This document shows, one piece after another, positions 1 through 64,000 of a stretch of 64,000 nt of DNA. Origin of the DNA: Natronomonas salina (GTDB lineage Archaea; Halobacteriota; Halobacteria; Halobacteriales; Haloarculaceae); NCBI RefSeq assembly GCF_013391105.1, contig NZ_CP058335.1, positions 806,001 through 870,000 on the forward strand. Reading direction: 5' to 3'. Position 1 is the stretch's first letter; every line of letters starts with the position of its first letter. The notes beneath the pieces were generated by a model. That model saw only the letters and a program-made list of their open reading frames with translations. It was not told the origin of the DNA and did not search any database. The position numbers and the translations under genes were made by a program.

Positions 1-1420
1 CGACCGACGCGCCCAGGCTGTCGGCGGTCGCGTCCGCGTCGTCGGACTCCAGGACCTGGACGGCCGCGTCCGGCGACGGCATCACCTGGAAGCGGACCTC
101 CTGGAACGGCAGTCCCTGGGCGTACGACTCGGGGATCTCCTCCAGGCCGTCCCCGCCGGCCGAGTTGAGGAAGTGGTCCTCGAAGGTGGTGAGGACGATC
201 TCCTGGTCGGCCGCCGCGGACTCGAACTGCAGCGGTCCGCTGCCGACCGGCTCCTCGTTCGTGAACACGACCGCCTCCGTCGTCTGCCCGCCGATGTCGA
301 TGCCGGCGAGGTCGGCGCTGCTGGTCAGGTCCTGCCAGACGTGCTTCGGGAGGATCGGCACCTCAAACGCCCGACCGGCCACCTCCTTCGAGGCCGCGCC
401 GAAGTCGAGTCGGACGACGTCGTCCGCCGTCGCCTCGGCGGCCTCCACCAGCGAGACGCGGCCGCGGCGCCACGGCGTCGGCACGGGCGAGTCGAACTCG
501 CCGAGCGACGTGTCGTTCAGGAAGTCGTACGTGAAGGCGACGTCCTCGGCCGTGAGCGCTTCGCCGTCGTGCCACGGCGTCTCCCGCAGTTCGACTGCCG
601 CCGTCAGGGACCCGCCGCCCTCGTCCCACTCGATCGCGCGGGCGAGCCACGGGACGGGGTCGCTGCCGTCGCTCACCGTCCGCACGAGCGGTTCGTACAG
701 CAGGTCGGTCACGTGCCCCCGCGTGCGGTGCTCGGGGGCGATCGGGTTCCGGTTCTTCGTGATGCGGCCGTCCCCGAGCAGCATCTCGAGGGTGTCGGCG
801 TCGCCGACGCGCTCCAGCCGCAGGTAGTCGGTGAGCCGCTCGGGCCCGCCGGCCGGCCAGCGTTCGAACCGGTCGGTCCGGTAGCTGGCGATGCGGTCCG
901 GAAACGCGAGCGTCGTGAACGGCTGCTCGCGGACGACCTCCCGCTGGATCTCGTAGATCGTCTCCCGGCGGGTCTCGCCGGCCTGGGACCGCTGCTCGGC
1001 CAGGAGCTCGTCGACGCGGAGGTTGCTGTAGCCGAACGGGTTCTGCCAGCCGCTCTCCTCGCCGTAACTCGAGTGCAGGAGCGTCCGGAGTTCGTCGGGG
1101 CTACCCTCGCTGGGGTAGCGGGAGATGTAGATGTCGAAGTCCTGGTTGATCAGGACGTTCCGGAGGAGGACGTCGGGGCTCAGCAGGTCGACGAACGTGG
1201 CGATGCCGGCCTGTTCGAGGTGGTCGGACAGCCGATTGGCCACCCGGACCGCGTAGGGGTCGTACGACGCCGGCGTCGTCGCGATGGACAGCTCCAGCTG
1301 GCTGGTCGACTCCCGACCCAGGAGGTTCCTGAGTTCGCCGACGCAGCCGCTCGTGGCCGTGAGCGTCCCGGCGGCTCCCGCGAGCAGCGCTCGGCGCCGG
1401 AGGGAGGGTCCGGGGGACAT
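1..1420 (-). CDS. ABC transporter solute-binding lipoprotein (peptide/nickel family), C-terminus beyond left edge
   Basis: Extracellular substrate-capture component of a peptide-type ABC importer. The protein opens with MSPGPSLRRRALLAGAAGTL followed by TATSGC, a twin-arginine signal ending in a lipobox Cys, so it is predicted to be a Tat-exported lipoprotein. The body reads like the SBP_bac_5 family, with stretches such as LLYEPLVRTVSDG and DGEALTAEDVAFTYDFLND typical of dipeptide/oligopeptide-binding proteins. It is open from 1420 to the window edge, so the C-terminal end and any permease genes lie outside. A TATA-like TTTATAG about 27 bases upstream suggests a leaderless transcript starting near the ATG. 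The substrate cannot be deduced. Confidence 0.9.
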   Translation of the reverse strand, partial: MSPGPSLRRRALLAGAAGTLTATSGCVGELRNLLGRESTSQLELSIATTPASYDPYAVRVANRLSDHLEQAGIATFVDLLSPDVLLRNVLINQDFDIYISRYPSEGSPDELRTLLHSSYGEESGWQNPFGYSNLRVDELLAEQRSQAGETRRETIYEIQREVVREQPFTTLAFPDRIASYRTDRFERWPAGGPERLTDYLRLERVGDADTLEMLLGDGRITKNRNPIAPEHRTRGHVTDLLYEPLVRTVSDGSDPVPWLARAIEWDEGGGSLTAAVELRETPWHDGEALTAEDVAFTYDFLNDTSLGEFDSPVPTPWRRGRVSLVEAAEATADDVVRLDFGAASKEVAGRAFEVPILPKHVWQDLTSSADLAGIDIGGQTTEAVVFTNEEPVGSGPLQFESAAADQEIVLTTFEDHFLNSAGGDGLEEIPESYAQGLPFQEVRFQVMPSPDAAVQVLESDDADATADSLGASV

Positions 1421-1447
1421 GCTGTAGGTACCTGACAGGCGAATAGC

Positions 1448-1454
1448 TATAAAC
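1448..1454 (-). promoter_or_regulatory. TATA-like element of the solute-binding protein gene
   Basis: Read on the minus strand this is TTTATAG, centred about 30 bases before the ATG at 1420, the spacing expected for a leaderless haloarchaeal transcript. Confidence 0.5.
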
Positions 1455-1497
1455 TTCTTCATAGGCCCACCACGTCGGCGGTTCCCCCGACGCGCGG

Positions 1498-2781
1498 TCA
1501 GAGGTAGCCGAACAGCGGCGCGAGCAGCGCGAGCGCCCAGCCCGCGAGGCCGACGTACAGCGGCGGGGCAATCGACTCGGACTCCGCGGTCGCGGCGCCG
1601 CCGAGGGCCACGAGCCCGACGGCCAGCAGCACGGCGCCCCGGTGGAGGGCGACCCGCAGCGGGACGACCGAGACGCCCATCACGGCGTAGTCGACGACGA
1701 AGGCCGCCCCCAGGCCCAGCGCGGCGAACGCGAACGCCCAGGACCGGTCGGAGCCCCGCCCCAGGACGTACGCGATCGACGGGGTACCCACGACCAGCAC
1801 GAAGTAGAGGAACGCGGCGATGATCTTCGGGTTCAGCCCCGGGAACAGCTGTTCGCCGGCGATGCCCAGGTGTCTGATCGTGGTGAACAGCGCGAACAGC
1901 CCGGCGCCGAGGGTCAGTTCCCGGCTGCGGCGGTCGAGGAACCGCCGCACCTCCCGCTGGGCGCGGCGCGTCCGGATCGTGATGCCGACGAGCACCAGCG
2001 GGAGGACCGTCCCGACGAGGTGGATGCCGGTCGCCCAGCCGTCGCTGTCGGACCGGCCGTTCTCGAACGGCATCCGCACGACCCGGTCGACGTACCGCTC
2101 GCCCATGAACTCGCGTTCGAGCTGGCGCTGGGCGTCGCTGACGCCCATGACGGTGTGTCTGAGCCGGAACCAGTCCCAGTACTCGCCGTGGATCTGGACG
2201 GCCGTCCACTCCCCGCGCGGGTCGTCGTACGCCCGGATGTGCTGCCGCGAGCCGAAGTACGTCCCGGCGTGCAGCTGGTAGGACTCGTCGATCCACCGCC
2301 CCTGGTCGCCGACCTCGACGTACGTGTAGCGGGTCGACCCCTCGGCGCTGTCCCACGCGACGACGTCCGTGAGGTTCGAGGCGTTCGGGTTGAGCGTCAC
2401 GCGCTCGTAGGAGATGGTCTGGCTCTCGGCGTCGCCCTCGTGGAGCTGCTCTTCCTCCCACTCGAGTTCCGACCGCCGGGTCAGCGCCGTCCTGACGTCG
2501 GCGGGGTCGCCGAAGAACACCATGTTGATGCCGAGGGTCTTGCTGCCGTAGGTCGTCCGCTTGGACGTGTACGGCCACAGCACCGTCCCGTTCTCGGCGG
2601 GTTCGACCAGGTTGGGCTCGCCGGGGGCGTCGGACTGCTGGACGTCGACCCCCCAGAGGGGCCACTCCGAGAGGACGACGGCGCCACCGAGGACGGCGAC
2701 GAGGACCAGCGCGGCCGCGACCCACGCCGCGTCCTCGCCGATCTCGATGTCGATCTCGATCTCGCCGTCCTGGTCGGCCAT
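1498..2781 (-). CDS. Polytopic membrane protein with an extracellular N-terminal domain, unknown function
   Basis: 427 residues. A short acidic N-terminus (MADQDGEIEIDIEIGED) is followed by one membrane segment at about residues 18-38, then a soluble domain of about 200 residues rich in Trp and Tyr, then roughly seven hydrophobic helices from about residue 235 to the end. The soluble domain has motifs such as QIHGEYWDWFRLRHTV, and the protein ends inside a helix (LALLAPLFGYL). I do not recognise the family. It faces away from the dolichol-kinase-like gene on the other side of a short intergenic region and lies upstream of the solute-binding gene on the same strand, about 80 bases apart. The ATG at 2781 is the first in frame before the acidic start. 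Confidence 0.8.
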   Translation of the reverse strand: MADQDGEIEIDIEIGEDAAWVAAALVLVAVLGGAVVLSEWPLWGVDVQQSDAPGEPNLVEPAENGTVLWPYTSKRTTYGSKTLGINMVFFGDPADVRTALTRRSELEWEEEQLHEGDAESQTISYERVTLNPNASNLTDVVAWDSAEGSTRYTYVEVGDQGRWIDESYQLHAGTYFGSRQHIRAYDDPRGEWTAVQIHGEYWDWFRLRHTVMGVSDAQRQLEREFMGERYVDRVVRMPFENGRSDSDGWATGIHLVGTVLPLVLVGITIRTRRAQREVRRFLDRRSRELTLGAGLFALFTTIRHLGIAGEQLFPGLNPKIIAAFLYFVLVVGTPSIAYVLGRGSDRSWAFAFAALGLGAAFVVDYAVMGVSVVPLRVALHRGAVLLAVGLVALGGAATAESESIAPPLYVGLAGWALALLAPLFGYL

Positions 2782-2900
2782 ACCCTGCTTGTGTGGCGCA
2801 TCGCTACAAATACCTAGCGTGTCGACTGATCGCCCCCGGAGGCTGGCCTCCGTCGGCGGTAAACGCGGAAGCTAAGACCCCGGCAGTCGACGCCCCCGAT

Positions 2901-3485
2901 ATGGCCTTCGAGCCCGGCCGTCGACTGGTCCACGCCTCCGGCGCCCTGGTCCCCGGGGCGTACCTCCTCGACGAACACGTCCTCGAGTACGGCGTCGTGA
3001 CGTGGGAGGTCGTCCAGGGACTCACCCTCTTCGGACTCGCGCTGGTGGCCGTCCTGGAGGCCGCCCGGCTCTACGGCGGCCTCGAGCTGTTCATCTACGA
3101 GCACCTCACCCGCGAGTACGAGCAGGACACCGTCGCGGGCTACGCCCTCTACGTCGTCAGCGCGACCGTCGTCGTCCTGCTGTTCGAGCCCCAGATCGCC
3201 GTCCCCGCGGTGTTCATGCTCGCGCTGGCCGACCCGATCAGCGGCTACCTCTCGACCGGCGAACTCCGCACCGTCAAGCGGCCGCGAGTCCTCGTCGGGA
3301 TGTTCGTGGCCAGTCTCCTGATCGCGCTCCCGTTCGTCCCGGCGGCGGCGGCCGTCGCGGGCGCCGTGGGCGCGATGCTCGCCGACGGGATCAAGCCGGT
3401 CGTCTGGGGCTTCGTCGTCGACGACAACCTCACCATCCCCATCGCCGCCGCGGTGCCGATGTGGGCCGTCGTGACGCTCCTCTGA
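2901..3485 (+). CDS. Dolichol kinase / CTP-dependent lipid kinase-like membrane protein
   Basis: 194 residues if started at the ATG at 2901. An earlier in-frame start exists at 2793 but its translation is not protein-like. The protein is almost entirely hydrophobic helices and carries the pattern FMLALADPISGYLSTG followed by a basic stretch (TVKRPRVLVGMF) and GAVGAMLADGIKP. That Asp-Pro and Gly/Lys arrangement resembles the dolichol kinase / phosphatidate cytidylyltransferase-like group. Family members phosphorylate polyprenols or diacylglycerol in the membrane with CTP; the actual substrate here is inference. In archaea the role would be supply of phosphorylated dolichol for N-glycosylation. 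Confidence 0.7.
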   Translation: MAFEPGRRLVHASGALVPGAYLLDEHVLEYGVVTWEVVQGLTLFGLALVAVLEAARLYGGLELFIYEHLTREYEQDTVAGYALYVVSATVVVLLFEPQIAVPAVFMLALADPISGYLSTGELRTVKRPRVLVGMFVASLLIALPFVPAAAAVAGAVGAMLADGIKPVVWGFVVDDNLTIPIAAAVPMWAVVTLL

Positions 3486-3563
3486 GCCCACCATCGGCGG
3501 ATCGCCAGCGATCGGTCTCGGGAGTCTCGAACGTGCAGCGATCGGAGAAGAGCGCTCGGCGGT

Positions 3564-3740
3564 TCAGAGCGTGAGCAGCAGCGGTACGCCGAAGGTGATC
3601 AGCAGCCCGACGAGCGCGACGACGGCGCCGATGCCGACGTCCCGGCCGGAGTAGGGGCTCTGGGGTGCGGTGTGCCGCGCTTCCCACTCCTTCTGGGGCT
3701 CCTCGGACTCGTCGTGGTCGTCCGCGTCGTGGTCGGCCAT
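3564..3740 (-). CDS. Small single-span membrane protein, haloarchaeal conserved type
   Basis: 58 residues starting at MADHDADDHDESEEPQKEWE. The first 30 residues are acidic and His-rich, followed by one hydrophobic helix (GIGAVVALVGLLITFGVPLL) reaching almost to the C-terminus. It is divergent from the creatininase-family gene at 3811, with about 70 bases between starts. Tiny acidic tail-anchored proteins like this are common in haloarchaea and mostly uncharacterised. The start was chosen at the Met preceding the acidic tract because the upstream extension reads as out-of-frame arginine-rich sequence. Confidence 0.7.
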   Translation of the reverse strand: MADHDADDHDESEEPQKEWEARHTAPQSPYSGRDVGIGAVVALVGLLITFGVPLLLTL

Positions 3741-3810
3741 GGTCGCTCGTGCGGACGGCCGGTACTTTGGCCTGTCGTTCTTTGTCGCTCGGCCCCGAAG
3801 CGCCGACAGG

Positions 3811-4581
3811 ATGTACCTCGGCAACGAAGCCTGGCCGGATCTCGAGACGTACTTCGAGGAGGAGTCGCTGGCTATCGTCCCGCTCGGATCGACCGAACAG
3901 CACGGCCCGCACCTGCCGGAGGCGACCGACCACCTCATCGCGGAGGCGTTCGCCCGCGAGGTCGCCGACCGGACGGGCTACCTCTGTACGCCCACCGTCA
4001 ACGTCGGCGTCAGCGGCCACCACCGCCAGTTCCACGGGACGATGTGGGTCGAGCCGCCGGCGTTCCGCGAGTACGTGGCGTCGCTCACCCGGAACCTCAC
4101 CTATCACGGCATCGACCGCGTCGTCTACGTCAACGCCCACGGCGGCAACGTCCCGCACCTCCGGGAGGTCGGCGCGCGCCTCCGCCAGGACGAGGTCGCC
4201 TACGCCATCGAGTGGATGTGGAACGAGAGCATCCCCGACCTCGTCGACGAACTGTTCGACCAGAACGGCCCGCACGGCGGCCCCAAGGAGACCGCGATGA
4301 TCCAGTACCTCCACCCCGAGCTGGTCCACGACGACCGGCTGGCGACGGCCCGCGACGGGGGCGTCCCGAGCGTCGAGGACGCCGGGACCCAGAAGTTCGG
4401 CTCGCGGACGTTCTACGACGCCGCGGACAACACCGACAACGGGGTCTTGGGTGACCAGACCGACGCGACGGCCGAGAAGGGAGAGGAGCTGTTCGAGGCC
4501 GCGAGCGAACAGCTCGTCCGGCTCTGCGAGTGGCTCGACGAGCAGCGCTTCGCGGACCTCATGCCGAACGAACACGTCTGA
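3811..4581 (+). CDS. Creatininase family amidohydrolase (possible ArfB-like deformylase)
   Basis: 256 residues. Metal-dependent amide hydrolase of the creatininase fold. The family motifs are clear: VPLGSTEQHGPHLPEATD near residue 24, SGHHRQFHGT near 70, and YVNAHGGNVPH near 110, supplying the His/Asp/Glu ligands of the two-metal site, plus GPKETAMI later. In archaea one member of this family, ArfB, removes a formyl group during riboflavin/F420 biosynthesis, and that is one plausible role; others act on creatinine or mycofactocin peptides. No neighbouring riboflavin gene supports the choice. The ATG at 3811 immediately precedes the conserved first strand. Confidence 0.85.
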   Translation: MYLGNEAWPDLETYFEEESLAIVPLGSTEQHGPHLPEATDHLIAEAFAREVADRTGYLCTPTVNVGVSGHHRQFHGTMWVEPPAFREYVASLTRNLTYHGIDRVVYVNAHGGNVPHLREVGARLRQDEVAYAIEWMWNESIPDLVDELFDQNGPHGGPKETAMIQYLHPELVHDDRLATARDGGVPSVEDAGTQKFGSRTFYDAADNTDNGVLGDQTDATAEKGEELFEAASEQLVRLCEWLDEQRFADLMPNEHV

Positions 4582-4627
4582 GCCGCCCCGGCCGACCGAG
4601 CCGGAGACGGCGACAGTTCGGCCAGGC

Positions 4628-4984
4628 TCAGGGCGCCCCGGCGATGGCCACCCGGACCCGCCCGTCGCCGTGGCTGTGGAGCTGTCGGCGGGTCTCCGGG
4701 CCGACGCGGATCGCCTCGCCCTCGGTCAGGACCACCTCGTCGTCGGCCGGTTCGTCCTCGCTCCCGCCGAGCTGGACGGTCAGCTCACCCTCGACGACCA
4801 GGTAGACCTCCTCCTGGCCGTCGTCGGCGTGGTCGTGGGCCTTCCCCTTGCCGTCCGGTTCCAGTTCCAGCAGCGTCATCCCGAGGTTCTCGCAGTCCAG
4901 CGGGTCGCGGAAGAACCACATGCCGCCGTACTCCTCGGGGACCACGCTGTCGACGTCGTCGGTGCTCGCGGTGTCGTAATCCAT
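4628..4984 (-). CDS. Cupin-domain protein
   Basis: 118 residues forming a single small beta barrel. The first cupin motif is visible as HDHADDGQEEVYLVVEGE, with two His and a Glu that would bind a metal, and the second half contains LTEGEAIRVGPETRRQLHSH. Small one-domain cupins of this sort bind metals or small ligands, and the substrate cannot be predicted. It is transcribed divergently from the membrane protein at 5063, and each gene has its own TATA element about 27 bases from its ATG, so both are probably leaderless. Confidence 0.85.
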   Translation of the reverse strand: MDYDTASTDDVDSVVPEEYGGMWFFRDPLDCENLGMTLLELEPDGKGKAHDHADDGQEEVYLVVEGELTVQLGGSEDEPADDEVVLTEGEAIRVGPETRRQLHSHGDGRVRVAIAGAP

Positions 4985-5006
4985 ACTCGGGCGTTCGGCC
5001 GGGACC

Positions 5007-5014
5007 CTTATATA
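5007..5014 (-). promoter_or_regulatory. TATA element of the cupin gene
   Basis: CTTATATA on the plus strand reads TATATAAG on the minus strand, centred about 27 bases upstream of the cupin ATG at 4984, consistent with a leaderless mRNA. Confidence 0.6.
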
Positions 5015-5031
5015 GACCGGCCAGCCAGAGC

Positions 5032-5038
5032 ATATAAT
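5032..5038 (+). promoter_or_regulatory. TATA element of the 5063 membrane protein gene
   Basis: ATATAAT centred about 28 bases before the ATG at 5063. Together with the minus-strand element 20 bases away it forms a compact divergent promoter. Confidence 0.55.
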
Positions 5039-5062
5039 CGACTCGAGGCCGGAGTTCCGGGT

Positions 5063-5749
5063 ATGGCACAGACGTACTCGTCGCGGACCCGAACGGCCCA
5101 CCCCAAGTTCCGGAACGTGGCCGTCCCGGCCGCGATCCTCATCGCCGTCAACGTGGCGCTCATGTTCCTCGTCGCGCAGACGCCGCTGGCGGCGGTCAAC
5201 GACCTGCTGTTCTCGACGCCGATCCTGGGGCTGATCGTCTTCGGCGCGGCCCTGACCGGCGGCAACGTCCTCGCCGAGCGCGGCCTCGAGCGCGGCCAGG
5301 TGGCGGTCGCCGGCGTCGGGATCGTCCTGCTGCAGGGCGCCTACGCCGTCTTCGGCGGCGGCATCCTCGCGCGCGTCCCGCAGGCCTCCCAGGGCGTCGC
5401 CCTCGGGGTGACGCTCGTGGTGACCGTCGCGATGACGATCGCCGTCGCGGGGTACGTCTACGTCCGCGACCGGGACTTCGACCACTGGAACAAGTGGGCC
5501 CTCGGCGCGTTCGTGATCGGCGCCGTCCTCGTGCTCGTGGGCTCCTTCGTCACCGACCTTGCACTCCTCGGCGGCTTCCTGTTCATCTTCCTCGGCTTCA
5601 TGTTCCGGCTCGGCTACGAGATCTGGCGGGTCCGAGCCTCCTACGACCCCGACCGCTCGCTGATCCACGCCCTCGGCATCTACGTGGCGTTCACCGGCGT
5701 GTTCGTCCACGTGCTGCAGATCGTCGCGCGGATGATGGCCGACAGGTGA
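5063..5749 (+). CDS. Seven-helix membrane protein, possibly Bax inhibitor-1-like
   Basis: 228 residues with about seven hydrophobic helices separated by short loops. The central loop VRDRDFDHWNKW is charged. The last helix, around HALGIYVAFTGVFVHVLQIV, resembles the closing segment of YccA/BI-1 family proteins, which are calcium-leak or stress-related membrane proteins. That resemblance is weak and from pattern only, so family placement is tentative. The ATG at 5063 sits about 28 bases after a TATA element, supporting this start over the longer in-frame extension. Confidence 0.7.
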   Translation: MAQTYSSRTRTAHPKFRNVAVPAAILIAVNVALMFLVAQTPLAAVNDLLFSTPILGLIVFGAALTGGNVLAERGLERGQVAVAGVGIVLLQGAYAVFGGGILARVPQASQGVALGVTLVVTVAMTIAVAGYVYVRDRDFDHWNKWALGAFVIGAVLVLVGSFVTDLALLGGFLFIFLGFMFRLGYEIWRVRASYDPDRSLIHALGIYVAFTGVFVHVLQIVARMMADR

Positions 5750-5794
5750 GCGGCGGGCTCCTCGTGAGGGCGAACAGCGGAGGCGAGTCCGTCG

Positions 5795-6094
5795 TCAATC
5801 GGAGCCGGCGAAACCGGAGTGGACCGGGTCCTCGACGTCGACCGGCAGGCCGGCATCGACCAGCGACGGTCGCCGGTACAGCGCCACGAGCACCCAGAGT
5901 GTACTGACCAGGGCGACCCCTGCAGCGGACCAGACCATCCCCAGCGAGAGGAACGCGGCGACGTACGCGGTCCGCAATCCGGCCGACGTGAGGCTGGTCC
6001 CGAGCGGGATGCACGCCCTCGAGTCGCGGAGGACGGGGCCGAGTGCGAGCGCAGTCAGCACGCTCCCGCAGAGGAAAATCGCGTCCTGCCACAT
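5795..6094 (-). CDS. Small membrane protein, unknown
   Basis: 99 residues, chosen from the Met at 6094 (MWQDAIFLCGSVLTALALGP). Two or three hydrophobic helices are followed by an acidic C-terminal tail (VDVEDPVHSGFAGSD). The in-frame upstream extension is rich in Arg and Cys and does not look coding. A TATATC-type element lies at 6172-6177, and a perfect 7-bp-arm palindrome lies just upstream of that at 6200-6214, so the gene may be regulated. No family recognised. Confidence 0.6.
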   Translation of the reverse strand: MWQDAIFLCGSVLTALALGPVLRDSRACIPLGTSLTSAGLRTAYVAAFLSLGMVWSAAGVALVSTLWVLVALYRRPSLVDAGLPVDVEDPVHSGFAGSD

Positions 6095-6171
6095 CAACGG
6101 TGTCCCCAGTAATTCAGCGTAGATCGAGTTCGAGCGAAGAGAGACATCGTCCGGAGGGAGGATTCGCCGAG

Positions 6172-6177
6172 ATATAA
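6172..6177 (-). promoter_or_regulatory. Probable TATA element for the 5795-6094 gene
   Basis: ATATAA on the plus strand (CTTATATC read on minus). It would place the transcription start near 6147, giving a leader of about 50 bases. Confidence 0.4.
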
Positions 6178-6199
6178 GGGTTCGCGATTTGATTACTAC

Positions 6200-6214
6200 T
6201 GCGAATAATTCGCA
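6200..6214. promoter_or_regulatory. Palindromic operator-like site
   Basis: TGCGAATAATTCGCA is a perfect inverted repeat with 7-bp arms around a single A. It lies about 25 bases upstream of the minus-strand TATA element, where archaeal activators usually bind, and about 140 bases upstream of thyA on the other strand. Function inferred only from symmetry and position. Confidence 0.4.
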
Positions 6215-6353
6215 CGCCTCGACGTCGCGGGGTTCACAACTGTTGGCAGGATTCACCCTCGGGAATCGCGGCCAACTTCTCGCGGCGGACGGAGCAAACC
6301 AGACCCTCACCAGTAACTCTTTACCCCGTCGGTGCCCCACCGATTCACAGTAG

Positions 6354-7382
6354 ATGCGCCAGTATCTCGACCTCGTCTCCGACGTCCTCGCCGGCGGGAC
6401 GTACAAGCCGAACCGGACCGGCGTCGACACCGTCGCGTCGTTCAGCCACCACTACGAGGTGGACCTCGGGGAGGGGTTCCCGCTGCTGACGACGAAGAAG
6501 ATGGACGGCTACCGCTGGAACTCCCTGATCCACGAGCTGCTGTGGTACCTCTCCGGCGAGGAGCACATCCGCAACCTCCGGGAGGAGACGAAGATCTGGG
6601 ACGCGTGGGCCGACGACGACGGGATGCTGGACACGGCCTACGGCCGGTTCTGGCGCCGCTTCCCGATTCCGGACGACGCCGGGCGGCTACCGGGCGAGAG
6701 CTGGCCGGACGAGACGCACCGCTGGACGAAGACCGAGGAGACCCCCGACGGCGGCGAACGCCAAGTGTTCGACCAGCTGCAGTACGTCCTCGATACCCTG
6801 GAGGAGAACCCCCACTCCCGGCGGATGGTCGTCAACGCCTGGCACCCGGCCAACGCGGCGGTCTCGACGCTGCCGCCCTGTCACTACACCTTCGTCTTCA
6901 ACGTCCAGGGCGACCGACTGAACGTCCACCTCACGCAGCGCTCCGGCGACATCGCGCTCGGGGTGCCGTTCAACCTCGCAGCGTACTCCCTGCTGGCCCA
7001 CGCCGTCGCCAACCGCACCGAATACGAGGTCGGGTCGTTCGGACACACCATCGTCGACGCCCACGTGTACTGCGGGCAGGGCGACCGCGGCGAGTGGTAC
7101 GCCGACAACCTGACCGCGCTGCAGCAGCGACTCGCCGACGTGGACGACCGCGAGGAGTACACCGACGTCCGCGAGTGGCTCGAGGCCGAGGCGCCGACCG
7201 AACCCGAGGCCGAGACCGGGTACGACCACGTCCCCGGACTGCTGACGCAGCTGTCGCGACAGCCCCGACGGCGCCCCCGGATCGAGGTCGCCGACCGACC
7301 GCTCGACGAACTCGAGTACGACGACATCCGGCTCCGCGACTACGACCCCGCGCCGGGCCTGGAGTTCGCGGTCGCTGAATGA
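6354..7382 (+). CDS. thyA: Thymidylate synthase
   Basis: 342 residues. It converts dUMP to dTMP using methylene-tetrahydrofolate and leaves dihydrofolate. Recognised by the N-terminus RTGVDTVASFSHHYEVDLGEGFPLLTTKK split across GVDTVASFSHHYEVDL, the arginine-containing HSRRMVVNAWHP, the catalytic Cys in LPPCHYTFVFNVQGD near residue 176, and the dUMP-binding QRSGDIALGVPFN. It is longer than the roughly 264-residue bacterial enzyme because of acidic insertions in the middle and before the C-terminus, typical of haloarchaea. The stop overlaps the hdrA start (ATGA), so the two are co-transcribed and the dihydrofolate made here is reduced by the next product. Confidence 0.97.
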   Translation: MRQYLDLVSDVLAGGTYKPNRTGVDTVASFSHHYEVDLGEGFPLLTTKKMDGYRWNSLIHELLWYLSGEEHIRNLREETKIWDAWADDDGMLDTAYGRFWRRFPIPDDAGRLPGESWPDETHRWTKTEETPDGGERQVFDQLQYVLDTLEENPHSRRMVVNAWHPANAAVSTLPPCHYTFVFNVQGDRLNVHLTQRSGDIALGVPFNLAAYSLLAHAVANRTEYEVGSFGHTIVDAHVYCGQGDRGEWYADNLTALQQRLADVDDREEYTDVREWLEAEAPTEPEAETGYDHVPGLLTQLSRQPRRRPRIEVADRPLDELEYDDIRLRDYDPAPGLEFAVAE

Positions 7383-7882
7383 GCGAGCGACGCCCGCGGA
7401 TCTCCCTCGTCGCCGCGGTCGCGGAGAACGGCGTCATCGGCGCCGACGGCGAGATGCCGTGGCACTACCCCGCGGACCTCGCGCACTTCAAGGAGACCAC
7501 GATGGGCCACCCCGTGATACTGGGGCGGCTGACCTACGAGTCCATCGAGCGACAGCTGGACGGGCCGCTCCCGGGCCGGACCAACGTCGTCCTCTCGCGG
7601 CGGGACTCCCTGGAGCTACCCGACGGGGCCGTCCACGCGCACACCGTCGAGGAGGCCTGGGAGCTGGCCGAGGCGGCGCTGGACGACGGCCAGGAGACCG
7701 TCTACGTCGTCGGCGGGGCGACGGTCTACGAGGCGTTCGTCGACGACGCCGACGAACTGCAGATCACAGAGATCCCCGAAGCGCCCGACGGCGACACGAA
7801 ATTCCCCGAGATCGGCGACGAGTGGACCGAGGTCGACCGGACGACCGACGGCGAGCTCTCGTTCGTCACCTATCGTCGGTAG
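7379..7882 (+). CDS. hdrA: Dihydrofolate reductase
   Basis: 167 residues. It reduces dihydrofolate to tetrahydrofolate with NADPH, regenerating the cofactor consumed by ThyA immediately upstream. Motifs visible: ISLVAAVAENGVIGADGEMPWHYP split at the Pro-Trp substrate site, the NADPH-binding GHPVILGRLTYESI, LPGRTNVVLSRR, and YVVGGATVYEAF. Length is normal for the family. The ATG overlaps the thyA stop by four bases, which implies translational coupling. The acidic C-terminal third is typical of halophilic DHFRs. Confidence 0.96.
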   Translation: MSERRPRISLVAAVAENGVIGADGEMPWHYPADLAHFKETTMGHPVILGRLTYESIERQLDGPLPGRTNVVLSRRDSLELPDGAVHAHTVEEAWELAEAALDDGQETVYVVGGATVYEAFVDDADELQITEIPEAPDGDTKFPEIGDEWTEVDRTTDGELSFVTYRR

Positions 7883-7994
7883 CGTCATCCCGAACGGCTC
7901 TCGGCGCTGCCGGAACAAGGTCCGCAACTACTTCTCGACCGTTCCGTCGTCGATTCCGTGACACCACGCCGCGTCCGGCGGTAACCCGGGGTCC

Positions 7995-8414
7995 TCAGAA
8001 CTCGTCTTCCAGCGAGGCGCCGATGAGCCCGCCGAGGGCACCCAGGCCGACGGTGTAGAGCGCGAGGAACACCAAGGCGAGCAGGAACAGGACGCCGACG
8101 CCGACGGGCGCTCCGACGCCGAAGAAGAACGTCGAGACGACCAGCCCGAGGAACGCCAGCGGGAGGGACATGACGACTCCGGCGATGGCGCCCACCCGCA
8201 GCCCGTCGTCGGAGTCGCCGCCCTCGAGGTAGCCGGCGACTCCGCCGCCGAGCACGGGCGAGAGCGGGACGAAGGACAGGACGATGCCGACAGCGGCGCC
8301 GATGAGCGCGTTGACGAGGGTGCTCCGCGAGTCGCCAGGTTCCTCGACGGGTGGCGCCGAGACGTGGTGGGTTTCCGCTGCCGTGTCACCGGTGGAGGGG
8401 CTGTCGGGCGACAT
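7995..8414 (-). CDS. DUF5518-like small membrane protein
   Basis: 139 residues from the Met in MSPDSPSTGDTAAETHHVS. A 30-residue polar N-terminus precedes a Gly-rich membrane region with about three or four helices (LVNALIGAAVGIVLSFVPLS, GAIAGVVMSLPLAFLGLVVS, GVGVLFLLALVFLALYTVGL). The pattern of alternating Gly-rich helices with GGGVAGYLEGGDSDDGLRVG resembles haloarchaeal DUF5518 proteins, whose role is unknown. It is divergent from the dehydrogenase gene at 8500. Longer in-frame starts upstream give a non-acidic, unlikely extension. Confidence 0.75.
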   Translation of the reverse strand: MSPDSPSTGDTAAETHHVSAPPVEEPGDSRSTLVNALIGAAVGIVLSFVPLSPVLGGGVAGYLEGGDSDDGLRVGAIAGVVMSLPLAFLGLVVSTFFFGVGAPVGVGVLFLLALVFLALYTVGLGALGGLIGASLEDEF

Positions 8415-8499
8415 ACCCGACCGCTCGGGGGGCAGGGCGGATAAAACCCACCGGCGGTGGAGGGCCGGACTTATGGCCGCGCGGGGACCAACGGGAGAC

Positions 8500-11400
8500 A
8501 TGGCAATCGAGGGGGAAAACGACGAGACGGCGGGGCCGCTCGACGCGACGGCGGACCGGCCCGACCCGGCCGACGACGACCGGGCGGGGTACGACTACGC
8601 GGGCGGCGACGTCGACCGGCCGGGGCTCGTCGAGGACCTCGAGCGGGTGGTGGACTGCGAGGTCCGCTTCGACGAGTACACCCGGACGCTGTACGCGACG
8701 GACGCCTCGGCATACGAGGTGACCCCCATCGGCGTCGTCTTCCCGACCGACACCGACGACGTGGCGGCGGTCGTCGAGTACTGCGCGGATCGGTCCATCC
8801 CGGTGTTACCCCGCGGCGGCGGCACGTCGCTGGCCGGCCAGAGCGTCAACGAGGCCGTCGTCCTCGACTTCACGAAGGAGATGGACTCGCTGGTCGACAT
8901 CGACGCCGGAGCGCGGCGGGCGACCGCCCAGCCCGGCATCCGGCTCGGGGACCTGAACGCGGAACTCGAGCCGGAGGACCTGAAGTTCGCGCCGGACCCC
9001 GCCTGGGGAGACAAGAGCGCCCTCGGCGGCGCCGTCGGGAACAACTCGACGGGGAGCCACTCGCTGGTCTACGGCAAGACCGACGCGTACGTCGAGGAAC
9101 TGGAGGTCGTCCTCGCCGACGGAACGGTCCACCGCTTCGGCGAGGTGACCCCGGAGGAGTGGGGGGCGCGAGCCGACGAGGACTCGACGGTCGGCCGGAT
9201 CTACGCCGAACTGCTCCGGATCGCGAAGGAGGAGGCCGACGCCGTCGAGGACGCCTTCCCCGAACTGAAGCGGAACGTCTCGGGGTACAACATCGACCGC
9301 CTGGTCGAGGAGTACCGCGACCTGGAGGCCGGCGACCGCGAGACCGTCAACCTCGCGCGGGTGCTGGTCGGCAGCGAGGGGACCCTCGGCGTCGTCACCG
9401 AGGCGACCGTCTCGCTCGAACCGATCCCGGAGACGAAGGCGATGGCGCTGTTCGCCTACGAGGACCTGCTCTCGGCCCTGGAGGACGTCGAGGCGATGCT
9501 GTCGTTCGGCCCCGCCGCCGTGGAGGTCCTCGACGACGTGCTCCTGGACCTCGCCCGCGACACCTCCGAGTTCGGCAAGCTGGTCGAGGAGACGCTCCCC
9601 GAGGAAACCGGGAGCGTCCTGCTCGTGGAGTTCTACGCCGACTCGGACGACCACGGCCGCGACCAGGTGGCGACGCTGCTGGCCGACCGCCAGCCCGGGA
9701 TGCAGCCGACGGGCGAACCCGACCCCGACCGCTCCGGGACCGACGCGCCGGTGCGAGCCTTCTACGCCGCCGAGGCCCACACCGACGAGGCCCGCGACCG
9801 CTTCTGGAAGCTCCGGAAGTCCGGCCTCCCGATCCTGCTCGGGCGGACGAGCGACGCCAAGCACGTCTCCTTCATCGAGGACACCGCGGTCCCCCCGGAG
9901 CACCTCCCCGAGTACGTCGCGGACTTCCAGGACCTCCTCGACGAGAACGGGACGTTCGCCAGCTTCTACGCCCACGCGGGGCCGGGCTGTCTGCACATCC
10001 GCCCGCTGGTGAACCTGAAGACCACCGAGGGCATCGAGCAGATGCGGAACATCGCCGACGGCGCGACCGACCTCGTCCTGGAGTACGAGGGCAGCGTCTC
10101 CGGCGAGCACGGCGACGGCCGCGCGCGCAGCCAGTGGAACCGGAAACTGTACGGCGACGCGGTGTTCGAGCTGTTCCGCGACCTCAAGCTGGCGTTCGAC
10201 CCCGACGGCCTCCTCAACCCCGAGCAGGTCTGCGGCGACGTCGACATGACCGAGCACCTCCGGTTCGACCCGGACTACGAGTTCGACCCCGGGTTCGAGC
10301 CCGAACTCGACTGGCAGAACGACAACGGCTTCCAGGGGATGGCGGAGCTGTGCCACGGCTGTGGCGGCTGTCGCGGCCCCCAGGAGACCACCGGCGGCGT
10401 GATGTGTCCGACCTACCGCGCCGAGGACGAGGAAATCCTCACCACGCGCGGCCGCGCGAACAGCCTCCGGCGGGCGATGACCGGGGAGCTCGACGCCGAG
10501 GCGACCGACCCCGAGTTCGTCCGGGAGGTCCTGGACCTCTGTGTCGGCTGCAAGGGCTGCTCGAACGACTGCCCCAGCGAGGTCGACCTCGCGAAGCTGA
10601 AGGCCGAACTGGAGTACCAGCACCACCGCGAGCACGGCTCGAGCCTCCGCGACCGGCTGTTCGGCGACGTCGACCGCGCCGCCAAGTGGGGGAGCCGGCT
10701 GGCCCCCGTCTCGAACCGGCTGCCGGAGCTGCCCGGGATGCGCGCGCTGCTGGAGAAGACCCTCGGCATCGCCCGCGAGCGGACGCTCCCGACCTTCCGC
10801 CGGGAGTCCTTCGAGGAGTGGTTCGAGGCGCGCGGCCCACGGGTCGCCGAACGGGCGGCCGAGGAACGGGTCCTCCTGCTGCCGGACACGTTCACCAACT
10901 ACACCGAGCCCGGGGTGGCGAAGGCGGCGGTCCGGGTGCTCGAGGCCGCCGGCGTCCGCGTCGAGGTCCCCCACGTCGGCCCCAGCGGGCGGGCGGCGTT
11001 CTCGAAGGGGTTCCTAGAGGTGGCGGCCGACCGGGCCGAGGACGTCGTCACGGAACTCGAACCCCGCGTCGTCGACGGGTGGGACGTCGTGGTCTGCGAG
11101 CCGTCGGACGCAGTCATGATCCAGTCGGACTACGCCGACCTGCTGTCGGGCGAGGCCGTCGAGACCGTCGCCGGCAACACCTACAGCGTCTGCGAGTACC
11201 TCGACGTCCATCACCTCGACGGCAGCCTCGAGTTCGACGCGGCGGCCGACGACCCGCTGGTCTACCACGGCCACTGCCACCAGAAGGCGACCAAGCGCGA
11301 CCACCACGCGGTCGGCGTGCTCCGGCGGGCCGGCTACGACGTCGAGCCCGTGGACTCGACCTGCTGTGGGATGGCCGGGTCGTTCGGCTACGAGGCCGAG

Positions 11401-11577
11401 CACTACTCGATGAGCCGGGCCATCGGCGAGCTGCTGTTCGAGCAGGTCGACGCCGCCCGCGGGAGCCCCGTCGCGCCCGGCGCCTCCTGCCGGACGCAAC
11501 TCGGCGACCGCGAGGACGCGCCGGCCCCCGACCACCCGATCGAGCGGATCGAGGCCGCGCTCGTGGCCGACGACTGA
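8500..11577 (+). CDS. FAD-linked oxidase fused to 4Fe-4S/CCG domain (D-lactate dehydrogenase type)
   Basis: 1025 residues, a fusion of GlcD/Dld-like and GlpC-like halves. The PCMH FAD domain (about 50-260) contains LPRGGGTSLAGQSVN, and the FAD-oxidase C-terminal domain (about 270-580) contains SGEHGDGRARSQW. Two iron-sulfur motifs follow, CHGCGGC near 617 with a later Cys-Pro, and CVGCKGCSNDCP near 680. The C-terminal CCG domain (about 830-1010) has YHGHCHQKATKRDHH and CCGMAGSFGYE. Proteins of this layout oxidise D-lactate or similar 2-hydroxyacids and pass electrons to the membrane. The substrate is inference. The ATG at 8500 was chosen; an in-frame ATG at 8473 would add nine residues. Confidence 0.9.
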   Translation: MAIEGENDETAGPLDATADRPDPADDDRAGYDYAGGDVDRPGLVEDLERVVDCEVRFDEYTRTLYATDASAYEVTPIGVVFPTDTDDVAAVVEYCADRSIPVLPRGGGTSLAGQSVNEAVVLDFTKEMDSLVDIDAGARRATAQPGIRLGDLNAELEPEDLKFAPDPAWGDKSALGGAVGNNSTGSHSLVYGKTDAYVEELEVVLADGTVHRFGEVTPEEWGARADEDSTVGRIYAELLRIAKEEADAVEDAFPELKRNVSGYNIDRLVEEYRDLEAGDRETVNLARVLVGSEGTLGVVTEATVSLEPIPETKAMALFAYEDLLSALEDVEAMLSFGPAAVEVLDDVLLDLARDTSEFGKLVEETLPEETGSVLLVEFYADSDDHGRDQVATLLADRQPGMQPTGEPDPDRSGTDAPVRAFYAAEAHTDEARDRFWKLRKSGLPILLGRTSDAKHVSFIEDTAVPPEHLPEYVADFQDLLDENGTFASFYAHAGPGCLHIRPLVNLKTTEGIEQMRNIADGATDLVLEYEGSVSGEHGDGRARSQWNRKLYGDAVFELFRDLKLAFDPDGLLNPEQVCGDVDMTEHLRFDPDYEFDPGFEPELDWQNDNGFQGMAELCHGCGGCRGPQETTGGVMCPTYRAEDEEILTTRGRANSLRRAMTGELDAEATDPEFVREVLDLCVGCKGCSNDCPSEVDLAKLKAELEYQHHREHGSSLRDRLFGDVDRAAKWGSRLAPVSNRLPELPGMRALLEKTLGIARERTLPTFRRESFEEWFEARGPRVAERAAEERVLLLPDTFTNYTEPGVAKAAVRVLEAAGVRVEVPHVGPSGRAAFSKGFLEVAADRAEDVVTELEPRVVDGWDVVVCEPSDAVMIQSDYADLLSGEAVETVAGNTYSVCEYLDVHHLDGSLEFDAAADDPLVYHGHCHQKATKRDHHAVGVLRRAGYDVEPVDSTCCGMAGSFGYEAEHYSMSRAIGELLFEQVDAARGSPVAPGASCRTQLGDREDAPAPDHPIERIEAALVADD

Positions 11578-11630
11578 GCGACGGCCGGCCACTTCGCCGT
11601 CGGTCACAATCTGACCCGAGACATAGGGGT

Positions 11631-11638
11631 TTTATAAT
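11631..11638 (+). promoter_or_regulatory. TATA element of the membrane-bound HTH gene
   Basis: TTTATAAT centred 28 bases before the ATG at 11663. The spacing favours that ATG over the in-frame GTG at 11648, which would lie upstream of the expected transcription start. Confidence 0.6.
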
Positions 11639-11662
11639 TCGGCGAGTGTGGATTCGATACTG

Positions 11663-12853
11663 ATGAGACGGTCGTCCCGGGCGTGGATCGCGCCAGTCGT
11701 CGCGAGCCTGCTCGTCTGTACGCTTCTCGCGCCCGCGCTGGCCGCCGCCCCGGTCGCGGCCCAGGACGACGCGAGCGCCGGCCTCGCCGTGACGACCCAG
11801 GAGTTCGAGGCCGACCGCGTCGACTTCGAGATCACCGTCTACGAGAACGGCTCCGCGACGTGGACGTTCCGCTACATCCAGGGCCTCGAGACCGACGAGG
11901 ACCGCCAGAACTTCGAGGCCTACGCGGAGGACTTCGAGAACAACGAGACGGAACTCTACACCACGTTCCGGAACGGCGCCGAGCGGCTGACCACCAACGG
12001 CTCGGAGGTGACGGGCCGCGAGATGAGCGCCGAGAACTTCCAGCGGAGCGCCAGGACGGAGGGACTCGACCCCTCGCAGTCGACCCGCGGCGTCGTCGAG
12101 ATGTCGTTCCGCTGGGACGGGTTCGCGCGCGTCGACGACGAGGGCGACAACGTCGTGATGGGCGACGTCTTCGAGGGCGGCCTGTTCATCTCGTCGGACC
12201 AGCAGCTGATCGTCCAGGCCGGGCCGAACCTCGCCTTCGGCGACGTCCAGCCCGACGACGGCGAGTTCGACGAGGGGACGATGGCGGAGAGCGACACCGT
12301 GACCTGGGGCGGCGAGAAGTCGTTCAACCCCAGCCGCCCACGCGTGGAGTTCGTCGACCCGAACGCGGTGTCCACCGACGACACCGCGCCCGCCGCGGGC
12401 GGCTTCGGGTGGCTGCTCCCCGCCGCCGGGCTCGTCCTCGTCCTCCTGCTCGGCGTCGGCGCGGCCGTCGCCTACCGCTCGGAGGCGTTCCCCTACGTCG
12501 GCGACGGTTCGGACGTCCGCTCGAACGCGGGAGACGGCGGCGCCAGCGCCGCGACCGGCGGTGGCGAGGCCGCAGCCGGGGCGGCGGCGGGCGCCGGCGG
12601 CGTCCCCGACGAGGAACTCATCTCCGACGAGGAGCGCGTCGTCACGCTCCTCGAGGAGAACGGCGGCCGGATGAAACAGGTCAACATCGTCGACGAGACC
12701 GGCTGGTCGAAGTCGAAGGTGTCGATGCTGCTGTCGGATATGGAGGACGAGGGCACCATCTCGAAGCTTCGCGTCGGCCGCGAGAACATCGTCTCGCTGG
12801 CCGGCCACGAGCCCGACGCCGCCGGGTCGCCGTTCGAGGACGACGGCCGGTGA
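11663..12853 (+). CDS. Membrane-anchored winged-helix protein with exported sensor domain
   Basis: 396 residues. A Sec-type signal (MRRSSRAWIAPVVASLLVCT, cleavage near AAPVAAQ) leads an exported domain of about 200 residues with several Asn-X-Ser/Thr sites. A transmembrane helix (GWLLPAAGLVLVLLLGVGAA, about 248-270) follows, then a Gly/Ala-rich linker and a C-terminal winged helix (about 312-385: ERVVTLLEENGGRMKQVNIV and SKSKVSMLLSDMEDEGTISK). The topology places a DNA-binding domain on the inside and a sensing domain outside. This is a known haloarchaeal arrangement of unknown ligand. The start was fixed by the TATA element at 11631-11638. Confidence 0.82.
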   Translation: MRRSSRAWIAPVVASLLVCTLLAPALAAAPVAAQDDASAGLAVTTQEFEADRVDFEITVYENGSATWTFRYIQGLETDEDRQNFEAYAEDFENNETELYTTFRNGAERLTTNGSEVTGREMSAENFQRSARTEGLDPSQSTRGVVEMSFRWDGFARVDDEGDNVVMGDVFEGGLFISSDQQLIVQAGPNLAFGDVQPDDGEFDEGTMAESDTVTWGGEKSFNPSRPRVEFVDPNAVSTDDTAPAAGGFGWLLPAAGLVLVLLLGVGAAVAYRSEAFPYVGDGSDVRSNAGDGGASAATGGGEAAAGAAAGAGGVPDEELISDEERVVTLLEENGGRMKQVNIVDETGWSKSKVSMLLSDMEDEGTISKLRVGRENIVSLAGHEPDAAGSPFEDDGR

Positions 12854-12871
12854 CGAACCGGTCCGGTCGAG

Positions 12872-13225
12872 TTACCGGACCTGGCCGGCGGCCTCGGGGG
12901 CGTGGGCCTCCAGGAAGTCGACGACCGCCTGGGCGCCCTGGAACCCCTCCGCTTTCCTCGCGATCTCCTCGCCGTCGCGGAACAGGACGAGCGTCGGTAC
13001 CGAACGGACGTCGAACCGCTCTACGAGCGTGATGTCGTCCCCGGGGTTCACCAGGCCGACGGCCACGTCGGTGGCCCGCGCGACGTTCCCCAGGACGGGC
13101 TCCATCGCCTGACACATCGAACAGCCCTTCGTGTAGAACTCCACGAGCGCCACGTCGTGGTCGGCGACGAACCCGTCGACTGCGGCGCCGTCCTCGAGCC
13201 GTTCCGGTCTGACGTCTGGGTCCAT
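12872..13225 (-). CDS. Thioredoxin family protein
   Basis: 117 residues forming one thioredoxin fold. The active site is YTKGCSMCQAMEPV, a Cys-Ser-Met-Cys motif at about residues 35-38 instead of the usual CGPC, followed by the cis-proline segment VRSVPTLVLFRDGEE. It probably acts as a cytosolic disulfide oxidoreductase. The CSMC motif would alter the redox potential compared with classical thioredoxin; that is inference. It ends 18 bases from the winged-helix gene, converging with it. Confidence 0.9.
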   Translation of the reverse strand: MDPDVRPERLEDGAAVDGFVADHDVALVEFYTKGCSMCQAMEPVLGNVARATDVAVGLVNPGDDITLVERFDVRSVPTLVLFRDGEEIARKAEGFQGAQAVVDFLEAHAPEAAGQVR

Positions 13226-13297
13226 ACGGGCGGTACGCCGCTCACCGGGAAACCGCTGACGGCGGCGGAGAGCGAGGGTGAGAACAGCGTGACTTGG

Positions 13298-16200
13298 TCA
13301 GCGCGCCGACCGCCGCGCCGCGAACAGCCCGGCCAGCACCGCGAGGAGCGCGGCGACGACGCCGAAGCCGGCGCCGTCGTCCTCGGTCGGCGACGCGGTT
13401 CCCGAGACGGTCGAGGTATCAGTCGGTGCCTGCGTCCCCGTGGCTGTCGGGGTGGGCGACGGCGTGTCGTCCGGCACCGACCGCGACTCGGCGGGCGTCG
13501 ACCGCGCTTCGTTCTCGACGAGCGCGAACCGCGAGAAGCCGGGGGTCTCGGCCGTGACGAGCACCCGCCCGTCGTCAGCGGTCGTGACGGTCGTCTCCAG
13601 GGGCTGCCACTCTCCGTCCGCGTACCGGTACATCGTCACCCCGCCGTCGCCGACGGTCGCGGGATCGACGGTCGATCGGACCGTCGCCGGCCGGTCGGCC
13701 AGGGCCGCGGGGACCTCGATCGAGAGCTGTACGACCGATCTCCCCGGCGTGGCCGGCAGGTCGTCGACGACGCCCTCGCTCACGGTCACCCTCCCGGCCG
13801 CGTCGTCGTCCTGGAACGTGATCTCTGAGACGGACGTGTTCCGCACCGGGACGCTGACGCCGGCGCGGTCGGGGTCCGAGTCGACGATGTCCGCCGACTC
13901 CGCGAGACCGGCCGGGGTCGCGTCCGACTCGTTCACTCCGTCGTCGATCGGCTCTTCCGGCGTCGTTTCCTCTTCTGCAGGCGGCGCCGGAGGAGCGGGC
14001 GGGGCAGGAGCAGCACCGCCGCCTCCGCCGCTACTCCCGCCACCACTGCTTCCCCCGCCGCCGGTCGAACCCCCCGAATCGGCGTCCTCTCCGTCCTCCG
14101 CTGCCGCGATATCGACCGTCGCGGCGGTGCTCGCGTCGGGCGACCGCACGACGACCTCGAGAGGCCCGCTCGCGTCCGCGGCGTGTGCGAAGACGACCGT
14201 CCCGTTGGCGCCGGCGTCCAGCCGAACCGTCCGCTGGTCGATCGTCCGGCCGTCGACGACGAGTTCGACCGTCCGCTCGCCCGCGGAGTTCCCCAGGTTC
14301 TCGACCGTCGCGGTGACCTCGAAGGAGTCGCCGACCGCCGCGCTCGGGGGGACCCCGAGGCCGCCGACGGCGAAGAACCGGGCGGACTGCTCGAGGTCGA
14401 GATCGACCGCCGTAGCCTCGCCGTCTGCGACGGCGACGTCAGTCTCTCGGACCGCATCGTAGCCGTCCGCGGTGGCCCCGACCGAGTAGTCACCGACCGG
14501 GAGTCGCAGTCCGTAGGTCCCGTCGGCGTCGGTCGTCGTGGTGAACGGTTCGCCCGTCTCCCGGTCGGTCGCGGTCACGGTCACGCCGGCCAACGGTTCG
14601 TCTGTGGTTGCGTCCGCGACGCTGCCTTCGAGGGTCCCGTTGATTCGGGAGACGTCGATCGAGGCCCGCGCGTCGGCGTCCTCGCTGAACACGCCGATCT
14701 CGAGCACGCCGGTGTCGGCGTCCCTGGGGACGTCGGCGGAGAAGGAGACCACCGTAGCGTTCCCGGCTGCCAGCGTTCGGTTCGTGCTCGCCAGGACGGC
14801 GTAGTCGCCGACGGCCGCGTCGCCGTCGAGGTCGGCCCCGAGGCGTAGTTCGAGCCGCTGCTCCTCCGACAGGTCACCGGTGTTCGCGACCGTCGCGGAC
14901 ACGAGGAGCGGGTCGGCCCGCTCGACCGCGCTGGGTGCATCGAGCCCCGAGACGTCGAACCGGGCCGGCTCGTCCACCCGGACGTCGGTCACGTACGAAT
15001 CGTCCGCCGTCCCGACCCCGTGTGAGACGACGCCGCCGGAGCGGGTCTCGTCGACGGCGTGGGCGAACGCGACCTGCCGGGTTTCGCCCTCTTCGAGCGT
15101 CACGGTCCTCGAGGCCACGACGTCGCCGTCGAACGTCAGGTCGACGTCCTGCGTCGCGATTTTGACGCCGCGGTTGGCGACCGTTGCTTCGACCGTCAGC
15201 TCCTGGCCGGCGACGACGTCAGTCTGGGTCCGGACGTCCTCGAGGACGAACTCCGCCGGGTGCTGTTCGCCCATTGGCGCGACCGTCCCGAAGGGGTCGA
15301 GCGTCCCCGCGATGCGGCCGGTCGCGGCGTCGACGCTCGAACCGTCTACAGGCGACCACTCCCCGCTGGACTCGTCGTAGCGCCACAGCCCCAGCGTCTC
15401 GTTCTGGAGTCGCGTCCCGTCCCCGGCCGCGTAGTCGACCGAGAGGGACGCGGCCGCGTCGCTCCCGAGGGGCTCGGCCGCCACGGCCGGGCCGATTCGC
15501 TCGTGGTGTTCCGGGGCCGGCGCGGGGGCGGCCGTCGGCGAGAGGGCGACGTCCGTCGCGTCGACGTCCAGGCGGCGTCCGTCCCCGAGGCTGACGTTCC
15601 GGGCGTGCGCGTCACCGCGGAACTCGTAGGCGAGGGTGGCGTTCGAGACCGACGTGTCGGCGACCGTGGTGCCGTCGACGGTCCCGAGGCCGACGCCCGC
15701 GCCGCTGGCGTCGAGGTCGATCCCGCGGAGGTCCACGCCGGGGGCCAGGACGTCGATGCCGACGACGGAGGTCTCGGCGCCGTCGAAGTCGGCGACCGCG
15801 AGTTCCAGGGGCGCCTCGCCGGCCGAACGGAGCGTGACCGGCCGCGGTATCGAGAGACCGCTGGCGGTCGAGTCCGTCCCGTCGACCGGCAGGACGTACG
15901 GCCCCGACGACGCCCCGTCGACCGCGACGGTCGTGTTCGGCGCGGCGACGTCGAGGGCGGACTGGAGGTCGTCCGGGTCGTAGTGAGTCGGAATCTCCAT
16001 CGGATCGTGGTGGACGTACGTCGGAGGGGTCGAACGGGTGAGCGAATCGGTGCCGTCCTCGAAGGTGTACGCCAGTTCGAGTGCGGCGACCGTCTCCGCG
16101 GTCGTCTCGACCTCGACCGTGAGCGGCGTGTTGATCTGCGGTTCGGTGAAGTTCAGCCGCTCGCCGAAGGCGACCGTCTCCCCCTCGATCCGGAGCGTCA

Positions 16201-18031
16201 CGTTCCCCTGCTCTATCGTGGAGTCGCCGACCCGGTCGACGGTCACCGCGGACACGTTCGAGACGGCGAACTCGTGGGTGACGGTCTCACCCGGGTCGAC
16301 CCGTTCGGGCGGCGCCGTCTCCGCGCGCGCGGCGAGAACTGGCTGCGTGAGTTCGAGATCCTTCTCGAGCGTCTCGGAGTTCGGAGCGACGGTGAACGTC
16401 TGGGGGGCGAACCCGAAAGCGTCCACCGTCAGCGTCTGGTCGAGCGACGGGACGTCGAGGCCGTAGGTACCATCCACGTCGGTCGCGGTCCCGTAGTCGA
16501 ACTCCGTGTCGACGCGGCTCTCCGAGACCGGCGTCCCGCTCCCGTCGACGACCTGCCCGGTCACCGTGCTGTCGGACGCGCCGCGGGCGGTCGCCTCGTA
16601 GGCGTCGACGACGCCGGCGCCGTATCGGGTGTCGAGTTCGTCGCCACCCCCGGCCGGGTGGTCCGCGGAACGCTCCAGCAGGTCGCGCATCTCCGCCTGC
16701 GTGAGGTGGTCGCCGCCGGCCGCCCGGACGAGCGCGACGGTCCCGGCGACGTGCGGGGCGGCCATGCTCGTCCCGCTCATGTCCCGGTAGCCGCCGTCGG
16801 GGGCGGCGCTCGTCACGCTCCGGCCGGGCGCCGCGACGTTCGGGACGACGTACTCGGCCGGCCAGTCCTCCGGCGGGTCCGTCCAGGTCTCGGAGGTGTC
16901 GATCCGCTCGCCACCCGAGAACCCCGCGACCTCGCGGTTCGAGTCGACGGCCCCGACCGCGATGCTGTCGTAGAGGTTCCCCGGAGAGCCGCTCGTCCCC
17001 GCACCGTCGTTGCCGGCGGAGGCGACAACGATGACACCGAGGTCGTTCGCCTGTCTGATGGGTTCGACGAGCGACGGGTTGTTCGGTCCGCTGAGGCTCA
17101 TCGAGATGATGTCCACGCCAGCCTCCGTCGCGGCCCACTCGATGCCCGCGGTGGCGCCCGCCCAGGTCCCGGACCCCTCGTGGAGCACCTTCCCGTGGTA
17201 CAGCGTCGCCTCGGGGGCGACGCCGATGTACTCCCCGCTGGCGTTGCCGCCCGCAACGGTCCCGCTCGTGTGGGTGCCGTGCTCCGCGGAGTCGTAGGGT
17301 TTCGAATCGACACGGTTGCCGTCCTCGTCGAACTCCGCCCAGCGCTCCGGCGGCACGTCGACGTCGGGATGGCTCGGCTCGACGCCGGTGTCGAGGACCG
17401 CGACAGAGACGTTCCCGCCCTTCGTGCCGAAGCGCTCCCAGACGTCCGGAGCGCGGATCTGCTCGACGCCGTACGTGGTCGCGTAGTCGTGGTCGGTGGA
17501 GTCGGAAGCCGAGAGAGAGGAAGAGAGCGAACCAGTTGACGGAGCGGGAGCGACCGTCGACGTCGCCTCCATCCGGTAGTTCGGGTGAATCTCCCGGACG
17601 TCCTCGACGGCCGCCAGTTCCGCGAGCTGGACGGCGTCAGTGTCGACAGTCACCAGCTTGGCGTTGGCGACCCAGAAGGAGCGGACCACGGTCACGCCGT
17701 CGTGGTCGGCGACGAACTCGTCGAAGGCCGCCTGCGAGTTCGTGGCGTGGCTCCGCATCCGCATGCCCGTCTCCCGGTTCGACCGGGTCTGTGCACGGTC
17801 GTTCCCCAGTTCGGGGAACCGGACGACGACGGTGACCTCGCCCGTCGCGTCGTGGAGGTCGGGGTGGACGGCGTCGGATTCCGGAGCGGTCCCGCCGTGC
17901 GTCGGGGTGGGCCGGTCGGCAGTCCCGCCGGCCGCAGCGAACCCGATGCCCGTCCCGAAACAACTCACCATCAGGACGGCGGCGAGGAGGACCGAAGCGA
18001 CGTGCCGACAGTCGGGACCGCCTGGTAGCAT
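13298..18031 (-). CDS. Giant secreted subtilisin-like (S8) protease with C-terminal membrane sorting tail
   Basis: 1577 residues. After a signal peptide (about 1-33) and an I9-like propeptide, the S8 catalytic domain spans roughly 195-480. The Asp is in VSVAVLDTGVEPSHPD (about 212), the His in EHGTHTSGTVAGG (about 252), the oxyanion Asn in VVASAGNDGAG and the Ser in MSGTSMAAPHVAG (about 421). Downstream are two carboxypeptidase-regulatory-like folds (VTGQVVDGSGTPVSESRVDT and LEGSVADATTDEPLAGVTVT), CARDB-like repeats, a Gly/Ser/Pro linker and a PGF-pre-PGF-type domain (about 1385-1510). The tail GAGFGVVAALLAVLAGLFAA plus RRSAR resembles an archaeosortase PGF-CTERM signal, although the motif reads GAGFG. 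Likely a surface-anchored halolysin-type enzyme. Confidence 0.92.
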   Translation of the reverse strand: MLPGGPDCRHVASVLLAAVLMVSCFGTGIGFAAAGGTADRPTPTHGGTAPESDAVHPDLHDATGEVTVVVRFPELGNDRAQTRSNRETGMRMRSHATNSQAAFDEFVADHDGVTVVRSFWVANAKLVTVDTDAVQLAELAAVEDVREIHPNYRMEATSTVAPAPSTGSLSSSLSASDSTDHDYATTYGVEQIRAPDVWERFGTKGGNVSVAVLDTGVEPSHPDVDVPPERWAEFDEDGNRVDSKPYDSAEHGTHTSGTVAGGNASGEYIGVAPEATLYHGKVLHEGSGTWAGATAGIEWAATEAGVDIISMSLSGPNNPSLVEPIRQANDLGVIVVASAGNDGAGTSGSPGNLYDSIAVGAVDSNREVAGFSGGERIDTSETWTDPPEDWPAEYVVPNVAAPGRSVTSAAPDGGYRDMSGTSMAAPHVAGTVALVRAAGGDHLTQAEMRDLLERSADHPAGGGDELDTRYGAGVVDAYEATARGASDSTVTGQVVDGSGTPVSESRVDTEFDYGTATDVDGTYGLDVPSLDQTLTVDAFGFAPQTFTVAPNSETLEKDLELTQPVLAARAETAPPERVDPGETVTHEFAVSNVSAVTVDRVGDSTIEQGNVTLRIEGETVAFGERLNFTEPQINTPLTVEVETTAETVAALELAYTFEDGTDSLTRSTPPTYVHHDPMEIPTHYDPDDLQSALDVAAPNTTVAVDGASSGPYVLPVDGTDSTASGLSIPRPVTLRSAGEAPLELAVADFDGAETSVVGIDVLAPGVDLRGIDLDASGAGVGLGTVDGTTVADTSVSNATLAYEFRGDAHARNVSLGDGRRLDVDATDVALSPTAAPAPAPEHHERIGPAVAAEPLGSDAAASLSVDYAAGDGTRLQNETLGLWRYDESSGEWSPVDGSSVDAATGRIAGTLDPFGTVAPMGEQHPAEFVLEDVRTQTDVVAGQELTVEATVANRGVKIATQDVDLTFDGDVVASRTVTLEEGETRQVAFAHAVDETRSGGVVSHGVGTADDSYVTDVRVDEPARFDVSGLDAPSAVERADPLLVSATVANTGDLSEEQRLELRLGADLDGDAAVGDYAVLASTNRTLAAGNATVVSFSADVPRDADTGVLEIGVFSEDADARASIDVSRINGTLEGSVADATTDEPLAGVTVTATDRETGEPFTTTTDADGTYGLRLPVGDYSVGATADGYDAVRETDVAVADGEATAVDLDLEQSARFFAVGGLGVPPSAAVGDSFEVTATVENLGNSAGERTVELVVDGRTIDQRTVRLDAGANGTVVFAHAADASGPLEVVVRSPDASTAATVDIAAAEDGEDADSGGSTGGGGSSGGGSSGGGGGAAPAPPAPPAPPAEEETTPEEPIDDGVNESDATPAGLAESADIVDSDPDRAGVSVPVRNTSVSEITFQDDDAAGRVTVSEGVVDDLPATPGRSVVQLSIEVPAALADRPATVRSTVDPATVGDGGVTMYRYADGEWQPLETTVTTADDGRVLVTAETPGFSRFALVENEARSTPAESRSVPDDTPSPTPTATGTQAPTDTSTVSGTASPTEDDGAGFGVVAALLAVLAGLFAARRSAR

Positions 18032-18219
18032 TGGCTTACCATCGACCTATCAGCGCGATAAGGGCTCTCCGCGACACAGAATATGAGCGGGTCGGCAGCC
18101 GCCCGAACGCCGGCGTCCACGGTGGCGGAAGGAGGTTCGGAACGGTCGAGCCGGCGACCGGTTACACGGACTAACCCGACCGCCAGGCTTAGGCGCGTGA
18201 ATCACTCAGGTGGAGCTAT

Positions 18220-19143
18220 ATGGGACGCGTCCTGGGCCGACTCCTGATGGCCGCCGCGGGAGCGTTCTCCTTCGCGTGCTACGCGGGGGTGGCGTACCTC
18301 GCCTACCGGCTGCTGCGGTTCGCCGTCGTCGACCGGCCCTCGACGCTGACGCTCGTCCCCGTGCTGATGGCCGGCGCGCTCGGCCTCGCGTACCTGAACT
18401 ATCGGTACGGCGCCCGGCGGCTCCTCCGGCGCGTCCCGACCGTCGAGGCGCCCACCGACCGGGCCGCGAGGTTCGCCGACCGCGTCGACGAACTCTGCGC
18501 CCGGATGGACGTCGCCGAACCGTCGGTCCTGTTCACCGACCTGGAGGCGCCGAACGGGTTCGCGCTGGACGGCCCGGCGGGCGGGGTGGTCGTCGTCGAC
18601 GTGTCGCTGTTCGAGTTCCTCGACGACGAACAGATGGAGGCCATGCTCGCCCACGAGCTCGCCCACCTGGAAAACGGCGACGGCCTCTCGCGGATGCTCG
18701 CCTTCACCGGCCTGCAGACCGCGGTGGGCGTGGTCACGCTCGTGCTGTCGCCGGCGATCATCCTCCTGACGGGGCTCGCGAAGGCATCAGGGTGGGTCCG
18801 GGGCGCACCGTCGACCTGGCCGCGGAGCCTCGCCTGGCGCGTCCGGAAGACCGTCCTCTCGGTCGTCATGGTCGTCCCGGCGGTCTGTGCGTTCCTGGTG
18901 CTCGAGCGGTCGCGCCGGCGAGAGTTCGCCGCCGACCGGCGGGCCGCGGACGTCACCGGCAAGCCGCTGGCGCTGGCCGGCGCGCTCCGGACGGTCGACG
19001 ACTCGGTCCCCGAGGAGTTCCGGCTGGAGGGCGCCCTCCCGTTCGACGACGAGTACGCGCCGGACGTCCTCTACCGACTGCTGTCGACGCACCCCGACGT
19101 CGAGAAGCGCGTCGCCCGTCTGCAGCGCCTCGCGACGCCGTGA
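18220..19143 (+). CDS. htpX: HtpX-like membrane zinc metalloprotease (M48)
   Basis: 307 residues. Two N-terminal membrane helices (residues about 5-60) precede the M48 domain with the zinc motif MLAHELAHLENGDGLS near 147-156 and the downstream Glu ligand in RREFAADRRAADVTG. Two further hydrophobic segments (TAVGVVTLVLSPAIILLTGL and VLSVVMVVPAVCAFLVLE) flank a cytosolic loop. HtpX-type proteases degrade misfolded membrane proteins. It lies directly upstream of the proteasome genes, though the 137-base gap contains a separate psmA promoter. The ATG at 18220 begins the hydrophobic N-terminus. Confidence 0.92.
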   Translation: MGRVLGRLLMAAAGAFSFACYAGVAYLAYRLLRFAVVDRPSTLTLVPVLMAGALGLAYLNYRYGARRLLRRVPTVEAPTDRAARFADRVDELCARMDVAEPSVLFTDLEAPNGFALDGPAGGVVVVDVSLFEFLDDEQMEAMLAHELAHLENGDGLSRMLAFTGLQTAVGVVTLVLSPAIILLTGLAKASGWVRGAPSTWPRSLAWRVRKTVLSVVMVVPAVCAFLVLERSRRREFAADRRAADVTGKPLALAGALRTVDDSVPEEFRLEGALPFDDEYAPDVLYRLLSTHPDVEKRVARLQRLATP

Positions 19144-19211
19144 ACGGGTTCACGAGGTGTCCCATCCGAAAGGCTTGTTAGCGTTCGTCAAAGTCGTGGC
19201 AAGGTTATCCT

Positions 19212-19219
19212 CTTATAAG
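19212..19219 (+). promoter_or_regulatory. TATA element for the psmA-psmB operon
   Basis: CTTATAAG-type sequence, followed by a second TA-rich run at 19225-19231. Transcription would begin near 19243, giving a leader of about 38 bases before the psmA ATG. Confidence 0.5.
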
Positions 19220-19280
19220 CAAGGTATATATGGGGGACCCCATAACCCGAGGTGAAGGCCAGAGCGGCCCTCTACACACA

Positions 19281-20021
19281 ATGCAAGGACAATCACAGCA
19301 GCAGGCGTACGACCGGGGGATCACGATCTTCTCCCCCGACGGGCGCCTCTACCAGGTCGAGTACGCCCGCGAGGCCGTCGCACGAGGCACCGCGAGCGTC
19401 GGTGTCCGGACCCCCGACGGCGTCGTCCTCGGCGCCCACCGGCGGATCCGGTCGCCGCTGATGGAACGCGACTCCGTCGAGAAGCTCCACAAGATCGACG
19501 ACCACGTCGGCGTCGCGAGCGCCGGCCACGTGGCCGACGCGCGCAAACTCATCGACTTCGCCCGACGGCGGGCCCAGACCGAGCGGCTCCGCTACGGCGA
19601 GGCCATCCCGGTCGAGACGCTGACGAAGGCCGTCACCGACCACATCCAGGAGTACACCCAAACCGGCGGCGCACGCCCGTTCGGCGTGGCGCTGCTGGTC
19701 GGCGGCGTCGACGAGAACGGCGAGCCCCGACTCTTCGAGACGGACCCCTCGGGGACGCCCTACGAGTGGCAGGCGACGGCGGTCGGCGGCGACCGCGACG
19801 AGATCCAGTCGGTCCTCGAGGACGGCTACCGCGAGGACCTCGACCTCGACGCCGGTATCGACCTCGCCCTGCAGGGTCTCGCCACCACCGACGAGGAGCT
19901 CGAGGCGAAGGCCGTCGAACTCGCGGTCATCGACGCCGAGTCGCGGTCGTTCCGCACCATCGAGACCGAGGAAGTCGAATCGCACCTCGCGGAGATCGAG
20001 ACGGGTGAGTCCGATGAATAA
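19281..20021 (+). CDS. psmA: 20S proteasome alpha subunit
   Basis: 246 residues. It forms the outer heptameric rings of the 20S core and gates substrate entry. The alpha-specific N-terminus is present, AYDRGITIFSPDGRLYQVEY, followed by AREAVARGTASVGVRTPDGV. The segment LMERDSVEKLHKIDDHVGVA and the C-terminal acidic tail fit archaeal PsmA. Start at MQGQSQQQ was chosen; the in-frame extension upstream would lengthen the gate helix without support. The stop overlaps the psmB start, indicating coupled synthesis of the two ring types. Confidence 0.97.
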   Translation: MQGQSQQQAYDRGITIFSPDGRLYQVEYAREAVARGTASVGVRTPDGVVLGAHRRIRSPLMERDSVEKLHKIDDHVGVASAGHVADARKLIDFARRRAQTERLRYGEAIPVETLTKAVTDHIQEYTQTGGARPFGVALLVGGVDENGEPRLFETDPSGTPYEWQATAVGGDRDEIQSVLEDGYREDLDLDAGIDLALQGLATTDEELEAKAVELAVIDAESRSFRTIETEEVESHLAEIETGESDE

Positions 20022-20706
20022 CCCCGCCCTCGACCGCGAGGACCTCTCGCCGTACGAGCCCGAACTGGGCGCCTTCGAGTCGTCCGACAACGACGAGGCG
20101 TCGGTCAACAAGACGGGGACGACCACGATCGGCATCGCGACCGACGACGGCGTCGTCATCGCCACCGACATGCGCGCCTCGCTGGGCGGCCGGTTCGTCT
20201 CCAACAAGGACGTCCAGAAGGTCGAACAGATCCACCCCACCGCCGCCCTGACGCTGGTCGGCAGCGTCGGCGGCGCCCAGTCGTTCATCCGCACGCTCCG
20301 CGCGGAGGCGTCCCTCTACGAGACGCGCCGCGGCGAGCCGATGGACATCGACGCGCTCGCGACGCTGGCAGGGAACTTCGCCCGCGGCGGCCCGTTCCGC
20401 GCCATCCACCCGATCCTCGGCGGCGTCGACGAGGAGGGCAGCCACGTCTACTCGATCGACCCCGCCGGCGGCGTCGTCAAGGACGACTACACCGTCACCG
20501 GCAGCGGCATGCAGGTCGCCTACGGGACCCTCGAGAGCGAGTACGAGGAGGGCCTCTCCATCGAGGAGGCGTCCTCGCTGGCCGCCCGCGCCGTCGAATC
20601 CGCCGTCGAGCGCGACACCGGCTCCGGGAACGGCGTCTACCTCGCGACGATCACCGGCGACGGCGTCGACATCCGCGGTCACAAGGACTTCGACGAAGTC
20701 CGGTAA
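20014..20706 (+). CDS. psmB: 20S proteasome beta subunit (propeptide form)
   Basis: 230 residues. Catalytic subunit of the inner rings. A 35-residue propeptide ends in VNKTG, and autocleavage would expose Thr36 as the N-terminal nucleophile of TTTIGIATDDGVVIATD, with the conserved Lys later in SNKDVQKVEQIH. The motifs GSVGGAQSFIRTLRAE and GSGMQVAYG are typical. The ATG at 20014 overlaps the psmA coding end by eight bases; an in-frame GTG at 20005 is the alternative and would add three residues. Confidence 0.97.
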   Translation: MNNPALDREDLSPYEPELGAFESSDNDEASVNKTGTTTIGIATDDGVVIATDMRASLGGRFVSNKDVQKVEQIHPTAALTLVGSVGGAQSFIRTLRAEASLYETRRGEPMDIDALATLAGNFARGGPFRAIHPILGGVDEEGSHVYSIDPAGGVVKDDYTVTGSGMQVAYGTLESEYEEGLSIEEASSLAARAVESAVERDTGSGNGVYLATITGDGVDIRGHKDFDEVR

Positions 20707-21002
20707 GCGCCCCGGGACCAGCCGCTCCGACCGGCCACGATTCTTTTCGTCGGTTTCGCTGCCCGCTACTCGCGAGTACGCGCGGCCGGTGAGTATTCTG
20801 TTGTAGGCACCACGTGAGCTCAGTTTCGGCCGGCTGACGTCACGTAAGCTGGGCGAACGCCGGCGGTCGGCCCCAGACGAGGTGGTGTCGGGACGACCTG
20901 CACGGGGATTTCCGAACCCATCCGGCGGTCCGACCCGGCCGGAATCCGCCAGATCTGCCTAACCGACGGCTAACAATCCCCCGTCGGGGCGTCGGTTCAC
21001 AC
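20707..21002. other. Intergenic region with no recognised feature
   Basis: About 300 bases between psmB and the next gene. I see no open frame with coding character, tRNA or strong hairpin. Confidence 0.5.
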
Positions 21003-21362
21003 GTGGCAGTAATCGACTCCCTCATCGTGTTCGTGGTCGGCTTGCTCGTCGGGGCCTTCGGCATCTACGTCGGTGCCAGGCTCATCGTCGACGTCGAGGA
21101 CTACACCTACGCGATCGTGACGGCGCTGATCGCGTCGGTGCTGTGGGCCATCGTCGGCCTGTTCCTCGGCTGGATCCCCCTGATCGGCCCCGTGATCGCG
21201 CTGCTCGTCTACATCGGCGTGCTCAACTGGCGGTACCCGGGCGGCTGGCTGCGCGCGACCGGCATCGCGCTCATCGCGTGGGCCGCCTCGCTCGTGGTGC
21301 TGTACGTCCTCGCCGCTGTCGGAATCACGACGTTCGACGCCATCGGCGTCCCCGGCGTCTGA
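21003..21362 (+). CDS. Small polytopic membrane protein, unknown
   Basis: 119 residues with a GTG start. Four hydrophobic helices follow each other closely (VIDSLIVFVVGLLVGAFGIY, AIVTALIASVLWAIVGLFLG, LIGPVIALLVYIGVLNW and TGIALIAWAASLVVLYVLAA). Glycine-rich helices with a short aromatic loop (LNWRYPGGWLR) look like haloarchaeal membrane proteins of unassigned function. It converges with the CBS-domain gene, 22 bases apart. Confidence 0.75.
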   Translation: MAVIDSLIVFVVGLLVGAFGIYVGARLIVDVEDYTYAIVTALIASVLWAIVGLFLGWIPLIGPVIALLVYIGVLNWRYPGGWLRATGIALIAWAASLVVLYVLAAVGITTFDAIGVPGV

Positions 21363-21384
21363 AAGAACGAACTCGGTTCTCCGC

Positions 21385-22368
21385 CTAGATGTCCGGGAAC
21401 TGCGCCCGGACCGTCTCGGCGACCGTGTGGAGGTTGTCCTCGAGGAACAGGAGCACGTCGTCCAGCGTGACGATCCCCTTCAGTTCGCCGTCCTCGTCGA
21501 CGATGGGGATGCGACGGACGCCGGTCTCGCTCATCCGGTCGAGCACCTCGAAGGCGTCCGACTCGAGGTCGGCCGTCGTGAGGTCCTCGGCCATCAGCTC
21601 CTCGGCCGTCTGCTCGACGACGTCGGGAGTCTCGCGAAGCGCGAGCGTGATCGTCCGGTCGGTGACGATACCCACCGGTCGGTCCTCCTCGACCACGACG
21701 ACGCTCCCGACGTTGTTCTCGGCCATGTCCTCGACGATGGACTCGACGGTGTCATCGCGCTCGGCCGTGACGACCTCCGTCCTGGCGATGTCCTCGATGC
21801 TCACCGGCTCCAGCGGGGCCGGCCCGAACTGGGTCGCTCCGGGCCGCCCGCTCGATTGACCGCCGGGGCCGCCCGGACCCTGCTGGGTCGTCGGCGGCGC
21901 CGACGGCGGCTGACCCCACGAGGACTGCTGGGACTGCCCCTGCTGCATCCCCTGGGGCTGGCCGCCCCGTGGCACCTGACTCTGGCCGCCCTGCGACGGG
22001 CCGGGGGAGAACTGCTGGGTGGGCTGCTGTCCCATCGGTGGCTGGCTCTGCTGGCCCATCGGCGGCTGACTCTGCTGTCCCGTTCCCTGCCGACCCATCC
22101 CCTGCTGGCTCGTGGGCGGCTGCTGTGACTGCTGGGGCGGCTGCTGGGACTGTTGCTGGTGGGGCTGTCCGCCCTGACCCTGGTGGGACTGCCCCTGCGA
22201 GTGCTGCCCTCGCTGGCCCATTCCGGGCTGGCCCTGCCCTTGCTGGCCCTGCCGGGGTTGCTGGTGGGACTGTTGGGGCGGCTGCTGTGGTGGCTGCTGG
22301 CGCGGCGGCTGGTTCTGTGGCTGGCGATCCTGCTGGTTCGGCTGGTTGTCTCCTGGGTTCCGTGTCAT
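21385..22368 (-). CDS. CBS-domain protein with a long Gln/Pro-rich disordered N-terminus
   Basis: 327 residues from the Met in MTRNPGDNQPNQQDRQ. The first 165 or so residues are low complexity, built from Gln, Pro, Gly, Ser and His with recurring QQPPQQ, QGQSHQ and MGQQSQPP units. The C-terminal part (about 180-320) is a CBS pair: IARTEVVTAERDDTVESIVE, MAENNVGSVVVVEEDRPVGI with VTDRTI, then EELMAEDLTTADLESDAFEV, RIPIVDEDGELKGIVTLDDV. CBS pairs usually bind adenine nucleotides and tune a partner protein. The Q-rich arm is unusual for a haloarchaeon and may mediate assembly. The upstream in-frame start at 22398 is less likely. Confidence 0.88.
   Translation of the reverse strand: MTRNPGDNQPNQQDRQPQNQPPRQQPPQQPPQQSHQQPRQGQQGQGQPGMGQRGQHSQGQSHQGQGGQPHQQQSQQPPQQSQQPPTSQQGMGRQGTGQQSQPPMGQQSQPPMGQQPTQQFSPGPSQGGQSQVPRGGQPQGMQQGQSQQSSWGQPPSAPPTTQQGPGGPGGQSSGRPGATQFGPAPLEPVSIEDIARTEVVTAERDDTVESIVEDMAENNVGSVVVVEEDRPVGIVTDRTITLALRETPDVVEQTAEELMAEDLTTADLESDAFEVLDRMSETGVRRIPIVDEDGELKGIVTLDDVLLFLEDNLHTVAETVRAQFPDI
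21880..22350 (-). repeat. Low-complexity Gln/Pro codon repeats
   Basis: Read on the minus strand this is a tract dominated by CAG and CCC/CCG codons inside the N-terminus of the CBS protein. The units are imperfect, so it is drifted low-complexity coding sequence, not a clean tandem array. Confidence 0.7.
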
Positions 22369-22653
22369 GGTTGAAGCTGTCGCCGGTAGCGCACCCACCG
22401 GTTCGACGAGTGGAGATTCTCCGGACGCGGTGATAAAATGGGCGGGCGATACAGGCAGTTACCAGATGTTCGTCCAGTTATTCCACACAACAACGGACAT
22501 TTTACCGCGTTCGTTACGCCCGTCGTACGAGAGGCAGGCATGCCACCGCGTCTCGTAACGCGGGCTTACTAGAGGCCGGGGCGGCGGGTACGGAGAGCGA
22601 ACTCGCGCCCCCCGTCTGGGGGATTGAACTACGCCGCGCCGCAACCCCCGGAC

Positions 22654-24015
22654 ATGGAGAGCGTCAATCCAGCGACCGGCGAGCGCCTCGAGTCGTACGA
22701 CGAGGCCGGGGAATCGGAGGTCGACGACGCGCTCGGACGCGCCGCCGACGCCTTCGAGGAGTGGCGCGACCGGCCGATCCGCGAACGCGAGGAGCTGCTC
22801 GAGTCGGCCGGCGAGGTCCTGCGGGACCGGAAGCGGGAGTTCGCGGAACTGATGACCCGCGAGATGGGCAAGCCGATCGAGCAGGCCGAGTCGGAGATCG
22901 AGAAGTGCGCGTGGGTCTGCGAGCACTACGCAGAACACGCCGACGCGTACCTCGACGACGAGCCCCACTCCAGTCCCGCGGGCGCGACCGTGAAGACGAC
23001 CTACCAGCCGCTCGGCCCCGTGCTTGCGGTGATGCCCTGGAACTTCCCGTTCTGGCAGGTGTTCCGGTTCGCGGCGCCGAACCTCGCGGCCGGCAACGTC
23101 GGGCTGCTGAAACACGCCTCGAACGTCCCGGGGTGTGCCGTCGCCATCGAGGAGGTCTTCGAGGAGGCCGGCTTCCCGGAGGGGGTCTTCCAGTCGCTGC
23201 TGATCCCCTCGGACCTCGTCGACGACATGCTCGAGGACGACCGCGTGACGGCGGCGACGGTGACCGGCAGCGGCGGGGCGGGCCGGGCCGTCGCCGCCGC
23301 GGCCGGCGAGAACCTCAAGAAGACCGTCCTGGAACTCGGCGGCAGCGACCCGTTCGTCGTCCTCGAGGACGCCGACCTCGACGAAGCCGCGGAGACCGGC
23401 GCGTGGGCGCGGAACCTCAACGCCGGGCAGTCCTGCATCGCCGCCAAGCGGTTCGTCGTCCACGAGTCCGTCTACGACGAGTTCGTCGACCGCTTCGTCG
23501 AGGCGGTCGAGGACCTCTCCGTCGGCGACCCGATGGACGAGGACACCGAGGTCGGGCCGCTCGTCGGCGACGACCAGCTGGAGGAGCTCACCGAGCAGGT
23601 CGATGAGAGCGTCGACGCCGGCGCGACGGTGCTCACCGGCGGCGAGCGGCTGGACCGCGACGGGGCGTTCTACCGGCCGACCGTCCTCGAGGACATCCCC
23701 GAGGGGTGCCCGATCGACGACGAGGAGGTGTTCGGCCCCGTGGCAGCCGTCACCGAGGTCGCCGACGAGACCGAGGCCGTGGAGGTGGCCAACGACACCC
23801 GCTTCGGGTTGGGCGCGAGCGTCTGGACCGAGGACCGCGACCGCGGGGAGCGCGTCGCCCGGGAGATCGACGCCGGGATGACGTTCGTCAACCAGCTGAC
23901 GAAGTCCGACCCGCGGGTCCCCTTCGGCGGCGTCAAGGAGTCGGGGTACGGCCGCGAACTCTCCGAACCCGGGATCAAGGAGTTCGTCAACCGGAAGACG
24001 GTCTGGGTCGAATGA
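22654..24015 (+). CDS. gabD: Succinate-semialdehyde dehydrogenase-type aldehyde dehydrogenase
   Basis: 453 residues. NAD(P)-dependent oxidation of an aldehyde to the acid. Motifs: MPWNFPFWQVFRFAAP in the cofactor site, VTGSGGAGRAVAAAAGENLK, the general base in LELGGSDPFVVLEDAD, the catalytic Cys in NAGQSCIAAKRFVV near residue 262, and EVFGPVAAVTEVADETEAVE. The ending GGVKESGYGRELSEPGIKEF is typical of the YneI/GabD group. The stop overlaps the next ATG (ATGA), so it is co-expressed with a TPP enzyme. Substrate uncertain. The ATG at 22654 was chosen over an upstream TTG. Confidence 0.93.
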   Translation: MESVNPATGERLESYDEAGESEVDDALGRAADAFEEWRDRPIREREELLESAGEVLRDRKREFAELMTREMGKPIEQAESEIEKCAWVCEHYAEHADAYLDDEPHSSPAGATVKTTYQPLGPVLAVMPWNFPFWQVFRFAAPNLAAGNVGLLKHASNVPGCAVAIEEVFEEAGFPEGVFQSLLIPSDLVDDMLEDDRVTAATVTGSGGAGRAVAAAAGENLKKTVLELGGSDPFVVLEDADLDEAAETGAWARNLNAGQSCIAAKRFVVHESVYDEFVDRFVEAVEDLSVGDPMDEDTEVGPLVGDDQLEELTEQVDESVDAGATVLTGGERLDRDGAFYRPTVLEDIPEGCPIDDEEVFGPVAAVTEVADETEAVEVANDTRFGLGASVWTEDRDRGERVAREIDAGMTFVNQLTKSDPRVPFGGVKESGYGRELSEPGIKEFVNRKTVWVE

Positions 24016-25589
24016 CCGCGGCCGACCTGCTCGCCGCCTGCCTCGAGCGCGAGGGCGTCGAGTACGTCTTCGGCGTCCCAGGCGAGGAGAACGAGGACCT
24101 GCTGTTCTCGCTGCGGGACTCCGAGGTGGAGTTCGTCCAGGTGCGCCACGAGCAGGGCGGCGCGTTCATGGCCGACGTCTGGGGCCGGGTGACCGGCGAG
24201 GCGGGGGTCTGCCTCTCGACGCTCGGCCCGGGGGCGACGAACCTCCTGACCGGCGTCGCCGACGCCCACCTCGACAAGAGCCCGCTGGTCGCCGTCACCG
24301 GCCAGGGCGGCCTCGAGCGGCTCCACCACGAGAGCCACCAGGCCATCGACGTCGTCGACACCTTCGAGTCGGTGACGAAGTGGAACGTCCAGCTCAACGA
24401 CCCGGACATCGTCCACGAGGCCGTCCGGAAGGCGTTCAAGCTGTCCCAGCGCGAGAAGCCCGGCGCCACACACCTCGAGTTGCCCGAGGACGTCGCCGCC
24501 GAGGAGACGGACCGCGAACCGCTCGACGACGCCGAGCGCACGCCGGGGTCCAGACCCAGTCCCGAGGCGCTGGCGACCTGCGAGTCGCTGCTCGCGGAGG
24601 CCGAACGGCCGCTGGTCCTCGTCGGCAACGGCGCCGTCCGGACCGAGGCCTACGCCGAACTCCGCCGGCTGGTCGAGGCGACCGACCTCCCGGTGGTCTC
24701 CACCTACATGGGGAAGGGCGCCGTCGACGACAGCGACCCGCGGTCGTTGATGACCGTGAAGTCCGGCGACGACGGCCAGGCCAGGACCGCGGTCGAGCGG
24801 GCGGACCTCGTCGTGGCGGTCGGCTACGACATCGCCGAGCACGACCCCGACGAGTGGCTCGCCGACCCGGAGACGCCGATCGTCCACGTCGACAGCGAGG
24901 GCGCGGAGGTGTACGAGGACTACCAGCCGGAGGTGGAGATCGTCGCGGACGTCGAGCGGACGACGCGGGAGTTGACCGACCGCGTCGAGGACTTCTCCTT
25001 CGACGACGGGTGGTACGCCGACCTCAGGGCGGAGATCCAGGCGTCCGTGGACGTCGACGCCGCGGCGGAGGCGCCCTTCTCGGTCGAGGGCGTCCTCCCG
25101 CTGCTCCGGGAGGCGATGGCCCCCGAGGACGTCCTCGTCTCCGACGTCGGCAGCCACAAGATGACCATCGCGGAGAACTTCCCGACCCACGAGCCGAACA
25201 CCTGCATCGTCTCGAACGGCTTCGCGAGCATGGGAATCGCCGTCCCGGGCGGCATCGCCGCCGACCTCGCCGTCGACGGGAACGTCGTCGCCGCGACGGG
25301 CGACTGCGGGTTCCTGATGAACGCCGCCGAACTCGAGACCGCCACCCGGCTGGACTGCGGCTACAGCGTCGTGGTCTTCACCGACGACGACTACGGCCTC
25401 ATCTCCGAGAAGCAGGAGGCGAGCCGCGGCGAGCACTTCGGGACGGAGCTGACGAACCCCGACTTCGAGGCGTTCGCGCGGAGCTTCGGCATCGAAGCGT
25501 ACCGCCCGAGGACCCGGGCGGAACTCCGCGAGGCGCTCGCGACGGTCGACGACGACGAGATCACCCTCGTCGAGGTCCCCGTCTCGTGA
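24012..25589 (+). CDS. Thiamine-pyrophosphate enzyme, acetolactate synthase-like
   Basis: 525 residues with the three-domain TPP-enzyme layout. The N-terminal PYR domain has EYVFGVPGEENEDLLFSLRD and the catalytic Glu region FVQVRHEQGGAFMADVWGR, with GPGATNLLTGVADAHLDKSP. The central domain (about 195-330) has LVGNGAVRTEAYAELRRLVE. The C-terminal PP domain (about 360-520) carries the TPP-Mg motif as ATGDCGFLMNAAELETATRL. It resembles acetolactate synthase large subunits but no regulatory subunit is adjacent. Instead it overlaps gabD, suggesting decarboxylation or ligation of a 2-oxoacid whose aldehyde is handled by the dehydrogenase. That link is inference. Confidence 0.9.
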   Translation: MTAADLLAACLEREGVEYVFGVPGEENEDLLFSLRDSEVEFVQVRHEQGGAFMADVWGRVTGEAGVCLSTLGPGATNLLTGVADAHLDKSPLVAVTGQGGLERLHHESHQAIDVVDTFESVTKWNVQLNDPDIVHEAVRKAFKLSQREKPGATHLELPEDVAAEETDREPLDDAERTPGSRPSPEALATCESLLAEAERPLVLVGNGAVRTEAYAELRRLVEATDLPVVSTYMGKGAVDDSDPRSLMTVKSGDDGQARTAVERADLVVAVGYDIAEHDPDEWLADPETPIVHVDSEGAEVYEDYQPEVEIVADVERTTRELTDRVEDFSFDDGWYADLRAEIQASVDVDAAAEAPFSVEGVLPLLREAMAPEDVLVSDVGSHKMTIAENFPTHEPNTCIVSNGFASMGIAVPGGIAADLAVDGNVVAATGDCGFLMNAAELETATRLDCGYSVVVFTDDDYGLISEKQEASRGEHFGTELTNPDFEAFARSFGIEAYRPRTRAELREALATVDDDEITLVEVPVS

Positions 25590-25647
25590 CGCCGGCGGCG
25601 TGACGACCCGGCGAACTACTTTACGGGTGCGCGCCGAATTCCGTCCC

Positions 25648-25956
25648 ATGAGCGACAACAGAGACCGGGGGATCGAGTTCGGCGACCTGACCGACGACCT
25701 GGAGTCCGAGAGCTACCCCCTGTCGAAGGCCGAGATCCTCGAGGAGTACGGCGACCGGGAACTGGAGCACTCCAGCGGCAGCGTCAGGCTGGCGGAACTC
25801 CTCGAGGATCTGGGCGACCGACAGTTCGAGAACGCCGACGAGGTCCACGAGACGATGCTGAACATGGTCGGCGTCGAGGCCGTCGGCCGCCAGGGCTACA
25901 GCGACCGCGGCGCCGGGACCGCCGAGCAGAACGGCGACGAGGACGAGTCCTTCTAA
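25648..25956 (+). CDS. DUF5789-like small acidic protein
   Basis: 102 residues starting MSDNRDRGIEFGDLTDDLES. Acidic and soluble, with a repeated pattern: ILEEYGDRELEHSSGSVRLA and LLEDLGDRQFENADEVHETM share the (L)GDR(E/Q)(L/F)E unit. It resembles the haloarchaeal DUF5789 family, small proteins of unknown function. The ATG at 25648 is preferred because the upstream in-frame codons are basic. Confidence 0.8.
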   Translation: MSDNRDRGIEFGDLTDDLESESYPLSKAEILEEYGDRELEHSSGSVRLAELLEDLGDRQFENADEVHETMLNMVGVEAVGRQGYSDRGAGTAEQNGDEDESF

Positions 25957-26082
25957 CCGGTACCGCCGCTCGTCGGATACTGCGTCGTCTCGACTCGGCC
26001 GTACTGAAAGTTCCGACCACGACGACCGCGTCGGACTTCCTCCAGGAAAGAAGTGCTCCCGACGTTCGCGCAGTCGCGCCGA

Positions 26083-26984
26083 TTACTGGGTCTCCTGGGT
26101 GGACGGCTCTGTCTCGTCCGTCGGTTCTTCTGGCATCTCACCGCTCGTCTCGTCCGATGGAACACTCTCGGAGCGCCCCTCGCTTGGCTGCTGCTCCGGG
26201 CCAGATTCGTCACCGAAGTCCTGCGACCGTCCGGTCTGCCGTTGCTGCTGGCTCTCCTGTGGCTGCTGCTGACCCTGCTGGGACGCATACTGCGGTATCT
26301 GTGATTGCCGCGAGTATTGCTGGCCCTGCGGCTGCTGGTACTGTTGCTGCTGGGGCTGTTGATACTGCTGGCCCTGTGGCTGCTGGTACCGTTGCTGCTG
26401 GGGCTGCTGGTGTTGCTGACCCTGCGGCTGCTGGAACTGCTGGGACTGCGGCTGGCGTTGCTGCGACTGATCGTGCTGCTGAGACTGCTGTGTCTGTTGT
26501 CGATGCTGTTGCGGCTGTTGCTGGTACTGTTGAGACTGAGGCTGTTGATACTGCTGGGACTGCGAACTCTGCGGCTGCTGGTGTTGCTGGCCCTGTGGCT
26601 GCTGGTACTGCTGCCCTCGTGATTGCTGGTACTGTTGCTGCTGGGGCTGCTGGAACGCCTGCTGGGCCTGCTGCTGTGTCTCTCCCGCTGGAGCTCGAAT
26701 CCCTGGTGGATCCCCTGTTCGGCCATCTGTTCGGTGCTCCGGACCGCGTCGTCGACGGTGTCGATGTAATTCTGGAGGAAGTCCCGCGTCATGTCGATCC
26801 CCTGGTTCTGGGCCTGATAGCCCATCTCCAGGCCGTTCATGAACGACTCCGCGACGCTCTTCTGGATCTGGAGGGACTGCTCCAGGGGCGCCTTGATAGC
26901 CTGCTGGAGTGCCTGCTGACTGTCCTGGGTCGGTTGCTGTTGATTCGTCTGCTGTTGATTCGGGTTCTGCTGATTCGGGTTCAT
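26083..26984 (-). CDS. Gln-rich protein with amphipathic N-terminal helix domain, reading frame broken
   Basis: The N-terminal part is one frame from the ATG at 26984 (MNPNQQNPNQQQTNQQQPTQ, then helical LEQSLQIQKSVAESFMNGLE and DFLQNYIDTVDDAVRSTEQM), ending about residue 101 in GFELQRE. The remaining 198 codons are in another frame, from TQQQAQQAFQQPQQQQYQQ to an acidic end at 26083. The switch falls in GGGAGAGACA at about 26677-26686 on the minus strand. Removing one GA restores a continuous protein of about 300 residues. Left unshifted, the first frame stays open to 25953 but becomes a basic Ser/Arg-rich tail unlike any haloarchaeal protein. The N-terminal domain vaguely resembles phasin-like helices. 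Could be a mutation, an assembly error or programmed slippage. Confidence 0.7.
26270..26680 (-). repeat. CAG-dominated coding repeats (Gln-rich)
   Basis: Units translating as QQPQGQQYQQPQQQQYQQ recur many times with small variations. The tract lacks stop codons in two frames because CAG shifted by one reads AGC, which explains why the frame before the shift stays open. Confidence 0.75.
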
Positions 26985-27216
26985 GGTTGGTCACCTGCTG
27001 GCTGGCGCCGGCGACTCCGTTCGACTGGTCGCGCCGCTGTTCGGTCGGAGACGCCGGTCCCCCGCCAACGTGTGCACCGACGCGGAATCCGTAGATAAAC
27101 CGACGATACCGTTCAGCAGAGTAAGATGAGGCCGTTCGGCTAGTAAGTTCTTACACCGAGAACCGACGAATCGAACCCCTCAGACCCCTTCCAGAGCATG
27201 TGTGATACTGACACGC

Positions 27217-27558
27217 CTACGCAGGCTGGGTGTTCGCGGGCGGCGTGATCGCGATCTGGCCGTTGTGGTAGACCGTGACCTGGTGGTCCCAGATGGTGAA
27301 GCTGACGTGGCCGTTGGGCCGCTGGGTGCCGTCCGGTGCCGGTTCGAACAGCCGGTCGAGCGACGCGGGGTCGACGTAGTTGCACAGGCTACTCTCGGCC
27401 TGGGTGACGTCCGCGCCCGTGACGTCGGAGAGCGCGTGGACGAGCGTCGTCGTCAGGTCGCTGGGACCGCCGAAGTCGTGCTGGACGAAGTACGGCTGCG
27501 GGGGCTGCGGCTGGTTCTGAGGGGCGGCGGGGGCGGTGTTCTGTCGGTTGCCGTGCAT
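27217..27558 (-). CDS. HalOD1 output-domain protein
   Basis: 113 residues. After a short Gln/Pro-rich lead (MHGNRQNTAPAAPQNQPQPP) comes one HalOD1 domain: DLTTTLVHALSDVTGADVTQ, YVDPASLDRLFEPAPDGTQR and HVSFTIWDHQVTVYHNGQIA. HalOD1 is a haloarchaeal signalling output domain often found alone or behind PAS/receiver modules; its biochemical role is unknown. It lies about 230 bases upstream of the frameshifted Q-rich gene on the same strand, and both share the N-terminal N/Q/P composition. Confidence 0.82.
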   Translation of the reverse strand: MHGNRQNTAPAAPQNQPQPPQPYFVQHDFGGPSDLTTTLVHALSDVTGADVTQAESSLCNYVDPASLDRLFEPAPDGTQRPNGHVSFTIWDHQVTVYHNGQIAITPPANTQPA

Positions 27559-27588
27559 CGCTACCCGGAACCTGCCGGTAGGTGACCA

Positions 27589-27788
27589 TTAATCTTGTGT
27601 TGAGGTGACATCCGTGACCCGGGCGGGAGTCGGCCGTCGTATTCCGGTTACGGACTTAATCGAGCGGCTTCCGCTTTTGTTCCACCCGACACTATAGCCC
27701 AGCGAAAGTTGGATTCTCACGTGGACACTCGGGCAACAGCAATAGGACGACGCCGTGAGTAGGACAGTTCTACCGCCGGAGATGGGGT
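27589..27788. other. Intergenic region between HalOD1 gene and proteasome-like gene
   Basis: About 200 bases, less GC-rich than the flanks, with TA-containing stretches near 27585-27600 that may hold the HalOD1 promoter. Nothing else recognised. Confidence 0.4.
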
Positions 27789-28319
27789 TCAGGAATCGGC
27801 CGAGAGCGACCAGGAGGCGATATCGTCCCCAGTATCGGCGTCCCGTTCCGCCACCGTCGCCAGGACCTCGCGGACGTGGTCCTCCAGCCCGCTTGGCTCG
27901 TCGTCGAACGTCTCCGACTCGAGGATTCCGAGCGCGACCTGCGTCCCAGACCCGAACGCCGCGACGGTGTCGTCGAGGACGGCGCCGTGTGAATCGACGG
28001 AGCGGAGGGCGGCCGCTCCGTCGTCGTCGTCGCGGGCGGCGACGATCGCCTCGACGTTCTCCTCCGAGGCGATGTCGGCGGCCATCCGTACCAGTCGACC
28101 GACGTCGACGTCGCGTTCGAGGCGTTCGCGGTCGAGCTCCGCCTCCAGTCGGCGTCCGAAGGAGTCGACGCTCCCCTGGTCGCCGACCGCGACGGCGGCC
28201 GCGGTGCCGAACTCGAACAGTCGGTCGACCGATCCGGTCTTCGTTCCGTCCGTCACGTTCCCGCGGTCGGCAGCCAGGGCGACGGCGCCGTCGGACTCGA
28301 CGCCGACTATCGTGCTCAT
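27789..28319 (-). CDS. Divergent stand-alone proteasome beta-like Ntn-hydrolase protein
   Basis: 176 residues. It begins MSTIVGVESDGAVALAADRG, matching the Thr-X-X-Val/Ile-Gly core of proteasome beta subunits (TTTIGIATDDGVVIATDMRA in PsmB of this genome). Later segments AVAVGDQGSVDSFGRRLEAE, AADIASEENVEAIVAARDDD and AFGSGTQVALGILESE follow the order of the proteasome fold. There is no propeptide. Thr3 could be nucleophilic only after loss of Met-Ser, and the conserved Lys of the active site is not obvious. It may be an inactive or specialised paralogue. Not in an operon with psmA/psmB. Confidence 0.78.
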   Translation of the reverse strand: MSTIVGVESDGAVALAADRGNVTDGTKTGSVDRLFEFGTAAAVAVGDQGSVDSFGRRLEAELDRERLERDVDVGRLVRMAADIASEENVEAIVAARDDDDGAAALRSVDSHGAVLDDTVAAFGSGTQVALGILESETFDDEPSGLEDHVREVLATVAERDADTGDDIASWSLSADS

Positions 28320-28404
28320 AGTCCCCCTTCGTCGATTACGGCAAAAGCGGTTGTGTCCAGGTGGACGACGAGCGAGGGGCGGTGGCCGGCCCCCGACCCC
28401 GGGG

Positions 28405-29415
28405 TCAGCGCTCCAGTTCCCGCGTCGGGTAGCCGTAGTGGGCGTCGTAGACCTCGATGGACTCCTTGAGCGCGGCGACGATTATCGGCCCGACGAACAG
28501 GCCCATGAAGCCGAGCACCGAGAGCCCCCCGAGGACGCCGATGATGATGACGCTCGGGCTGACGTGCGCGTAGCGGTCGACGATGACCGGTCGGAGGTAG
28601 TCGTCGGAGATGGCGACGACTGTCGACCCGTAGACGAACAGCGCGACGGCGGAGACGGTCTCGCCCATCACGAAGAGGTAGACGCAGGCCGGCGCCCAGA
28701 TGGCGAAGGAGCCGATGATCGGGATCAGCCCGAGGATGATCATCACCAGCGTCCAGAAGACGAAGTTCGGGACGCCGAACACCGCGAGCCCGACGCCGGC
28801 CAGGACGCCCTGGACGATGGCGACGAGGACGTGGCCGGCGAGGACGGCGTTGGTGATGCTGACCGTCCGGTCGATGAGCTCGTCGGTAACCGTCGCTGGC
28901 AGCGGCGACATCGCCTGCAACCACTCGACGAAGCGGTCGGCGTCGCGGACGAAGAAGAACAGCAGGAACAGGAGCAACCCGAGCCCGATGAGGACGTGCG
29001 TCAGCGTCCCGAACACCGAGAGGGCGCTGTCGAAGCTGCCGAATCCGGAGAGCGACGACCGCACCGCCGAACCCACGTCGACCTCGACGCCGGTGTAGTT
29101 CTGGATGGGCCGTTCGATCATCCCGAAGTTCAGGTCCTGCTCCTCGAGGCCGCTCACGAACGCCATGACGTCGCTGGCGACGAACACCGTGACGAGGAAG
29201 AACGGCAGGATGAGAGCGACGAGGCTGAGCACGAGCAGGAGCCCGGCCGACGCCGACCGCCCGAGATGCGGCTCGAGTTCGACCTGCAGCGGCCGGAGCA
29301 CGAAGGCGAGGACGACGGCCGCGAGCAGGAACTGCAGGTAGGGGAGGACCAGCGCGACAGACAGGGCGAAGAGGACTGCGACGAGTGCGATCAGCAGTCC
29401 TTCGTCGGTGTCCAT
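28405..29415 (-). CDS. AI-2E family (PerM/UPF0118) transporter
   Basis: 336 residues. N-terminal membrane helices (GLLIALVAVLFALSVALVLP and FLLAAVVLAFVLRPLQVELE) precede a charged extracytoplasmic stretch, then the signature helices VAIVQGVLAGVGLAVFGVPN, LIPIIGSFAIWAPACVYLFV and GVLGGLSVLGFMGLFVGPII. These are the conserved features of the AI-2E/PerM exporter family, several of which move Na+ or small molecules outwards. The substrate is unknown. Start at MDTDEGLLIALV is the only reasonable Met. Confidence 0.92.
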   Translation of the reverse strand: MDTDEGLLIALVAVLFALSVALVLPYLQFLLAAVVLAFVLRPLQVELEPHLGRSASAGLLLVLSLVALILPFFLVTVFVASDVMAFVSGLEEQDLNFGMIERPIQNYTGVEVDVGSAVRSSLSGFGSFDSALSVFGTLTHVLIGLGLLLFLLFFFVRDADRFVEWLQAMSPLPATVTDELIDRTVSITNAVLAGHVLVAIVQGVLAGVGLAVFGVPNFVFWTLVMIILGLIPIIGSFAIWAPACVYLFVMGETVSAVALFVYGSTVVAISDDYLRPVIVDRYAHVSPSVIIIGVLGGLSVLGFMGLFVGPIIVAALKESIEVYDAHYGYPTRELER

Positions 29416-29480
29416 GCCGGGTTACCCGCGGTGACTGCAGTTCGGTCGGGGACGCGAACGTCCGTCGGAGACGGAGGCGA

Positions 29481-29831
29481 TCACGAGGAGGTGTACTCGA
29501 AGCGTTCCACCGCGACGGTGACGGCCCGGGCGCCGGCTCGTCCCGCGGCTTCGCGCGCGACGGTCCCCGCGAGCCCGTCGCCGGCGGCGTCGCCGACCAT
29601 CCGGCGGGCGAGCAGGTGCCCGGCCGGTCGGCCGATCGCGGCGCCGAGTCGCTCGGCGTCGACGGCCTCTTCGAGCGAGGCGCCCGCGCGGAGCGCCTCG
29701 ATGTCGATCGCCTCGAGGGCCTCGCCGAGGACCTCCGCGGCCATCACGAGTTCGAGCCCCGTGTCCAGTCGGTCGAGCGACGACTCCGCACCGCCATCTG
29801 GCGACACGTCGAAGGGAGATCGGTCTTCCAT
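29481..29831 (-). CDS. Small Ala-rich protein, unknown
   Basis: 116 residues from the Met of MEDRSPFDVSPDGGAESSLD. Soluble, predicted mostly helical (LVMAAEVLGEALEAIDIEAL, GRPAGHLLARRMVGDAAGDG). The acidic start and stop fit a haloarchaeal conserved hypothetical. A longer in-frame start at 29882 adds a basic stretch and is less likely. No known family seen. Confidence 0.6.
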   Translation of the reverse strand: MEDRSPFDVSPDGGAESSLDRLDTGLELVMAAEVLGEALEAIDIEALRAGASLEEAVDAERLGAAIGRPAGHLLARRMVGDAAGDGLAGTVAREAAGRAGARAVTVAVERFEYTSS

Positions 29832-29922
29832 CACCCACAGGTTCGGCTTCCCGGCGGATAAACGGCGAGCCCGCAAGTGCACGCTCGACGACGGACGGCG
29901 AGAAAATCGGGCCGGACGGGCG

Positions 29923-31038
29923 TCAGATCGACTGCGGCTCCCGGTCGACGGTCGCGGTCCGTGCGACCGGCGTCAGCGACTCGACGTCCTCGCGGAGCCG
30001 GCGCGCGTACTCGAGTCTGAGCTCGCACGCAGTCGGCTCCGAGAGCGACTGCGGGCCGTAGATCTTCCGGGTGATCGGCCGGTAGGCGTCGGGGTCCAGC
30101 CCGAACGACCGGAGGTAGCTCCGGACGCGCCCTGAGTCGAGCCCGTCCTCGATGGCGGTCCGGCTGAGCTCCCAGAGGTCCGAGAACTCGGGGACGTCGA
30201 TGCGGTCAGTCGACACGCCCCGGCCGCCGATCTCGACTGGCGTCGAGTCGACCTGGGCGACCAACTCCCGGACGTCGCCGGCCAGCCGGAGGATCTGGCT
30301 CGGCAGCGCGGCGTCGGGCGCGCGCCACTCGACGGTCGGCTGACAGCGGCGGAGCCGCACCGGGTTCAACACGGTGTTCTCGGCGTCGAACTCCTCTTCG
30401 ACCAGGTCGGGATCGACGCCCCGATCGGCCGCGATGGCCACGAAGTCGTCGTAGGCGCCCTCGACGCGGGACTGCCACTCGTCGACGCTGTCGACGTAGC
30501 TCCAGAGGTCGCAGAACTGGCGGAACGCCGGCCCGCACTCGGTCCGGTAGCCGTCCGCGCGCGAGGAACTGTATCGCTTCTCGCCGCGGTAGTAGGGAGA
30601 GGAGCTGACGAGCGCGAGCGCGGGGTCGAGCGCCGTCAGCAGGTTGAGCTGTCGGACCACGTCGGTCTTCTCGAAGTGGACGTGCGTCCCGGCGCAGTTC
30701 TTGGCGCTCGCGACGCCGTCGCCGTAGATCCGCTCGTAGAGCCGCCCGCGGTCGCAGTTGACCGGCGCGTCGGCGTCGGTCAGCGGCGTTCCCAGCGGGA
30801 CGAGCTGCTTGTCGTCGGCCTCGGCGGCGTCGATGGCCGCCGTGAGAACCTCCTGCAGGTCGCGACGCAGACCGGCCACGCTGTCGTGGGGTTCGGTCTG
30901 CACTTCCAGCAACGGGTCGATGAACTCCGGTTTGATTCGGTCGTGGGCGTCGGCGAGCCCCTCGCCGTCGCAGAGCTGACCGTGCTCGTCCACGACCCAC
31001 AACTCCATCTCTACGCCCGTTGTGATGTCTGCGTTCAT
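29923..31038 (-). CDS. gshA: Glutamate-cysteine ligase family protein (GCS2/YbdK)
   Basis: 371 residues from MNADITTGVEMELWVVDEHG. The GCS2-fold motifs are present: the initial GVEMELWVVDE strand, the LGTPLTDADAP region, CAGTHVHFEKTDVVRQLNLL near residue 125, and SSPYYRGEKRYSSSRADGYR. Family members join glutamate to cysteine by ATP hydrolysis. Haloarchaea use gamma-glutamylcysteine as their main low-molecular-weight thiol, so this is the likely product. Start at 31038 was chosen over a Met eight residues upstream because it abuts the conserved strand. Confidence 0.85.
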   Translation of the reverse strand: MNADITTGVEMELWVVDEHGQLCDGEGLADAHDRIKPEFIDPLLEVQTEPHDSVAGLRRDLQEVLTAAIDAAEADDKQLVPLGTPLTDADAPVNCDRGRLYERIYGDGVASAKNCAGTHVHFEKTDVVRQLNLLTALDPALALVSSSPYYRGEKRYSSSRADGYRTECGPAFRQFCDLWSYVDSVDEWQSRVEGAYDDFVAIAADRGVDPDLVEEEFDAENTVLNPVRLRRCQPTVEWRAPDAALPSQILRLAGDVRELVAQVDSTPVEIGGRGVSTDRIDVPEFSDLWELSRTAIEDGLDSGRVRSYLRSFGLDPDAYRPITRKIYGPQSLSEPTACELRLEYARRLREDVESLTPVARTATVDREPQSI

Positions 31039-31173
31039 GTTAGCCGGGATGCACGGTCGCAACCCGTACTAAGGGTAGCCGGCCTGTCCATCTAAACTGA
31101 AGACTTGCAGGTGCCTGCCCGGGATAAAAGAACGGCGTCTCCGGCAAGGAACGTCTGGGCGCCGTCTCTCGAT

Positions 31174-31923
31174 TCAGTCGTCCTGGTCGAGGAGCTCGAC
31201 GAGCGGGTCGAGGTGGTCGATGCCGACCACGGCGACCACGTCGCCGTCCCGCCGGAGCCGCGACAATCGGGCAGCCATGTGCTCCTCGCGGGTGGCGTCC
31301 CTGAGGTTGCCGACCCTCGAGGACCCGAAGGCCTGGAGGATGAACTGGGCTTTCCGGACCTGCCGCCGCTCGTTCTCGGCCTGCGATTCGGGGGCGTCGC
31401 CCCACTCGGTCCCGTAGGCGGCCTCCGAGGCGTCGACCTCGATCTGCACGGACAGCGTCCGGGAGAGCGCCGCCGCCGCCCGGCAGACCGCGGCGTGTTT
31501 CGTGACGGACGCCAGCGCACGCGCGGACGAGCAGATCGTCGGGAGCCCGGCGCGCTCCTGGAGGAGCGTCCGCGCCAGTCGCCCGGTGAAGCCGAGCGTC
31601 GGTCCGTCGATGCCCACCGTCCGGTCGGCGGCGTCGACCTGGATGGCCGCGCTCATCTCGCCGCCGTAGCTCGGCGGGGTCGTCGCCTCCGTCGCGTACT
31701 CCTCGAACAGCGGCAGCGCCAGCGGCGGCAGTTCGAGCGCCAGCGTCTCCGGCGCGACCGCCTCGACGATCCGCTGGGCGCGGTACTCGCTGGCCGGGTG
31801 GTCGTGGACGACGCCGACGAGGAAGACGTCGGCGGCCCCGTTCCCGCCGGAACAGACGCGGATGTAGGCGTCGTTCATCCGGGGGTCGGCCACGTCGATT
31901 CCGTGCTCGGTAAGACTGTCCAT
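31174..31923 (-). CDS. TraB family protein
   Basis: 249 residues beginning MDSLTEHGIDVADPRMNDAY. The core carries VFLVGVVHDHPASEYRAQRI and VAPETLALELPPLALPLFEE, matching TraB/PrgY-type proteins with a GVxHxH-like strand and an adjacent Glu, and ends with VVAVVGIDHLDPLVELLDQD. The family is thought to be related to Tiki/EreA-type metalloprotease folds. It lacks membrane helices here. Just before the start is an inverted repeat of GGTAAG, a possible operator. Confidence 0.8.
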   Translation of the reverse strand: MDSLTEHGIDVADPRMNDAYIRVCSGGNGAADVFLVGVVHDHPASEYRAQRIVEAVAPETLALELPPLALPLFEEYATEATTPPSYGGEMSAAIQVDAADRTVGIDGPTLGFTGRLARTLLQERAGLPTICSSARALASVTKHAAVCRAAAALSRTLSVQIEVDASEAAYGTEWGDAPESQAENERRQVRKAQFILQAFGSSRVGNLRDATREEHMAARLSRLRRDGDVVAVVGIDHLDPLVELLDQDD

Positions 31924-31928
31924 CGGGC

Positions 31929-31945
31929 GGTAAGAACTCCTTACC
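31929..31945. promoter_or_regulatory. Inverted repeat GGTAAG-5-CTTACC before the TraB gene
   Basis: Six-bp arms separated by AACTC, ending six bases upstream of the TraB ATG at 31923. A TATA-like AACTTATG on the minus strand near 31969-31976 would put the transcription start close to the repeat, so it could act as an operator. Confidence 0.35.
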
Positions 31946-32102
31946 CGCCACGATTGGCTACCGTGGCATAAGTTTTCCCGGTCGGTCAGGTCCTGAAGCA
32001 CCGTCCGACGCGGCCGCGTTCGAGAAGGAAAGAGCGAGCTACTGGTCAGTATAGACCGATCTGGCGATCCCCTACGTCGGCGGACGGATAGCTAGATGAC
32101 TT

Positions 32103-32122
32103 CTGTTGCGAGCCCGCAACAG
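32103..32122. terminator. Hairpin downstream of the RAD55-like gene
   Basis: CTGTTGCG and CGCAACAG are perfect 8-bp arms around AGCC. It lies about 18 bases beyond the minus-strand stop at 32140. There is no T-run, so termination is uncertain, and an operator role is possible. Confidence 0.35.
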
Positions 32123-32139
32123 CATCCCTCCTCACGACA

Positions 32140-33120
32140 TCACTGGTAATCGATGGGAATCGCCGACCCGGAGGCCACGAAGCCGGCGTCCGGCCGGAAC
32201 TCGTACTCGAACCACAGCGGGTCGACGGGCGCGTCGTCCATCTTGCGGACCGAGAGGCGCTTCCGTCGGGTACCGTCGTCGTCCTCGTCCAGTTCCAGGT
32301 CGACGATGCCGTCGAAGAGGTACTCGTGGTCGTGCGGGAAGTCCGTCGGATAGAGATCGTCGAAGCGGCCGACGCTGGCGCCCGCGACCATCGGGACGTA
32401 CCGGCTCTTGCAGACCAGCGCGCGGAGCTCCCGCAGGAGGTTCGTCGCGCGCGCCTCCTGGGCGAAGGCGGCCAGTTCGGTGAGGTAGTCGACGGCGACG
32501 AGCCCCGACTCGGTCAGGCCCGCGTCGGCCACCGCGCCGTCGACCTCGTTGGCGATCTCGAGGACGTCGCTGGGTTCGTCGACGACCGCGACCGCATCCT
32601 GGAGGACCCCCTGGAGGTGGCGGTTCCAGCGGTTCGCCCGGCGGGTCACCGCCGACTCGTCGTGCAGTCGCTTCGTGAAGAGGTCCACGACGACGAGGCT
32701 CCCGTCGTCGAGGTACGGCAGGACGTTCCAGTCGTGTGTGAGGAAACTGTCGACCAGTGAGGACGGCGGCCGGTCCATCGAGACGACGACCGCAGGCTGG
32801 CCGCGCTGGAGCGTCCGCCAGACGCACTCCTGCAGCAACCCCTGGAGGCGGGTCCCCTCCTCGCCGGCGAGCAGCACCGCGGCGTTACCGGGGATGCCGC
32901 TCGGCAGCCCCGCCGACAGCGCGTCGACACCGAGGGCGGTCCGCTTGTAGTCCACCGCGCCGGCGAAGGGAGCCTCCCCGCGCTCGGCGCCGGCCGCACA
33001 GGACGCCGAACAGAACAGCCGCCCGTCGGACTCGACGGGGGTCACGCCAGCCGGAACGTCGTATCCACAGAACGAACACGCCGGCGGAGTGGAACGGGCC
33101 GGCGGCGGGTGGTCGTTCAT
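32140..33120 (-). CDS. RAD55/KaiC-like protein with N-terminal zinc-finger-like motif and degenerate P-loop
   Basis: 326 residues. Residues about 14-45 hold CSFCGYDVPAG and LFCSASC, a four-Cys zinc-binding-like motif. A RecA/RAD55-type domain follows, beginning LSAGLPSGIPGNAAVLLAGE. The Walker A position reads AGEEGTRLQ where a GxxGxGK(S/T) would be expected, so the catalytic Lys is absent. Walker-B-like strands are DGSLVVVDLF and GLVAVDYLTEL. Haloarchaea have several such HTR-like or DUF7504-type proteins, sometimes linked to gas-vesicle or signalling regulation. It probably does not hydrolyse ATP. Function unknown. Confidence 0.8.
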   Translation of the reverse strand: MNDHPPPARSTPPACSFCGYDVPAGVTPVESDGRLFCSASCAAGAERGEAPFAGAVDYKRTALGVDALSAGLPSGIPGNAAVLLAGEEGTRLQGLLQECVWRTLQRGQPAVVVSMDRPPSSLVDSFLTHDWNVLPYLDDGSLVVVDLFTKRLHDESAVTRRANRWNRHLQGVLQDAVAVVDEPSDVLEIANEVDGAVADAGLTESGLVAVDYLTELAAFAQEARATNLLRELRALVCKSRYVPMVAGASVGRFDDLYPTDFPHDHEYLFDGIVDLELDEDDDGTRRKRLSVRKMDDAPVDPLWFEYEFRPDAGFVASGSAIPIDYQ

Positions 33121-33145
33121 CGGTCGACGACGCCTGCCGTCCCCG

Positions 33146-33406
33146 TCACGACTGGATCTTGTCGACGATCTCCTTCGCCTGCTCCTCGGCCTTGTCCTCG
33201 CCGACGTGCTTGTCGATCAGCACGCTCTGGACCTCCCAGTCGTCGCTGCCCTCCTGTTGGCCCGTCCGGACCTCGGCGCCCTCGGAGACCGACTGGGCCG
33301 GCTCTTCGGCCCAGTCCGGCGTCCGGATCTCGTCGTACTGGTCGGGGTCGTTGAACCGTACGTGGACGTAATCGTCCTCGGTCTCGACCTCGTTGACGTC
33401 GGGCAT
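33146..33406 (-). CDS. Small acidic protein, unknown
   Basis: 86 residues starting MPDVNEVETEDDYVHVRFND. Highly charged with an aromatic-rich middle (DPDQYDEIRTPDWAEEPAQS) and a Lys/Glu-rich helical end. Looks like a conserved haloarchaeal hypothetical. It lies between the RAD55-like gene and the mrp operon, on the same strand as both. Confidence 0.75.
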   Translation of the reverse strand: MPDVNEVETEDDYVHVRFNDPDQYDEIRTPDWAEEPAQSVSEGAEVRTGQQEGSDDWEVQSVLIDKHVGEDKAEEQAKEIVDKIQS

Positions 33407-33479
33407 GCTCGCCACTACGTCGCACAGGGGGAAAGAGGCGGTGAAAGTTCAGCTAGCCGACAACAAGCGGGCAAGGGGC

Positions 33480-33917
33480 TCAGTCCCCGGACGATTCATC
33501 GGACTCGTCGGCCGGTCGTGTACCGTCCCCGTCGGTCGACGTCTCACCCTCTGTCGCCGCGTCGTCGACTTCCGCCTCCACCTCGGGCGGTGCCGGCCAG
33601 GTCACCCCCTCTTCGAAGGGCACGCCCATCCGCTCGGCCGAGCGGGCGATCATGTGGGCGCCGGTCGGCACCGTCAGGAAGAGGAAGGCGATGCCGAGCA
33701 GCGACGGCAGCCCGTCGCCGCCGGGGCCGAACCGGACGAACGCGGCCGTGAAGATGGCGGCCGTTCCCAGGGTCGTCGGCTTGCTCGTCGCGTGCATCCG
33801 GTTGTAGACGTTCGGGAACCGGAGCAGCCCGATCGTCCCGATGGCCAGGAACAGCACGCCGACGGCTATCAGTGCGGTCATCACGGCCGCCTCGACGGTT
33901 CCGATAGCTTCGACCAT
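33480..33917 (-). CDS. mrpG: Na+/H+ antiporter subunit MrpG
   Basis: 145 residues with three membrane helices (VMTALIAVGVLFLAIGTIGL, LGTAAIFTAAFVRFGPG, LLGIAFLFLTVPTGAHMIAR), the usual MnhG/MrpG pattern including FPNVYNRMHATSKPTTLG. A long acidic C-terminal tail is added. Last gene of the Mrp complex operon, one base overlap with mrpF. Confidence 0.93.
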   Translation of the reverse strand: MVEAIGTVEAAVMTALIAVGVLFLAIGTIGLLRFPNVYNRMHATSKPTTLGTAAIFTAAFVRFGPGGDGLPSLLGIAFLFLTVPTGAHMIARSAERMGVPFEEGVTWPAPPEVEAEVDDAATEGETSTDGDGTRPADESDESSGD

Positions 33918-34219
33918 TATTCGATGATGTCCCCCTCGATGACGAACTTCGCGACCGTGACGGTCGCGATGAACCCGATGATCGCTAGCACGAGCCCGAC
34001 GTTGACGAACAGTCCGCGGCCGGTCAACAGCGCGAACAGCACGGCGATGGCGACGACGTTCGTCGCTATGGCGTCGACGGCGACCACCCTGTCGGGGATG
34101 GTCGGGCCGGCGACGACGCGGTACGTACAGAGCACGCAGAGCCCGGCGACGAGCAGCAGCGCCGCCTCGACGGCCACCTCGAAGAACGCCGGCGTCGCCT
34201 CAGCGGCCACCGCGATCAC
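33917..34219 (-). CDS. mrpF: Na+/H+ antiporter subunit MrpF
   Basis: 100 residues with a GTG start and three helices (ALLLVAGLCVLCTYRVVAGP, IPDRVVAVDAIATNVVAIAV, GLFVNVGLVLAIIGFIATVT). The P-x-x-P-D-R-V-V-A-x-D motif is diagnostic for MrpF. Overlaps mrpE by about 20 bases. Confidence 0.93.
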   Translation of the reverse strand: MIAVAAEATPAFFEVAVEAALLLVAGLCVLCTYRVVAGPTIPDRVVAVDAIATNVVAIAVLFALLTGRGLFVNVGLVLAIIGFIATVTVAKFVIEGDIIE

Positions 34220-34772
34220 CTCCCGTGATGGTGACCCGCTGCGGCCGGTCGCCCGGGTCGAGCTCCTCGTCGAAGATGACGAGGGCGTAGTCCTCCCAGG
34301 TCCGGATGGGCTCGACGACCTCCTCGACGTTCCGGCCGTCGATGACGTGGACGTACAGCCCGTTGAACTCCTCGTCGTAGTCGAGCGTCACCGTCCCCGG
34401 CGTGATGGTGATGCTGTTGGCGATGGTGGTGACCCCGAGGTCGGTCTCCACCCGCAGCGGGACGTAGATGACCTCCGGCTCGATCGGCGGGCCGGGCGCC
34501 ACGGCGCGGTAGGCGACGTCGAGGTTGGCGACCACAACCTCCTGGAGGAACACGAGCACGTAGAGGACCGCGTACGGGACCGCGCGGATTCCCCGGTCCA
34601 GGTGGTAGGTGTCGGCGTAGAACCGCCGGAAGAGGAACGCGACGGGGAAGCCGATCAGGACGCCGAACAGCAGTTCGCCCACGACGGCGTCGAGGGTCGG
34701 GTCGGGGCCGCGGACGAACAGCCACAGCGCCACGAGCACGAGCCCGAAGACGGGCCAGGTCCGGGTCTTCAC
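34200..34772 (-). CDS. mrpE: Na+/H+ antiporter subunit MrpE
   Basis: 190 residues from a GTG whose first two bases follow the mrpD stop in a GTGA overlap. The N-terminal helices (TWPVFGLVLVALWLFVRG, ELLFGVLIGFPVAFLFRRFY, YAVLYVLVFLQEVVVANLDV) are followed by the conserved cytosolic part GVTTIANSITITPGTVTLDY. Family-typical. The extra C-terminal stretch is acidic and haloarchaeal. Confidence 0.92.
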   Translation of the reverse strand: MKTRTWPVFGLVLVALWLFVRGPDPTLDAVVGELLFGVLIGFPVAFLFRRFYADTYHLDRGIRAVPYAVLYVLVFLQEVVVANLDVAYRAVAPGPPIEPEVIYVPLRVETDLGVTTIANSITITPGTVTLDYDEEFNGLYVHVIDGRNVEEVVEPIRTWEDYALVIFDEELDPGDRPQRVTITGGDRGGR

Positions 34773-36358
34773 GACGAACCACCTCCGTCCGGCAGGACGA
34801 CCTCGACGTAGGCGTCGGTGTCGGTCGCGGCCGTCGCCGCCGCGTCGGCGAACCGGTAGACGCCCTCGAAGCCGACGCCGACGCCGACGACGGCCAGCGC
34901 CAGCACGACGAGGATCGCGACCTGGACGCTGTCGCGACCGCCGTGGTGGACGGCCGTCGACCGGTCGCCCCAGAAGGCGACCGTCCACGCTCGCGTCGCG
35001 TACGCGATCGTCAGCACGGAGCCGACCAGGAGCGCGACGCCGCCGGCGAGCGCCTCGCCGCGCAGCGCCGTGTCGAAGACCAGGAACTTGCCGACGAAGC
35101 CCGAGAGCGGCGGAATGCCGACCAGCGACAGCGCGCCGACGAAGAACGTCCCCGAGACGACTGGATACCGCCCCGCCAGCCCGCCGAGGTCGGCCAGCCG
35201 GCTGGTGCCCGTCGCGCTGCGGACGGTGCCGGCCACCAGGAACAGCATCCCCTTGGTCAGCGTGTGGTGCAAGGCGAACACGAGGGCCGCCAGCAGCGCG
35301 AGGTTCCGGGCGGCGGCGTCGGGCGCCACGGCGGCGACCGCGACGGCGACCCCGATGAATCCGACCTGGCCGATGCTGGAGTAGGCGAACACCCCCTCGA
35401 GGGAGCCGGCCTGTATCGCCCCGGCGCCGCCGACGGCGATGCTGGCGATGGCCATCACCAGGAGGACGGGCCCGAGGAACGCCAGCGGCGAGTCCCCGCT
35501 TGCGCCCGGGAGGCTCACCGGGACGGTCGCCTCCGAGAAGACCGTGAAGTACAGCCGGACGATGGCGTAGACGCCGACCTTCTTGGAGCCGCCGGCCAGC
35601 AGTGCGGTCGCGGGCATCGGCGCCGCGGTGTAGGCGCTCGGCACCCAGAAGTGGAAGGGGACGAGTCCGGCCTTGAGGGCGAAGACCGCGAAGAGCAGTC
35701 CCGAGAGGCCGACGACCGGCGCGACCGGGACGCCGGAAGCCGCCGGGTCCGCGAGCTGCTGGGCCATGTCGGCCATGTTCAGCGTCCCCGTCGTCGCGTA
35801 CAGCCCGCCGATGGCCACCAGCATGACGGCGCTGCCGACGATGTTGAGCACGAGGAACCACAGCGTCGCGCGGGTGTGCTTCGGCCCGCCGTAGAAGGAG
35901 ATGAGGACGTAGCTGGCCATCAGCATGACCTCGAACCAGACGAAGAGGTTGAACAGGTCGCCGGTGAGGAACGAGCCGGTGATCCCGAGCAGCAGGAAGT
36001 GATAGAGGGGGTAGTAGAAGACGTCCTGGTCCTCCCGCCTGAGGTACCGCTGGGAGAAGACGAGCGCGGGAACGGCGATGGCCGCGGTCAGGACGAGCAT
36101 GAACGCGGAGAGAGCGTCGACGACGAGCGTGATGCCGAACGGTGCGGCGTGGCCGCCGAGCTGGTAGGCGACGGCGCCGGGCGCGTCGGGTGCGAGGACG
36201 ACGCTCCAGACGACGGCGGCGACCGTGGCGGCGTAGACGACGCCGCCGAAGAGCGCGGTTCCGGTGCGGACCGCGGGCCAGCGACGCGTCAGCAGCGCGA
36301 CGGTCGCCGTGACGAGCGGGACGAGTAGCGGCGCGATGACGAGGTGGTCTGCGACCAT
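34769..36358 (-). CDS. mrpD: Na+/H+ antiporter subunit MrpD
   Basis: 529 residues, about 14 helices, homologous to the antiporter-like subunits of complex I. Motifs: FYYPLYHFLLLGITGSFLTG, YVLISFYGGPKHTRATLWFL, the Lys-bearing KAGLVPFHFWVPSAYTAAPM, SSIGQVGFIGVAV and FALHHTLTKGMLFLVAGTV. It is one of the two proton/sodium translocating subunits along with MrpA. Confidence 0.95.
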   Translation of the reverse strand: MVADHLVIAPLLVPLVTATVALLTRRWPAVRTGTALFGGVVYAATVAAVVWSVVLAPDAPGAVAYQLGGHAAPFGITLVVDALSAFMLVLTAAIAVPALVFSQRYLRREDQDVFYYPLYHFLLLGITGSFLTGDLFNLFVWFEVMLMASYVLISFYGGPKHTRATLWFLVLNIVGSAVMLVAIGGLYATTGTLNMADMAQQLADPAASGVPVAPVVGLSGLLFAVFALKAGLVPFHFWVPSAYTAAPMPATALLAGGSKKVGVYAIVRLYFTVFSEATVPVSLPGASGDSPLAFLGPVLLVMAIASIAVGGAGAIQAGSLEGVFAYSSIGQVGFIGVAVAVAAVAPDAAARNLALLAALVFALHHTLTKGMLFLVAGTVRSATGTSRLADLGGLAGRYPVVSGTFFVGALSLVGIPPLSGFVGKFLVFDTALRGEALAGGVALLVGSVLTIAYATRAWTVAFWGDRSTAVHHGGRDSVQVAILVVLALAVVGVGVGFEGVYRFADAAATAATDTDAYVEVVLPDGGGSS

Positions 36359-36708
36359 CAGCGGTCACCCCCGAGTTCGAAGACGTCCAGGGTGTTGTGC
36401 TCCTCGTACACCCGGTAGGTCATCACGAGCGCGAAGGCGGTCATACCGAAGCTGATGACGATCGCCGTGAGGACGAGCGCCTGGACGACCGGGTCGGTCG
36501 TCTGGGGCGCCTCGCCGCCGTGGGTCGCGAGGACGGGGACGGCGTCGAAGCTGGCCTCGACGAACCCGCCCATCGTCAGGAGGTAGAGGTTCGCCCCCTG
36601 GCTGACGATGGCGGTCCCCCAGATGACGGCGACGAGGTCCCGACGGAGCAGCAGGAACGTCCCGAAGGCGAACAGCGAGCCGAGCAGCGCCGCGAGGACG
36701 ACCGTCAT
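36358..36708 (-). CDS. mrpC: Na+/H+ antiporter subunit MrpC
   Basis: 116 residues, a NuoK-like three-helix subunit: MTVVLAALLGSLFAFGTFLL, LVAVIWGTAIVSQGANLYLL and DPVVQALVLTAIVISFGMTA. Start at 36708 overlaps the mrpB stop by four bases, which selects this Met over the longer open frame extending to 37179. Confidence 0.93.
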   Translation of the reverse strand: MTVVLAALLGSLFAFGTFLLLRRDLVAVIWGTAIVSQGANLYLLTMGGFVEASFDAVPVLATHGGEAPQTTDPVVQALVLTAIVISFGMTAFALVMTYRVYEEHNTLDVFELGGDR

Positions 36709-37169
36709 TCCGATCCCACCACCGAGAGCACCGTGAGGAGACCGCCGACGACCACGCAGTAGATGCCGAGGTCGAAGGCGAGCGCGCTGGCGAACTCCAG
36801 TTCGTGGTAGATCGGGACATCGTGGAGGATGACGTAGTCCTGGGTCAGGAACGGGTAGCCGAGGGCTATCGCCGCCAGGCCGCTGGTGACGGCCAGCGCC
36901 AGCCCGAAGACGAACAGGCGGCGGTAGGCGTCGACGATGCGGTCCTCGAAGGGGTTCCCGCCCGTCGTGGCCACCTCGCCGAGGAGGACGCGCTCCAGGT
37001 CGTCGAGGCCGAAGGTGATGTAGATGAGGACGAACCCGACGGTCGTGAGGACGCCGCCGATGAAGCCGCCCCCGGGGAGGTTGTGCCCCTGGACGAACAG
37101 CGAGATGGAGACCATGACGATGAACGGGACGACGACGCGGGTCGTCGTGCGCATGATGACCGTGCTCAC
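36705..37169 (-). CDS. mrpB: Na+/H+ antiporter subunit MrpB
   Basis: 154 residues with four helices. The MnhB pattern is visible: VVPFIVMVSISLFVQGHNLP, GGGFIGGVLTTVGFVLIYIT and, at the end, EFASALAFDLGIYCVVVGGL. Its ATG overlaps the mrpA stop by four bases. Confidence 0.93.
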   Translation of the reverse strand: MSTVIMRTTTRVVVPFIVMVSISLFVQGHNLPGGGFIGGVLTTVGFVLIYITFGLDDLERVLLGEVATTGGNPFEDRIVDAYRRLFVFGLALAVTSGLAAIALGYPFLTQDYVILHDVPIYHELEFASALAFDLGIYCVVVGGLLTVLSVVGSE

Positions 37170-39514
37170 GGCGACTCACCCCGGGTTCGCATCAGGACGA
37201 CGGTCAGCACCGCGACGGCGGCGATGACGATGACGACGCTCTCGCCGAGCGTGTCGAAGCCCCGGAAGTCGGTGAGGATGACGTTGACGACGTTCGTGCC
37301 GCCGCCCTCTTCGACGGCGTTCTCGGTGAAGAACCGCGCAAGTTCCGACTCCGGGCCGTTCGACGTGACGAGGACCGTCACGAAGACCGCAGCACCGACT
37401 GCCAGCGAGAGGATGGCGTCCCTGGCGGCCGTCCAGCCCTCTATCTCACCGTAGAACGCCGGCAGCTCCTCGATGACGAGCAGGAAGATGACGAGCGTGA
37501 GCGTCTCGACGACCAGCTGGGTCAGCGCGAGGTCGGGCGCGCTCGCGAGGATGTAGACGATAGCGATCATGAACCCGACCACGGACAGCAGGAGGACGCC
37601 GAGGACCTGCGAGGGGTCGGTCGTCATGAAGCCCGCGGCGACGACGCCGACGAGCAGTACCAGCAGGATGACCCCAGAGGTTCCCAGGAGGTCGACCGGC
37701 GGGACGTCGACGCCGGCCGCGAGGTAGCCGCCGAGGGCAAGGGCGGCCGCCGTACCGACGAGCCAGGCGACGTAGGTCCGGAGCAGTCCGTTCTGGACGC
37801 GCGGGACGAGCGCGACGCTGGCGCGGTCGAGGCCGTCGAGCGAGAGGTCGTACCACCAGTTCGCCCGGACCGCCGGAGCCCGCGCCAGGCCGGACCGGAT
37901 GCCGTCGTGCAGTCGGTCGTAGAACGGATAGAGGAGGGCGCCGCCGCCGAGCGCGACCGCGGTCATCCCCAGCGCCGGCGAGACGTGCGTCGGCAGCCCG
38001 AAGTGGACGTTCTCGGGGTTGCCGCCCGTCGCCGTCACCGCGGAGCCGACGATGACCTCCTCGGCGAGGGACGGCGCGACGCCGACGGCGCCCGCGACGA
38101 CCGCGAGGACGGCCGGCGGCGCGAGCAACGTCAGCGGCGGCCGATCCACCTCGCCGAGGGCGGCCGGCTTCTCGCCGAAGAACATCGACAAGAAGCGGAT
38201 TGAATAGAGGAACGTGAACACGCTAGCGAGGGTCGCCGCGGCGGGGAAGAGCCAGCCGAGCCCGCCCAGTTCGTGGCCGGCCTCGTAGGCGGCCTCGAAG
38301 AGCATCTCCTTGGAGTAGAAGCCGTTGAACGGTGGGACGCCCGCCATCCCGAGTGCCGCGACGGCGGTGACGAGCGCGGTGATCGGGAGATCGCCGCGGA
38401 GCCCGCCGAGGTCGGCGATGCGGCGGGTGCCGGCTTGGTGGGCGACGATGCCGGCGACGAGGAACAGCGCCGCCTTGAACGTCGCGTGGTTCAGCAGGTG
38501 GAAGACGCCGGCGCCGGCGCCGTAGTAGGAGGTGAAGCCGAAGCCCGCGACCATCAGCCCGAGGTGGCTGGCCGTCGAGTACGCGAGCAGCTCCTTGACG
38601 TCGGTCGCCGCGACCGCCAGGACGGCCGTGACGGTCATCGTCAGGATACCGACCGACGCGAAGAGGACGAGCCACTCGGGACTCGCCAGGATCGGGCGGA
38701 ACCGGCCGACGAGGTAGACGCCGACCTTCACCATCGTCGCGGAGTGGAGGAACGCCGAGACGGGCGTCGGCGCGGCCATCGCGTTCGGCAGCCAGAAGTG
38801 CAGCGGCACCTGCGCCGACTTCGCGCCGGCGCCGACCGCGACGAACAGCAACACCGGAACGAAGAGGCCGGTCTCCCGGAGGGCAGTCTGCATCGCCTCG
38901 GGGTTCTCCAGCATCGCGACGAGGTCGAACGTGGCCGTGCCGAGGGCCGTCGCCGAGGCGTACCGCATCGCGAGGACGCCGAGCAGCAGGAACAGCCCGC
39001 CGCCCACGGTGACGAACATCGCCATCCGGGCGGCGTACTTCGACTCGGGGTCGGCGTCGTGGTGGCCGATGAGCACGAACGAGCAGACGCTCGTCAGCTC
39101 CCAGAACAGGAACAGGACGACGAGGTCGCCGGCGAGCGCGATGCCGAGGATCGACCCCATGAACGCGAGCAGCGCGGCGTAGTACCGCGGAAGGGAGGAC
39201 TCCCCGTGCATGTAGCCCGCGGAGTAGACGAAGACGAGGACGCCGATGCCGCTTGCCAGCAGCGCGAACAGGAGGCCCCAGGCGTCGACGTGGAACCGGA
39301 AGGCGGCGTCGAGTTGCGGCACCCAGGGGACGCCGACGGTGCCGCTCGTGCCGTGCTGGGTGGCGAGGAGGCCGAAACAGGCGAGGGCGACCGCGGCGCC
39401 GACGTAGCCGGTACGCTCGCCGAGAGCCCGGTAGCAGAGCGGGACGAACAGCGTGGCAGCGAACGGGAGCAGCACCGCGAGGAGGACGACCGGGAGGTCC
39501 GGCGCTCCGGTCAT
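37166..39514 (-). CDS. mrpA: Na+/H+ antiporter subunit MrpA
   Basis: 782 residues. An ND5-like N-terminal two thirds (about 17 helices) with LFFLFWELTSVCSFVLIGHH-type motif seen as VVLFLFWELTSVCSFVLIGH, GAKSAQVPLHFWLPNAMAAP and LAYSTASHLGLMVAGFGFTS. The C-terminal third carries the DUF4040/MbhE-like part: APDLALTQLVVETLTLVIFL and FDTLGESVVIVIAAVAVLTV. First gene of the operon; the seven subunits follow in the order A-B-C-D-E-F-G with overlaps at nearly every junction, so expression must be tightly coupled. Confidence 0.95.
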   Translation of the reverse strand: MTGAPDLPVVLLAVLLPFAATLFVPLCYRALGERTGYVGAAVALACFGLLATQHGTSGTVGVPWVPQLDAAFRFHVDAWGLLFALLASGIGVLVFVYSAGYMHGESSLPRYYAALLAFMGSILGIALAGDLVVLFLFWELTSVCSFVLIGHHDADPESKYAARMAMFVTVGGGLFLLLGVLAMRYASATALGTATFDLVAMLENPEAMQTALRETGLFVPVLLFVAVGAGAKSAQVPLHFWLPNAMAAPTPVSAFLHSATMVKVGVYLVGRFRPILASPEWLVLFASVGILTMTVTAVLAVAATDVKELLAYSTASHLGLMVAGFGFTSYYGAGAGVFHLLNHATFKAALFLVAGIVAHQAGTRRIADLGGLRGDLPITALVTAVAALGMAGVPPFNGFYSKEMLFEAAYEAGHELGGLGWLFPAAATLASVFTFLYSIRFLSMFFGEKPAALGEVDRPPLTLLAPPAVLAVVAGAVGVAPSLAEEVIVGSAVTATGGNPENVHFGLPTHVSPALGMTAVALGGGALLYPFYDRLHDGIRSGLARAPAVRANWWYDLSLDGLDRASVALVPRVQNGLLRTYVAWLVGTAAALALGGYLAAGVDVPPVDLLGTSGVILLVLLVGVVAAGFMTTDPSQVLGVLLLSVVGFMIAIVYILASAPDLALTQLVVETLTLVIFLLVIEELPAFYGEIEGWTAARDAILSLAVGAAVFVTVLVTSNGPESELARFFTENAVEEGGGTNVVNVILTDFRGFDTLGESVVIVIAAVAVLTVVLMRTRGESP

Positions 39515-39843
39515 CGGTCCCCTGCGGCGGTCGGCGCGTGGCTATCGGCTCCAGCGACCATCGAAGTGACCTGAATCTGCGTCGCACGCCGACAAAACTC
39601 TAATGGAGTGGCGACGAGTCGACGAGTGGTCGGTGACTTCGAGGACCGGCCGTGTTGTGGCCCGTCCGACGGAATCGGCCGGTAGCCCCTCGCTAGAAGC
39701 CCGATAACTGCCATAGCCTGTGAATACTTATCGGGTTCTCCCCGCTCGCCGAGAACGGGACGAGGTCCGGCCCGGGTGGACCGGTCGACGACCGTCCGCG
39801 ACTCGTCGGCGTCGCGCTCGGGCGGACATCGTCGTGAAATACG
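39515..39843. other. Intergenic region between divergent mrp operon and 39844 gene
   Basis: About 330 bases. It must hold the mrpA promoter on the minus strand and the promoter of the secreted protein on the plus strand. TA-containing candidates are at 39595-39602 and 39723-39731. No coding frame or RNA recognised. Confidence 0.4.
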
Positions 39844-40836
39844 ATGACACGTTCAGTATACTTCCGACACGCCCTCCTCATCGTCGGGCTCTGCCTTCTC
39901 GTGGCTGGAGCGGCGATCGCCTTCGGCGGTGGGGGATCAGGGTCGAGCATCGCGAGTGCCCACGAGGGCCACAACGATTCGGAGCACGGCAGTTCGGTCA
40001 ACTCCTCGGCCGTCTCCGAACAGCGGTACGTCGAGGAGGCCCCCGAAGAGGGCGACGAGTACTTCGAGGCAAAGGCCGAAGACGGCAGCTGGATCAGCTA
40101 CGACAACCCCCGGGACCGCTACCGCGACCCGATGATCGGGAACGCCTCCGGGAAGATCTGCGTGACGCTGCGCAACGAAGCGGGCGAGGTCGTGGTCGGC
40201 GAAAGCGTCCCCGACACGTCCGTCACCATCCCGACGCCGTCGCTGCCGTGGCACTCCTACGCGGACCCGATGGTCGTCGAGTTCCCCATGACCGACCACT
40301 ACGACCGGCCGCTGGACTCCGACCAGTTCGGCACCAGCGACGACCTCCCGCAGGGCGACGGCTACATGGACGCCCACTGCATCGAGTACCACGGCCCGCC
40401 GGACAACAAGACCATCGAGTACGGCGAGGCCATCGTCGACGGCGAGCACGCCGACCGGGTCGAGGTCGTCGGCTACATCCAGCAGGCCCACGAGGCCTGG
40501 GACAGCGACGTCGACGCCATCGAGGACGCCGTCTCCTACGAGGAGGCCGGCGGCGAGTGGACGATGGAGACGGGGCAGTCCCACGGGCAGGTGACCGTCG
40601 TGCTGCAGCTGGACGGCATCGGCCAACAGTCCGAGACCGGCGGTGACGAACAGAACCAGACGAACGCGACCGACACATCGCCGACCGAGACGAACGGGAC
40701 CGAGACATCCGACGACCGGGCGACAGACGACGACGGATCGTCGGGACCGATGGACCAGACGGCGCCCGGTGCCGGTGCAGTGCTCGTCGCGCTGATCGCG
40801 TCGCTCGCTGCGCTCTACCGAGAGCGAGGCGCGTAA
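39844..40836 (+). CDS. Exported acidic protein with C-terminal anchor segment, unknown
   Basis: 330 residues. A signal helix (HALLIVGLCLLVAGAAIAFG) leads a soluble domain of about 190 residues with His/Asp-rich segments (SAHEGHNDSEHGSS, PSLPWHSYADPMVVEFPMTD). A Thr/Asn/Asp-rich linker of N-glycosylation-type sequons (NQTNATDTSPTETNGTETS) follows, and the tail is APGAGAVLVALIASLAALYR ending RERGA. The tail looks like a PGF-CTERM type sorting signal with PGAG in place of PGFG. The domain contains two well spaced Cys. Function unknown. Confidence 0.82.
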   Translation: MTRSVYFRHALLIVGLCLLVAGAAIAFGGGGSGSSIASAHEGHNDSEHGSSVNSSAVSEQRYVEEAPEEGDEYFEAKAEDGSWISYDNPRDRYRDPMIGNASGKICVTLRNEAGEVVVGESVPDTSVTIPTPSLPWHSYADPMVVEFPMTDHYDRPLDSDQFGTSDDLPQGDGYMDAHCIEYHGPPDNKTIEYGEAIVDGEHADRVEVVGYIQQAHEAWDSDVDAIEDAVSYEEAGGEWTMETGQSHGQVTVVLQLDGIGQQSETGGDEQNQTNATDTSPTETNGTETSDDRATDDDGSSGPMDQTAPGAGAVLVALIASLAALYRERGA

Positions 40837-40859
40837 CCGCTACAGCCCGGATTTTCTGG

Positions 40860-41048
40860 TCATCGTTCGCCGGACTGGGATTCGGCGTCGTACTCGGGTT
40901 GTTCCTCGTCGAGAGCTAGCCAGATCCCGACGATACCGAAGCTCAGGCCGAGCAGGACCAGCATCCCGGTCGGACTGCCGATCCCCCTGGAGGACACCCG
41001 CGAATCGTTATTCGTCCATCGATCATTCACGGATTCCGCTCGGGGCAC
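40860..41048 (-). CDS. Possible small single-span membrane protein
   Basis: 62 residues with one helix, MLVLLGLSFGIVGIWLALDE, followed by an acidic tail (EEQPEYDAESQSGER). The N-terminal 28 residues are less convincing, so translation may begin at the internal Met before the helix. Tentative. Confidence 0.45.
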   Translation of the reverse strand: MPRAESVNDRWTNNDSRVSSRGIGSPTGMLVLLGLSFGIVGIWLALDEEQPEYDAESQSGER

Positions 41049-41059
41049 AGTTCAATGCA

Positions 41060-44014
41060 TCAGTCGTCCGACTGGCCCCGGCTACTGGGGCCCTGTCCGT
41101 TCCCGTTGTTGCGGCCGCGATTTCGGGACGCATCCGGGGACACATCGATATCGGTAGTCGTAGGGATGGCTGGGTCGTCGGCGACGTTGTTCACGGCGTC
41201 GGTCACGCGGCTGTCGCCAACGCGCAGACCCGTCTCGAGAGTCGCGGCCAGCTCGTTGAGATATCCCGTCGCCGCCGACGGGGCCGACCCGGACCCGAGG
41301 AGGACGACGGCCCCGCCGTCGTCACGGAACGAACGGACGGCCGCCGCCTCTTCGGCGGTGAACTCGCTAACCGGCGTCGTAACGATCAGGGCTCGGGCCC
41401 CGGAGAGCCGATCGAGCGTGACGTCGTTGATCTGCTCGAAGGTCGTGCCGCGCCCTTCGAGGTGCCGCTGGTAGTACGCGGCGTCCTCGTTGGAGAGTGC
41501 GTACTCGACGCCGGCCTGTCCGTGGCCGCCGTCGATGAAGACGATGTCCTCACGGTCATCGTCAGCTAGGTCCTCGATCACATCGCTCAGGAAGGGGAAG
41601 TTAGCGAACCCGGACGTGTCGGCCTCGAATCCTTCGAGCCGTTCGTAGGACTCGTCGATGAGTAGCGACCCGCCGACGGCGACGCCCGCCTCCGAGTCCA
41701 CACCGAACAACGGGAGCTGCTTCCGTGACGACCGCCCGTCACGGGCCGCCTCGGGCTCGGAGTACACAGCGACCGTCTGGGGGCGTGGGCGACCCTGGGC
41801 ATGGTCGAGGACGGCCGCGTCCGGGAAGAACACCTCATCCAGCGCCCCCTCACGGTACGGCGAGGCCGCACTGATATCGCTCTCTGTCCAGATCCCCGTC
41901 CCGTCCTGCCGGGCCGCCCACTCCACAGCCCAGAACTCGTCGTGTCTGGCCAACGTCGAGCCGTAGACGCGACCGTACCCCGATTCGATTAACTCACGAT
42001 TGTACAGTGTCTCGCGCTGCCCGTCGCCGTCGACGTCGTACTCGGCGTAGGCGAGAAGCCGCGTCGGATCACGGAGCGGCTCGTTCTCGTCGAAGTACAC
42101 CGTGACACGCTCACCCTCGAGGCGGTTACGGGCGAACTCCGTTCCGCGGTCGGCCCACTCGACGAGATAGTCCGTCGTGCGAGCGTCCGGGTCGTCGTCG
42201 ATTCCATCGCGCATCTCGAACAGCGAATCCGGACCGGCGAAGTTCGCCGTCGTGGGAACGAAGTCGCTGCCGGCGTTGTTCTCCTCGTCCTCGACTTGAT
42301 CGTCGTTGAACCGGAACCCGAGGTCGAGGCCGTCGGCGACCGCGTTCAGGTTCGCCGTCTCGTCGTAATTGCTGAAGTCCGCCTGGTCGTGCAGGATGAC
42401 GGCGCCGCCGTCGGCGACGAAGCCGTCGAGCGCGTCAAGTTCGTCAGTCGTGAACGTGTCGGTTGGCGAGGTGATGACCACCGCGTCCGCCGACGAGAGA
42501 TCGCCAGCCAGGTTGGTCGTAGGCTCGAGCGTGTAGCCGTTGTCCTCAGCGTACGTCTCGAAGGTACTGAACTCGTCGAGCGTGTAATACTGCCCGTGGC
42601 CCTCGTCCCACAGGACCGTGTCGCCGTCGACGAGGTGATCGTAGAGGTTCAGCAGGAACTCCTCGTTGTCCGCGGTCGTGTCGAAATCGGCGTCGACGAA
42701 CGGCGCGCCGATCCCGGCGACTGTCCCGTCGATCGCCACCAGCGGGATATCGGTGTCGTCAGGGTAGGTGACCGCGTCATCGCCATCGTCCGTATCGGTG
42801 TTGGTCGCGGTCGGTTCGGCGTAGACGGCGACGAGCGAGTCATCCGTCAGCGGGTCCATCTCAGCGCTGAGTAGGCTGGCGGTCGAGTCGAACACCAACT
42901 CGTCCACCGCGTCCGGCTCGCCGATATCGTAGGCCAGGCCCTCCCACTCTTCGGGACGCTCCGCCGAGGCGGCGACGCTCGCACTCTCCGGTGTGTCGAC
43001 TCCGAGGACCCGAACGGTCGCCGTGTAGTCCGTCTCCAGCCCGACATCCGCAGCGTCGAACACCACGTCGAACGTGTCCCCGTCGGCCACGCTGTCGATC
43101 GCAACGTCGTACTCCCGGCCGCGCCGCAGATCGATCGTGATTCCCGGCCGGTCCTCGAACAGCGGGAAGTCGTCGTTGAAGTTCGACGTCAGCGGGAGAT
43201 AATCGATACCGACGTTGTTCTCCGTGTCCCCGACTTCGCCGTCATTGAACCGGAATCCGAGTCCCAGACCGTCAGCGACCGCGTTCAGGTTCGCCGTCTC
43301 GTCGTAATTGCTGAAGTCCGACTGGTCGTGCAGGACCACGAGCCCGCCGTCGGCGACGAAGCTGTCGAGCGCGTCGAGTTCGTCGGTCGTGAACGCATCG
43401 CCCGGAGCGGTGATCACGACCGCATCTGCCGCAGACAGCTCCGTCGTCAGGTCAGATGTCGACTCGACTGTGTAGCCGTTGTCCTCGGCGTACGCCTCGA
43501 AGTTCCGGAAGCTGTCGAGCGTGTAGAACTGCCCGTGGCCCTCATCCCACAGGACGGTTCCGCCAGCCGTGTACTCGTCGTACAGGTTCAGGAGGAATTC
43601 CTCGTTGCCGAGGTCACCGAGGGGGTCCTCGCCCTCGAGCTCCGGGACGAGATCGCCATCGTTGACCAGCATCGCTCCGACGCCGACGACGGCGCCGTCC
43701 CCGCGTTCCTCCACGCCGACGAGCGGTACGTCAACGTCGTCGGGGTAGTTCACCGCGTCGCCGTCATCGTCACGGTCCCTGACCGTCGCGGTCGGTTCGG
43801 CGTAGACGGCGACGAGCGAGCTATCCGTCAGCGGTTCGCCATCCGCCGCCAGTAACCCGCTCGTCGACGAGAACAACATCTGCCCGATCTGTCCCTCCTG
43901 GGTAGCCGCGACCCTCGTCGCCAGTCCCGCTGGAAGTGACTCTGTGCTCGCTGTTCCAACGGTTCCGGCAGCCGCTACACCCGCCACTGTACTCATGAAT
44001 CGACGTCGACGCAT
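41060..44014 (-). CDS. Exported thermonuclease-type protein with three DUF4350/GATase-like domains, one inserted inside the nuclease domain
   Basis: 984 residues with a twin-arginine start (MRRRRFMSTVAGVAAAGTVG). Domain 1 (about 42-305) has VLWDEGHGQFYTLDSFRNFE and FTTDELDALDSFVADGGLVV. The first half of a staphylococcal-nuclease fold follows (about 310-370: SVADGDTFDVVFDAADVG, VRVLGVDTPESA). A second copy of domain 1 (about 371-605: VLWDEGHGQYYTLDEFSTFE) comes next. Then the nuclease resumes (about 612-710: RGTEFARNRLEGERVTVYFD, RDPTRLLAYAEYDVDGDG, YNRELIESGYGRVYG). A third, more divergent domain (about 720-960: DGGHGQAGVEYALSNEDAAY) closes it. Copies 1 and 2 are near-identical in places at DNA level, so the insertion is recent. 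The GTG one codon upstream is an alternative start. Confidence 0.85.
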   Translation of the reverse strand: MRRRRFMSTVAGVAAAGTVGTASTESLPAGLATRVAATQEGQIGQMLFSSTSGLLAADGEPLTDSSLVAVYAEPTATVRDRDDDGDAVNYPDDVDVPLVGVEERGDGAVVGVGAMLVNDGDLVPELEGEDPLGDLGNEEFLLNLYDEYTAGGTVLWDEGHGQFYTLDSFRNFEAYAEDNGYTVESTSDLTTELSAADAVVITAPGDAFTTDELDALDSFVADGGLVVLHDQSDFSNYDETANLNAVADGLGLGFRFNDGEVGDTENNVGIDYLPLTSNFNDDFPLFEDRPGITIDLRRGREYDVAIDSVADGDTFDVVFDAADVGLETDYTATVRVLGVDTPESASVAASAERPEEWEGLAYDIGEPDAVDELVFDSTASLLSAEMDPLTDDSLVAVYAEPTATNTDTDDGDDAVTYPDDTDIPLVAIDGTVAGIGAPFVDADFDTTADNEEFLLNLYDHLVDGDTVLWDEGHGQYYTLDEFSTFETYAEDNGYTLEPTTNLAGDLSSADAVVITSPTDTFTTDELDALDGFVADGGAVILHDQADFSNYDETANLNAVADGLDLGFRFNDDQVEDEENNAGSDFVPTTANFAGPDSLFEMRDGIDDDPDARTTDYLVEWADRGTEFARNRLEGERVTVYFDENEPLRDPTRLLAYAEYDVDGDGQRETLYNRELIESGYGRVYGSTLARHDEFWAVEWAARQDGTGIWTESDISAASPYREGALDEVFFPDAAVLDHAQGRPRPQTVAVYSEPEAARDGRSSRKQLPLFGVDSEAGVAVGGSLLIDESYERLEGFEADTSGFANFPFLSDVIEDLADDDREDIVFIDGGHGQAGVEYALSNEDAAYYQRHLEGRGTTFEQINDVTLDRLSGARALIVTTPVSEFTAEEAAAVRSFRDDGGAVVLLGSGSAPSAATGYLNELAATLETGLRVGDSRVTDAVNNVADDPAIPTTTDIDVSPDASRNRGRNNGNGQGPSSRGQSDD
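42336..42381. repeat. Second copy of a 46-bp exact internal repeat
   Basis: Identical to 43275-43320, 939 bases away, inside the inserted domain copy of the thermonuclease-type gene. Confidence 0.7.
43275..43320. repeat. First copy of a 46-bp exact internal repeat
   Basis: Encodes part of FSNYDETANLNAVADGL in domain 1. Identical to 42336-42381, marking a recent intragenic duplication. Confidence 0.7.
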
Positions 44015-44354
44015 CACAGGGTGCCACGGAAGTCCCAGAATGAAAAATCCTAATTTCCAGATACCTTCATCGGTACAAATACGTAGAGAGAGAGAGATCG
44101 AGATGGGTCTTGCAGGCCACGACGGATCGACGACATGTGTGAGGGTAGCCTGATCGCCACTGAATCAGAAGGGCAGTTGGCAGGATTCGATACCACCTCA
44201 GGAGGACCGATCGTCGGTTTAGAAGATACGATCCGTATCGGCCTGGGTTGCCGAGAGTGCTGGCGTCCTGACGGCTCTGCTCGATCTGTCCGGGATACCG
44301 ATTGAACAGAGACCGGGGGGTAGAAGATTCCTCGCCGAGTAGCTGTGGTCGACG
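44015..44354. other. Low-GC intergenic stretch
   Basis: About 340 bases upstream of the thermonuclease-type gene, noticeably AT-rich near 44040-44100. It probably holds that gene's promoter (minus-strand TTAGGATTTTT near 44045-44060). An open frame on the minus strand (44050-44358) has no protein-like character. Confidence 0.4.
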
Positions 44355-44786
44355 TCACGGACCCCGTCTCACGCAGGAACGGATTTTGAGGCGATTGAAT
44401 TCGGACCGTGACACCTCGATAGTGCCGCCACCTTCATCGCCCGGGATATCGTTACAGTCATGACTCTCGTAGCGAACGAGATAGTACGGTTCATCGGCTC
44501 CGTATTCCTGCTGGAGGTCTTCGTGGAGCGATTTTGGAGCCTCTGCTTCGGGTCCGAACGCACCTTCGTAGTCAGGGTGGACCGTCCGAGTGTCCTCGCC
44601 ATCGTTCTCGATGGATTCGGTCATGACGATTAACGATCCCTGCACCTCAGTCGTATCAACTGCTATCTGCCGCCAGAACACCCGTCCCTCTCGGCTGTTC
44701 ACGTGGGACCGGACGAACCAGGCACCAATCCCTGTCCCGAGGACACTGACCGCACCAACCCCCTTCAACACCGACCGTCGTTTCAC
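44355..44786 (-). CDS. Tat-signal anchored small protein, unknown
   Basis: 143 residues from a GTG giving VKRRSVLKGVGAVSVLGTGI, a twin-arginine signal. The mature part is acidic with two Cys near the C-terminus (SHDCNDIPGDEGGG, KIRSCVRRGP) and resembles haloarchaeal exported small proteins. A longer frame from 44879 is possible but puts the Tat signal internally, so the GTG is preferred. The gene sits in a low-GC stretch next to the tRNA-Arg island. Confidence 0.6.
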   Translation of the reverse strand: MKRRSVLKGVGAVSVLGTGIGAWFVRSHVNSREGRVFWRQIAVDTTEVQGSLIVMTESIENDGEDTRTVHPDYEGAFGPEAEAPKSLHEDLQQEYGADEPYYLVRYESHDCNDIPGDEGGGTIEVSRSEFNRLKIRSCVRRGP

Positions 44787-44959
44787 GTAGGTGGAATGCT
44801 TCGTGTCCGAAGATAAGCATTCCGCCTTTTCGGAATCTGTGAGCGTCAGAGACCAGGGCAGTCCCTGGGTCCAGGCCACATCCGGTCGATACAGACGATG
44901 TATCGACCAGTCACTCGTTGTGGGAAATCGGAGAACGGGAGATGGTGATAGCGGCTGAC

Positions 44960-45148
44960 TTAAGCGTCGCTGTTACGTCTGGTGTCGCTGAGAGAGTTGT
45001 AACAAGATGGGCGCTGCAGGAGCGGACAAGAAGGATTGAGGCCCAGGAAATTTGAACCTGAACCCTTAAGTATTTGTAGAAGAGAGCGTCGGGTAAGCGA
45101 TAGAACTTCGTGAAGATCGTCTTCCAGATGTTCCTCGCTGTACTCCAC
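44960..45148 (-). CDS. Possible remnant ORF crossing the left att repeat
   Basis: 62 codons from a GTG, beginning VEYSEEHLEDDLHEVLSLTR. The frame remains open further upstream (REDDEREYLEE just before), so this looks like the end of a longer acidic helical protein that reads into the tRNA-derived sequence at 45006-45060 (GSGSNFLGLNP). No start codon is visible for the longer form. Likely a degraded or truncated gene. Confidence 0.25.
   Translation of the reverse strand: MEYSEEHLEDDLHEVLSLTRRSLLQILKGSGSNFLGLNPSCPLLQRPSCYNSLSDTRRNSDA
45006..45021. repeat. attL-like direct repeat (tRNA-Arg 3' end copy)
   Basis: GATGGGCGCTGCAGGA, an exact copy of the sequence at 46872-46887, which covers the last 13 bases of the tRNA-Arg gene plus three flanking bases. 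Confidence 0.75.
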
Positions 45149-45328
45149 CTCCTCGAGATACTCTCTCTCGTCGTCTTCTCGACGAAAGCAAATCAGTGAT
45201 ATAGAGGATAAATGAAAGAGGACGGCTCAAAGTTTCTTGGTTCTTGATCTAACCGAGAAATATACGAGAATTCACGGGCGGAGGTATCCGCCCGGTTGCG
45301 ATGCTAATGGACAGTAGTGCGCTTTTCC

Positions 45329-46075
45329 CTATGACTGATCAGCTTCAACGTTGCCGTTGACTTCACCGCCGGTAGTGGCGGTCGCCTCCCGGTTGTTCAC
45401 GGTGACCTCGAACCGCGCGGTGTCTTCGGCCTCGATGAGCTGAGTGCCGCTGCCGGGTTCGCCATCGTAGACACGACAGACCTTCCGGACATCGACCTTC
45501 GTCCGGTTCGTACCGCCGTCCTCGTCTGCGGTGAACGGGTCGGTACTATATGGACTCGATACCGGGTGTGCATCATTAGTACCGTCACCGTCCGTATCGA
45601 GGTCACTTGAGTCATCGTAGGCGATGGCGTAGTCCTTCTGGCTGTAGGGGCTGCCGAACTTGAACTGGAAGAACCCGTCCGTTCCGGAACCAGAGTTCGA
45701 ATCATTATCGCCACCCCAGCCGCCAGTTTCACCTTCCTCGTACTCACCGCCGCTGCCGTCGCCAAGCTGCCCATATCGGCTACCTTGGTCGGCCCAGCTC
45801 GTCCACGAGTTATCGCCTCGCTGGTGTCGGGTGTAGACTTGGTATTCGCCGTACGTCGCGTCCGAATCGAGACCATCCCATTCGAAGCGGAGGCGCCCAC
45901 CGTAGGACACGTACGTGATTTCACCGTCGTCAGTAGTGACCGCACTTGGACTGATTCCATCAAGGTTTGCGTTGGCTGCCGTGGCGTTACCGGTTAGCGC
46001 GATGACGCCGAGACCGCCAACGGCGGTGCCAGCTCCGATTCCACCTGCCGTCTTGAGTACATCTCTACGTTCCAT
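45329..46075 (-). CDS. Tat-exported protein of unknown function, island cargo
   Basis: 248 residues with a twin-arginine signal (MERRDVLKTAGGIGAGTAVG, cleavage near NATAA). The mature protein is rich in Gly, Asp, Ser and Trp/Tyr: RLRFEWDGLDSDATYGEYQV, QRGDNSWTSWADQGSRYGQL, GDGSGGEYEEGETGGWGGDN. The C-terminal half has KVCRVYDGEPGSGTQLIEAE and FEVTVNNREA. It looks like a beta-rich secreted protein. No known family recognised. It is the only confident gene inside the tRNA-Arg island. Confidence 0.75.
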   Translation of the reverse strand: MERRDVLKTAGGIGAGTAVGGLGVIALTGNATAANANLDGISPSAVTTDDGEITYVSYGGRLRFEWDGLDSDATYGEYQVYTRHQRGDNSWTSWADQGSRYGQLGDGSGGEYEEGETGGWGGDNDSNSGSGTDGFFQFKFGSPYSQKDYAIAYDDSSDLDTDGDGTNDAHPVSSPYSTDPFTADEDGGTNRTKVDVRKVCRVYDGEPGSGTQLIEAEDTARFEVTVNNREATATTGGEVNGNVEADQS

Positions 46076-46340
46076 AGTCTGACCATCCCCACATTTCTCT
46101 CATCACGCCGGAGAGGCGCTCTAATGCCCTCTTCCGAGGACGTGAATGCGAAAGTGAGTAGTTTGTATAAACAATGGGGGTAGTTTCTACCGGAATGAAT
46201 TATCTAACCCGATTATCTAATTGAGTTAGTCACCGAACTAACAAGAATGATGAACTTATATTGTTGAAGAGTTAGTGAACCTACATATTAAGGCTATTTC
46301 CTATTTTCGATTTATAGAGAATAGTTAAAGTGGCATATTA
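46076..46340. other. AT-rich gene-free stretch inside the tRNA-Arg island
   Basis: Long A/T runs and short TTAG/CTAA-type inverted words, for example around 46200-46300 (repeated TTAGTGAACC / GGTTAG-like elements). Base composition differs sharply from the GC-rich genome. No ORF or RNA recognised. Confidence 0.5.
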
Positions 46341-46538
46341 CTATAGACATTTTGTTCCCGTCATTCTATCATTAGGAGGAAACTCCTCTGAGGAGTCGGG
46401 GGCTCGGGAGCAGTCGAACCCACCCCGCCATCGAGACGTTCGCCGAAAGTCAGCCGCGATAGAGTCGATGGGGACGTCCTCCACCGGCACCTCATCTTCG
46501 AGGTCATCTATAATCATTCGAAGCTGTGTAATTTCCAT
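46341..46538 (-). CDS. Possible small acidic protein inside the island
   Basis: 65 residues starting MEITQLRMIIDDLEDEVPVE. A TA-rich run (GGTTTTTACC on the minus strand, about 46559-46568) lies about 25 bases upstream, which fits a leaderless promoter. The first 40 residues look like a real acidic helix, the rest less so. Weak call. Confidence 0.35.
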   Translation of the reverse strand: MEITQLRMIIDDLEDEVPVEDVPIDSIAADFRRTSRWRGGFDCSRAPDSSEEFPPNDRMTGTKCL

Positions 46539-46874
46539 TTGGTAAGTATTGGTAGGTGATGGTAAAAACCTACTCTGCGTGTGCAGGGACTACTCTAGCT
46601 TACAAGGGCGGGTGTGGTCGTTCCCTCAGCGACGAGTTCGGTCTCGGATTCCTTAATCAGGTGGATGAGTCGCTACCGGGGGACACCAATTACCTGCCCC
46701 AGAGAAGACCTGAAGAACACATTTATGCTATTTCAGTGAATCGTTAGCACTGACGAATCACGTGACGGAGGCGACCCGCATGATGCAGCATAATGAACTC
46801 GCACATGCCAATGAGGCAGGGTTTATACACACTCCTACGCCGTCTGTTGACTCCTAATCGTTATGCGGCGTGAT
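46539..46874. other. Gene-free stretch adjacent to the tRNA
   Basis: About 335 bases of mixed composition with no convincing ORF. The region nearest the tRNA contains the right att sequence. Confidence 0.4.
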
Positions 46875-46887
46875 GGGCGCTGCAGGA
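46872..46887. repeat. attR-like direct repeat within tRNA-Arg
   Basis: GATGGGCGCTGCAGGA, overlapping the 3' end of the tRNA-Arg gene, identical to 45006-45021. Confidence 0.75.
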
Positions 46888-46948
46888 TTTGAACCCGCGA
46901 CAGCTTGGTCCGAAGCCAAGTACTCTGTCCAGACTGAGCTAAGCGCCC
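46875..46948 (-). tRNA. tRNA-Arg (UCG anticodon)
   Basis: 74 bases fold into a full cloverleaf: acceptor GGGCGCT with AGCGCCC, D arm GCTC/GAGT, anticodon stem CTTGG/CCAAG with loop CTTCGGA giving anticodon UCG, a 5-base variable loop CTGTC, and T arm GCGGG/CCTGC with loop TTCAAAT. CCA is not encoded. The promoter TTTTAACA at 46975-46982 lies about 30 bases upstream. The 3' end is the insertion target of the island. Confidence 0.92.
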
Positions 46949-46974
46949 TCGGGCGTACCTAACTCGATTCGCGG

Positions 46975-46982
46975 TTTTAACA
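46975..46982 (-). promoter_or_regulatory. TATA-like element of tRNA-Arg
   Basis: TTTTAACA on the plus strand (TGTTAAAA read on minus), about 30 bases before the mature tRNA start at 46948. Confidence 0.45.
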
Positions 46983-47040
46983 TTGTCCATTCGCCGACGG
47001 TTCCGGAGGGTTCAAGCGCGCGGCGCGGAAGCCGGCAGGT

Positions 47041-47874
47041 ATGGAGCAGGTGCGCGGGCTACTCGAGCTGCTGCGGCCGGGCAACGCGGTGGCGGCGGGC
47101 GGACTGACGTTCATCGGGGCGTTCGTCGCCGGCGGACTCGGGGCGCCGCTGCCGACCGCCTTCGCCGTCCTGGCGACGGTGCTGGCGACCGGCGGCGGCA
47201 ACGCGATCAACGACTACTTCGACCGAGAGATCGACGCCATCAACCAGCCCGACCGGCCGATCCCCCGCGGCGCCGTCTCGCCCCGAGGCGCACTCGTCTA
47301 CAGTATCACCCTGTTCGCCGTCGCCGTTGCGCTGACGCTGCTGTTGCCGTGGCTTGCCATCGCCATCGCTGTGGTCAATCTCGTCGCACTCGTCGCCTAC
47401 ACGGAGGTGTTCAAGGGCCTGCCGGGCGTCGGCAACGCACTGGTCGCGTACCTGACCGGGAGCACGTTCCTCTTCGGCGGCGCGGCCGTCGACGGACAGC
47501 TGGGTCCGGTGCTGACCCTGTTCGGCCTCGCCGCCGCCGCGACGATGGCCCGCGAGATCGTCAAGGACGTCGAGGACGTCGCCGGCGACCGCGAGGAGGG
47601 GCTGCGGACCCTCCCTATCGCCATCGGCGAGCGCCAGTCGCTCCTCGTCGCCGCGGCGTTCGTCGTCGCCGCAGTTCTCGCCAGTCCCGCGCCGTACCTG
47701 CTCGGGACCTTCGGCCTCCCGTACCTCGTCGCGCTCGCACCCGCGCTCGTCGTGATGCTGGTCGCGACCTACCGATCCTTCGAGAGCCCGACGACGGGGC
47801 AGTCGTGGCTCAAGGCGTCGATGTTCGCCGCCGCGATCGCGTTCGTCGTCGGGCGGGCGGCGGTCGTGCTGTGA
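47041..47874 (+). CDS. Digeranylgeranylglyceryl phosphate synthase (UbiA family)
   Basis: 277 residues with about eight helices. The UbiA signature is GGGNAINDYFDREIDAINQP followed by DRPIPRG, and the second Asp-rich motif is MAREIVKDVEDVAGDREEG. The archaeal homologue adds the second geranylgeranyl chain to geranylgeranylglyceryl phosphate in ether-lipid synthesis, the role assigned here. The start at MEQVRGLLELLRPGN is the usual one for haloarchaeal members. Confidence 0.9.
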   Translation: MEQVRGLLELLRPGNAVAAGGLTFIGAFVAGGLGAPLPTAFAVLATVLATGGGNAINDYFDREIDAINQPDRPIPRGAVSPRGALVYSITLFAVAVALTLLLPWLAIAIAVVNLVALVAYTEVFKGLPGVGNALVAYLTGSTFLFGGAAVDGQLGPVLTLFGLAAAATMAREIVKDVEDVAGDREEGLRTLPIAIGERQSLLVAAAFVVAAVLASPAPYLLGTFGLPYLVALAPALVVMLVATYRSFESPTTGQSWLKASMFAAAIAFVVGRAAVVL

Positions 47875-47923
47875 ACCGCACGCTGGCCCAGACGTTTTCC
47901 CCCGCGGCCACCCACGTTCGGGT

Positions 47924-48331
47924 ATGCCAGTCGAGAGCGACGACGAGCTCCGCGAGGTACTCGAGGCCGATCCCATCGCCGTCGTCGGCTGTTCGGCGAC
48001 GCCGGCGAAGGAGGCCCACCAGATCCCGAAGTACATGCGCAAGCGCGGCTACGAGATCATCCCGGTCAACCCCTACGCCGACGAGATCTTCGGCGAGGAA
48101 CCCTACGACTCGCTGGCCGAGGTCGACGAGGAGATCGAGATGGTGGACGTCTTCCGGCCGAGCGACGAGGTCGCGGGTATCGTCGACGAGGTCCTGGAGC
48201 GCGACGACGTGGACGTGGTCTGGACGCAGCTCGGCATCCGCGACCGCGAGGCCAGCGAGCGCGTCGAGGAATCGGGTCGGCAGTACGTCGAGGACCGCTG
48301 TCTCAAGGTCGAGTACCAGCGACTGATGTGA
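47924..48331 (+). CDS. CoA-binding domain protein (YccU-like)
   Basis: 135 residues forming one Rossmann-type CoA-binding domain: EADPIAVVGCSATPAKEAHQ, IPKYMRKRGYEIIPVNPYAD, IFGEEPYDSLAEVDEEIEMV and DVFRPSDEVAGIVDEVLERD. YccU-like stand-alone CoA-binding proteins are widespread; the role is unknown. The ATG follows the UbiA gene by 50 bases on the same strand. Confidence 0.9.
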   Translation: MPVESDDELREVLEADPIAVVGCSATPAKEAHQIPKYMRKRGYEIIPVNPYADEIFGEEPYDSLAEVDEEIEMVDVFRPSDEVAGIVDEVLERDDVDVVWTQLGIRDREASERVEESGRQYVEDRCLKVEYQRLM

Positions 48332-48361
48332 GCCGGCCGACGAAGGCTGCAGTAACCCGAA

Positions 48362-48730
48362 TTACGCCCTGTCTTCTGCGTCCCCTATCGTATCGTCAGC
48401 TTGTCCGTCGGTCTCGGTGGTCTCGTCGGGGCCACCCACCTCGCTGGCGCCGCCGTCGCCTTCGGCCTCGGTGACCGCCGATTCGGCCTCCTCGATGGCG
48501 ACCTGGGTGTGAATCGTATCGACGTCGATACCCTCCTGCTCGGCGAGCGCTTCGATGACGGCACCCTGCTGGTCGACCTTGTTCTCGAGGGTCTGGACCC
48601 GCTCGTGAGTGTGCTGGACCGTCGCGCGCATCTCGAGTACCTGGTCGCGCAGCTCGTTGATCTTGCTGTACAGCTCGTCGCCCATGTCGGCGACCTTCTG
48701 AAGTTTCTTGGTCGCGCCTCCGAGTCCCAT
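48362..48730 (-). CDS. DUF5798-like coiled-coil protein
   Basis: 122 residues from MGLGGATKKLQKVADMGDEL. The middle is a predicted coiled coil (YSKINELRDQVLEMRATVQH, THERVQTLENKVDQQGAVIE), ending with a low-complexity acidic tail. Looks like the haloarchaeal DUF5798 family, unknown role. The longer in-frame start at 48946 adds a basic non-acidic segment and is rejected. Confidence 0.8.
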   Translation of the reverse strand: MGLGGATKKLQKVADMGDELYSKINELRDQVLEMRATVQHTHERVQTLENKVDQQGAVIEALAEQEGIDVDTIHTQVAIEEAESAVTEAEGDGGASEVGGPDETTETDGQADDTIGDAEDRA

Positions 48731-48816
48731 GCCGCCGCCTTGGACGGCGGCTGCCGAGTGCCTTGCGGTCGACCGGAATCCAGTCGGGTTAAGACGCGGG
48801 GCGCCGCAGCACCGGT

Positions 48817-49260
48817 ATGGACAGCCGTCGCGCCGCCCCGTCGCTCGGCATCGTCGCCTCGCTGCTGCTCGTCGTCCTGGTGGCCGTCCCGTACTTCGTC
48901 GTCGAGGAGACACGGCTGGTCGGCTCCTACTACGGCGCCGGCGCACTGACCCCGTGGGCCAGCGCGCTGATGGCGCTCGTGGCGGTCATCGTCTTCGCCG
49001 CGGGACGCAAGGGGCGTACCGACCCGGACACCGCAGCAGGCGCCGCGGTCGGGCTCGGCGTCGTCACCGCCCTAGTGGCCGTGGTCTGGGCCGTCACCGT
49101 CCCAGCCGACGTCCCGCTACAGTTGACGACCGACCGACCGATCCTCGGCCCGCTGACGTCCGCGACGGTGCTCGAGTACCATCGCTGGGCGCTGGCCGTG
49201 GTCTCGGTGCTCCCCGCCGCGGCCGCCGCCTGGTACGCGAAGGCGCTGCGGCTCTTCTGA
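48817..49260 (+). CDS. DUF7548-like membrane protein
   Basis: 147 residues with four helices (IVASLLLVVLVAVPYFVVEE, ASALMALVAVIVFAAGRKGR, AVGLGVVTALVAVVWAVTVP, WALAVVSVLPAAAAAWYAKA) and short extracytoplasmic loops, a common haloarchaeal pattern with no assigned role. It converges with the SRP RNA; a perfect hairpin separates the two 3' ends. Confidence 0.8.
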   Translation: MDSRRAAPSLGIVASLLLVVLVAVPYFVVEETRLVGSYYGAGALTPWASALMALVAVIVFAAGRKGRTDPDTAAGAAVGLGVVTALVAVVWAVTVPADVPLQLTTDRPILGPLTSATVLEYHRWALAVVSVLPAAAAAWYAKALRLF

Positions 49261-49294
49261 ACGTTCTTCTATAGGGATTCGAGTCGCGTGGAAT

Positions 49295-49315
49295 CGACGA
49301 GCTGTCCGCTCGTCG
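49295..49315. terminator. Perfect hairpin between converging genes
   Basis: CGACGAGC and GCTCGTCG, 8-bp arms around TGTCC, about 35 bases past the stop of the membrane protein gene and about 10 bases past the expected 3' end of the SRP RNA, which on the minus strand is preceded by a short TTTT. Could act in both directions. Confidence 0.45.
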
Positions 49316-49324
49316 GGTGAAAAT

Positions 49325-49647
49325 CGAGATGATTGGGTGGACGCCGGGGTTTGCCTGGCCCGCCCAGTACGGGGAGTCCCGCGTGCCTCCTCCACCCCGC
49401 GACCCTGCGGGCGACAGCTGTCCGCGGGTCCGCTGCTCACTTCCGTGCCTGACGGATTACCCACGGTTAACCGCGACCGAACGTCCCTGCAGACGCCGGC
49501 CGGCGGACCGCTGCCCTCGCAGGACGAGGCTTCGACGTTGGCTTGCGGGGCCCGTACTGGTTGGGCCAGACGCACCCCGGATTCGGTCCCCCCTGAAGAC
49601 CATAGTGGGGGTATCGAGCGGGGCCTAACCGCCCGACCTGAGTCCAT
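49325..49647 (-). ncRNA. Signal recognition particle RNA (7S RNA)
   Basis: Read on the minus strand the interior contains the helix 8 core TCAGGCACGGAAGTGAGCAG, matching the universal SRP54-binding motif GUCAGG...GGAAG..AGCAGC. The long arms pair: CCAGTACGGG near the 5' side with CCCGTACTGG near the 3' side, as in helix 5. The 5' end near 49645 (AGATGGACTC) can pair with GTCCACC at the 3' end. Upstream TTCTTACG may be the promoter. The 5' and 3' boundaries are approximate within about 15 bases. No protein frame here is credible. Confidence 0.85.
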
Positions 49648-49716
49648 CTCACCGTAGACGGCAGGCACGTAAGAACCTTTCGTCACCGAGGAGATCCGCC
49701 GTTGGGGGGTTCTCGC

Positions 49717-50622
49717 TCAGTCCTCGGCGACCTGCTCTTCGGCGACGGGGCCGTCGGCGAACTCGATGCCGCCGGTGAGCTGCCGGTGCGGGTACGGGAT
49801 GTCGATGCCAGCCTCGTCGAAGCGCTCCTTGACGCGCCGGACGTACTCGCCGCGGACCTTCACGAAGTCCGAGCGCGACGGGTTGGCGATCCAGATGCGG
49901 GACTGCAGCGCGACGTCGGAGTCGCCGAGTTCCGTCAGCCGGACCGACGGCTCGGGGTCGTCCATGATGCCGTCGTGGCGCTCGGCCTCCTCGAGGATTA
50001 TGTCGGTCGCCTGCTGGATGTCGTCGTCGTAGCCGATGCCGAAGTCGAACTTCAGGCGGAGCTTGTCGGCGTCGACGGGGTTCTTGACGACGTTGTCGGT
50101 CAAGTGGGAGTTCGGCACCGTCAGCAGTTCGTTGTCGAACGTGCGCACGCGCGTCACCCGGAGGCTGATGTCCTCGACGACGCCGGAGAAGTCGCCCGTG
50201 TCCCACTCGATCCAGTCGCCGATGCGGAACGGCCGCTCGACGAAGATGAAGACGCCGGCGACGAAGTTCTTCAGGACGTCCTGCATCGCGAACCCGATGG
50301 CGAGCGTCGCGGCCGCGGCGATGGTCGCCAGCGACGTGAGGACGTTCCCGCGGCCCGAGGCCGCGAAGGCCGCGCCGAACGCGACGAAGAGGACCACGAA
50401 GAACAGTACCTTCCGCAGCGGCATCTTGGCGTGTCGGTCGAGACCACGCCGGTCCATCGCCCGGTCTGCCAGCGGCATCACGACCGCCCGACCGATCAGG
50501 TAGACGACGACGAAGGCGACGATACCGAGGACGGCGTAGCCCACCGGGTCGCCGTACGCCGCTGGCACCCCGAACGTCCGATCGAGGAACTCGCCGATGA
50601 AGTTGCTCTGCGCCGGAATCAT
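49717..50622 (-). CDS. mscS: MscS family mechanosensitive channel
   Basis: 301 residues. Helices: VGYAVLGIVAFVVVYLIGRA, VLFFVVLFVAFGAAFAASGR and the pore-lining LATIAAAATLAIGFAMQDVL. The signature KNFVAGVFIFVERPFRIGDW, DISLRVTRVRTFDNELLTVP and NSHLTDNVVKNP belong to the MscS beta domain. The C-terminal domain ends in an acidic segment. The start at 50622 overlaps the stop of the CRM gene by four bases (ATGA), fixing this Met. Confidence 0.93.
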   Translation of the reverse strand: MIPAQSNFIGEFLDRTFGVPAAYGDPVGYAVLGIVAFVVVYLIGRAVVMPLADRAMDRRGLDRHAKMPLRKVLFFVVLFVAFGAAFAASGRGNVLTSLATIAAAATLAIGFAMQDVLKNFVAGVFIFVERPFRIGDWIEWDTGDFSGVVEDISLRVTRVRTFDNELLTVPNSHLTDNVVKNPVDADKLRLKFDFGIGYDDDIQQATDIILEEAERHDGIMDDPEPSVRLTELGDSDVALQSRIWIANPSRSDFVKVRGEYVRRVKERFDEAGIDIPYPHRQLTGGIEFADGPVAEEQVAED

Positions 50623-50867
50623 CGATGGAACACTGCCGTGTGGCCGCGCGTGTCCACGAGGTCGGCAGAGACGCGGTCTGCCAGCTCCTCGGCCAGCTCG
50701 TCGGTCGTCGTGCCGCCGCGGGCCGCCCGCAGGAACTTCACCTTCACGAGGTCCCGGTCGGTCAGCTGGTCGCCGAGCTCGTCGACCACCGGGTCGAGGC
50801 CCGACTTGCCAACCCACACCGTCACGTCGAGGTCGTGGGCGCGCGCCTTGAGGTCGTCGTCAGTCAT
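50619..50867 (-). CDS. CRM/YhbY-domain RNA-binding protein
   Basis: 82 residues. A single YhbY/CRM domain: KARAHDLDVTVWVGKSGLDP, VVDELGDQLTDRDLVKVKFL and DLVDTRGHTAVFHR. CRM-domain proteins bind structured RNA, commonly ribosomal or tRNA-related. It is followed by mscS in a four-base overlap and lies just downstream of rnp4 on the same strand, so an RNA-processing operon is plausible. Confidence 0.9.
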   Translation of the reverse strand: MTDDDLKARAHDLDVTVWVGKSGLDPVVDELGDQLTDRDLVKVKFLRAARGGTTTDELAEELADRVSADLVDTRGHTAVFHR

Positions 50868-50920
50868 AGAGCCGCGTTCGAATCCCGGACGTATAAGAGT
50901 GGCAGAAGCGGACGCCAGCG

Positions 50921-51193
50921 TCAGTACGGGTACCGCGCCTGTGTGCCGCAATCGCAGGTGACGACGACGTGGCCGTCGCGCGTCCGGACCCGGGCGTTCC
51001 GTCCCGGGATGAGGTAGGCGTCGCAGTCGTCGCAGGTGAACCGCTTGAAGCGCCGGGGCAGCGGTAGGCGGTTCCGCTCGGCGACCCGTCGGGCCCGGCG
51101 GACGTAGCGCCTCGCGAGGTGCTGCTCGCCCTCGCGGGCCGCCTCCCGCGCGAGCTCGTGCAGGCGCTCGATTCGCTCCTCGGCGACGCTCAC
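50921..51193 (-). CDS. rnp4: Ribonuclease P protein component 4 (Rpp21/Rpr2)
   Basis: 90 residues from a GTG giving VSVAEERIERLHELAREAAR. The helical N-terminal part (REGEQHLARRYVRRARRVAE) leads to a zinc ribbon CDDCDAYLIPGRNARV and VTCDCG with four Cys, the Rpp21 layout. It is a protein subunit of the RNA-containing tRNA 5'-processing enzyme. The next gene is CRM/YhbY, another RNA-binding protein. Confidence 0.9.
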   Translation of the reverse strand: MSVAEERIERLHELAREAAREGEQHLARRYVRRARRVAERNRLPLPRRFKRFTCDDCDAYLIPGRNARVRTRDGHVVVTCDCGTQARYPY

Positions 51194-51504
51194 GGGGTCG
51201 AATTTTCCCGGGGCGTGTATAGGCGTTCTGTAATCGGGGGCGGGATGGGAGAAGGCGTGGGAACCGGTCAGCGGAACGCAGTCAGACACGGTCGAGCCGG
51301 CGATCGCCGAGTAGAAACGGTTTAGTGTCCGAGTCGTCCAGACACAGACGGGAACCGCACGACCGCAAATCTGACTCGCCGGCCACTTGGTCGGCTCGGG
51401 ATTGCGGTAGTGCTGGCGCAACGCCACGGCAACGGCCACCCTGGCCACTGTCGCGCAACCGCGCCACTAGCTACGAGCGGTCCGTGCAGTTCCAATACAG
51501 GACA

Positions 51505-51969
51505 ATGGCACGAATGCACTCACGCCGCCGAGGGTCGTCCGGTTCGGACCGCCCCGCGGCAGACGAACCGCCGGAGTGGAGCGACGTAGACGAGGACGCA
51601 ATCGAGGAGCGCGTCGTCGAGCTGGCCGAGGAGGGACACGACCCCAGCCAGATCGGCCTGAAGCTCCGCGACGAGGGCGTCCAGGGCACGCCGGTGCCGG
51701 ACGTGAAGCTGGCGACCGGCAAGAAGGTCACCGAGATCCTCGAGGACAACGACGCCGGCCTCGACCTCCCCGAGGACCTCCGGAACCTGATGGAGCGGGC
51801 CGTCCGCCTCCGCGCCCACATGGAGGAGAACCCGGGCGACGCCCAGAACAAGCGGGCGCTCCAGAACACGGAGTCGAAGATTCGCCGACTCGTCGACTAC
51901 TACCGCGGCGACGAACTCGACGAGTCGTTCACCTACGAGTACGACGAAGCGAAGGAACTGCTGGAGTAA
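51505..51969 (+). CDS. rps15: 30S ribosomal protein S15
   Basis: 154 residues. Archaeal S15 (uS15) with its N-terminal extension (MARMHSRRRGSSGSDRP) and the family core: WSDVDEDAIEERVVELAEEG, HDPSQIGLKLRDEGVQGTPV and NKRALQNTESKIRRLVDYYR. Start at 51505 was chosen over the longer upstream frame because the protein begins with the usual MARMH in archaeal S15. First gene of a four-gene operon. Confidence 0.96.
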   Translation: MARMHSRRRGSSGSDRPAADEPPEWSDVDEDAIEERVVELAEEGHDPSQIGLKLRDEGVQGTPVPDVKLATGKKVTEILEDNDAGLDLPEDLRNLMERAVRLRAHMEENPGDAQNKRALQNTESKIRRLVDYYRGDELDESFTYEYDEAKELLE

Positions 51970-51975
51970 GTCACG

Positions 51976-53064
51976 ATGTCCGCCGCCGGAACCCCCGAGG
52001 ACGCCCCCGACCGCGCCGCCGCGGCGCTCCGCGACGCCGAGTTCGTTCGGCTCGTCGCGACCGCCGACGGCGACGCGCTCGCAGCCACGGGCCTGCTCGC
52101 CCGGGCGCTCGACGCCGTCGAGACGCCCTACCAGGCGAGCCTCGCGACCGTCCCCAGGGAGCCGGCTACGGACGCGGACTGCACGGTCGCCGTCGGCCAC
52201 TCGTTCGGTGCCAGCGGACAAGCAGAAGACGTGACGCTCGAGTCGACGCCGCTGGCTGTCGCCGCCGCCGACGTGGCGCGCGACCTCGCGCCCGACGCCG
52301 TCGACCCCGTGCTCGCACTCGCAGGCGCGGTGGCGGCCGGCGCGGAACCCTCGGGGTCGCTGCTGGAGGCGGCCGGTCTCGACCGGCGGCCCGGCGTGGC
52401 GATTCCGACGGAGGACCGCGTCGACGGCCTCGCCGGTTCGACGCTCGTCCACGCGGGCTTCTCCGGCGACGGCCAGGCGGTCGAGTCGCTGCTCGCGGAC
52501 CTCGGCGACGACGCCGACGGCCGCACGCTCGCCTCCTACGTGGCGCTGTCGGCGGTGGAAGACGGGCCGCCGCGGGCCGCCGAGGCGGTCGAGCGCGCGC
52601 TGCACCCCCACGAGTGCGACCGCTTCGAGACGCTCGGCGGCTACGCCGACGTCCTCGACGCCGTCGCCCGGGACCGCCCCGGCACGGGCATCGCGCTCGC
52701 GCTCGGCCACGGGGTCGAGTCGGCGGCCCTGGAGACGTGGCGCGCGCACGGCCAGCGTGCGCACACCGCGATCCGGGAGACCGAGACGAGTCGGTACGAC
52801 GGCGTCCTCGCGGCGCGCGTCGGCGCCGACGCGTCGCTCGGCACCGTCGCACGCCTGCTGTTCGAGTACCGCTCGCCGGAGCCGATCGCCCTCGCCGTCT
52901 CGGACGGCGAGGCGGCGGCCCTCGGGGCGTCGTCCGTCGAGGACGCGCTCCGCGACGCGGCGACGGCGCTGGACGGCCGGGCGACCGCCCGCGACGGCCG
53001 CGGCGCGGCCACGTTCGACGGCACCGACGACGAGTACGTCGACGCGTTCCGGAGGGCGCTATGA
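51976..53064 (+). CDS. RecJ-like (DHH-superfamily) protein, catalytic motifs degenerate
   Basis: 362 residues. The fold order matches archaeal RecJ/GAN: an N-terminal strand-Asp motif region RLVATADGDALAATGLLARA and a second motif region CTVAVGHSFGASG where DHH-type Asp and His would be expected. The C-terminal DHHA1-like region has SSVEDALRDAATALDGRATA. Only the first motif retains two Asp; the DHH triad reads GHS, so nuclease activity is doubtful. Position in the rps15-pcc1-rps3ae operon is the well-known archaeal context. The eukaryotic replication factor Cdc45 is also an inactive RecJ, so a structural role is possible. Confidence 0.82.
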   Translation: MSAAGTPEDAPDRAAAALRDAEFVRLVATADGDALAATGLLARALDAVETPYQASLATVPREPATDADCTVAVGHSFGASGQAEDVTLESTPLAVAAADVARDLAPDAVDPVLALAGAVAAGAEPSGSLLEAAGLDRRPGVAIPTEDRVDGLAGSTLVHAGFSGDGQAVESLLADLGDDADGRTLASYVALSAVEDGPPRAAEAVERALHPHECDRFETLGGYADVLDAVARDRPGTGIALALGHGVESAALETWRAHGQRAHTAIRETETSRYDGVLAARVGADASLGTVARLLFEYRSPEPIALAVSDGEAAALGASSVEDALRDAATALDGRATARDGRGAATFDGTDDEYVDAFRRAL

Positions 53065-53318
53065 AGCGAGCGACCATCCGCACCGAGCACGACCGCCCCG
53101 AGCTGGTGGCGGCCGCCCTCGAGCCGGACAACACCGACGAGATGACGACGCGCGTCGAGTCGACGGCCGACGACGACGGCGACGAACGTGCCAGCGGGCG
53201 CGCGGTCGTGACGACCATCGAGCGCGAGACGACCGGCAGCCTGCGGACGACGGCGGACGACTACGTGACGAACCTCGCGGTAGCACAGCACCTGATCGAC
53301 ACCACAACCCAATCATGA
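53061..53318 (+). CDS. pcc1: KEOPS complex subunit Pcc1
   Basis: 85 residues: MKRATIRTEHDRPELVAAAL, EPDNTDEMTTRVESTADD and DDYVTNLAVAQHLIDTT. The two-strand/helix pattern and the DNTDEM segment are typical of Pcc1, the dimeric subunit of the KEOPS complex that forms t6A on tRNA. ATG overlaps the RecJ-like stop by four bases and is followed in a four-base overlap by rps3ae. Confidence 0.9.
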   Translation: MKRATIRTEHDRPELVAAALEPDNTDEMTTRVESTADDDGDERASGRAVVTTIERETTGSLRTTADDYVTNLAVAQHLIDTTTQS

Positions 53319-53962
53319 GCGAACGATCCGTATCCCGACAGAAACAGGAGAAGCGGTGGTACACCATCATGGCCCCCGAGATGTTCGACCGGGCCGAACT
53401 CGGTGAGACCCCCGCAGACGAGCCCGAGCAGGTCTACGACCGGACGATCGAGACCACGCTCGGCGAACTGAACGACGACCCCAGCGAGAACAACACGAAG
53501 CTGACCTTCCAGGTCAACGACGTCGGCAGCGACGCCGCCTACACCGAGTTCATCCAGCATGAACTCACCCGCGACTACCTGCGCAGCCTCACGCGCCGCG
53601 GCACCTCGAAGGTCGACGCCTTCGTCACCATCCTGACGACGGACGACTTCCGCGTGCAGGTCCAGCCCGTCGCCTACACGACGAAGAGCGCCGACCACAG
53701 CCAGGAGCACGCGATCCGCAAGACGATGGTCGACATCGTCGAGGATGCCGCCGACGACCGTACCTTCGAAGGACTCGTCGACAGCATCGTCGAGGGACGG
53801 CTCTCCTCGGCCATCTACAACGAGGCGAAGACCATCTACCCGCTCCGCCGCGTCGAGATCCAGAAGACGCGCCTGGAGGCCCACCCCGAAGAGGTCGCCG
53901 CCGAGGAGGAGGCCAGCGTCGACGTCGACGAAGAGGACGTCGAAGTCGAAGAGGCCGACTGA
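53315..53962 (+). CDS. rps1e: 30S ribosomal protein S3ae (eS1)
   Basis: 215 residues. Archaeal/eukaryotic-specific small-subunit protein at the mRNA exit site. Motifs KEKRWYTIMAPEMFDR-type start (QEKRWYTIMAPEMFDRAELG), TLGELNDDPSENNTKLTFQV, RRGTSKVDAFVTILTTDDFR and AIYNEAKTIYPLRRVEIQKT. A strongly acidic tail (EEVAAEEEASVDVDEEDVEV) is halophile-specific. Confidence 0.97.
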   Translation: MSERSVSRQKQEKRWYTIMAPEMFDRAELGETPADEPEQVYDRTIETTLGELNDDPSENNTKLTFQVNDVGSDAAYTEFIQHELTRDYLRSLTRRGTSKVDAFVTILTTDDFRVQVQPVAYTTKSADHSQEHAIRKTMVDIVEDAADDRTFEGLVDSIVEGRLSSAIYNEAKTIYPLRRVEIQKTRLEAHPEEVAAEEEASVDVDEEDVEVEEAD

Positions 53963-54059
53963 ACCGACCGACTTTCTCGTTTCTTCACGCCGCAGAGCGG
54001 AAGCGCCGGCAGTCGCAGCGGCAGCAGTTGTAGCACCAGCAGCCGTCTACCTCGAGGGG

Positions 54060-54491
54060 TCACTCGGTGACGACGACGACGCCGGCCATCCCCTTGCGCT
54101 CGTGGGGGATGCAGAAGTAGCGGTGTTCGCCCGGCGTCTCGAAGGTGTGGGTGAACGTCTCGCCGGGTGCGATGTTCCCCTCTCGACCGCCGGACCAGGC
54201 CTCCCGGGCGGCGTCCGTGCTCTCGAAGTCGCCGCTCGCGAAGAACGTGGCGCCGTCGGGGAGGCCGGACTCGTAGGCGGTGACGGTGTGGCCGCGGGTA
54301 CCGTTGTTCCCCCAGACCACCTCGTCGCCGACCGAGACCTCGATGCGTTCGGGGACGAAGGCGTTCGCTGACATGCCGACGTCGTAGTCGTCGTCGGCCA
54401 GGCCGCCGTCGCCGAGGCCGACGTCGACGCATCCGGCAGTGGCTCCCGCGAACGCGCCGCCGGCGGTCGCCAGGAACGCCCGTCGGTCCAT
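54060..54491 (-). CDS. hcp: Halocyanin-type blue copper lipoprotein
   Basis: 143 residues. Tat lipoprotein signal MDRRAFLATAGGAFAGATAG followed by the lipobox Cys. The cupredoxin domain has the first His in GNNGTRGHTVTAYESG and the Cys-His-Met cluster in HRYFCIPHERKGMAGVVVV, the type I copper site. A membrane-bound electron carrier, as in other haloarchaea. Divergent from the archaetidylserine synthase gene. Confidence 0.93.
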   Translation of the reverse strand: MDRRAFLATAGGAFAGATAGCVDVGLGDGGLADDDYDVGMSANAFVPERIEVSVGDEVVWGNNGTRGHTVTAYESGLPDGATFFASGDFESTDAAREAWSGGREGNIAPGETFTHTFETPGEHRYFCIPHERKGMAGVVVVTE

Positions 54492-54584
54492 ACCGGCCGT
54501 TCCGGCCGGATCGCCATAGGCGCCCCGGTTTGACCCCGAAGCGAACGTACTAAGGCCGCACTCCCCGACCGCCACCATACAGCC

Positions 54585-55268
54585 ATGCAGCCGCGCTTCC
54601 TCGGGGAACTGGGCCTGGCGGACGCGGTGACGGTCGCCAACGCGGCGCTGGGCTTCGTCGCGGCGGCCGTCGCCCCGGCCGACCCCGCCCTGGGGGCGCG
54701 ACTCATCCTCCTGGCCGCCATCGCCGACGGTCTCGACGGCGTCGTCGCCCGCGCCCGCGGCGGCACCCCGGTCGGGGAGCACCTCGACTCGCTGGCCGAC
54801 GTCGCCTCCTTCGGCGTCGCCCCCGCTGTGTTCGTCCACGCCGTCGCCACGGACGGCGGAGCGATCCCGCTGGACTCCTCGCTGGGCATCGCAGCCGCGG
54901 TCATCCCGGCGGGGTTCGTCGCGATGGCCGTCGTCCGCCTCGGCTTCTACATGCTGTACGACCGTGAGGCGCCGGAGACCGACGGCGTCCAGACGACGCT
55001 CGCCGGCACCATCCTCGCGGTCGCGTACCTCGCCGGCGTCGCGGAGCCGACCGTACTCCTCGCCGCGACGGCGCTGCTGACCTACCTGATGGTCGCCTCG
55101 ATCACCTACCCGGAGCTGTACGCCCGCGACGCCATCGTCCTCGGCGGGCTGCAGGCCCTCGCCGTCGCGCTCCCGGCCGCGCTCAGGCGCGTGTTCCCCC
55201 GGGCGCTGCTGCTGTTCGCCGTCGCCTACCTCGTGCTCGCACCGTTCATCTACTGGCGCGACACCTGA
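54585..55268 (+). CDS. assA: Archaetidylserine synthase (CDP-alcohol phosphatidyltransferase, type II PssA-like)
   Basis: 227 residues, about eight helices. The CDP-alcohol phosphotransferase motif is DGLDGVVARARGGTPVGEHL plus DSLADVASFGVAP, giving the DGxxAR and GxxxDSxxD residues. It attaches serine to CDP-archaeol, making archaetidylserine. The MQPRFLGELGLADAVTVANA start matches PssA-type proteins. Confidence 0.9.
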   Translation: MQPRFLGELGLADAVTVANAALGFVAAAVAPADPALGARLILLAAIADGLDGVVARARGGTPVGEHLDSLADVASFGVAPAVFVHAVATDGGAIPLDSSLGIAAAVIPAGFVAMAVVRLGFYMLYDREAPETDGVQTTLAGTILAVAYLAGVAEPTVLLAATALLTYLMVASITYPELYARDAIVLGGLQALAVALPAALRRVFPRALLLFAVAYLVLAPFIYWRDT

Positions 55269-55317
55269 CCGACCCCGAAGGGAAACGCCTTTGCCCCGTT
55301 CTTCCGGATACCCGTAC

Positions 55318-56634
55318 ATGAGCAACGGGGACGACGAGAACGCCGAAACCCCCGAGGACGCCGCCGAGGATGCGTCCGAGGACGCCGCAGAGCCCGCACC
55401 CGAGGAGGGGGAGATGGAGACGAAGGTGACCGCCGAGTCGCTCGAGGCCCGCCTCGACGAGGCCGAAGCCGACCTCGAGGAAGCGGAGACCGAGGCCGAC
55501 CTCGACGCGGTCGAGAGCGAACTGGACGCCGTCGAGGCCGACCTCGAGGACGCTGACCTCCCCGAACCCGAAGACGAGGACGAGGAGGACCCCGCGGAAG
55601 CCATCCAGTCGCGGGTCGACGACCTCCGGAGCGACGTCGAGGAGCAGCGCGGCCCCTACGCCGACGACGTCCAGGAGTCCGTGGACGACTCCGCGGCGAC
55701 GGTCCGGGACACCCGCTGGACCGAGAACGGCGAGCCCGACGTCCGCGCCGCGACAGAGGACTTCCTCGCGACGGCGAGCGACGAACTGGGTCGGACCTTC
55801 GGCCCCGAGAGCGATGACCTCGACGCCCACGCAGCCGCGCTCGAGGAAGCCGGCGCGACGATCGCCGAAGCAGGACTCGACGCCGACGAGGACGCCGACA
55901 CCATCGCGACCCTCCTCGAAGCTGCCGAGGAACTCGAGGCCGCACTCGAAGCAGCCGAGGAGTGGAGCGACCTGACGGTCGTCCAGCAGCTCCGGAAGCA
56001 GGGCTTCTACGACCGGCTGAACCCGGCGAACCACAGGGACTTCCCGCCGGAGCGGAACGTCGTCCGCATCGCCGAGCACGAGAACGACCCCGAGCGCATC
56101 GTGATGGCGCTGGAGAAGTTCGAGTCCGACTTCATGGAGGAGGTCACCCTCGAGGCGCTCGAGCGGCTCGGCGCCGCGGAGGCCTTCGACGTCGTCCACG
56201 AGCGAGCGAAGAAGCGCGGCCGCCAGGAGATCCGCGTCCTCGGGAAGATCGGCGACGAGCGCGCCGTCGACACGCTCCTTGACTTCGTCAACAGCGACAA
56301 CCCGCCGCTGCAGAAGGTGACCATCCGCGCACTCGGCGAGATCGGCAGCACCGAGGCGACCCAGGAGGTCGCCGACGCCCTCGAGGACGACGAGCCGACG
56401 GTCCGCTACCAGGCCGCCCGGTCGCTCGGCCTCCTCGGCGACACCCGCGCCATCGACCCGCTCCGGGACCGCCTCGAGAACGCCGATGACGACCAGCTCC
56501 GCGCCGCCTGCGCGTGGGCGCTCGTCCAGATCGGCACCGAGGACGCCCTCGAGGCCGCCGCCGAGCACGACGACGACCGCGCCTACACGGTCCAGGCCGA
56601 GGCCGAGAAGGCCCGCGACGCCACCGGCGCCTGA
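55318..56634 (+). CDS. Acidic protein with coiled-coil N-terminus and C-terminal HEAT repeats
   Basis: 438 residues. The first 180 residues are almost entirely Glu/Asp/Ala helix (for example ESLEARLDEAEADLEEAETE), giving a predicted coiled coil. From about residue 220, HEAT-type alpha-alpha repeats occur: DERAVDTLLDFVNSDNPPLQ, STEATQEVADALEDDEPTVR, YQAARSLGLLGDTRAIDPLR. Such proteins act as scaffolds, and PBS-lyase HEAT proteins are common in archaea. Function unknown. Start at 55318 was chosen because the nine codons upstream are uncharacteristic. Confidence 0.88.
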   Translation: MSNGDDENAETPEDAAEDASEDAAEPAPEEGEMETKVTAESLEARLDEAEADLEEAETEADLDAVESELDAVEADLEDADLPEPEDEDEEDPAEAIQSRVDDLRSDVEEQRGPYADDVQESVDDSAATVRDTRWTENGEPDVRAATEDFLATASDELGRTFGPESDDLDAHAAALEEAGATIAEAGLDADEDADTIATLLEAAEELEAALEAAEEWSDLTVVQQLRKQGFYDRLNPANHRDFPPERNVVRIAEHENDPERIVMALEKFESDFMEEVTLEALERLGAAEAFDVVHERAKKRGRQEIRVLGKIGDERAVDTLLDFVNSDNPPLQKVTIRALGEIGSTEATQEVADALEDDEPTVRYQAARSLGLLGDTRAIDPLRDRLENADDDQLRAACAWALVQIGTEDALEAAAEHDDDRAYTVQAEAEKARDATGA

Positions 56635-56668
56635 ACCTTCTTGTACGAAGCCGGGACCAACCCGGCGC

Positions 56669-58324
56669 GTGACGCTCCGCCGCGCCGTCCTCGTACTCGC
56701 ACTCCTGCTGGCCTGTAGCGGCTGCGCCGCCGCGACCGCACAGGCCCCCACCGCCACCGAGACCGTGCCGAACGCGACGCTCGTCGAGGCGTACCCGAAC
56801 CCGGTCGCCGACGGCGACCCCGGCGAGTTCGTCGCCGTCCGGTTCCGCGAGCCGACGAACGCGACTGGCTGGACGATCACCGACGGCAACACCGTCGCGC
56901 ACCTCCCGAACCGGACGGTCGAGGGGACGGTCGCCTTCTCGACGGCACCGGAGGAGGCGAGACGCCACACCGACCGCCGCGTCGCCGGTCTCGACGGACG
57001 TCTCCTGCTCGCCGACGGCGGCGACGAACTGGAGCTCCGACGGAACGGCGAGGCAGTCCACGTCGCGCGCTACCGGAACGCCCCCGAGTCGCGCGTCCGC
57101 GAGTTCGACGCCGGGGAGTGGCGGCCGGTGGGTGCGACGGACCTCGAACCGGTCCACACCGGCAGCGGCGAGGCGACGGCGTTCGTCCTCCCCGACGCAG
57201 ACGGCAGGACCGCCCAGACGCTGGCGCGCGCCGACCACCGACTGCTGCTGGCGGGCTACACGCTCACCTCGGAGGACGTGACCGACGCACTGCTGGCGGC
57301 CCGCCGGAACGGCGCCGACGTCCGCGTCCTGCTCGACGGCTCGCCGGTCGGCGGCGTCACCGAACGCCAGGCCAGGCTGCTCGACCGCCTCGCCGACGGG
57401 GGCGTCGAGGTTCGGCTCCTCGACGGCCCCCACACCCGGTACCGCCACCACCACCCCAAGTACGCCGTCGTGGACGACCGCGCGCTCGTCCTGACGGAGA
57501 ACTTCAAGCCCGCCGGCACCGGCGGGATGTCGAGCCGGGGGTGGGGCGTCGCCCTCCGCGACGCCGCGGCCGCGGATGCACTCGCCGACCTCCACGCCGC
57601 CGACCGGGAGTGGCGTGCGGCGACGCCCTGGACCAGCTATCGAGCGGGCCGGGACTTCGCCGACGCCGACCCGGCGCTCGGGAACTTCGAGTCCCGGCAC
57701 GCCGCGCGGAACGTCTCGTACGACGCCGCGACGGTGCTGGTCGCGCCGGACAACGCCGAGGACGCCCTGGTCGCCGACCTCGACGGCGCCGACGACCGTA
57801 TACTCGTCCAGCAGGTCGAGATCGGCAGCCGCGACGGCCGGCTACTGCGCGCCGTCCTCCGGGCCGCCGACCGCGGCGTCACGGTCCGGATCCACCTCTC
57901 CGACGGCTGGTACGTCGAGGCGGACAACGCCGCCCTCGCCGAGTGGCTGAACCGCCGGGCGGGAGCCGAGGGCTGGGACCTCGAAGCGAGAGTCGACGAC
58001 GCTGCCGAGACGTCCGTCGGTTACGAGAAGGTCCACACCAAGGGCGTGGTCGTCGACGACGCCGTGGTCCTCGGCAGCCTCAACTGGGCGAACTCGGCGG
58101 GCGAGGAGAACCGGGAGGTGCTGGTCAGGCTGGACGGCGGGTCGGCGGCCGACTACTACGCCGGCGTCTTCGAGTCCGATTGGGCGACGGGAGACGCGGA
58201 GGAGGAATCGCTCCCGGCGGGGCTGCTCGGCGGCGTGGCCGTCGCCGTCTGCGGGATACTGCTGGTCGCAAGGAAGGTGACGTTCGTGGGCCGCGACGGG
58301 GTGGTGACCGACTGGCAGTGGTGA
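56669..58324 (+). CDS. Exported phospholipase D-like protein with lamin-tail-like domain
   Basis: 551 residues from a GTG (VTLRRAVLVLALLLACSGCA, a Sec lipoprotein-like signal with a Cys at 18). Residues about 40-125 resemble a lamin-tail domain (EAYPNPVADGDPGEFVAVRF, ATGWTITDGNTVAHLP). Two PLD domains follow, each with an HKD-like motif: first HHHPKYAVVDDRALVLTENF near residue 260, second VHTKGVVVDDAVVLGSLNWA near 455. The final segment is a membrane helix (LLGGVAVAVCGILLVARKVT). A secreted or surface nuclease/phosphodiesterase is likely; substrate uncertain. Confidence 0.85.
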   Translation: MTLRRAVLVLALLLACSGCAAATAQAPTATETVPNATLVEAYPNPVADGDPGEFVAVRFREPTNATGWTITDGNTVAHLPNRTVEGTVAFSTAPEEARRHTDRRVAGLDGRLLLADGGDELELRRNGEAVHVARYRNAPESRVREFDAGEWRPVGATDLEPVHTGSGEATAFVLPDADGRTAQTLARADHRLLLAGYTLTSEDVTDALLAARRNGADVRVLLDGSPVGGVTERQARLLDRLADGGVEVRLLDGPHTRYRHHHPKYAVVDDRALVLTENFKPAGTGGMSSRGWGVALRDAAAADALADLHAADREWRAATPWTSYRAGRDFADADPALGNFESRHAARNVSYDAATVLVAPDNAEDALVADLDGADDRILVQQVEIGSRDGRLLRAVLRAADRGVTVRIHLSDGWYVEADNAALAEWLNRRAGAEGWDLEARVDDAAETSVGYEKVHTKGVVVDDAVVLGSLNWANSAGEENREVLVRLDGGSAADYYAGVFESDWATGDAEEESLPAGLLGGVAVAVCGILLVARKVTFVGRDGVVTDWQW

Positions 58325-58325
58325 G

Positions 58326-60242
58326 CTACTCGTCGCCGCCGTCGCGGACGAGCGTGCTCCGGAGGTCCTCGTCGAGCTCGGCGTCCTCCATCTTCTCGAC
58401 GAGCGCGTCGATGACGGTCTCGCGCATGCCCGAGACGAACTTGATGGAGCCGACGACGAGGTGGCCGCCGCCGGAGACCCCGGCGCCCTCGACCTCGTCC
58501 TGCAGTTCCGTGACCATGTTCGGGATGTCCAGGCGGACGCCGTCGGAGCGCAGGACCGCGAAGTCCGGCCCGTAGCCGATGGTGATGACTGGGTCGCCCG
58601 TCTCCGTGACCTTCCGGTCGTGGAGCTCGCCGGTCGTCTTCCCGGGCGCGGGGTAGGTGAACCGGCGGGCGTGGTTCTCGACGTCGAGGCGGTAGAGGTG
58701 CGCGCCGTTGTCGAGGGACTCGTGTTCGACGTGCGGTTCGGCGTCGTCGATCTGCTCCTCGACGTCGCGGCGCGCCCGCGAGGAGAGGAACTCGACGAGC
58801 TCCTCGTGGCGCTCGTCGTCGTCGCACTCCAGGTTCAGGACGTCGTTGATGAGGTTGCGGCCGGACTGGTAGCGCAGCCAGTGGGCGGCGTAGTCCAGCG
58901 CCTCGCCGATGTCCTCGAGGTCGTCCTCGGTGTACCCGGCCTGCTCGGCCAGTTCGAGGTAGTCGTCCATCGCGTCGGCCTTCGAGCGGTCCGACAGCCC
59001 GGCGACCGCGGGGACGTGTTCGAGCTGGTCGGTGATCGAGGGGTCGATCATCCGGGCCAGTTCGACGCACATCATCCCGGTGGTGATGCGGTAGTCCTCG
59101 TCGTGGAGGTAGGGGTTGACGTGCTCCTCGACGAGCGGGCCGACGTCGTCGGGGTCGGGGTGGTGGTGGTCGACGACGAGGATGGGGATGTCGTACTGGG
59201 CCATCGCGCGGTAGGCCGGGGTGTCCTCCTCGGTCGAGCCGTTGTCGACCATGAACAGCAGCGGGAGCCGCTGGCCGTGGCGCTCCTCGTCCTCCAGCGC
59301 GAAGTTGAGGTCGCGGGTGACGTCCTCCATCTCGTAGAAGGGCGCCTTCGACGGGAGCCGCTTGAACAGGTGCCGCGGGGCGTCGGGGTCCTCGTGGACC
59401 TCGGCGACGAAGTTCTCGAGGGCGACCTGGACCGGGAGGGACGCGCACATGCCGTCGCCGTCGGCGTGGTGGCGGAGGCGGATCGGTCGGGACTCGAGGA
59501 CGGACAGCCGGAGCCGGCGGGCGACGTCCGCGAGGTCGTCGCGGAGCTTCTCGAAGGCCGGCCAGTCGATGAGCGGCTCGACGTCGGCCGGTTCGGCGCG
59601 CTCCTCGAGGGCGGCGTCGACGCGCTCGCGGACCTCTTCCTGGGCCTCACCGCGGAGCTTCGAGAGCCCCTCGACCTCGATCTGGAGGGCACCCTCCCGC
59701 GTCTCGACGCGGCCCGTCACGCGGACGGTGTCGTCGAGTTCGACGTCGGGATAGGCGCGGACGCCGGCCTCCTCGAAGGCCGCACAGGGGACGACGCCGG
59801 TACCGTCGCGGATGGAGAAGATGGTCGGGCCGGCGGTCTGCTTGATCTGGACGACGTCGCCCTCCAGGTGGACGGCGTCGCCGACGCGGTCGGTCAGGTC
59901 CTCGACGCCGACGTCGTCGCCGGGGACGACGTCCTCGACGTCGACCTCGTCGGGGGCGACGTCAATCTCCTCGAAGCCGAGGTCGCCGTTCTCCCGGACC
60001 TCGACGAGCCTGACGACGAGGTCGTCGCCGACGTCGTAGTCGTTCTGCAGGTTCGACTCGTGGACGAGCCCCGAGACGTGCTCGGAGAGGTCGACGAAGA
60101 CGCCGTACTCGACGGCCCCGTTGACGGTGGCCAGGTACGACGCACCCTCCTCGACGTCCTCGACGGTGCAGCCTGCCGCGAGATCGTGGACGACCCCCTC
60201 GGGGGGTCGGTTGCCGGCGTCGCCGGCAGCGGACGAAGTCAT
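58326..60242 (-). CDS. RecJ-like single-strand exonuclease with S1/OB-fold N-terminus
   Basis: 638 residues. An S1-like domain (about 35-95: VNGAVEYGVFVDLSEHVSGL) and an OB fold (about 105-190) are followed by the DHH phosphoesterase with motif I RHHADGDGMCASLPVQ near 257, motif III PILVVDHHHPDPDDVGP near 358 and DHHA1 GGGH in GVSGGGHLVVGSIKFVSG near 594. All catalytic motifs are intact, unlike the paralogue at 51976. Archaeal RecJ proteins of this size are single-strand nucleases linked to repair and replication. Confidence 0.9.
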   Translation of the reverse strand: MTSSAAGDAGNRPPEGVVHDLAAGCTVEDVEEGASYLATVNGAVEYGVFVDLSEHVSGLVHESNLQNDYDVGDDLVVRLVEVRENGDLGFEEIDVAPDEVDVEDVVPGDDVGVEDLTDRVGDAVHLEGDVVQIKQTAGPTIFSIRDGTGVVPCAAFEEAGVRAYPDVELDDTVRVTGRVETREGALQIEVEGLSKLRGEAQEEVRERVDAALEERAEPADVEPLIDWPAFEKLRDDLADVARRLRLSVLESRPIRLRHHADGDGMCASLPVQVALENFVAEVHEDPDAPRHLFKRLPSKAPFYEMEDVTRDLNFALEDEERHGQRLPLLFMVDNGSTEEDTPAYRAMAQYDIPILVVDHHHPDPDDVGPLVEEHVNPYLHDEDYRITTGMMCVELARMIDPSITDQLEHVPAVAGLSDRSKADAMDDYLELAEQAGYTEDDLEDIGEALDYAAHWLRYQSGRNLINDVLNLECDDDERHEELVEFLSSRARRDVEEQIDDAEPHVEHESLDNGAHLYRLDVENHARRFTYPAPGKTTGELHDRKVTETGDPVITIGYGPDFAVLRSDGVRLDIPNMVTELQDEVEGAGVSGGGHLVVGSIKFVSGMRETVIDALVEKMEDAELDEDLRSTLVRDGGDE

Positions 60243-60366
60243 TGTGGAAAGGTCGGTTCGGCCGGGTTTAAGAGTGTTGTTAGCCGTTCGGCCCGGTGGC
60301 GACGCGGCTCCGAGTCCGGAGCGGGAGGCCGGAAGCCTTAGTTATCGGGCGACCCGACGTCCCGGC

Positions 60367-60870
60367 ATGGGACTGCTGGGGTCGCTGACGCCGAACCTCT
60401 TCCGCTCGAGCGAGATCCTCGGGATCGCGGACGACGCCCTGGAGTTCGCCCTCAGGGCCTCCGAGGACGCCCACCCCAACGAGTACATGGGCCAGCTCCG
60501 CGGCGAGGACGCCCGCAAGCTGGGGCTGGACCGCGACGGGACGGTCATCACCGACGTACTGCTGGCGCCAGGGACGAAGACCAATCCCGTCAGCGCGGAG
60601 TTCAACCCCTCCTACATGCCGAACGACCTCAAGGGGGTCGGCTCGGTCCACTCCCACCCCAACGGGGTGCTCCGCCCCAGCGACGCCGACCTCGCGACGT
60701 TCTCGCGGGGGAAGGTCCACATCATCGTCGGCGCGCCGTACGGCCAGGACGACTGGCGCGCCTTCGACACGGAAGGCAAGGAGACGAACCTTGAGGTCCT
60801 GAACGTCGACCTGCCGGACGACCAGTTCTTCGACTTCACCCAGCGGGACATCGACCGGGAGCTGCGATGA
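60367..60870 (+). CDS. JAMM/Mov34 metalloprotease-fold protein (archaeal JAMM type)
   Basis: 167 residues. The MPN+ motif is [20 protein letters not shown] with two His and an Asp, and the upstream Glu is in [18 protein letters not shown], so a zinc site is complete. Archaeal JAMM proteins cleave ubiquitin-like SAMP proteins from targets; whether this one is a desampylase or has another role is open. It precedes ribL in a four-base overlap. Confidence 0.88.
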
Positions 60871-61295
60871 GACGCGTCGTCGCACAGGGTACCTTCGACC
60901 TCCTGCATCCCGGCCACCTCCACTACCTCTCGGAGGCCCGGTCGATGGGCGACGAACTCCACGTCATCGTCTCCCGCAGCGAGAACGTCACGCACAAGGA
61001 GAAGCCCGTGGTCGGCGACCGGCAGCGCCGCGACATGATCGCGGCGCTCGACCCGGTCGACGAGGCCCGCCTCGGGGACACCGAGGACTTCTTCGTCCCC
61101 ATCCGCGACATCGACCCGGACGTCATCGTGCTCGGCCACGACCAGCACCACGACGAGGACACCCTCGCGGCGATGCTGGCCGACGAGGGCATCGACTGCG
61201 AGGTCGCCCGCGCCTCCGCCCGCGAGCCGCGGTACGACGACGAAATCCTCTCGACCGGCCGCATCATCGACCGGGTCTGCGAGCGCCGCTGCTGA
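60867..61295 (+). CDS. ribL: Archaeal FAD synthetase (RibL) cytidylyltransferase family
   Basis: 142 residues. Nucleotidyltransferase of the glycerol-3-phosphate cytidylyltransferase type: [20 protein letters not shown] contains the HxGH motif, with [20 protein letters not shown] and, near the end, [19 protein letters not shown]. Archaeal members transfer AMP to FMN to make FAD. C-terminal Cys pair is a known feature of RibL. Co-transcribed with the JAMM gene. Confidence 0.9.
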
Positions 61296-61307
61296 CGTTC
61301 CGGGCAG

Positions 61308-62405
61308 TCACGACACCGATTCGTAGACACCCTGTAGTTGCTCGATAGAGTGATCGACGCCGAGCGCCTCGCGCCGCTCGAGACACTGCACCGACAGAGC
61401 GTCCGACTCGGCGAGCGCCCGGCGGAGCGCCGCCCGGAAGTCCTCGAGGTCGCCCGGCCGGTAGTGGTAGCCCGTCTCGCCGTCGTCCACCGTCTCCGAG
61501 AGGGCGCCGCTGTCGACGGCGACGACCGGCGTCCCGCAGGCGACGGCCTCCAGGGCGACGAGCCCCTGGGTCTCGACCGGGCTGGGGAAGGCGAACGCGT
61601 CGAGCGCGCTGTAGAAGGTCGGCAGTTCCGCCCGGTCGAGGAACCCGAGGAAGACGACGTCGTCGCGGGCCGCCGCCCGCCGCCGGAGTTCCGGGCTTGC
61701 GGGCCCGTCGCCGGCGAGGACGACACCCGCGTCGAGACCGACCGTCGCGGTCAGCAGGTCCTCGAGCCGCTTCTCGTAGCCGTGACGACCGGTGTAGCCG
61801 ACCAGCGGTCCGTCCGGGAGGTCGTGGTGGCGGCGGAACGCGGCGACGGCCTCGTCGTCGGCCGGCCCGAAGTGCTCGGTGTCGACGCCGTTGGAGACGA
61901 CGTGGACGTCCGTCCCGCCGCTGCAGACCTGCTCCGCGGCGGTCTCCGTCGGCACGACGACGGCGTCGACCGCACCGAAGAACCACCGCTCGTAGCTGTC
62001 CGCCGCGCGGCGGAGGACGCCGGCGAAGGCGTCGCTGATGTAGGTGGCGTACTCGCGGGCGGGGGTGTGGTAGGAGGCGACCAGCGGCACGTCGTGGTCG
62101 GCGGCGAGCCGCCGACCGGCCAGCCCGAGCGTGAAGGGGGTGTGCGTGTGGACGACGTCGAGGTCCGCGTCGGCGACCGCCTCGGGGACCCGCGGCCAGC
62201 CGAAGCGGAACCCCTGGTAGAACGGGAATGGGACGCTCGGTACGGGGTGCTCCTCGGCGGTCGGCGCGTACTCGCCGTCCTCCGGGTAGACGACCGGCAT
62301 CCGACCGCCGCGGTCCGTCCAGGCGTCGCGCCAGGTGCTGACCGTGTAGGTCACGCCGTTGACCGTCGGGAGGTACGTATCCGTGAATACCGCGACGGTC
62401 TCCAT
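61308..62405 (-). CDS. GT4-family glycosyltransferase
   Basis: 365 residues from METVAVFTDTYLPTVNGVTY. Family features: N-terminal GVTYTVSTWRDAWTDRGGRM and VVHTHTPFTLGLAGRRLAAD, the central VSNGVDTEHFGPADDEAVAA, and the C-terminal nucleotide-sugar site DAFAFPSPVETQGLVALEAV with ACGTPVVAVDSGALSETVDD. Probably cytosolic membrane-associated, acting in lipid glycosylation or surface polymers. The paired glycosyltransferase lies just upstream on the same strand. Confidence 0.9.
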   Translation of the reverse strand: METVAVFTDTYLPTVNGVTYTVSTWRDAWTDRGGRMPVVYPEDGEYAPTAEEHPVPSVPFPFYQGFRFGWPRVPEAVADADLDVVHTHTPFTLGLAGRRLAADHDVPLVASYHTPAREYATYISDAFAGVLRRAADSYERWFFGAVDAVVVPTETAAEQVCSGGTDVHVVSNGVDTEHFGPADDEAVAAFRRHHDLPDGPLVGYTGRHGYEKRLEDLLTATVGLDAGVVLAGDGPASPELRRRAAARDDVVFLGFLDRAELPTFYSALDAFAFPSPVETQGLVALEAVACGTPVVAVDSGALSETVDDGETGYHYRPGDLEDFRAALRRALAESDALSVQCLERREALGVDHSIEQLQGVYESVS

Positions 62406-62444
62406 GACCGGGGATTCGACCACAGGGGTCTAATGGGTTGTGAC

Positions 62445-63518
62445 TTACTCGCCAGAATGAAGCCGACGAGCCGTCGCGTAGGCGTCCCTGAGTTCGTCGG
62501 CAACGCGGTCCAGGCCGTGCTCGCGAGCGGTCTCCCGGGCGTTCTCGCCGAGTCGCTCTCGGAGGTCGGGGTCGTCGGCGAGTCGCTCCAGGGCCTCGTG
62601 GAACTCCGCGACGGTCTCGCACTTCAGGCAGTCCTCGCCGTCGGTGAAGAACTCCTCGAAGACGGGGATGTCCCGCAGCAGCACCGCCTTCCCGCAGGCC
62701 ATCGCCTCGAGCACAGCGATGCCCTGGTTCTCGTTCTTCGTCGGGAAGCAGTAGACGTCGCCGGCGCCGTACGCGCCGCGGACGTCCTCGATCCAGCCGG
62801 TGAAGGTCACGTTCGCCGGCGGGTCCCGCACCCACCGCCGGACCGTCGGCGAGGCGTGCGGCCCGGTGTCGTAGGGGCCGAACCACGCGAAGTCGTGGTC
62901 GGTCAGTTCGGCGAGCCGGCAGAAGTCGGTCAACCCCTTCCGCTCGAAGACGTTGCCGACCGCGAAGACGACCAGCCCGTCGAGGTCGTACCGTCCCCGG
63001 TACTCGTCGCGGAACGACTCGAACCCCTCCAGCGACGCCAGGTCGACGCCGTTCGTCACCGGCCGGATCGGCGCCTCGACCGGGTAGGACTCCAGCAGCC
63101 CCTTCGTGTACTCGCTGGGGCAGAGCACGAGGTCGGCCTGCGAGTAGAACCACCGGAGGTAGCGCCCGAGCGCCGGCGCGACCGTCGTCGACCCGCGGAA
63201 GCTCTCGGCGAAGTCCTCCCGCGTCACGTGGGCGTGCAACACGAGCGGCACGTCGTGCCGTCGGGCGTGGCGGGCGACCGCGAGGCTCCCCGGTCCCGCG
63301 AGGTTGCAGTGGGCGACGTCGCAGTCCGCGAACAGCGGGTCGCCGACCGCGCGCTTGGCGGCCGCCTTCGCCAGCGACCCGCCGTTCCACGGCGACGTGA
63401 GTAGTTCGACCTCCGTGTCCGCGAGGGCCATCCGCTGGTGGCGGGCCGAGGTGCCGATGCCACTGCGCTGCAGCTGCCCTTCGAGTTCGAGGTAGTTCAG
63501 GACGCGCACTCGACTCAC
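62445..63518 (-). CDS. GT4-family glycosyltransferase, second
   Basis: 357 residues if started at the GTG at 63518 (VSRVRVLNYLELEGQLQRSG); another GTG three codons later is equally plausible. Features: LVLHAHVTREDFAESFRGST, LVLCPSEYTKGLLESYPVEA, VTNGVDLASLEGFESFRDEY and the donor site DVYCFPTKNENQGIAVLEAM with ACGKAVLLRDIPVFEEFFTD. A TATA-like TATTTGTG on the minus strand near 63537-63545 sits about 25 bases upstream, favouring a leaderless start here. Forms an operon-like pair with the previous gene. Confidence 0.87.
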   Translation of the reverse strand: MSRVRVLNYLELEGQLQRSGIGTSARHQRMALADTEVELLTSPWNGGSLAKAAAKRAVGDPLFADCDVAHCNLAGPGSLAVARHARRHDVPLVLHAHVTREDFAESFRGSTTVAPALGRYLRWFYSQADLVLCPSEYTKGLLESYPVEAPIRPVTNGVDLASLEGFESFRDEYRGRYDLDGLVVFAVGNVFERKGLTDFCRLAELTDHDFAWFGPYDTGPHASPTVRRWVRDPPANVTFTGWIEDVRGAYGAGDVYCFPTKNENQGIAVLEAMACGKAVLLRDIPVFEEFFTDGEDCLKCETVAEFHEALERLADDPDLRERLGENARETAREHGLDRVADELRDAYATARRLHSGE

Positions 63519-63618
63519 GCTGGGTGCGTGCGGCACAAATAGGTGGCCGTCCCGCGGCCGGACGAGGCCGCGAGGCGGAAACGAAGCGACCAAAGCGGCG
63601 GCACCCCAAGACCGCCCC

Positions 63619-64000
63619 ATGTCGACAGTTCGCGGGCCGCAGTTCGCGAAGGAACACCCCCGTGCCCTCACCGCCCTCCTCACCGTCGTCGGTTACGTGG
63701 TCGTGATCGGGACGCTGTACGGCGACGTCGGCCTCTACCCACAGATATCGGAGTCGACCGTCGACCTGTTCTCGGCGATCATCGCGGTCGTCAACTCCGC
63801 GACGGTCGCCTGCCTCGTCGCCGGGTGGTACTGGATCCGTAACGACGAGGTCGACCGCCACCGGCTGGCGATGACCGCCGCGTTCGCGCTCATCATGCTG
63901 TTCCTCGTCTTCTACCTCCTGAAGACTGGCGGCGGCGGCCGGAAGGAGATCGTCGAAGGGGCGCCGCTCCGGGGGCTGTACCTCGGGATGCTGGCCGTCC
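63619..64000 (+). CDS. DUF420-like membrane protein, truncated at right edge
   Basis: The visible 127 residues start MSTVRGPQFAKEHPRALTAL and contain membrane helices ALTALLTVVGYVVVIGTLYG, IIAVVNSATVACLVAGWYWI, MTAAFALIMLFLVFYLLKTG. The arrangement and the heme-oxygenase/cytochrome-oxidase-associated DUF420 style (INSATVACLVAGW) fit DUF420. The gene continues past 64000. Confidence 0.8.
   Translation, partial: MSTVRGPQFAKEHPRALTALLTVVGYVVVIGTLYGDVGLYPQISESTVDLFSAIIAVVNSATVACLVAGWYWIRNDEVDRHRLAMTAAFALIMLFLVFYLLKTGGGGRKEIVEGAPLRGLYLGMLAV

Follow-up and report, generated by a model that had tools for sequence, protein, structure and literature searches.

A young, lineage-specific indel probably breaks the reading frame of a glutamine-rich, phasin-like gene in Natronomonas salina

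Is a gene that changes reading frame partway along its length recoded by the ribosome, toggled by phase variation, or simply broken? The question is raised by a minus-strand gene (26984-26083) in the window, the 64,000-nucleotide stretch of Natronomonas salina DNA analyzed here, in which about 101 codons lie in one frame and the next 199 in the +2 (equivalent to -1) frame. Codon models and homologs confirmed both the coordinates and the two-frame reading given in the initial annotation, which had proposed phase variation, a recent mutation or ribosomal slippage as the cause. We consider it very likely (probability roughly 0.88) that the gene carries a private, small frame-breaking indel, young and lineage-specific, whether natural or artefactual, and that the switch is not programmed.

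The N-terminal part (26682-26984, minus strand) consists of 101 codons in frame 0, starts with an ATG at 26984 and encodes an acidic segment (pI 4.3). An AGGTGA located 6 nt before this ATG (26991-26996, minus strand) is a good Shine-Dalgarno match. Frame 0 runs for 343 codons in all and ends at 25953; its continuation past the N-terminal domain (25953-26681, minus strand) is a basic, Ser/Arg-rich tail of 242 amino acids with a computed pI of 12.0 that, by homolog comparison and codon models, was apparently never under selection as a protein. The same comparison and models place a Gln/Pro-rich tail with an acidic end in the +2 frame (26083-26682, minus strand), with 199 codons, 93 of them for Gln, plus a stop at 26083 (pI 4.64). 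This tail is presumably disordered and contains degenerate 24-bp (8-codon) repeats at 26314-26454 (minus strand), as well as a second 24-bp repeat array at 26569-26653 (minus strand).

The N-terminus is predicted to form a helical domain distantly related to haloarchaeal phasins (PhaP), as suggested by homologs, a profile match and a helix model. Its profile aligned to a haloarchaeal PhaP-like alignment with an hhalign probability of 98.9% (E 3.6e-17, 82 columns, 21% identity), and a low-confidence structure model (mean pLDDT 61.9) showed two long helices. One member of this reference alignment (L023) sits directly before a PhaE gene (PF09712, E 5e-14), and the published haloarchaeal order is phaP-phaE, within a maoC-phaR-phaP-phaE-phaC cluster (PMC7137286). 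None of the Pfam and NCBIfam phasin models matched the window protein, family scans of the split protein gave only sub-threshold matches, and a PDB sequence search with it returned nothing convincing. Set against haloarchaeal PhaP, with which the helical domain is shared by profile alignment, the window gene differs in that its first helical region carries a conserved Pro (P33) and that the Gln/Pro-rich tail follows after only about 100 residues; it adjoins HalOD1, whereas haloarchaeal PhaP sits in the pha cluster. The gene lies at 0.83 Mb, outside the phaR-phaP-phaE-phaC cluster, and the genome's own PhaC, of class III and above the cut-off, is found in locus L060 (C1, ~2.361 Mb). Four other phasin-like genes are present in the same genome. 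The phasin-like genes of this genome are located away from the PhaE-like/PhaC locus L060, where PhaC is followed by PhaE-like and AbrB-like ORFs (10938-14307; the latter two named by eye, from sequence), and no PhaP-like ORF was seen by eye between the AbrB-like and PhaE-like genes.

The family to which this gene belongs is small and patchily distributed. With the 101 N-terminal residues as a query, 20 of the 146 family genomes matched at E<=1e-9, as did 13 of the 392 order genomes (both counts include the genome itself, and the two sets overlap). None of the 19 congeners matched at this threshold; at E<=0.001, 7/20 genus genomes did so, again including this one. The best relatives of the N-terminus are 53% identical across 78 residues. 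A profile search with alignment A2 found 4 loci in the genome contigs collection and no loci in the viral contigs. For tail comparisons, we retained 19 tailed homologs from the same order, 18 from the family search and one (L002) from the order search. A tailless phasin-like protein (L003) was excluded from the tail counts, as were L038, L039 and L041, apparent (near) copies of L029, L031 and L037 when compared by eye; L040, L082 and L083 were likewise left out of the 19.

The upstream neighbor of the window gene is a HalOD1 gene (27217-27558, minus strand; PF18545, E 1.7e-19), which ends 236 bases before the ATG of the split gene. This arrangement is conserved: a HalOD1 frame lies upstream on the same strand, ending 275-439 bases before the matched stretch, in 14/19 tailed homologs (the others being L072, L037, L073, L005 and L002), which argues that the window gene is a genuine ortholog. 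The pair formed by HalOD1 and a phasin-like Gln/Pro-rich gene was observed at loci L028-L036, L068-L071 and L004, and is plasmid-borne in Haloarcula marina and Halorientalis. The Gln-rich hypothetical proteins of these two plasmids (NZ_CP100408.1 and NZ_CP019069.1) have the domain order and HalOD1 neighbor of the window gene but, unlike it, are encoded in a single reading frame. Downstream lies a convergent DUF5789 gene (25648-25956, plus strand; PF19102, E 4.1e-18), with a matching convergent gene in Halorientalis sp. IM1011; within the flanks examined, DUF5789 is near few other homologs. HalOD1 proteins are common stand-alone domains of haloarchaea (PMC5847659), and Haloferax volcanii needs one of them, DdfA, to form disk cells (PMC10869688). 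The window HalOD1 scored 44.4 bits against the DdfA model, under its cut-off of 70, and we therefore claim no shape role for it.

Locating the switch required a model trained on homologs, as genome-average codon usage is blind to it: both tail frames tie at -81.1 and the switch is not localized. A gene-finder HMM did not call the switch and scored the stretch as non-coding. We trained codon frequencies for the N-terminus and the tail on the 19 intact homologs and searched for a change-point between frames. The two-frame model reached 287.9 nats; staying in frame 0 from end to end gave -69.6 (358 nats worse), and staying in the +2 frame gave 128.7. By region, frame 0 scored +68 nats over the N-terminal part; over the tail, the +2 frame scored +220 and frame 0 -138. 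With 95% probability the switch falls within 26679-26690 (minus strand), an interval that contains GGGAGAGA and takes in GAGAGA at 26679-26684 as well as the preceding GGG; a training set that included L040, with its mis-extended start, gave the same 95% set. The break could therefore stem either from two bases gained in the GA run or from one base lost in the G run. The initial annotation put the switch on GAGAGA, and it does lie at or next to this run; the two-base size of the slip proposed for it is not required, as loss of one base, for example from the G run, is equivalent.

Leave-one-out codon models scored the whole tail best in the N-terminal frame in 19/19 tailed homologs, although in L069 a single last sub-window favored another frame; the +2 frame scored best only in the window copy, the single split one. 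We observe this switch at a defined place and find it absent from relatives, the split in the window being read from a single sequence of the species. The 19 homologs bear out the earlier view that the protein naturally continues in the Gln-rich frame with its acidic end; the last 30 residues are net acidic in 18 of the 19, and neutral in L002. Repeat copies within the tail tell the same story: most of their differences fall at third codon positions in the +2 frame, which indicates that the tail evolved in this frame, as a Gln-rich protein. In the 26314-26454 array, 20/35 mismatches between copies fall at +2-frame position 3, and the changed codons are 14 synonymous and 9 non-synonymous in the +2 frame versus 0 and 27 in frame 0; the second array gave 6 and 6 versus 0 and 10. 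Tails of relatives often vary in length but keep the frame: across the seven pairs compared, 41 of 45 gaps have lengths divisible by three, and the remaining four occur in two of these pairs (8 and 259; 14 and 4), where they sum to a multiple of three within each pair. That the Ser/Arg frame stays open is a by-product of CAG-rich coding, which yields AGC (Ser) or GCA (Ala) when read out of frame, and few stops. This openness says little, as the alternative frames of intact homologs are likewise long: 23/28 are open for at least 100 codons past codon 100 (14 intact homologs; the start of L040 is mis-set).

Could the split nevertheless be functional? A programmed +2 frameshift would have the P-site tRNA-Glu slip from GAG to GAG while a rare AGA waits in the A site, so that the whole Gln-rich phasin-like protein is made. 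Re-pairing at GAG is perfect at exactly 26684, GAG being the only codon within the switch interval that re-pairs at +2, and AGA is rare (107/80,883 codons, 1.8% of Arg codons). If it were true, a +2 hop in a chromosomal haloarchaeal gene would give both Ser/Arg-tailed and Gln-rich phasin-like forms, with a HalOD1 regulator as partner. However, the split is not conserved (0/19 homologs are split, and none needs recoding), no X-XXY-YYZ heptamer was present at the 20 codon positions checked, and the flanking RNA folds no better than its shuffles (z 0.80, -0.80 and 0.30). The archaeal cases described in PMC8211752 are -1 events, plus +1 in one halovirus, with no +2 event seen among them. Ribosomal slippage is thus unsupported, and we regard it as the least probable of the explanations. 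Phase variation, in which slippage in the GA run would turn the Gln-rich tail on and off, is scarcely more credible. A dinucleotide run does lie inside the 95% set of the switch, but the tract has three GA units only, short for such a tract, and the window holds fewer GAGAGA copies than expected (18 versus 61 +/- 9 in shuffles). In addition, the alternative frame runs for 242 codons without truncation, and the "off" state was found in 0/19 homologs, so that this part of the initial annotation finds no support either.

As the gene is whole in relatives, the break most likely arose through a commonplace recent mutation or an error in sequencing. The pattern is that of a pseudogene formed by an indel, the orthologs being intact and the break confined to a single genome, and the +2 frame is free of stops across 199 codons, which points to a young event. 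A recent mutation is the best supported of the causes suggested at the outset, and we lean slightly toward a natural young mutation, as a matter of judgement rather than computation. The share of the overall probability that falls to a sequencing or assembly error, likewise a judgement, makes this a possible though doubtful source: the gene would then be whole in the organism, with bases gained or lost in GC- and CAG-rich repeats. All 19 tailed homologs are whole and the tail shows no decay, as such an error would have it, and a 2013 GeneTack survey expected most singleton frameshifts validated by homology to reflect sequencing errors (PMC3711429). Like the singleton fs-genes described there, the window gene is broken in one genome with whole relatives; it differs in having no pseudogene annotation and in being known here from deposited sequence. 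Against an error, the assembly is one contig with 99.84% completeness, only short runs occur at the switch site, and a coding HMM flagged just 4 switches over 464 kb elsewhere in the genome, most of them weak candidates. In the 324 kb of the 14/21 sequences best modeled by this HMM, it found 2 switches, and it detected 60/70 simulated single-base deletions. The age of a very young break with no visible decay is read from the absence of damage only, and an intact tail would be equally expected if the tail were still decoded.

The mostly weak candidate switches elsewhere lie at L064 14431, L051 9019, L066 7875 and L056 5636 (coding HMM). Three sequences, L054, L056 and L059 (C1, ~1.28, 1.64 and 2.18 Mb), are recognized as coding by the codon model over only 3-30% of their length, and are perhaps islands of unusual composition.

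If the indel is natural, the ancestral gene would have encoded a PhaP-like helical domain plus a Gln/Pro-rich tail, just downstream of HalOD1, and one small indel near 26679-26690 (+2 or -1 bases, modulo three) would have put the tail out of frame in one genome. The ribosome would then continue into the 242-residue basic Ser/Arg tail, and such read-through would leave an altered, probably non-functional product. This loss may be tolerated, perhaps because four other phasin-like genes are present. The frame break itself is most likely ordinary biology. Its useful by-product is the conserved pair of HalOD1 and a Gln/Pro-tailed phasin-like protein, found in several Haloarculaceae genera and sometimes plasmid-borne. 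Our literature search found no paper on glutamine-rich haloarchaeal proteins or glutamine-rich archaeal phasins. With its low-complexity tail on a granule-coat-like domain, this protein is a candidate for binding granules or forming condensates under high-salt conditions.

Follow-up and report, generated by a model that had tools for sequence, protein, structure and literature searches.

A copy of its own flanking GIFT domain lies inside the nuclease domain of a putatively secreted haloarchaeal protein

The gene at positions 41060 to 44014 of the window (the whole stretch of 64,000 nucleotides of Natronomonas salina that was analysed) raises the question of whether a staphylococcal-type nuclease domain (SNase) that is cut in two by a copy of the domain flanking it can still be a single working enzyme, and of how such an arrangement came about. 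We consider, with a probability of about 75%, that the product is a secreted haloarchaeal SNase-type nuclease, from a family whose usual order is GIFT-SNase-GIFT, which carries a nested GIFT binding module and is putatively Ca2+-dependent. The features of the gene are listed below, using a layout code in which A and C denote the flanking GIFT domains, n and c the two halves of the SNase, and A' the inserted GIFT domain.

41060..44014, minus strand: whole gene, 984 residues, Tat-exported GIFT - SNase (N half) - GIFT - SNase (C half) - GIFT protein
43895..44014, minus strand: twin-arginine (Tat) type signal region, residues 1-40, MRRRRFMSTVAGVAAAG
43139..43894, minus strand: GIFT/DUF4350 copy 1 (A), residues 41-292, DEGHGQ at 157-162 (Pfam and alignment)
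42938..43138, minus strand: SNase N-terminal half (n), residues 293-359, with DGDT 311-314, R335, DTPE 340-343 and EEWEG 355-359
42908..42937, minus strand: entry linker, residues 360-369 (pLDDT 62 in block 361-370)
42200..42907, minus strand: inserted GIFT/DUF4350 copy 2 (A'), residues 370-605, DEGHGQ at 470-475 (Pfam and alignment)
42179..42199, minus strand: exit linker, residues 606-612 (pLDDT 64 in block 601-610)
41879..42178, minus strand: SNase C-terminal half (c), residues 613-712, with R652 (Pfam SNase 610-710)
41135..41836, minus strand: C-terminal GIFT domain (C), residues 727-960, DGGHGQ at 828-833 (Pfam and alignment)

The open reading frame (41060-44017, minus strand) starts with an ATG at 44014 and encodes 984 amino acids, with an N-terminus of the twin-arginine signal type. 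The MRRR/MQRR start is kept across the aligned homologues, and residues 1-37 have a pLDDT below 50 in the AlphaFold2 model. Concerning the domains, Pfam recognized three DUF4350/GIFT stretches and one SNase. The DUF4350 profile reached 72.8 bits over the three stretches (curated cut-off 30.4), IFT52_GIFT 56.4 bits (curated cut-off 27.2) and SNase (PF00565) 28.6 bits (cut-off 21), or 28.9 bits in the whole-genome search; the ABC_transp_aux profile was also matched. Three DUF4350-type domains, each with a (D)EGHGQ or DGGHGQ motif, had been proposed in a preliminary description of this DNA, and both the profiles and the motif positions agree with it. Copies 1 and 2 share 66% protein identity, while the C-terminal GIFT domain shares only 31-35% with either of them.

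To locate the interruption, the protein was aligned with 15 unsplit homologues. The break in the SNase falls after EEWEG, which ends at residue 359, and before TTDYLVEWA, which starts at residue 613; thus, the EEWEG stretch was assigned to the first SNase half, and residues 360-612 are occupied by GIFT copy 2. This is in line with the preliminary description, which had the nuclease core cut after the DTPE region and copy 2 lying in the gap. The unsplit proteins read DTPE...ER.EEWEGIE-xxYLxEWAxxATxFA without interruption, whereas in the split ones DTPE...ERPEEWEGL is followed by a GIFT copy and then by xYLxEWAxxATxFA. The insertion point is identical in every split lineage examined and falls at the end of the loop that connects the strand bearing the catalytic glutamate (DTPE) with helix 1, which spans residues 609-632 in the AlphaFold2 model. 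Moreover, the two halves match complementary parts of SNase models, namely positions 45-81 of NucI (residues 302-345) and positions 57-149 of EcnA (residues 612-710). The match to the calcium-activated nuclease EcnA (NF047969) amounts to 62 bits for the window protein and 105 bits for an unsplit homologue, both below the equivalog cut-off of 180 bits.

The AlphaFold2 model, built from an alignment of 55 homologues that included unsplit ones, has a mean pLDDT of 87.3 and a pTM of 0.74. Compared with S. aureus nuclease (VIA-align), residues 299-710 of the model align over 130 of 135 residues at 1.7 A (Z 18.1), and the model of the unsplit protein from Halostella pelagica over 131 residues at 1.8 A (Z 19.3, residues 279-432). 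Both SNase halves are therefore predicted to combine into one complete barrel-plus-helices fold. The preliminary description had left this point to structure prediction, and the model contains one SNase fold over 299-710 and no separate incomplete folds. The equivalents of D21, R35, D40, T41, E43 and R87 are D311, R335, D340, T341, E343 and R652. Among the nine active-site columns checked, eight are kept throughout the 18 split proteins, and the remaining one, the threonine of DGDT, is kept in 17 of them; the catalytic residues are also kept in the unsplit proteins (58/58). Furthermore, dN/dS was 0.09-0.37 in every segment across six pairs of split relatives, with 0.19-0.25 for the nested GIFT domain, and, judged from these substitution ratios, both SNase halves and the inserted GIFT domain are under purifying selection.

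Regarding the GIFT domains, the N-terminal GIFT domain of IFT52 (5fmr, 5fms) matched the window model at 1.5-2.7 A over 79-97 columns, with probability 1.00 and E-values of about 0.01-0.03. This gives moderate support to an IFT52-like fold in the model, since the query was the whole multi-domain model. The best Foldseek match was an IMPa peptidase, which was dropped on account of an rmsd of about 20 A over the multi-domain model.

Homologues were found in 139 of the 391 haloarchaeal genomes searched. An alignment-based scan of a collection of genomes from 84,980 species gave 75 loci, all of them haloarchaeal where the record title names the organism. In 393 genomes of the phylum, the distant relatives among the matches listed align over the SNase part only (approximately model positions 263-440); hence, on sequence grounds, the GIFT-SNase-GIFT sandwich looks haloarchaeal and a contiguous SNase looks ancestral. 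Seven neighbours of the window gene had no match in the 75 loci, so no conserved gene neighbourhood was found there. A local HMM survey sorted 95 proteins into 18 split and 77 unsplit, A-n-c-C being the commonest layout. The layout A-n-A'-c-C is present in the window, Halovenus carboxidivorans, Halosimplex aquaticum, two Haloarchaeobius species and several MAGs. The protein of Halorubellus salinus GX3 (L056, 5980-9621) has four GIFT domains in the layout A-n-A'-A''-c-C, and a tandem pair of them occupies this insertion site within the SNase. Split and unsplit paralogues are found together in some genomes, such as MAG QS_8_69_26 (L035 split, L061 unsplit). In four inserts, three of Haloarchaeobius type and one other (L008, L010, L043, L044), LD-NGQ or YD-NGQ replaces DEGHGQ, and the nuclease residues are intact.

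Other variants were seen in the family. Four proteins (L106 from Natrinema pallidum, L110, L111 and L114) carry additional GIFT copies upstream of the nuclease and none inside, and the L111/L021 gene is broken over two frames. Six Halorubrum loci (L068, L073, L079, L084, L087 and L107) have a separate GIFT-domain ORF directly upstream of an unsplit GIFT-SNase-GIFT ORF. In L102 and L103 the C-terminal half of the SNase is apparently interrupted by about 20-40 residues, and the C-termini of L036, L050 and L056 bear variable add-ons (dockerin-like, lamin-tail and PPC domains).

In a tree of the nuclease plus the C-terminal domain, the split proteins do not form one clade: three changes are needed, and a single change was found in 0 of 200 bootstrap trees. 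A single origin of the split layout was rejected by the AU test on this alignment (p 0.001; p 0.023 without long rows), but one clade of inserts was not rejected on the GIFT-copy tree (p 0.062). Repeated insertion is compatible with the trees, and so is one insertion with later recombination or loss, because of that second value. A stronger version seems to us rather improbable: the neighbouring GIFT domain would have entered the loop ahead of SNase helix 1 more than once at the same point, with up to two copies in Halorubellus salinus, and the nested copy would gate the active site.

The age of the insertion was approached through the resemblance between copies 1 and 2, which share two exact repeats:

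42336..42381, no strand: 46-bp exact repeat, copy in A'
43275..43320, no strand: 46-bp exact repeat, copy in A, 939 from the A' copy
42804..42839, no strand: 36-bp exact repeat, copy in A'
43785..43820, no strand: 36-bp exact repeat, copy in A, 981 from the A' copy

The longest exact repeat in 200 codon shuffles of the gene was at most 19 bp. The 46-bp match had been noticed in the preliminary description and taken as a sign of recent insertion; the match is there, together with the 36-bp one, but the date does not hold. In the GIFT-domain tree, the first GIFT copy of the window protein clusters with the first copies from four other species (100/100), and its second copy with the second copies from three of those four (100/97). 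Each copy groups with its own counterparts, which makes the insertion older than those species. On the other hand, in the tract FTTDELDALD...DETANLNAVADGL the two copies of the window protein are 0.82-0.97 identical to each other and 0.60-0.88 identical to orthologues, whereas over most of the gene the order is the opposite. A permutation test on long identical runs gave p below 1e-4 with all sites and p = 0.01 with third positions only, and two relatives also have significant identical runs, elsewhere in the GIFT domain. The simplest reading of these patterns would be local gene conversion between old copies, with a contribution of amino-acid constraint in view of the weaker signal at third positions.

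Several other explanations of the split gene have to be weighed. The exact repeats could be expected from an assembly artefact or a recent tandem duplication, which we regard as scarcely credible: the window genome is a single contig, the protein identity between the copies is only 66%, the copy-1 and copy-2 clades are separate, and the same layout appears in independent assemblies of other genera. Assembly duplication, which the preliminary description had offered as a possible refutation, is ruled out by this recurrence, which includes the complete chromosome of Halosimplex aquaticum. The nested architecture is real, old and conserved. It could also be imagined that nothing but a dead relic is left of the split SNase, in a protein that now serves only for binding. 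The interruption itself is the sole sign of this in the window protein, and there is a parallel in Tudor-SN (SND1/TSN), where a Tudor domain is inserted in SN5, whose metal-binding residues are degenerate (PMC5900569). Nevertheless, the near-invariant active-site columns of the split proteins, the purifying selection on both nuclease halves and the complete SNase fold of the model make a dead remnant very unlikely.

What the insert does is a more delicate matter. It may be a regulator, such that a ligand on the nested GIFT domain would open or close the active site of the nuclease, an idea suggested by its position beside the catalytic E343, in the loop that runs from DTPE to helix 1. The purifying selection on the insert, the lower model confidence of the linkers on both sides and the retention in split proteins of the family-specific ER.EEWEG stretch ahead of it are consistent with such a role. 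However, the degenerate DEGHGQ of the four inserts mentioned above, next to intact nuclease residues, indicates that the motif is dispensable at least in those inserts, and we hold regulation to be possible but doubtful. The insert might instead be a neutral elaboration, a duplication tolerated at a permissive loop without a new function. Other members of the family differ in how many GIFT domains they have, and Natrinema, Natronosalvus and Halorubrum carry extra ones outside the nuclease, which suggests copy-number drift; yet the insert has been kept over long divergence with the low dN/dS given above, and it is present in several lineages, with two at the site in Halorubellus salinus. Neutrality is conceivable on this evidence, though we would not favour it.

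In our preferred reading, that of a secreted nuclease with a nested binding module, a copy of the N-terminal GIFT domain would have entered the nuclease at domain boundaries, in the loop that leads from the DTPE strand to helix 1, and gene conversion would keep copies 1 and 2 locally alike. The enzyme would probably be an active Ca2+-dependent extracellular nuclease, as its conserved residues and predicted fold suggest. The GIFT domains could bind a surface glycan, a polymer or a partner protein, and the nested one would be an extra binding module held near the active-site loop on two short linkers that look flexible in the model. Sugar binding has been proposed for GIFT domains (PMC7226087), and for a DUF4350 family, membership in a complex for secretion or membrane remodelling has been predicted (PMC5898192). 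By analogy, the protein may degrade environmental DNA as a nutrient source, mainly of phosphorus, or in biofilms. The link with DNA feeding comes from HVO_1477, an SNase-containing lipoprotein of different architecture that is needed for the growth of Haloferax volcanii on extracellular DNA (PMC3929857).

Compared with staphylococcal nuclease/thermonuclease (PF00565; S. aureus Nuc, B. subtilis YokF, YncB and YhcR), the window protein shares the predicted SNase fold and the catalytic residues, but about 250 extra residues (GIFT and linkers) separate its DTPE strand from helix 1, and its SNase is flanked by GIFT domains on both sides. The unsplit haloarchaeal GIFT-SNase-GIFT proteins belong to the same family, with about 45-52% identity and the same order of the other domains; unlike the window protein, they have a contiguous SNase without the inserted copy. 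They are annotated as 'thermonuclease family', 'PKD domain-containing' or 'lamin tail domain-containing' proteins. A natural SNase-fold domain that holds another domain is already known from Tudor-SN, although in the window protein the insert is a copy of its own flanking domain, it lies in the only SNase of the protein and the catalytic residues are intact. The GIFT proteins (IFT52 N-terminal domain, GldG, Wbp1/OST48, DUF4350 of arCOG01314) share with it the profile and the IFT52 structural match, but those described are scaffold, transport, secretion or glycosylation components, whereas here a GIFT domain is nested in a nuclease. No account of a GIFT-nested SNase architecture was found in a literature search (DUF4350 with thermonuclease, EcnA, SNase loop).

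The gene offers a clear example from nature of a catalytic domain that seems to work and is interrupted by a duplicate of the domain next to it. Since unsplit, one-insert and two-insert relatives are all at hand for comparison, it is a useful system for studying the origin of domain insertions and their possible effect on the control of an enzyme. It also points to a little-described family of haloarchaeal secreted nucleases that, by analogy, probably act on extracellular DNA. HVO_1477 is likewise a secreted haloarchaeal SNase, a putative lipoprotein of 327 amino acids (PMC3929857) described with a lamin-tail domain (PMC5118699). Its descriptions contain no GIFT-nested nuclease, and the window protein, in turn, has no LTD match in Pfam and lacks cysteine altogether, the one of a lipobox included. 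The genome of the window also encodes a second SNase gene (L001, C1:3471347-3471721), with SNase and lamin-tail domains in a frame of 444 amino acids, like HVO_1477.
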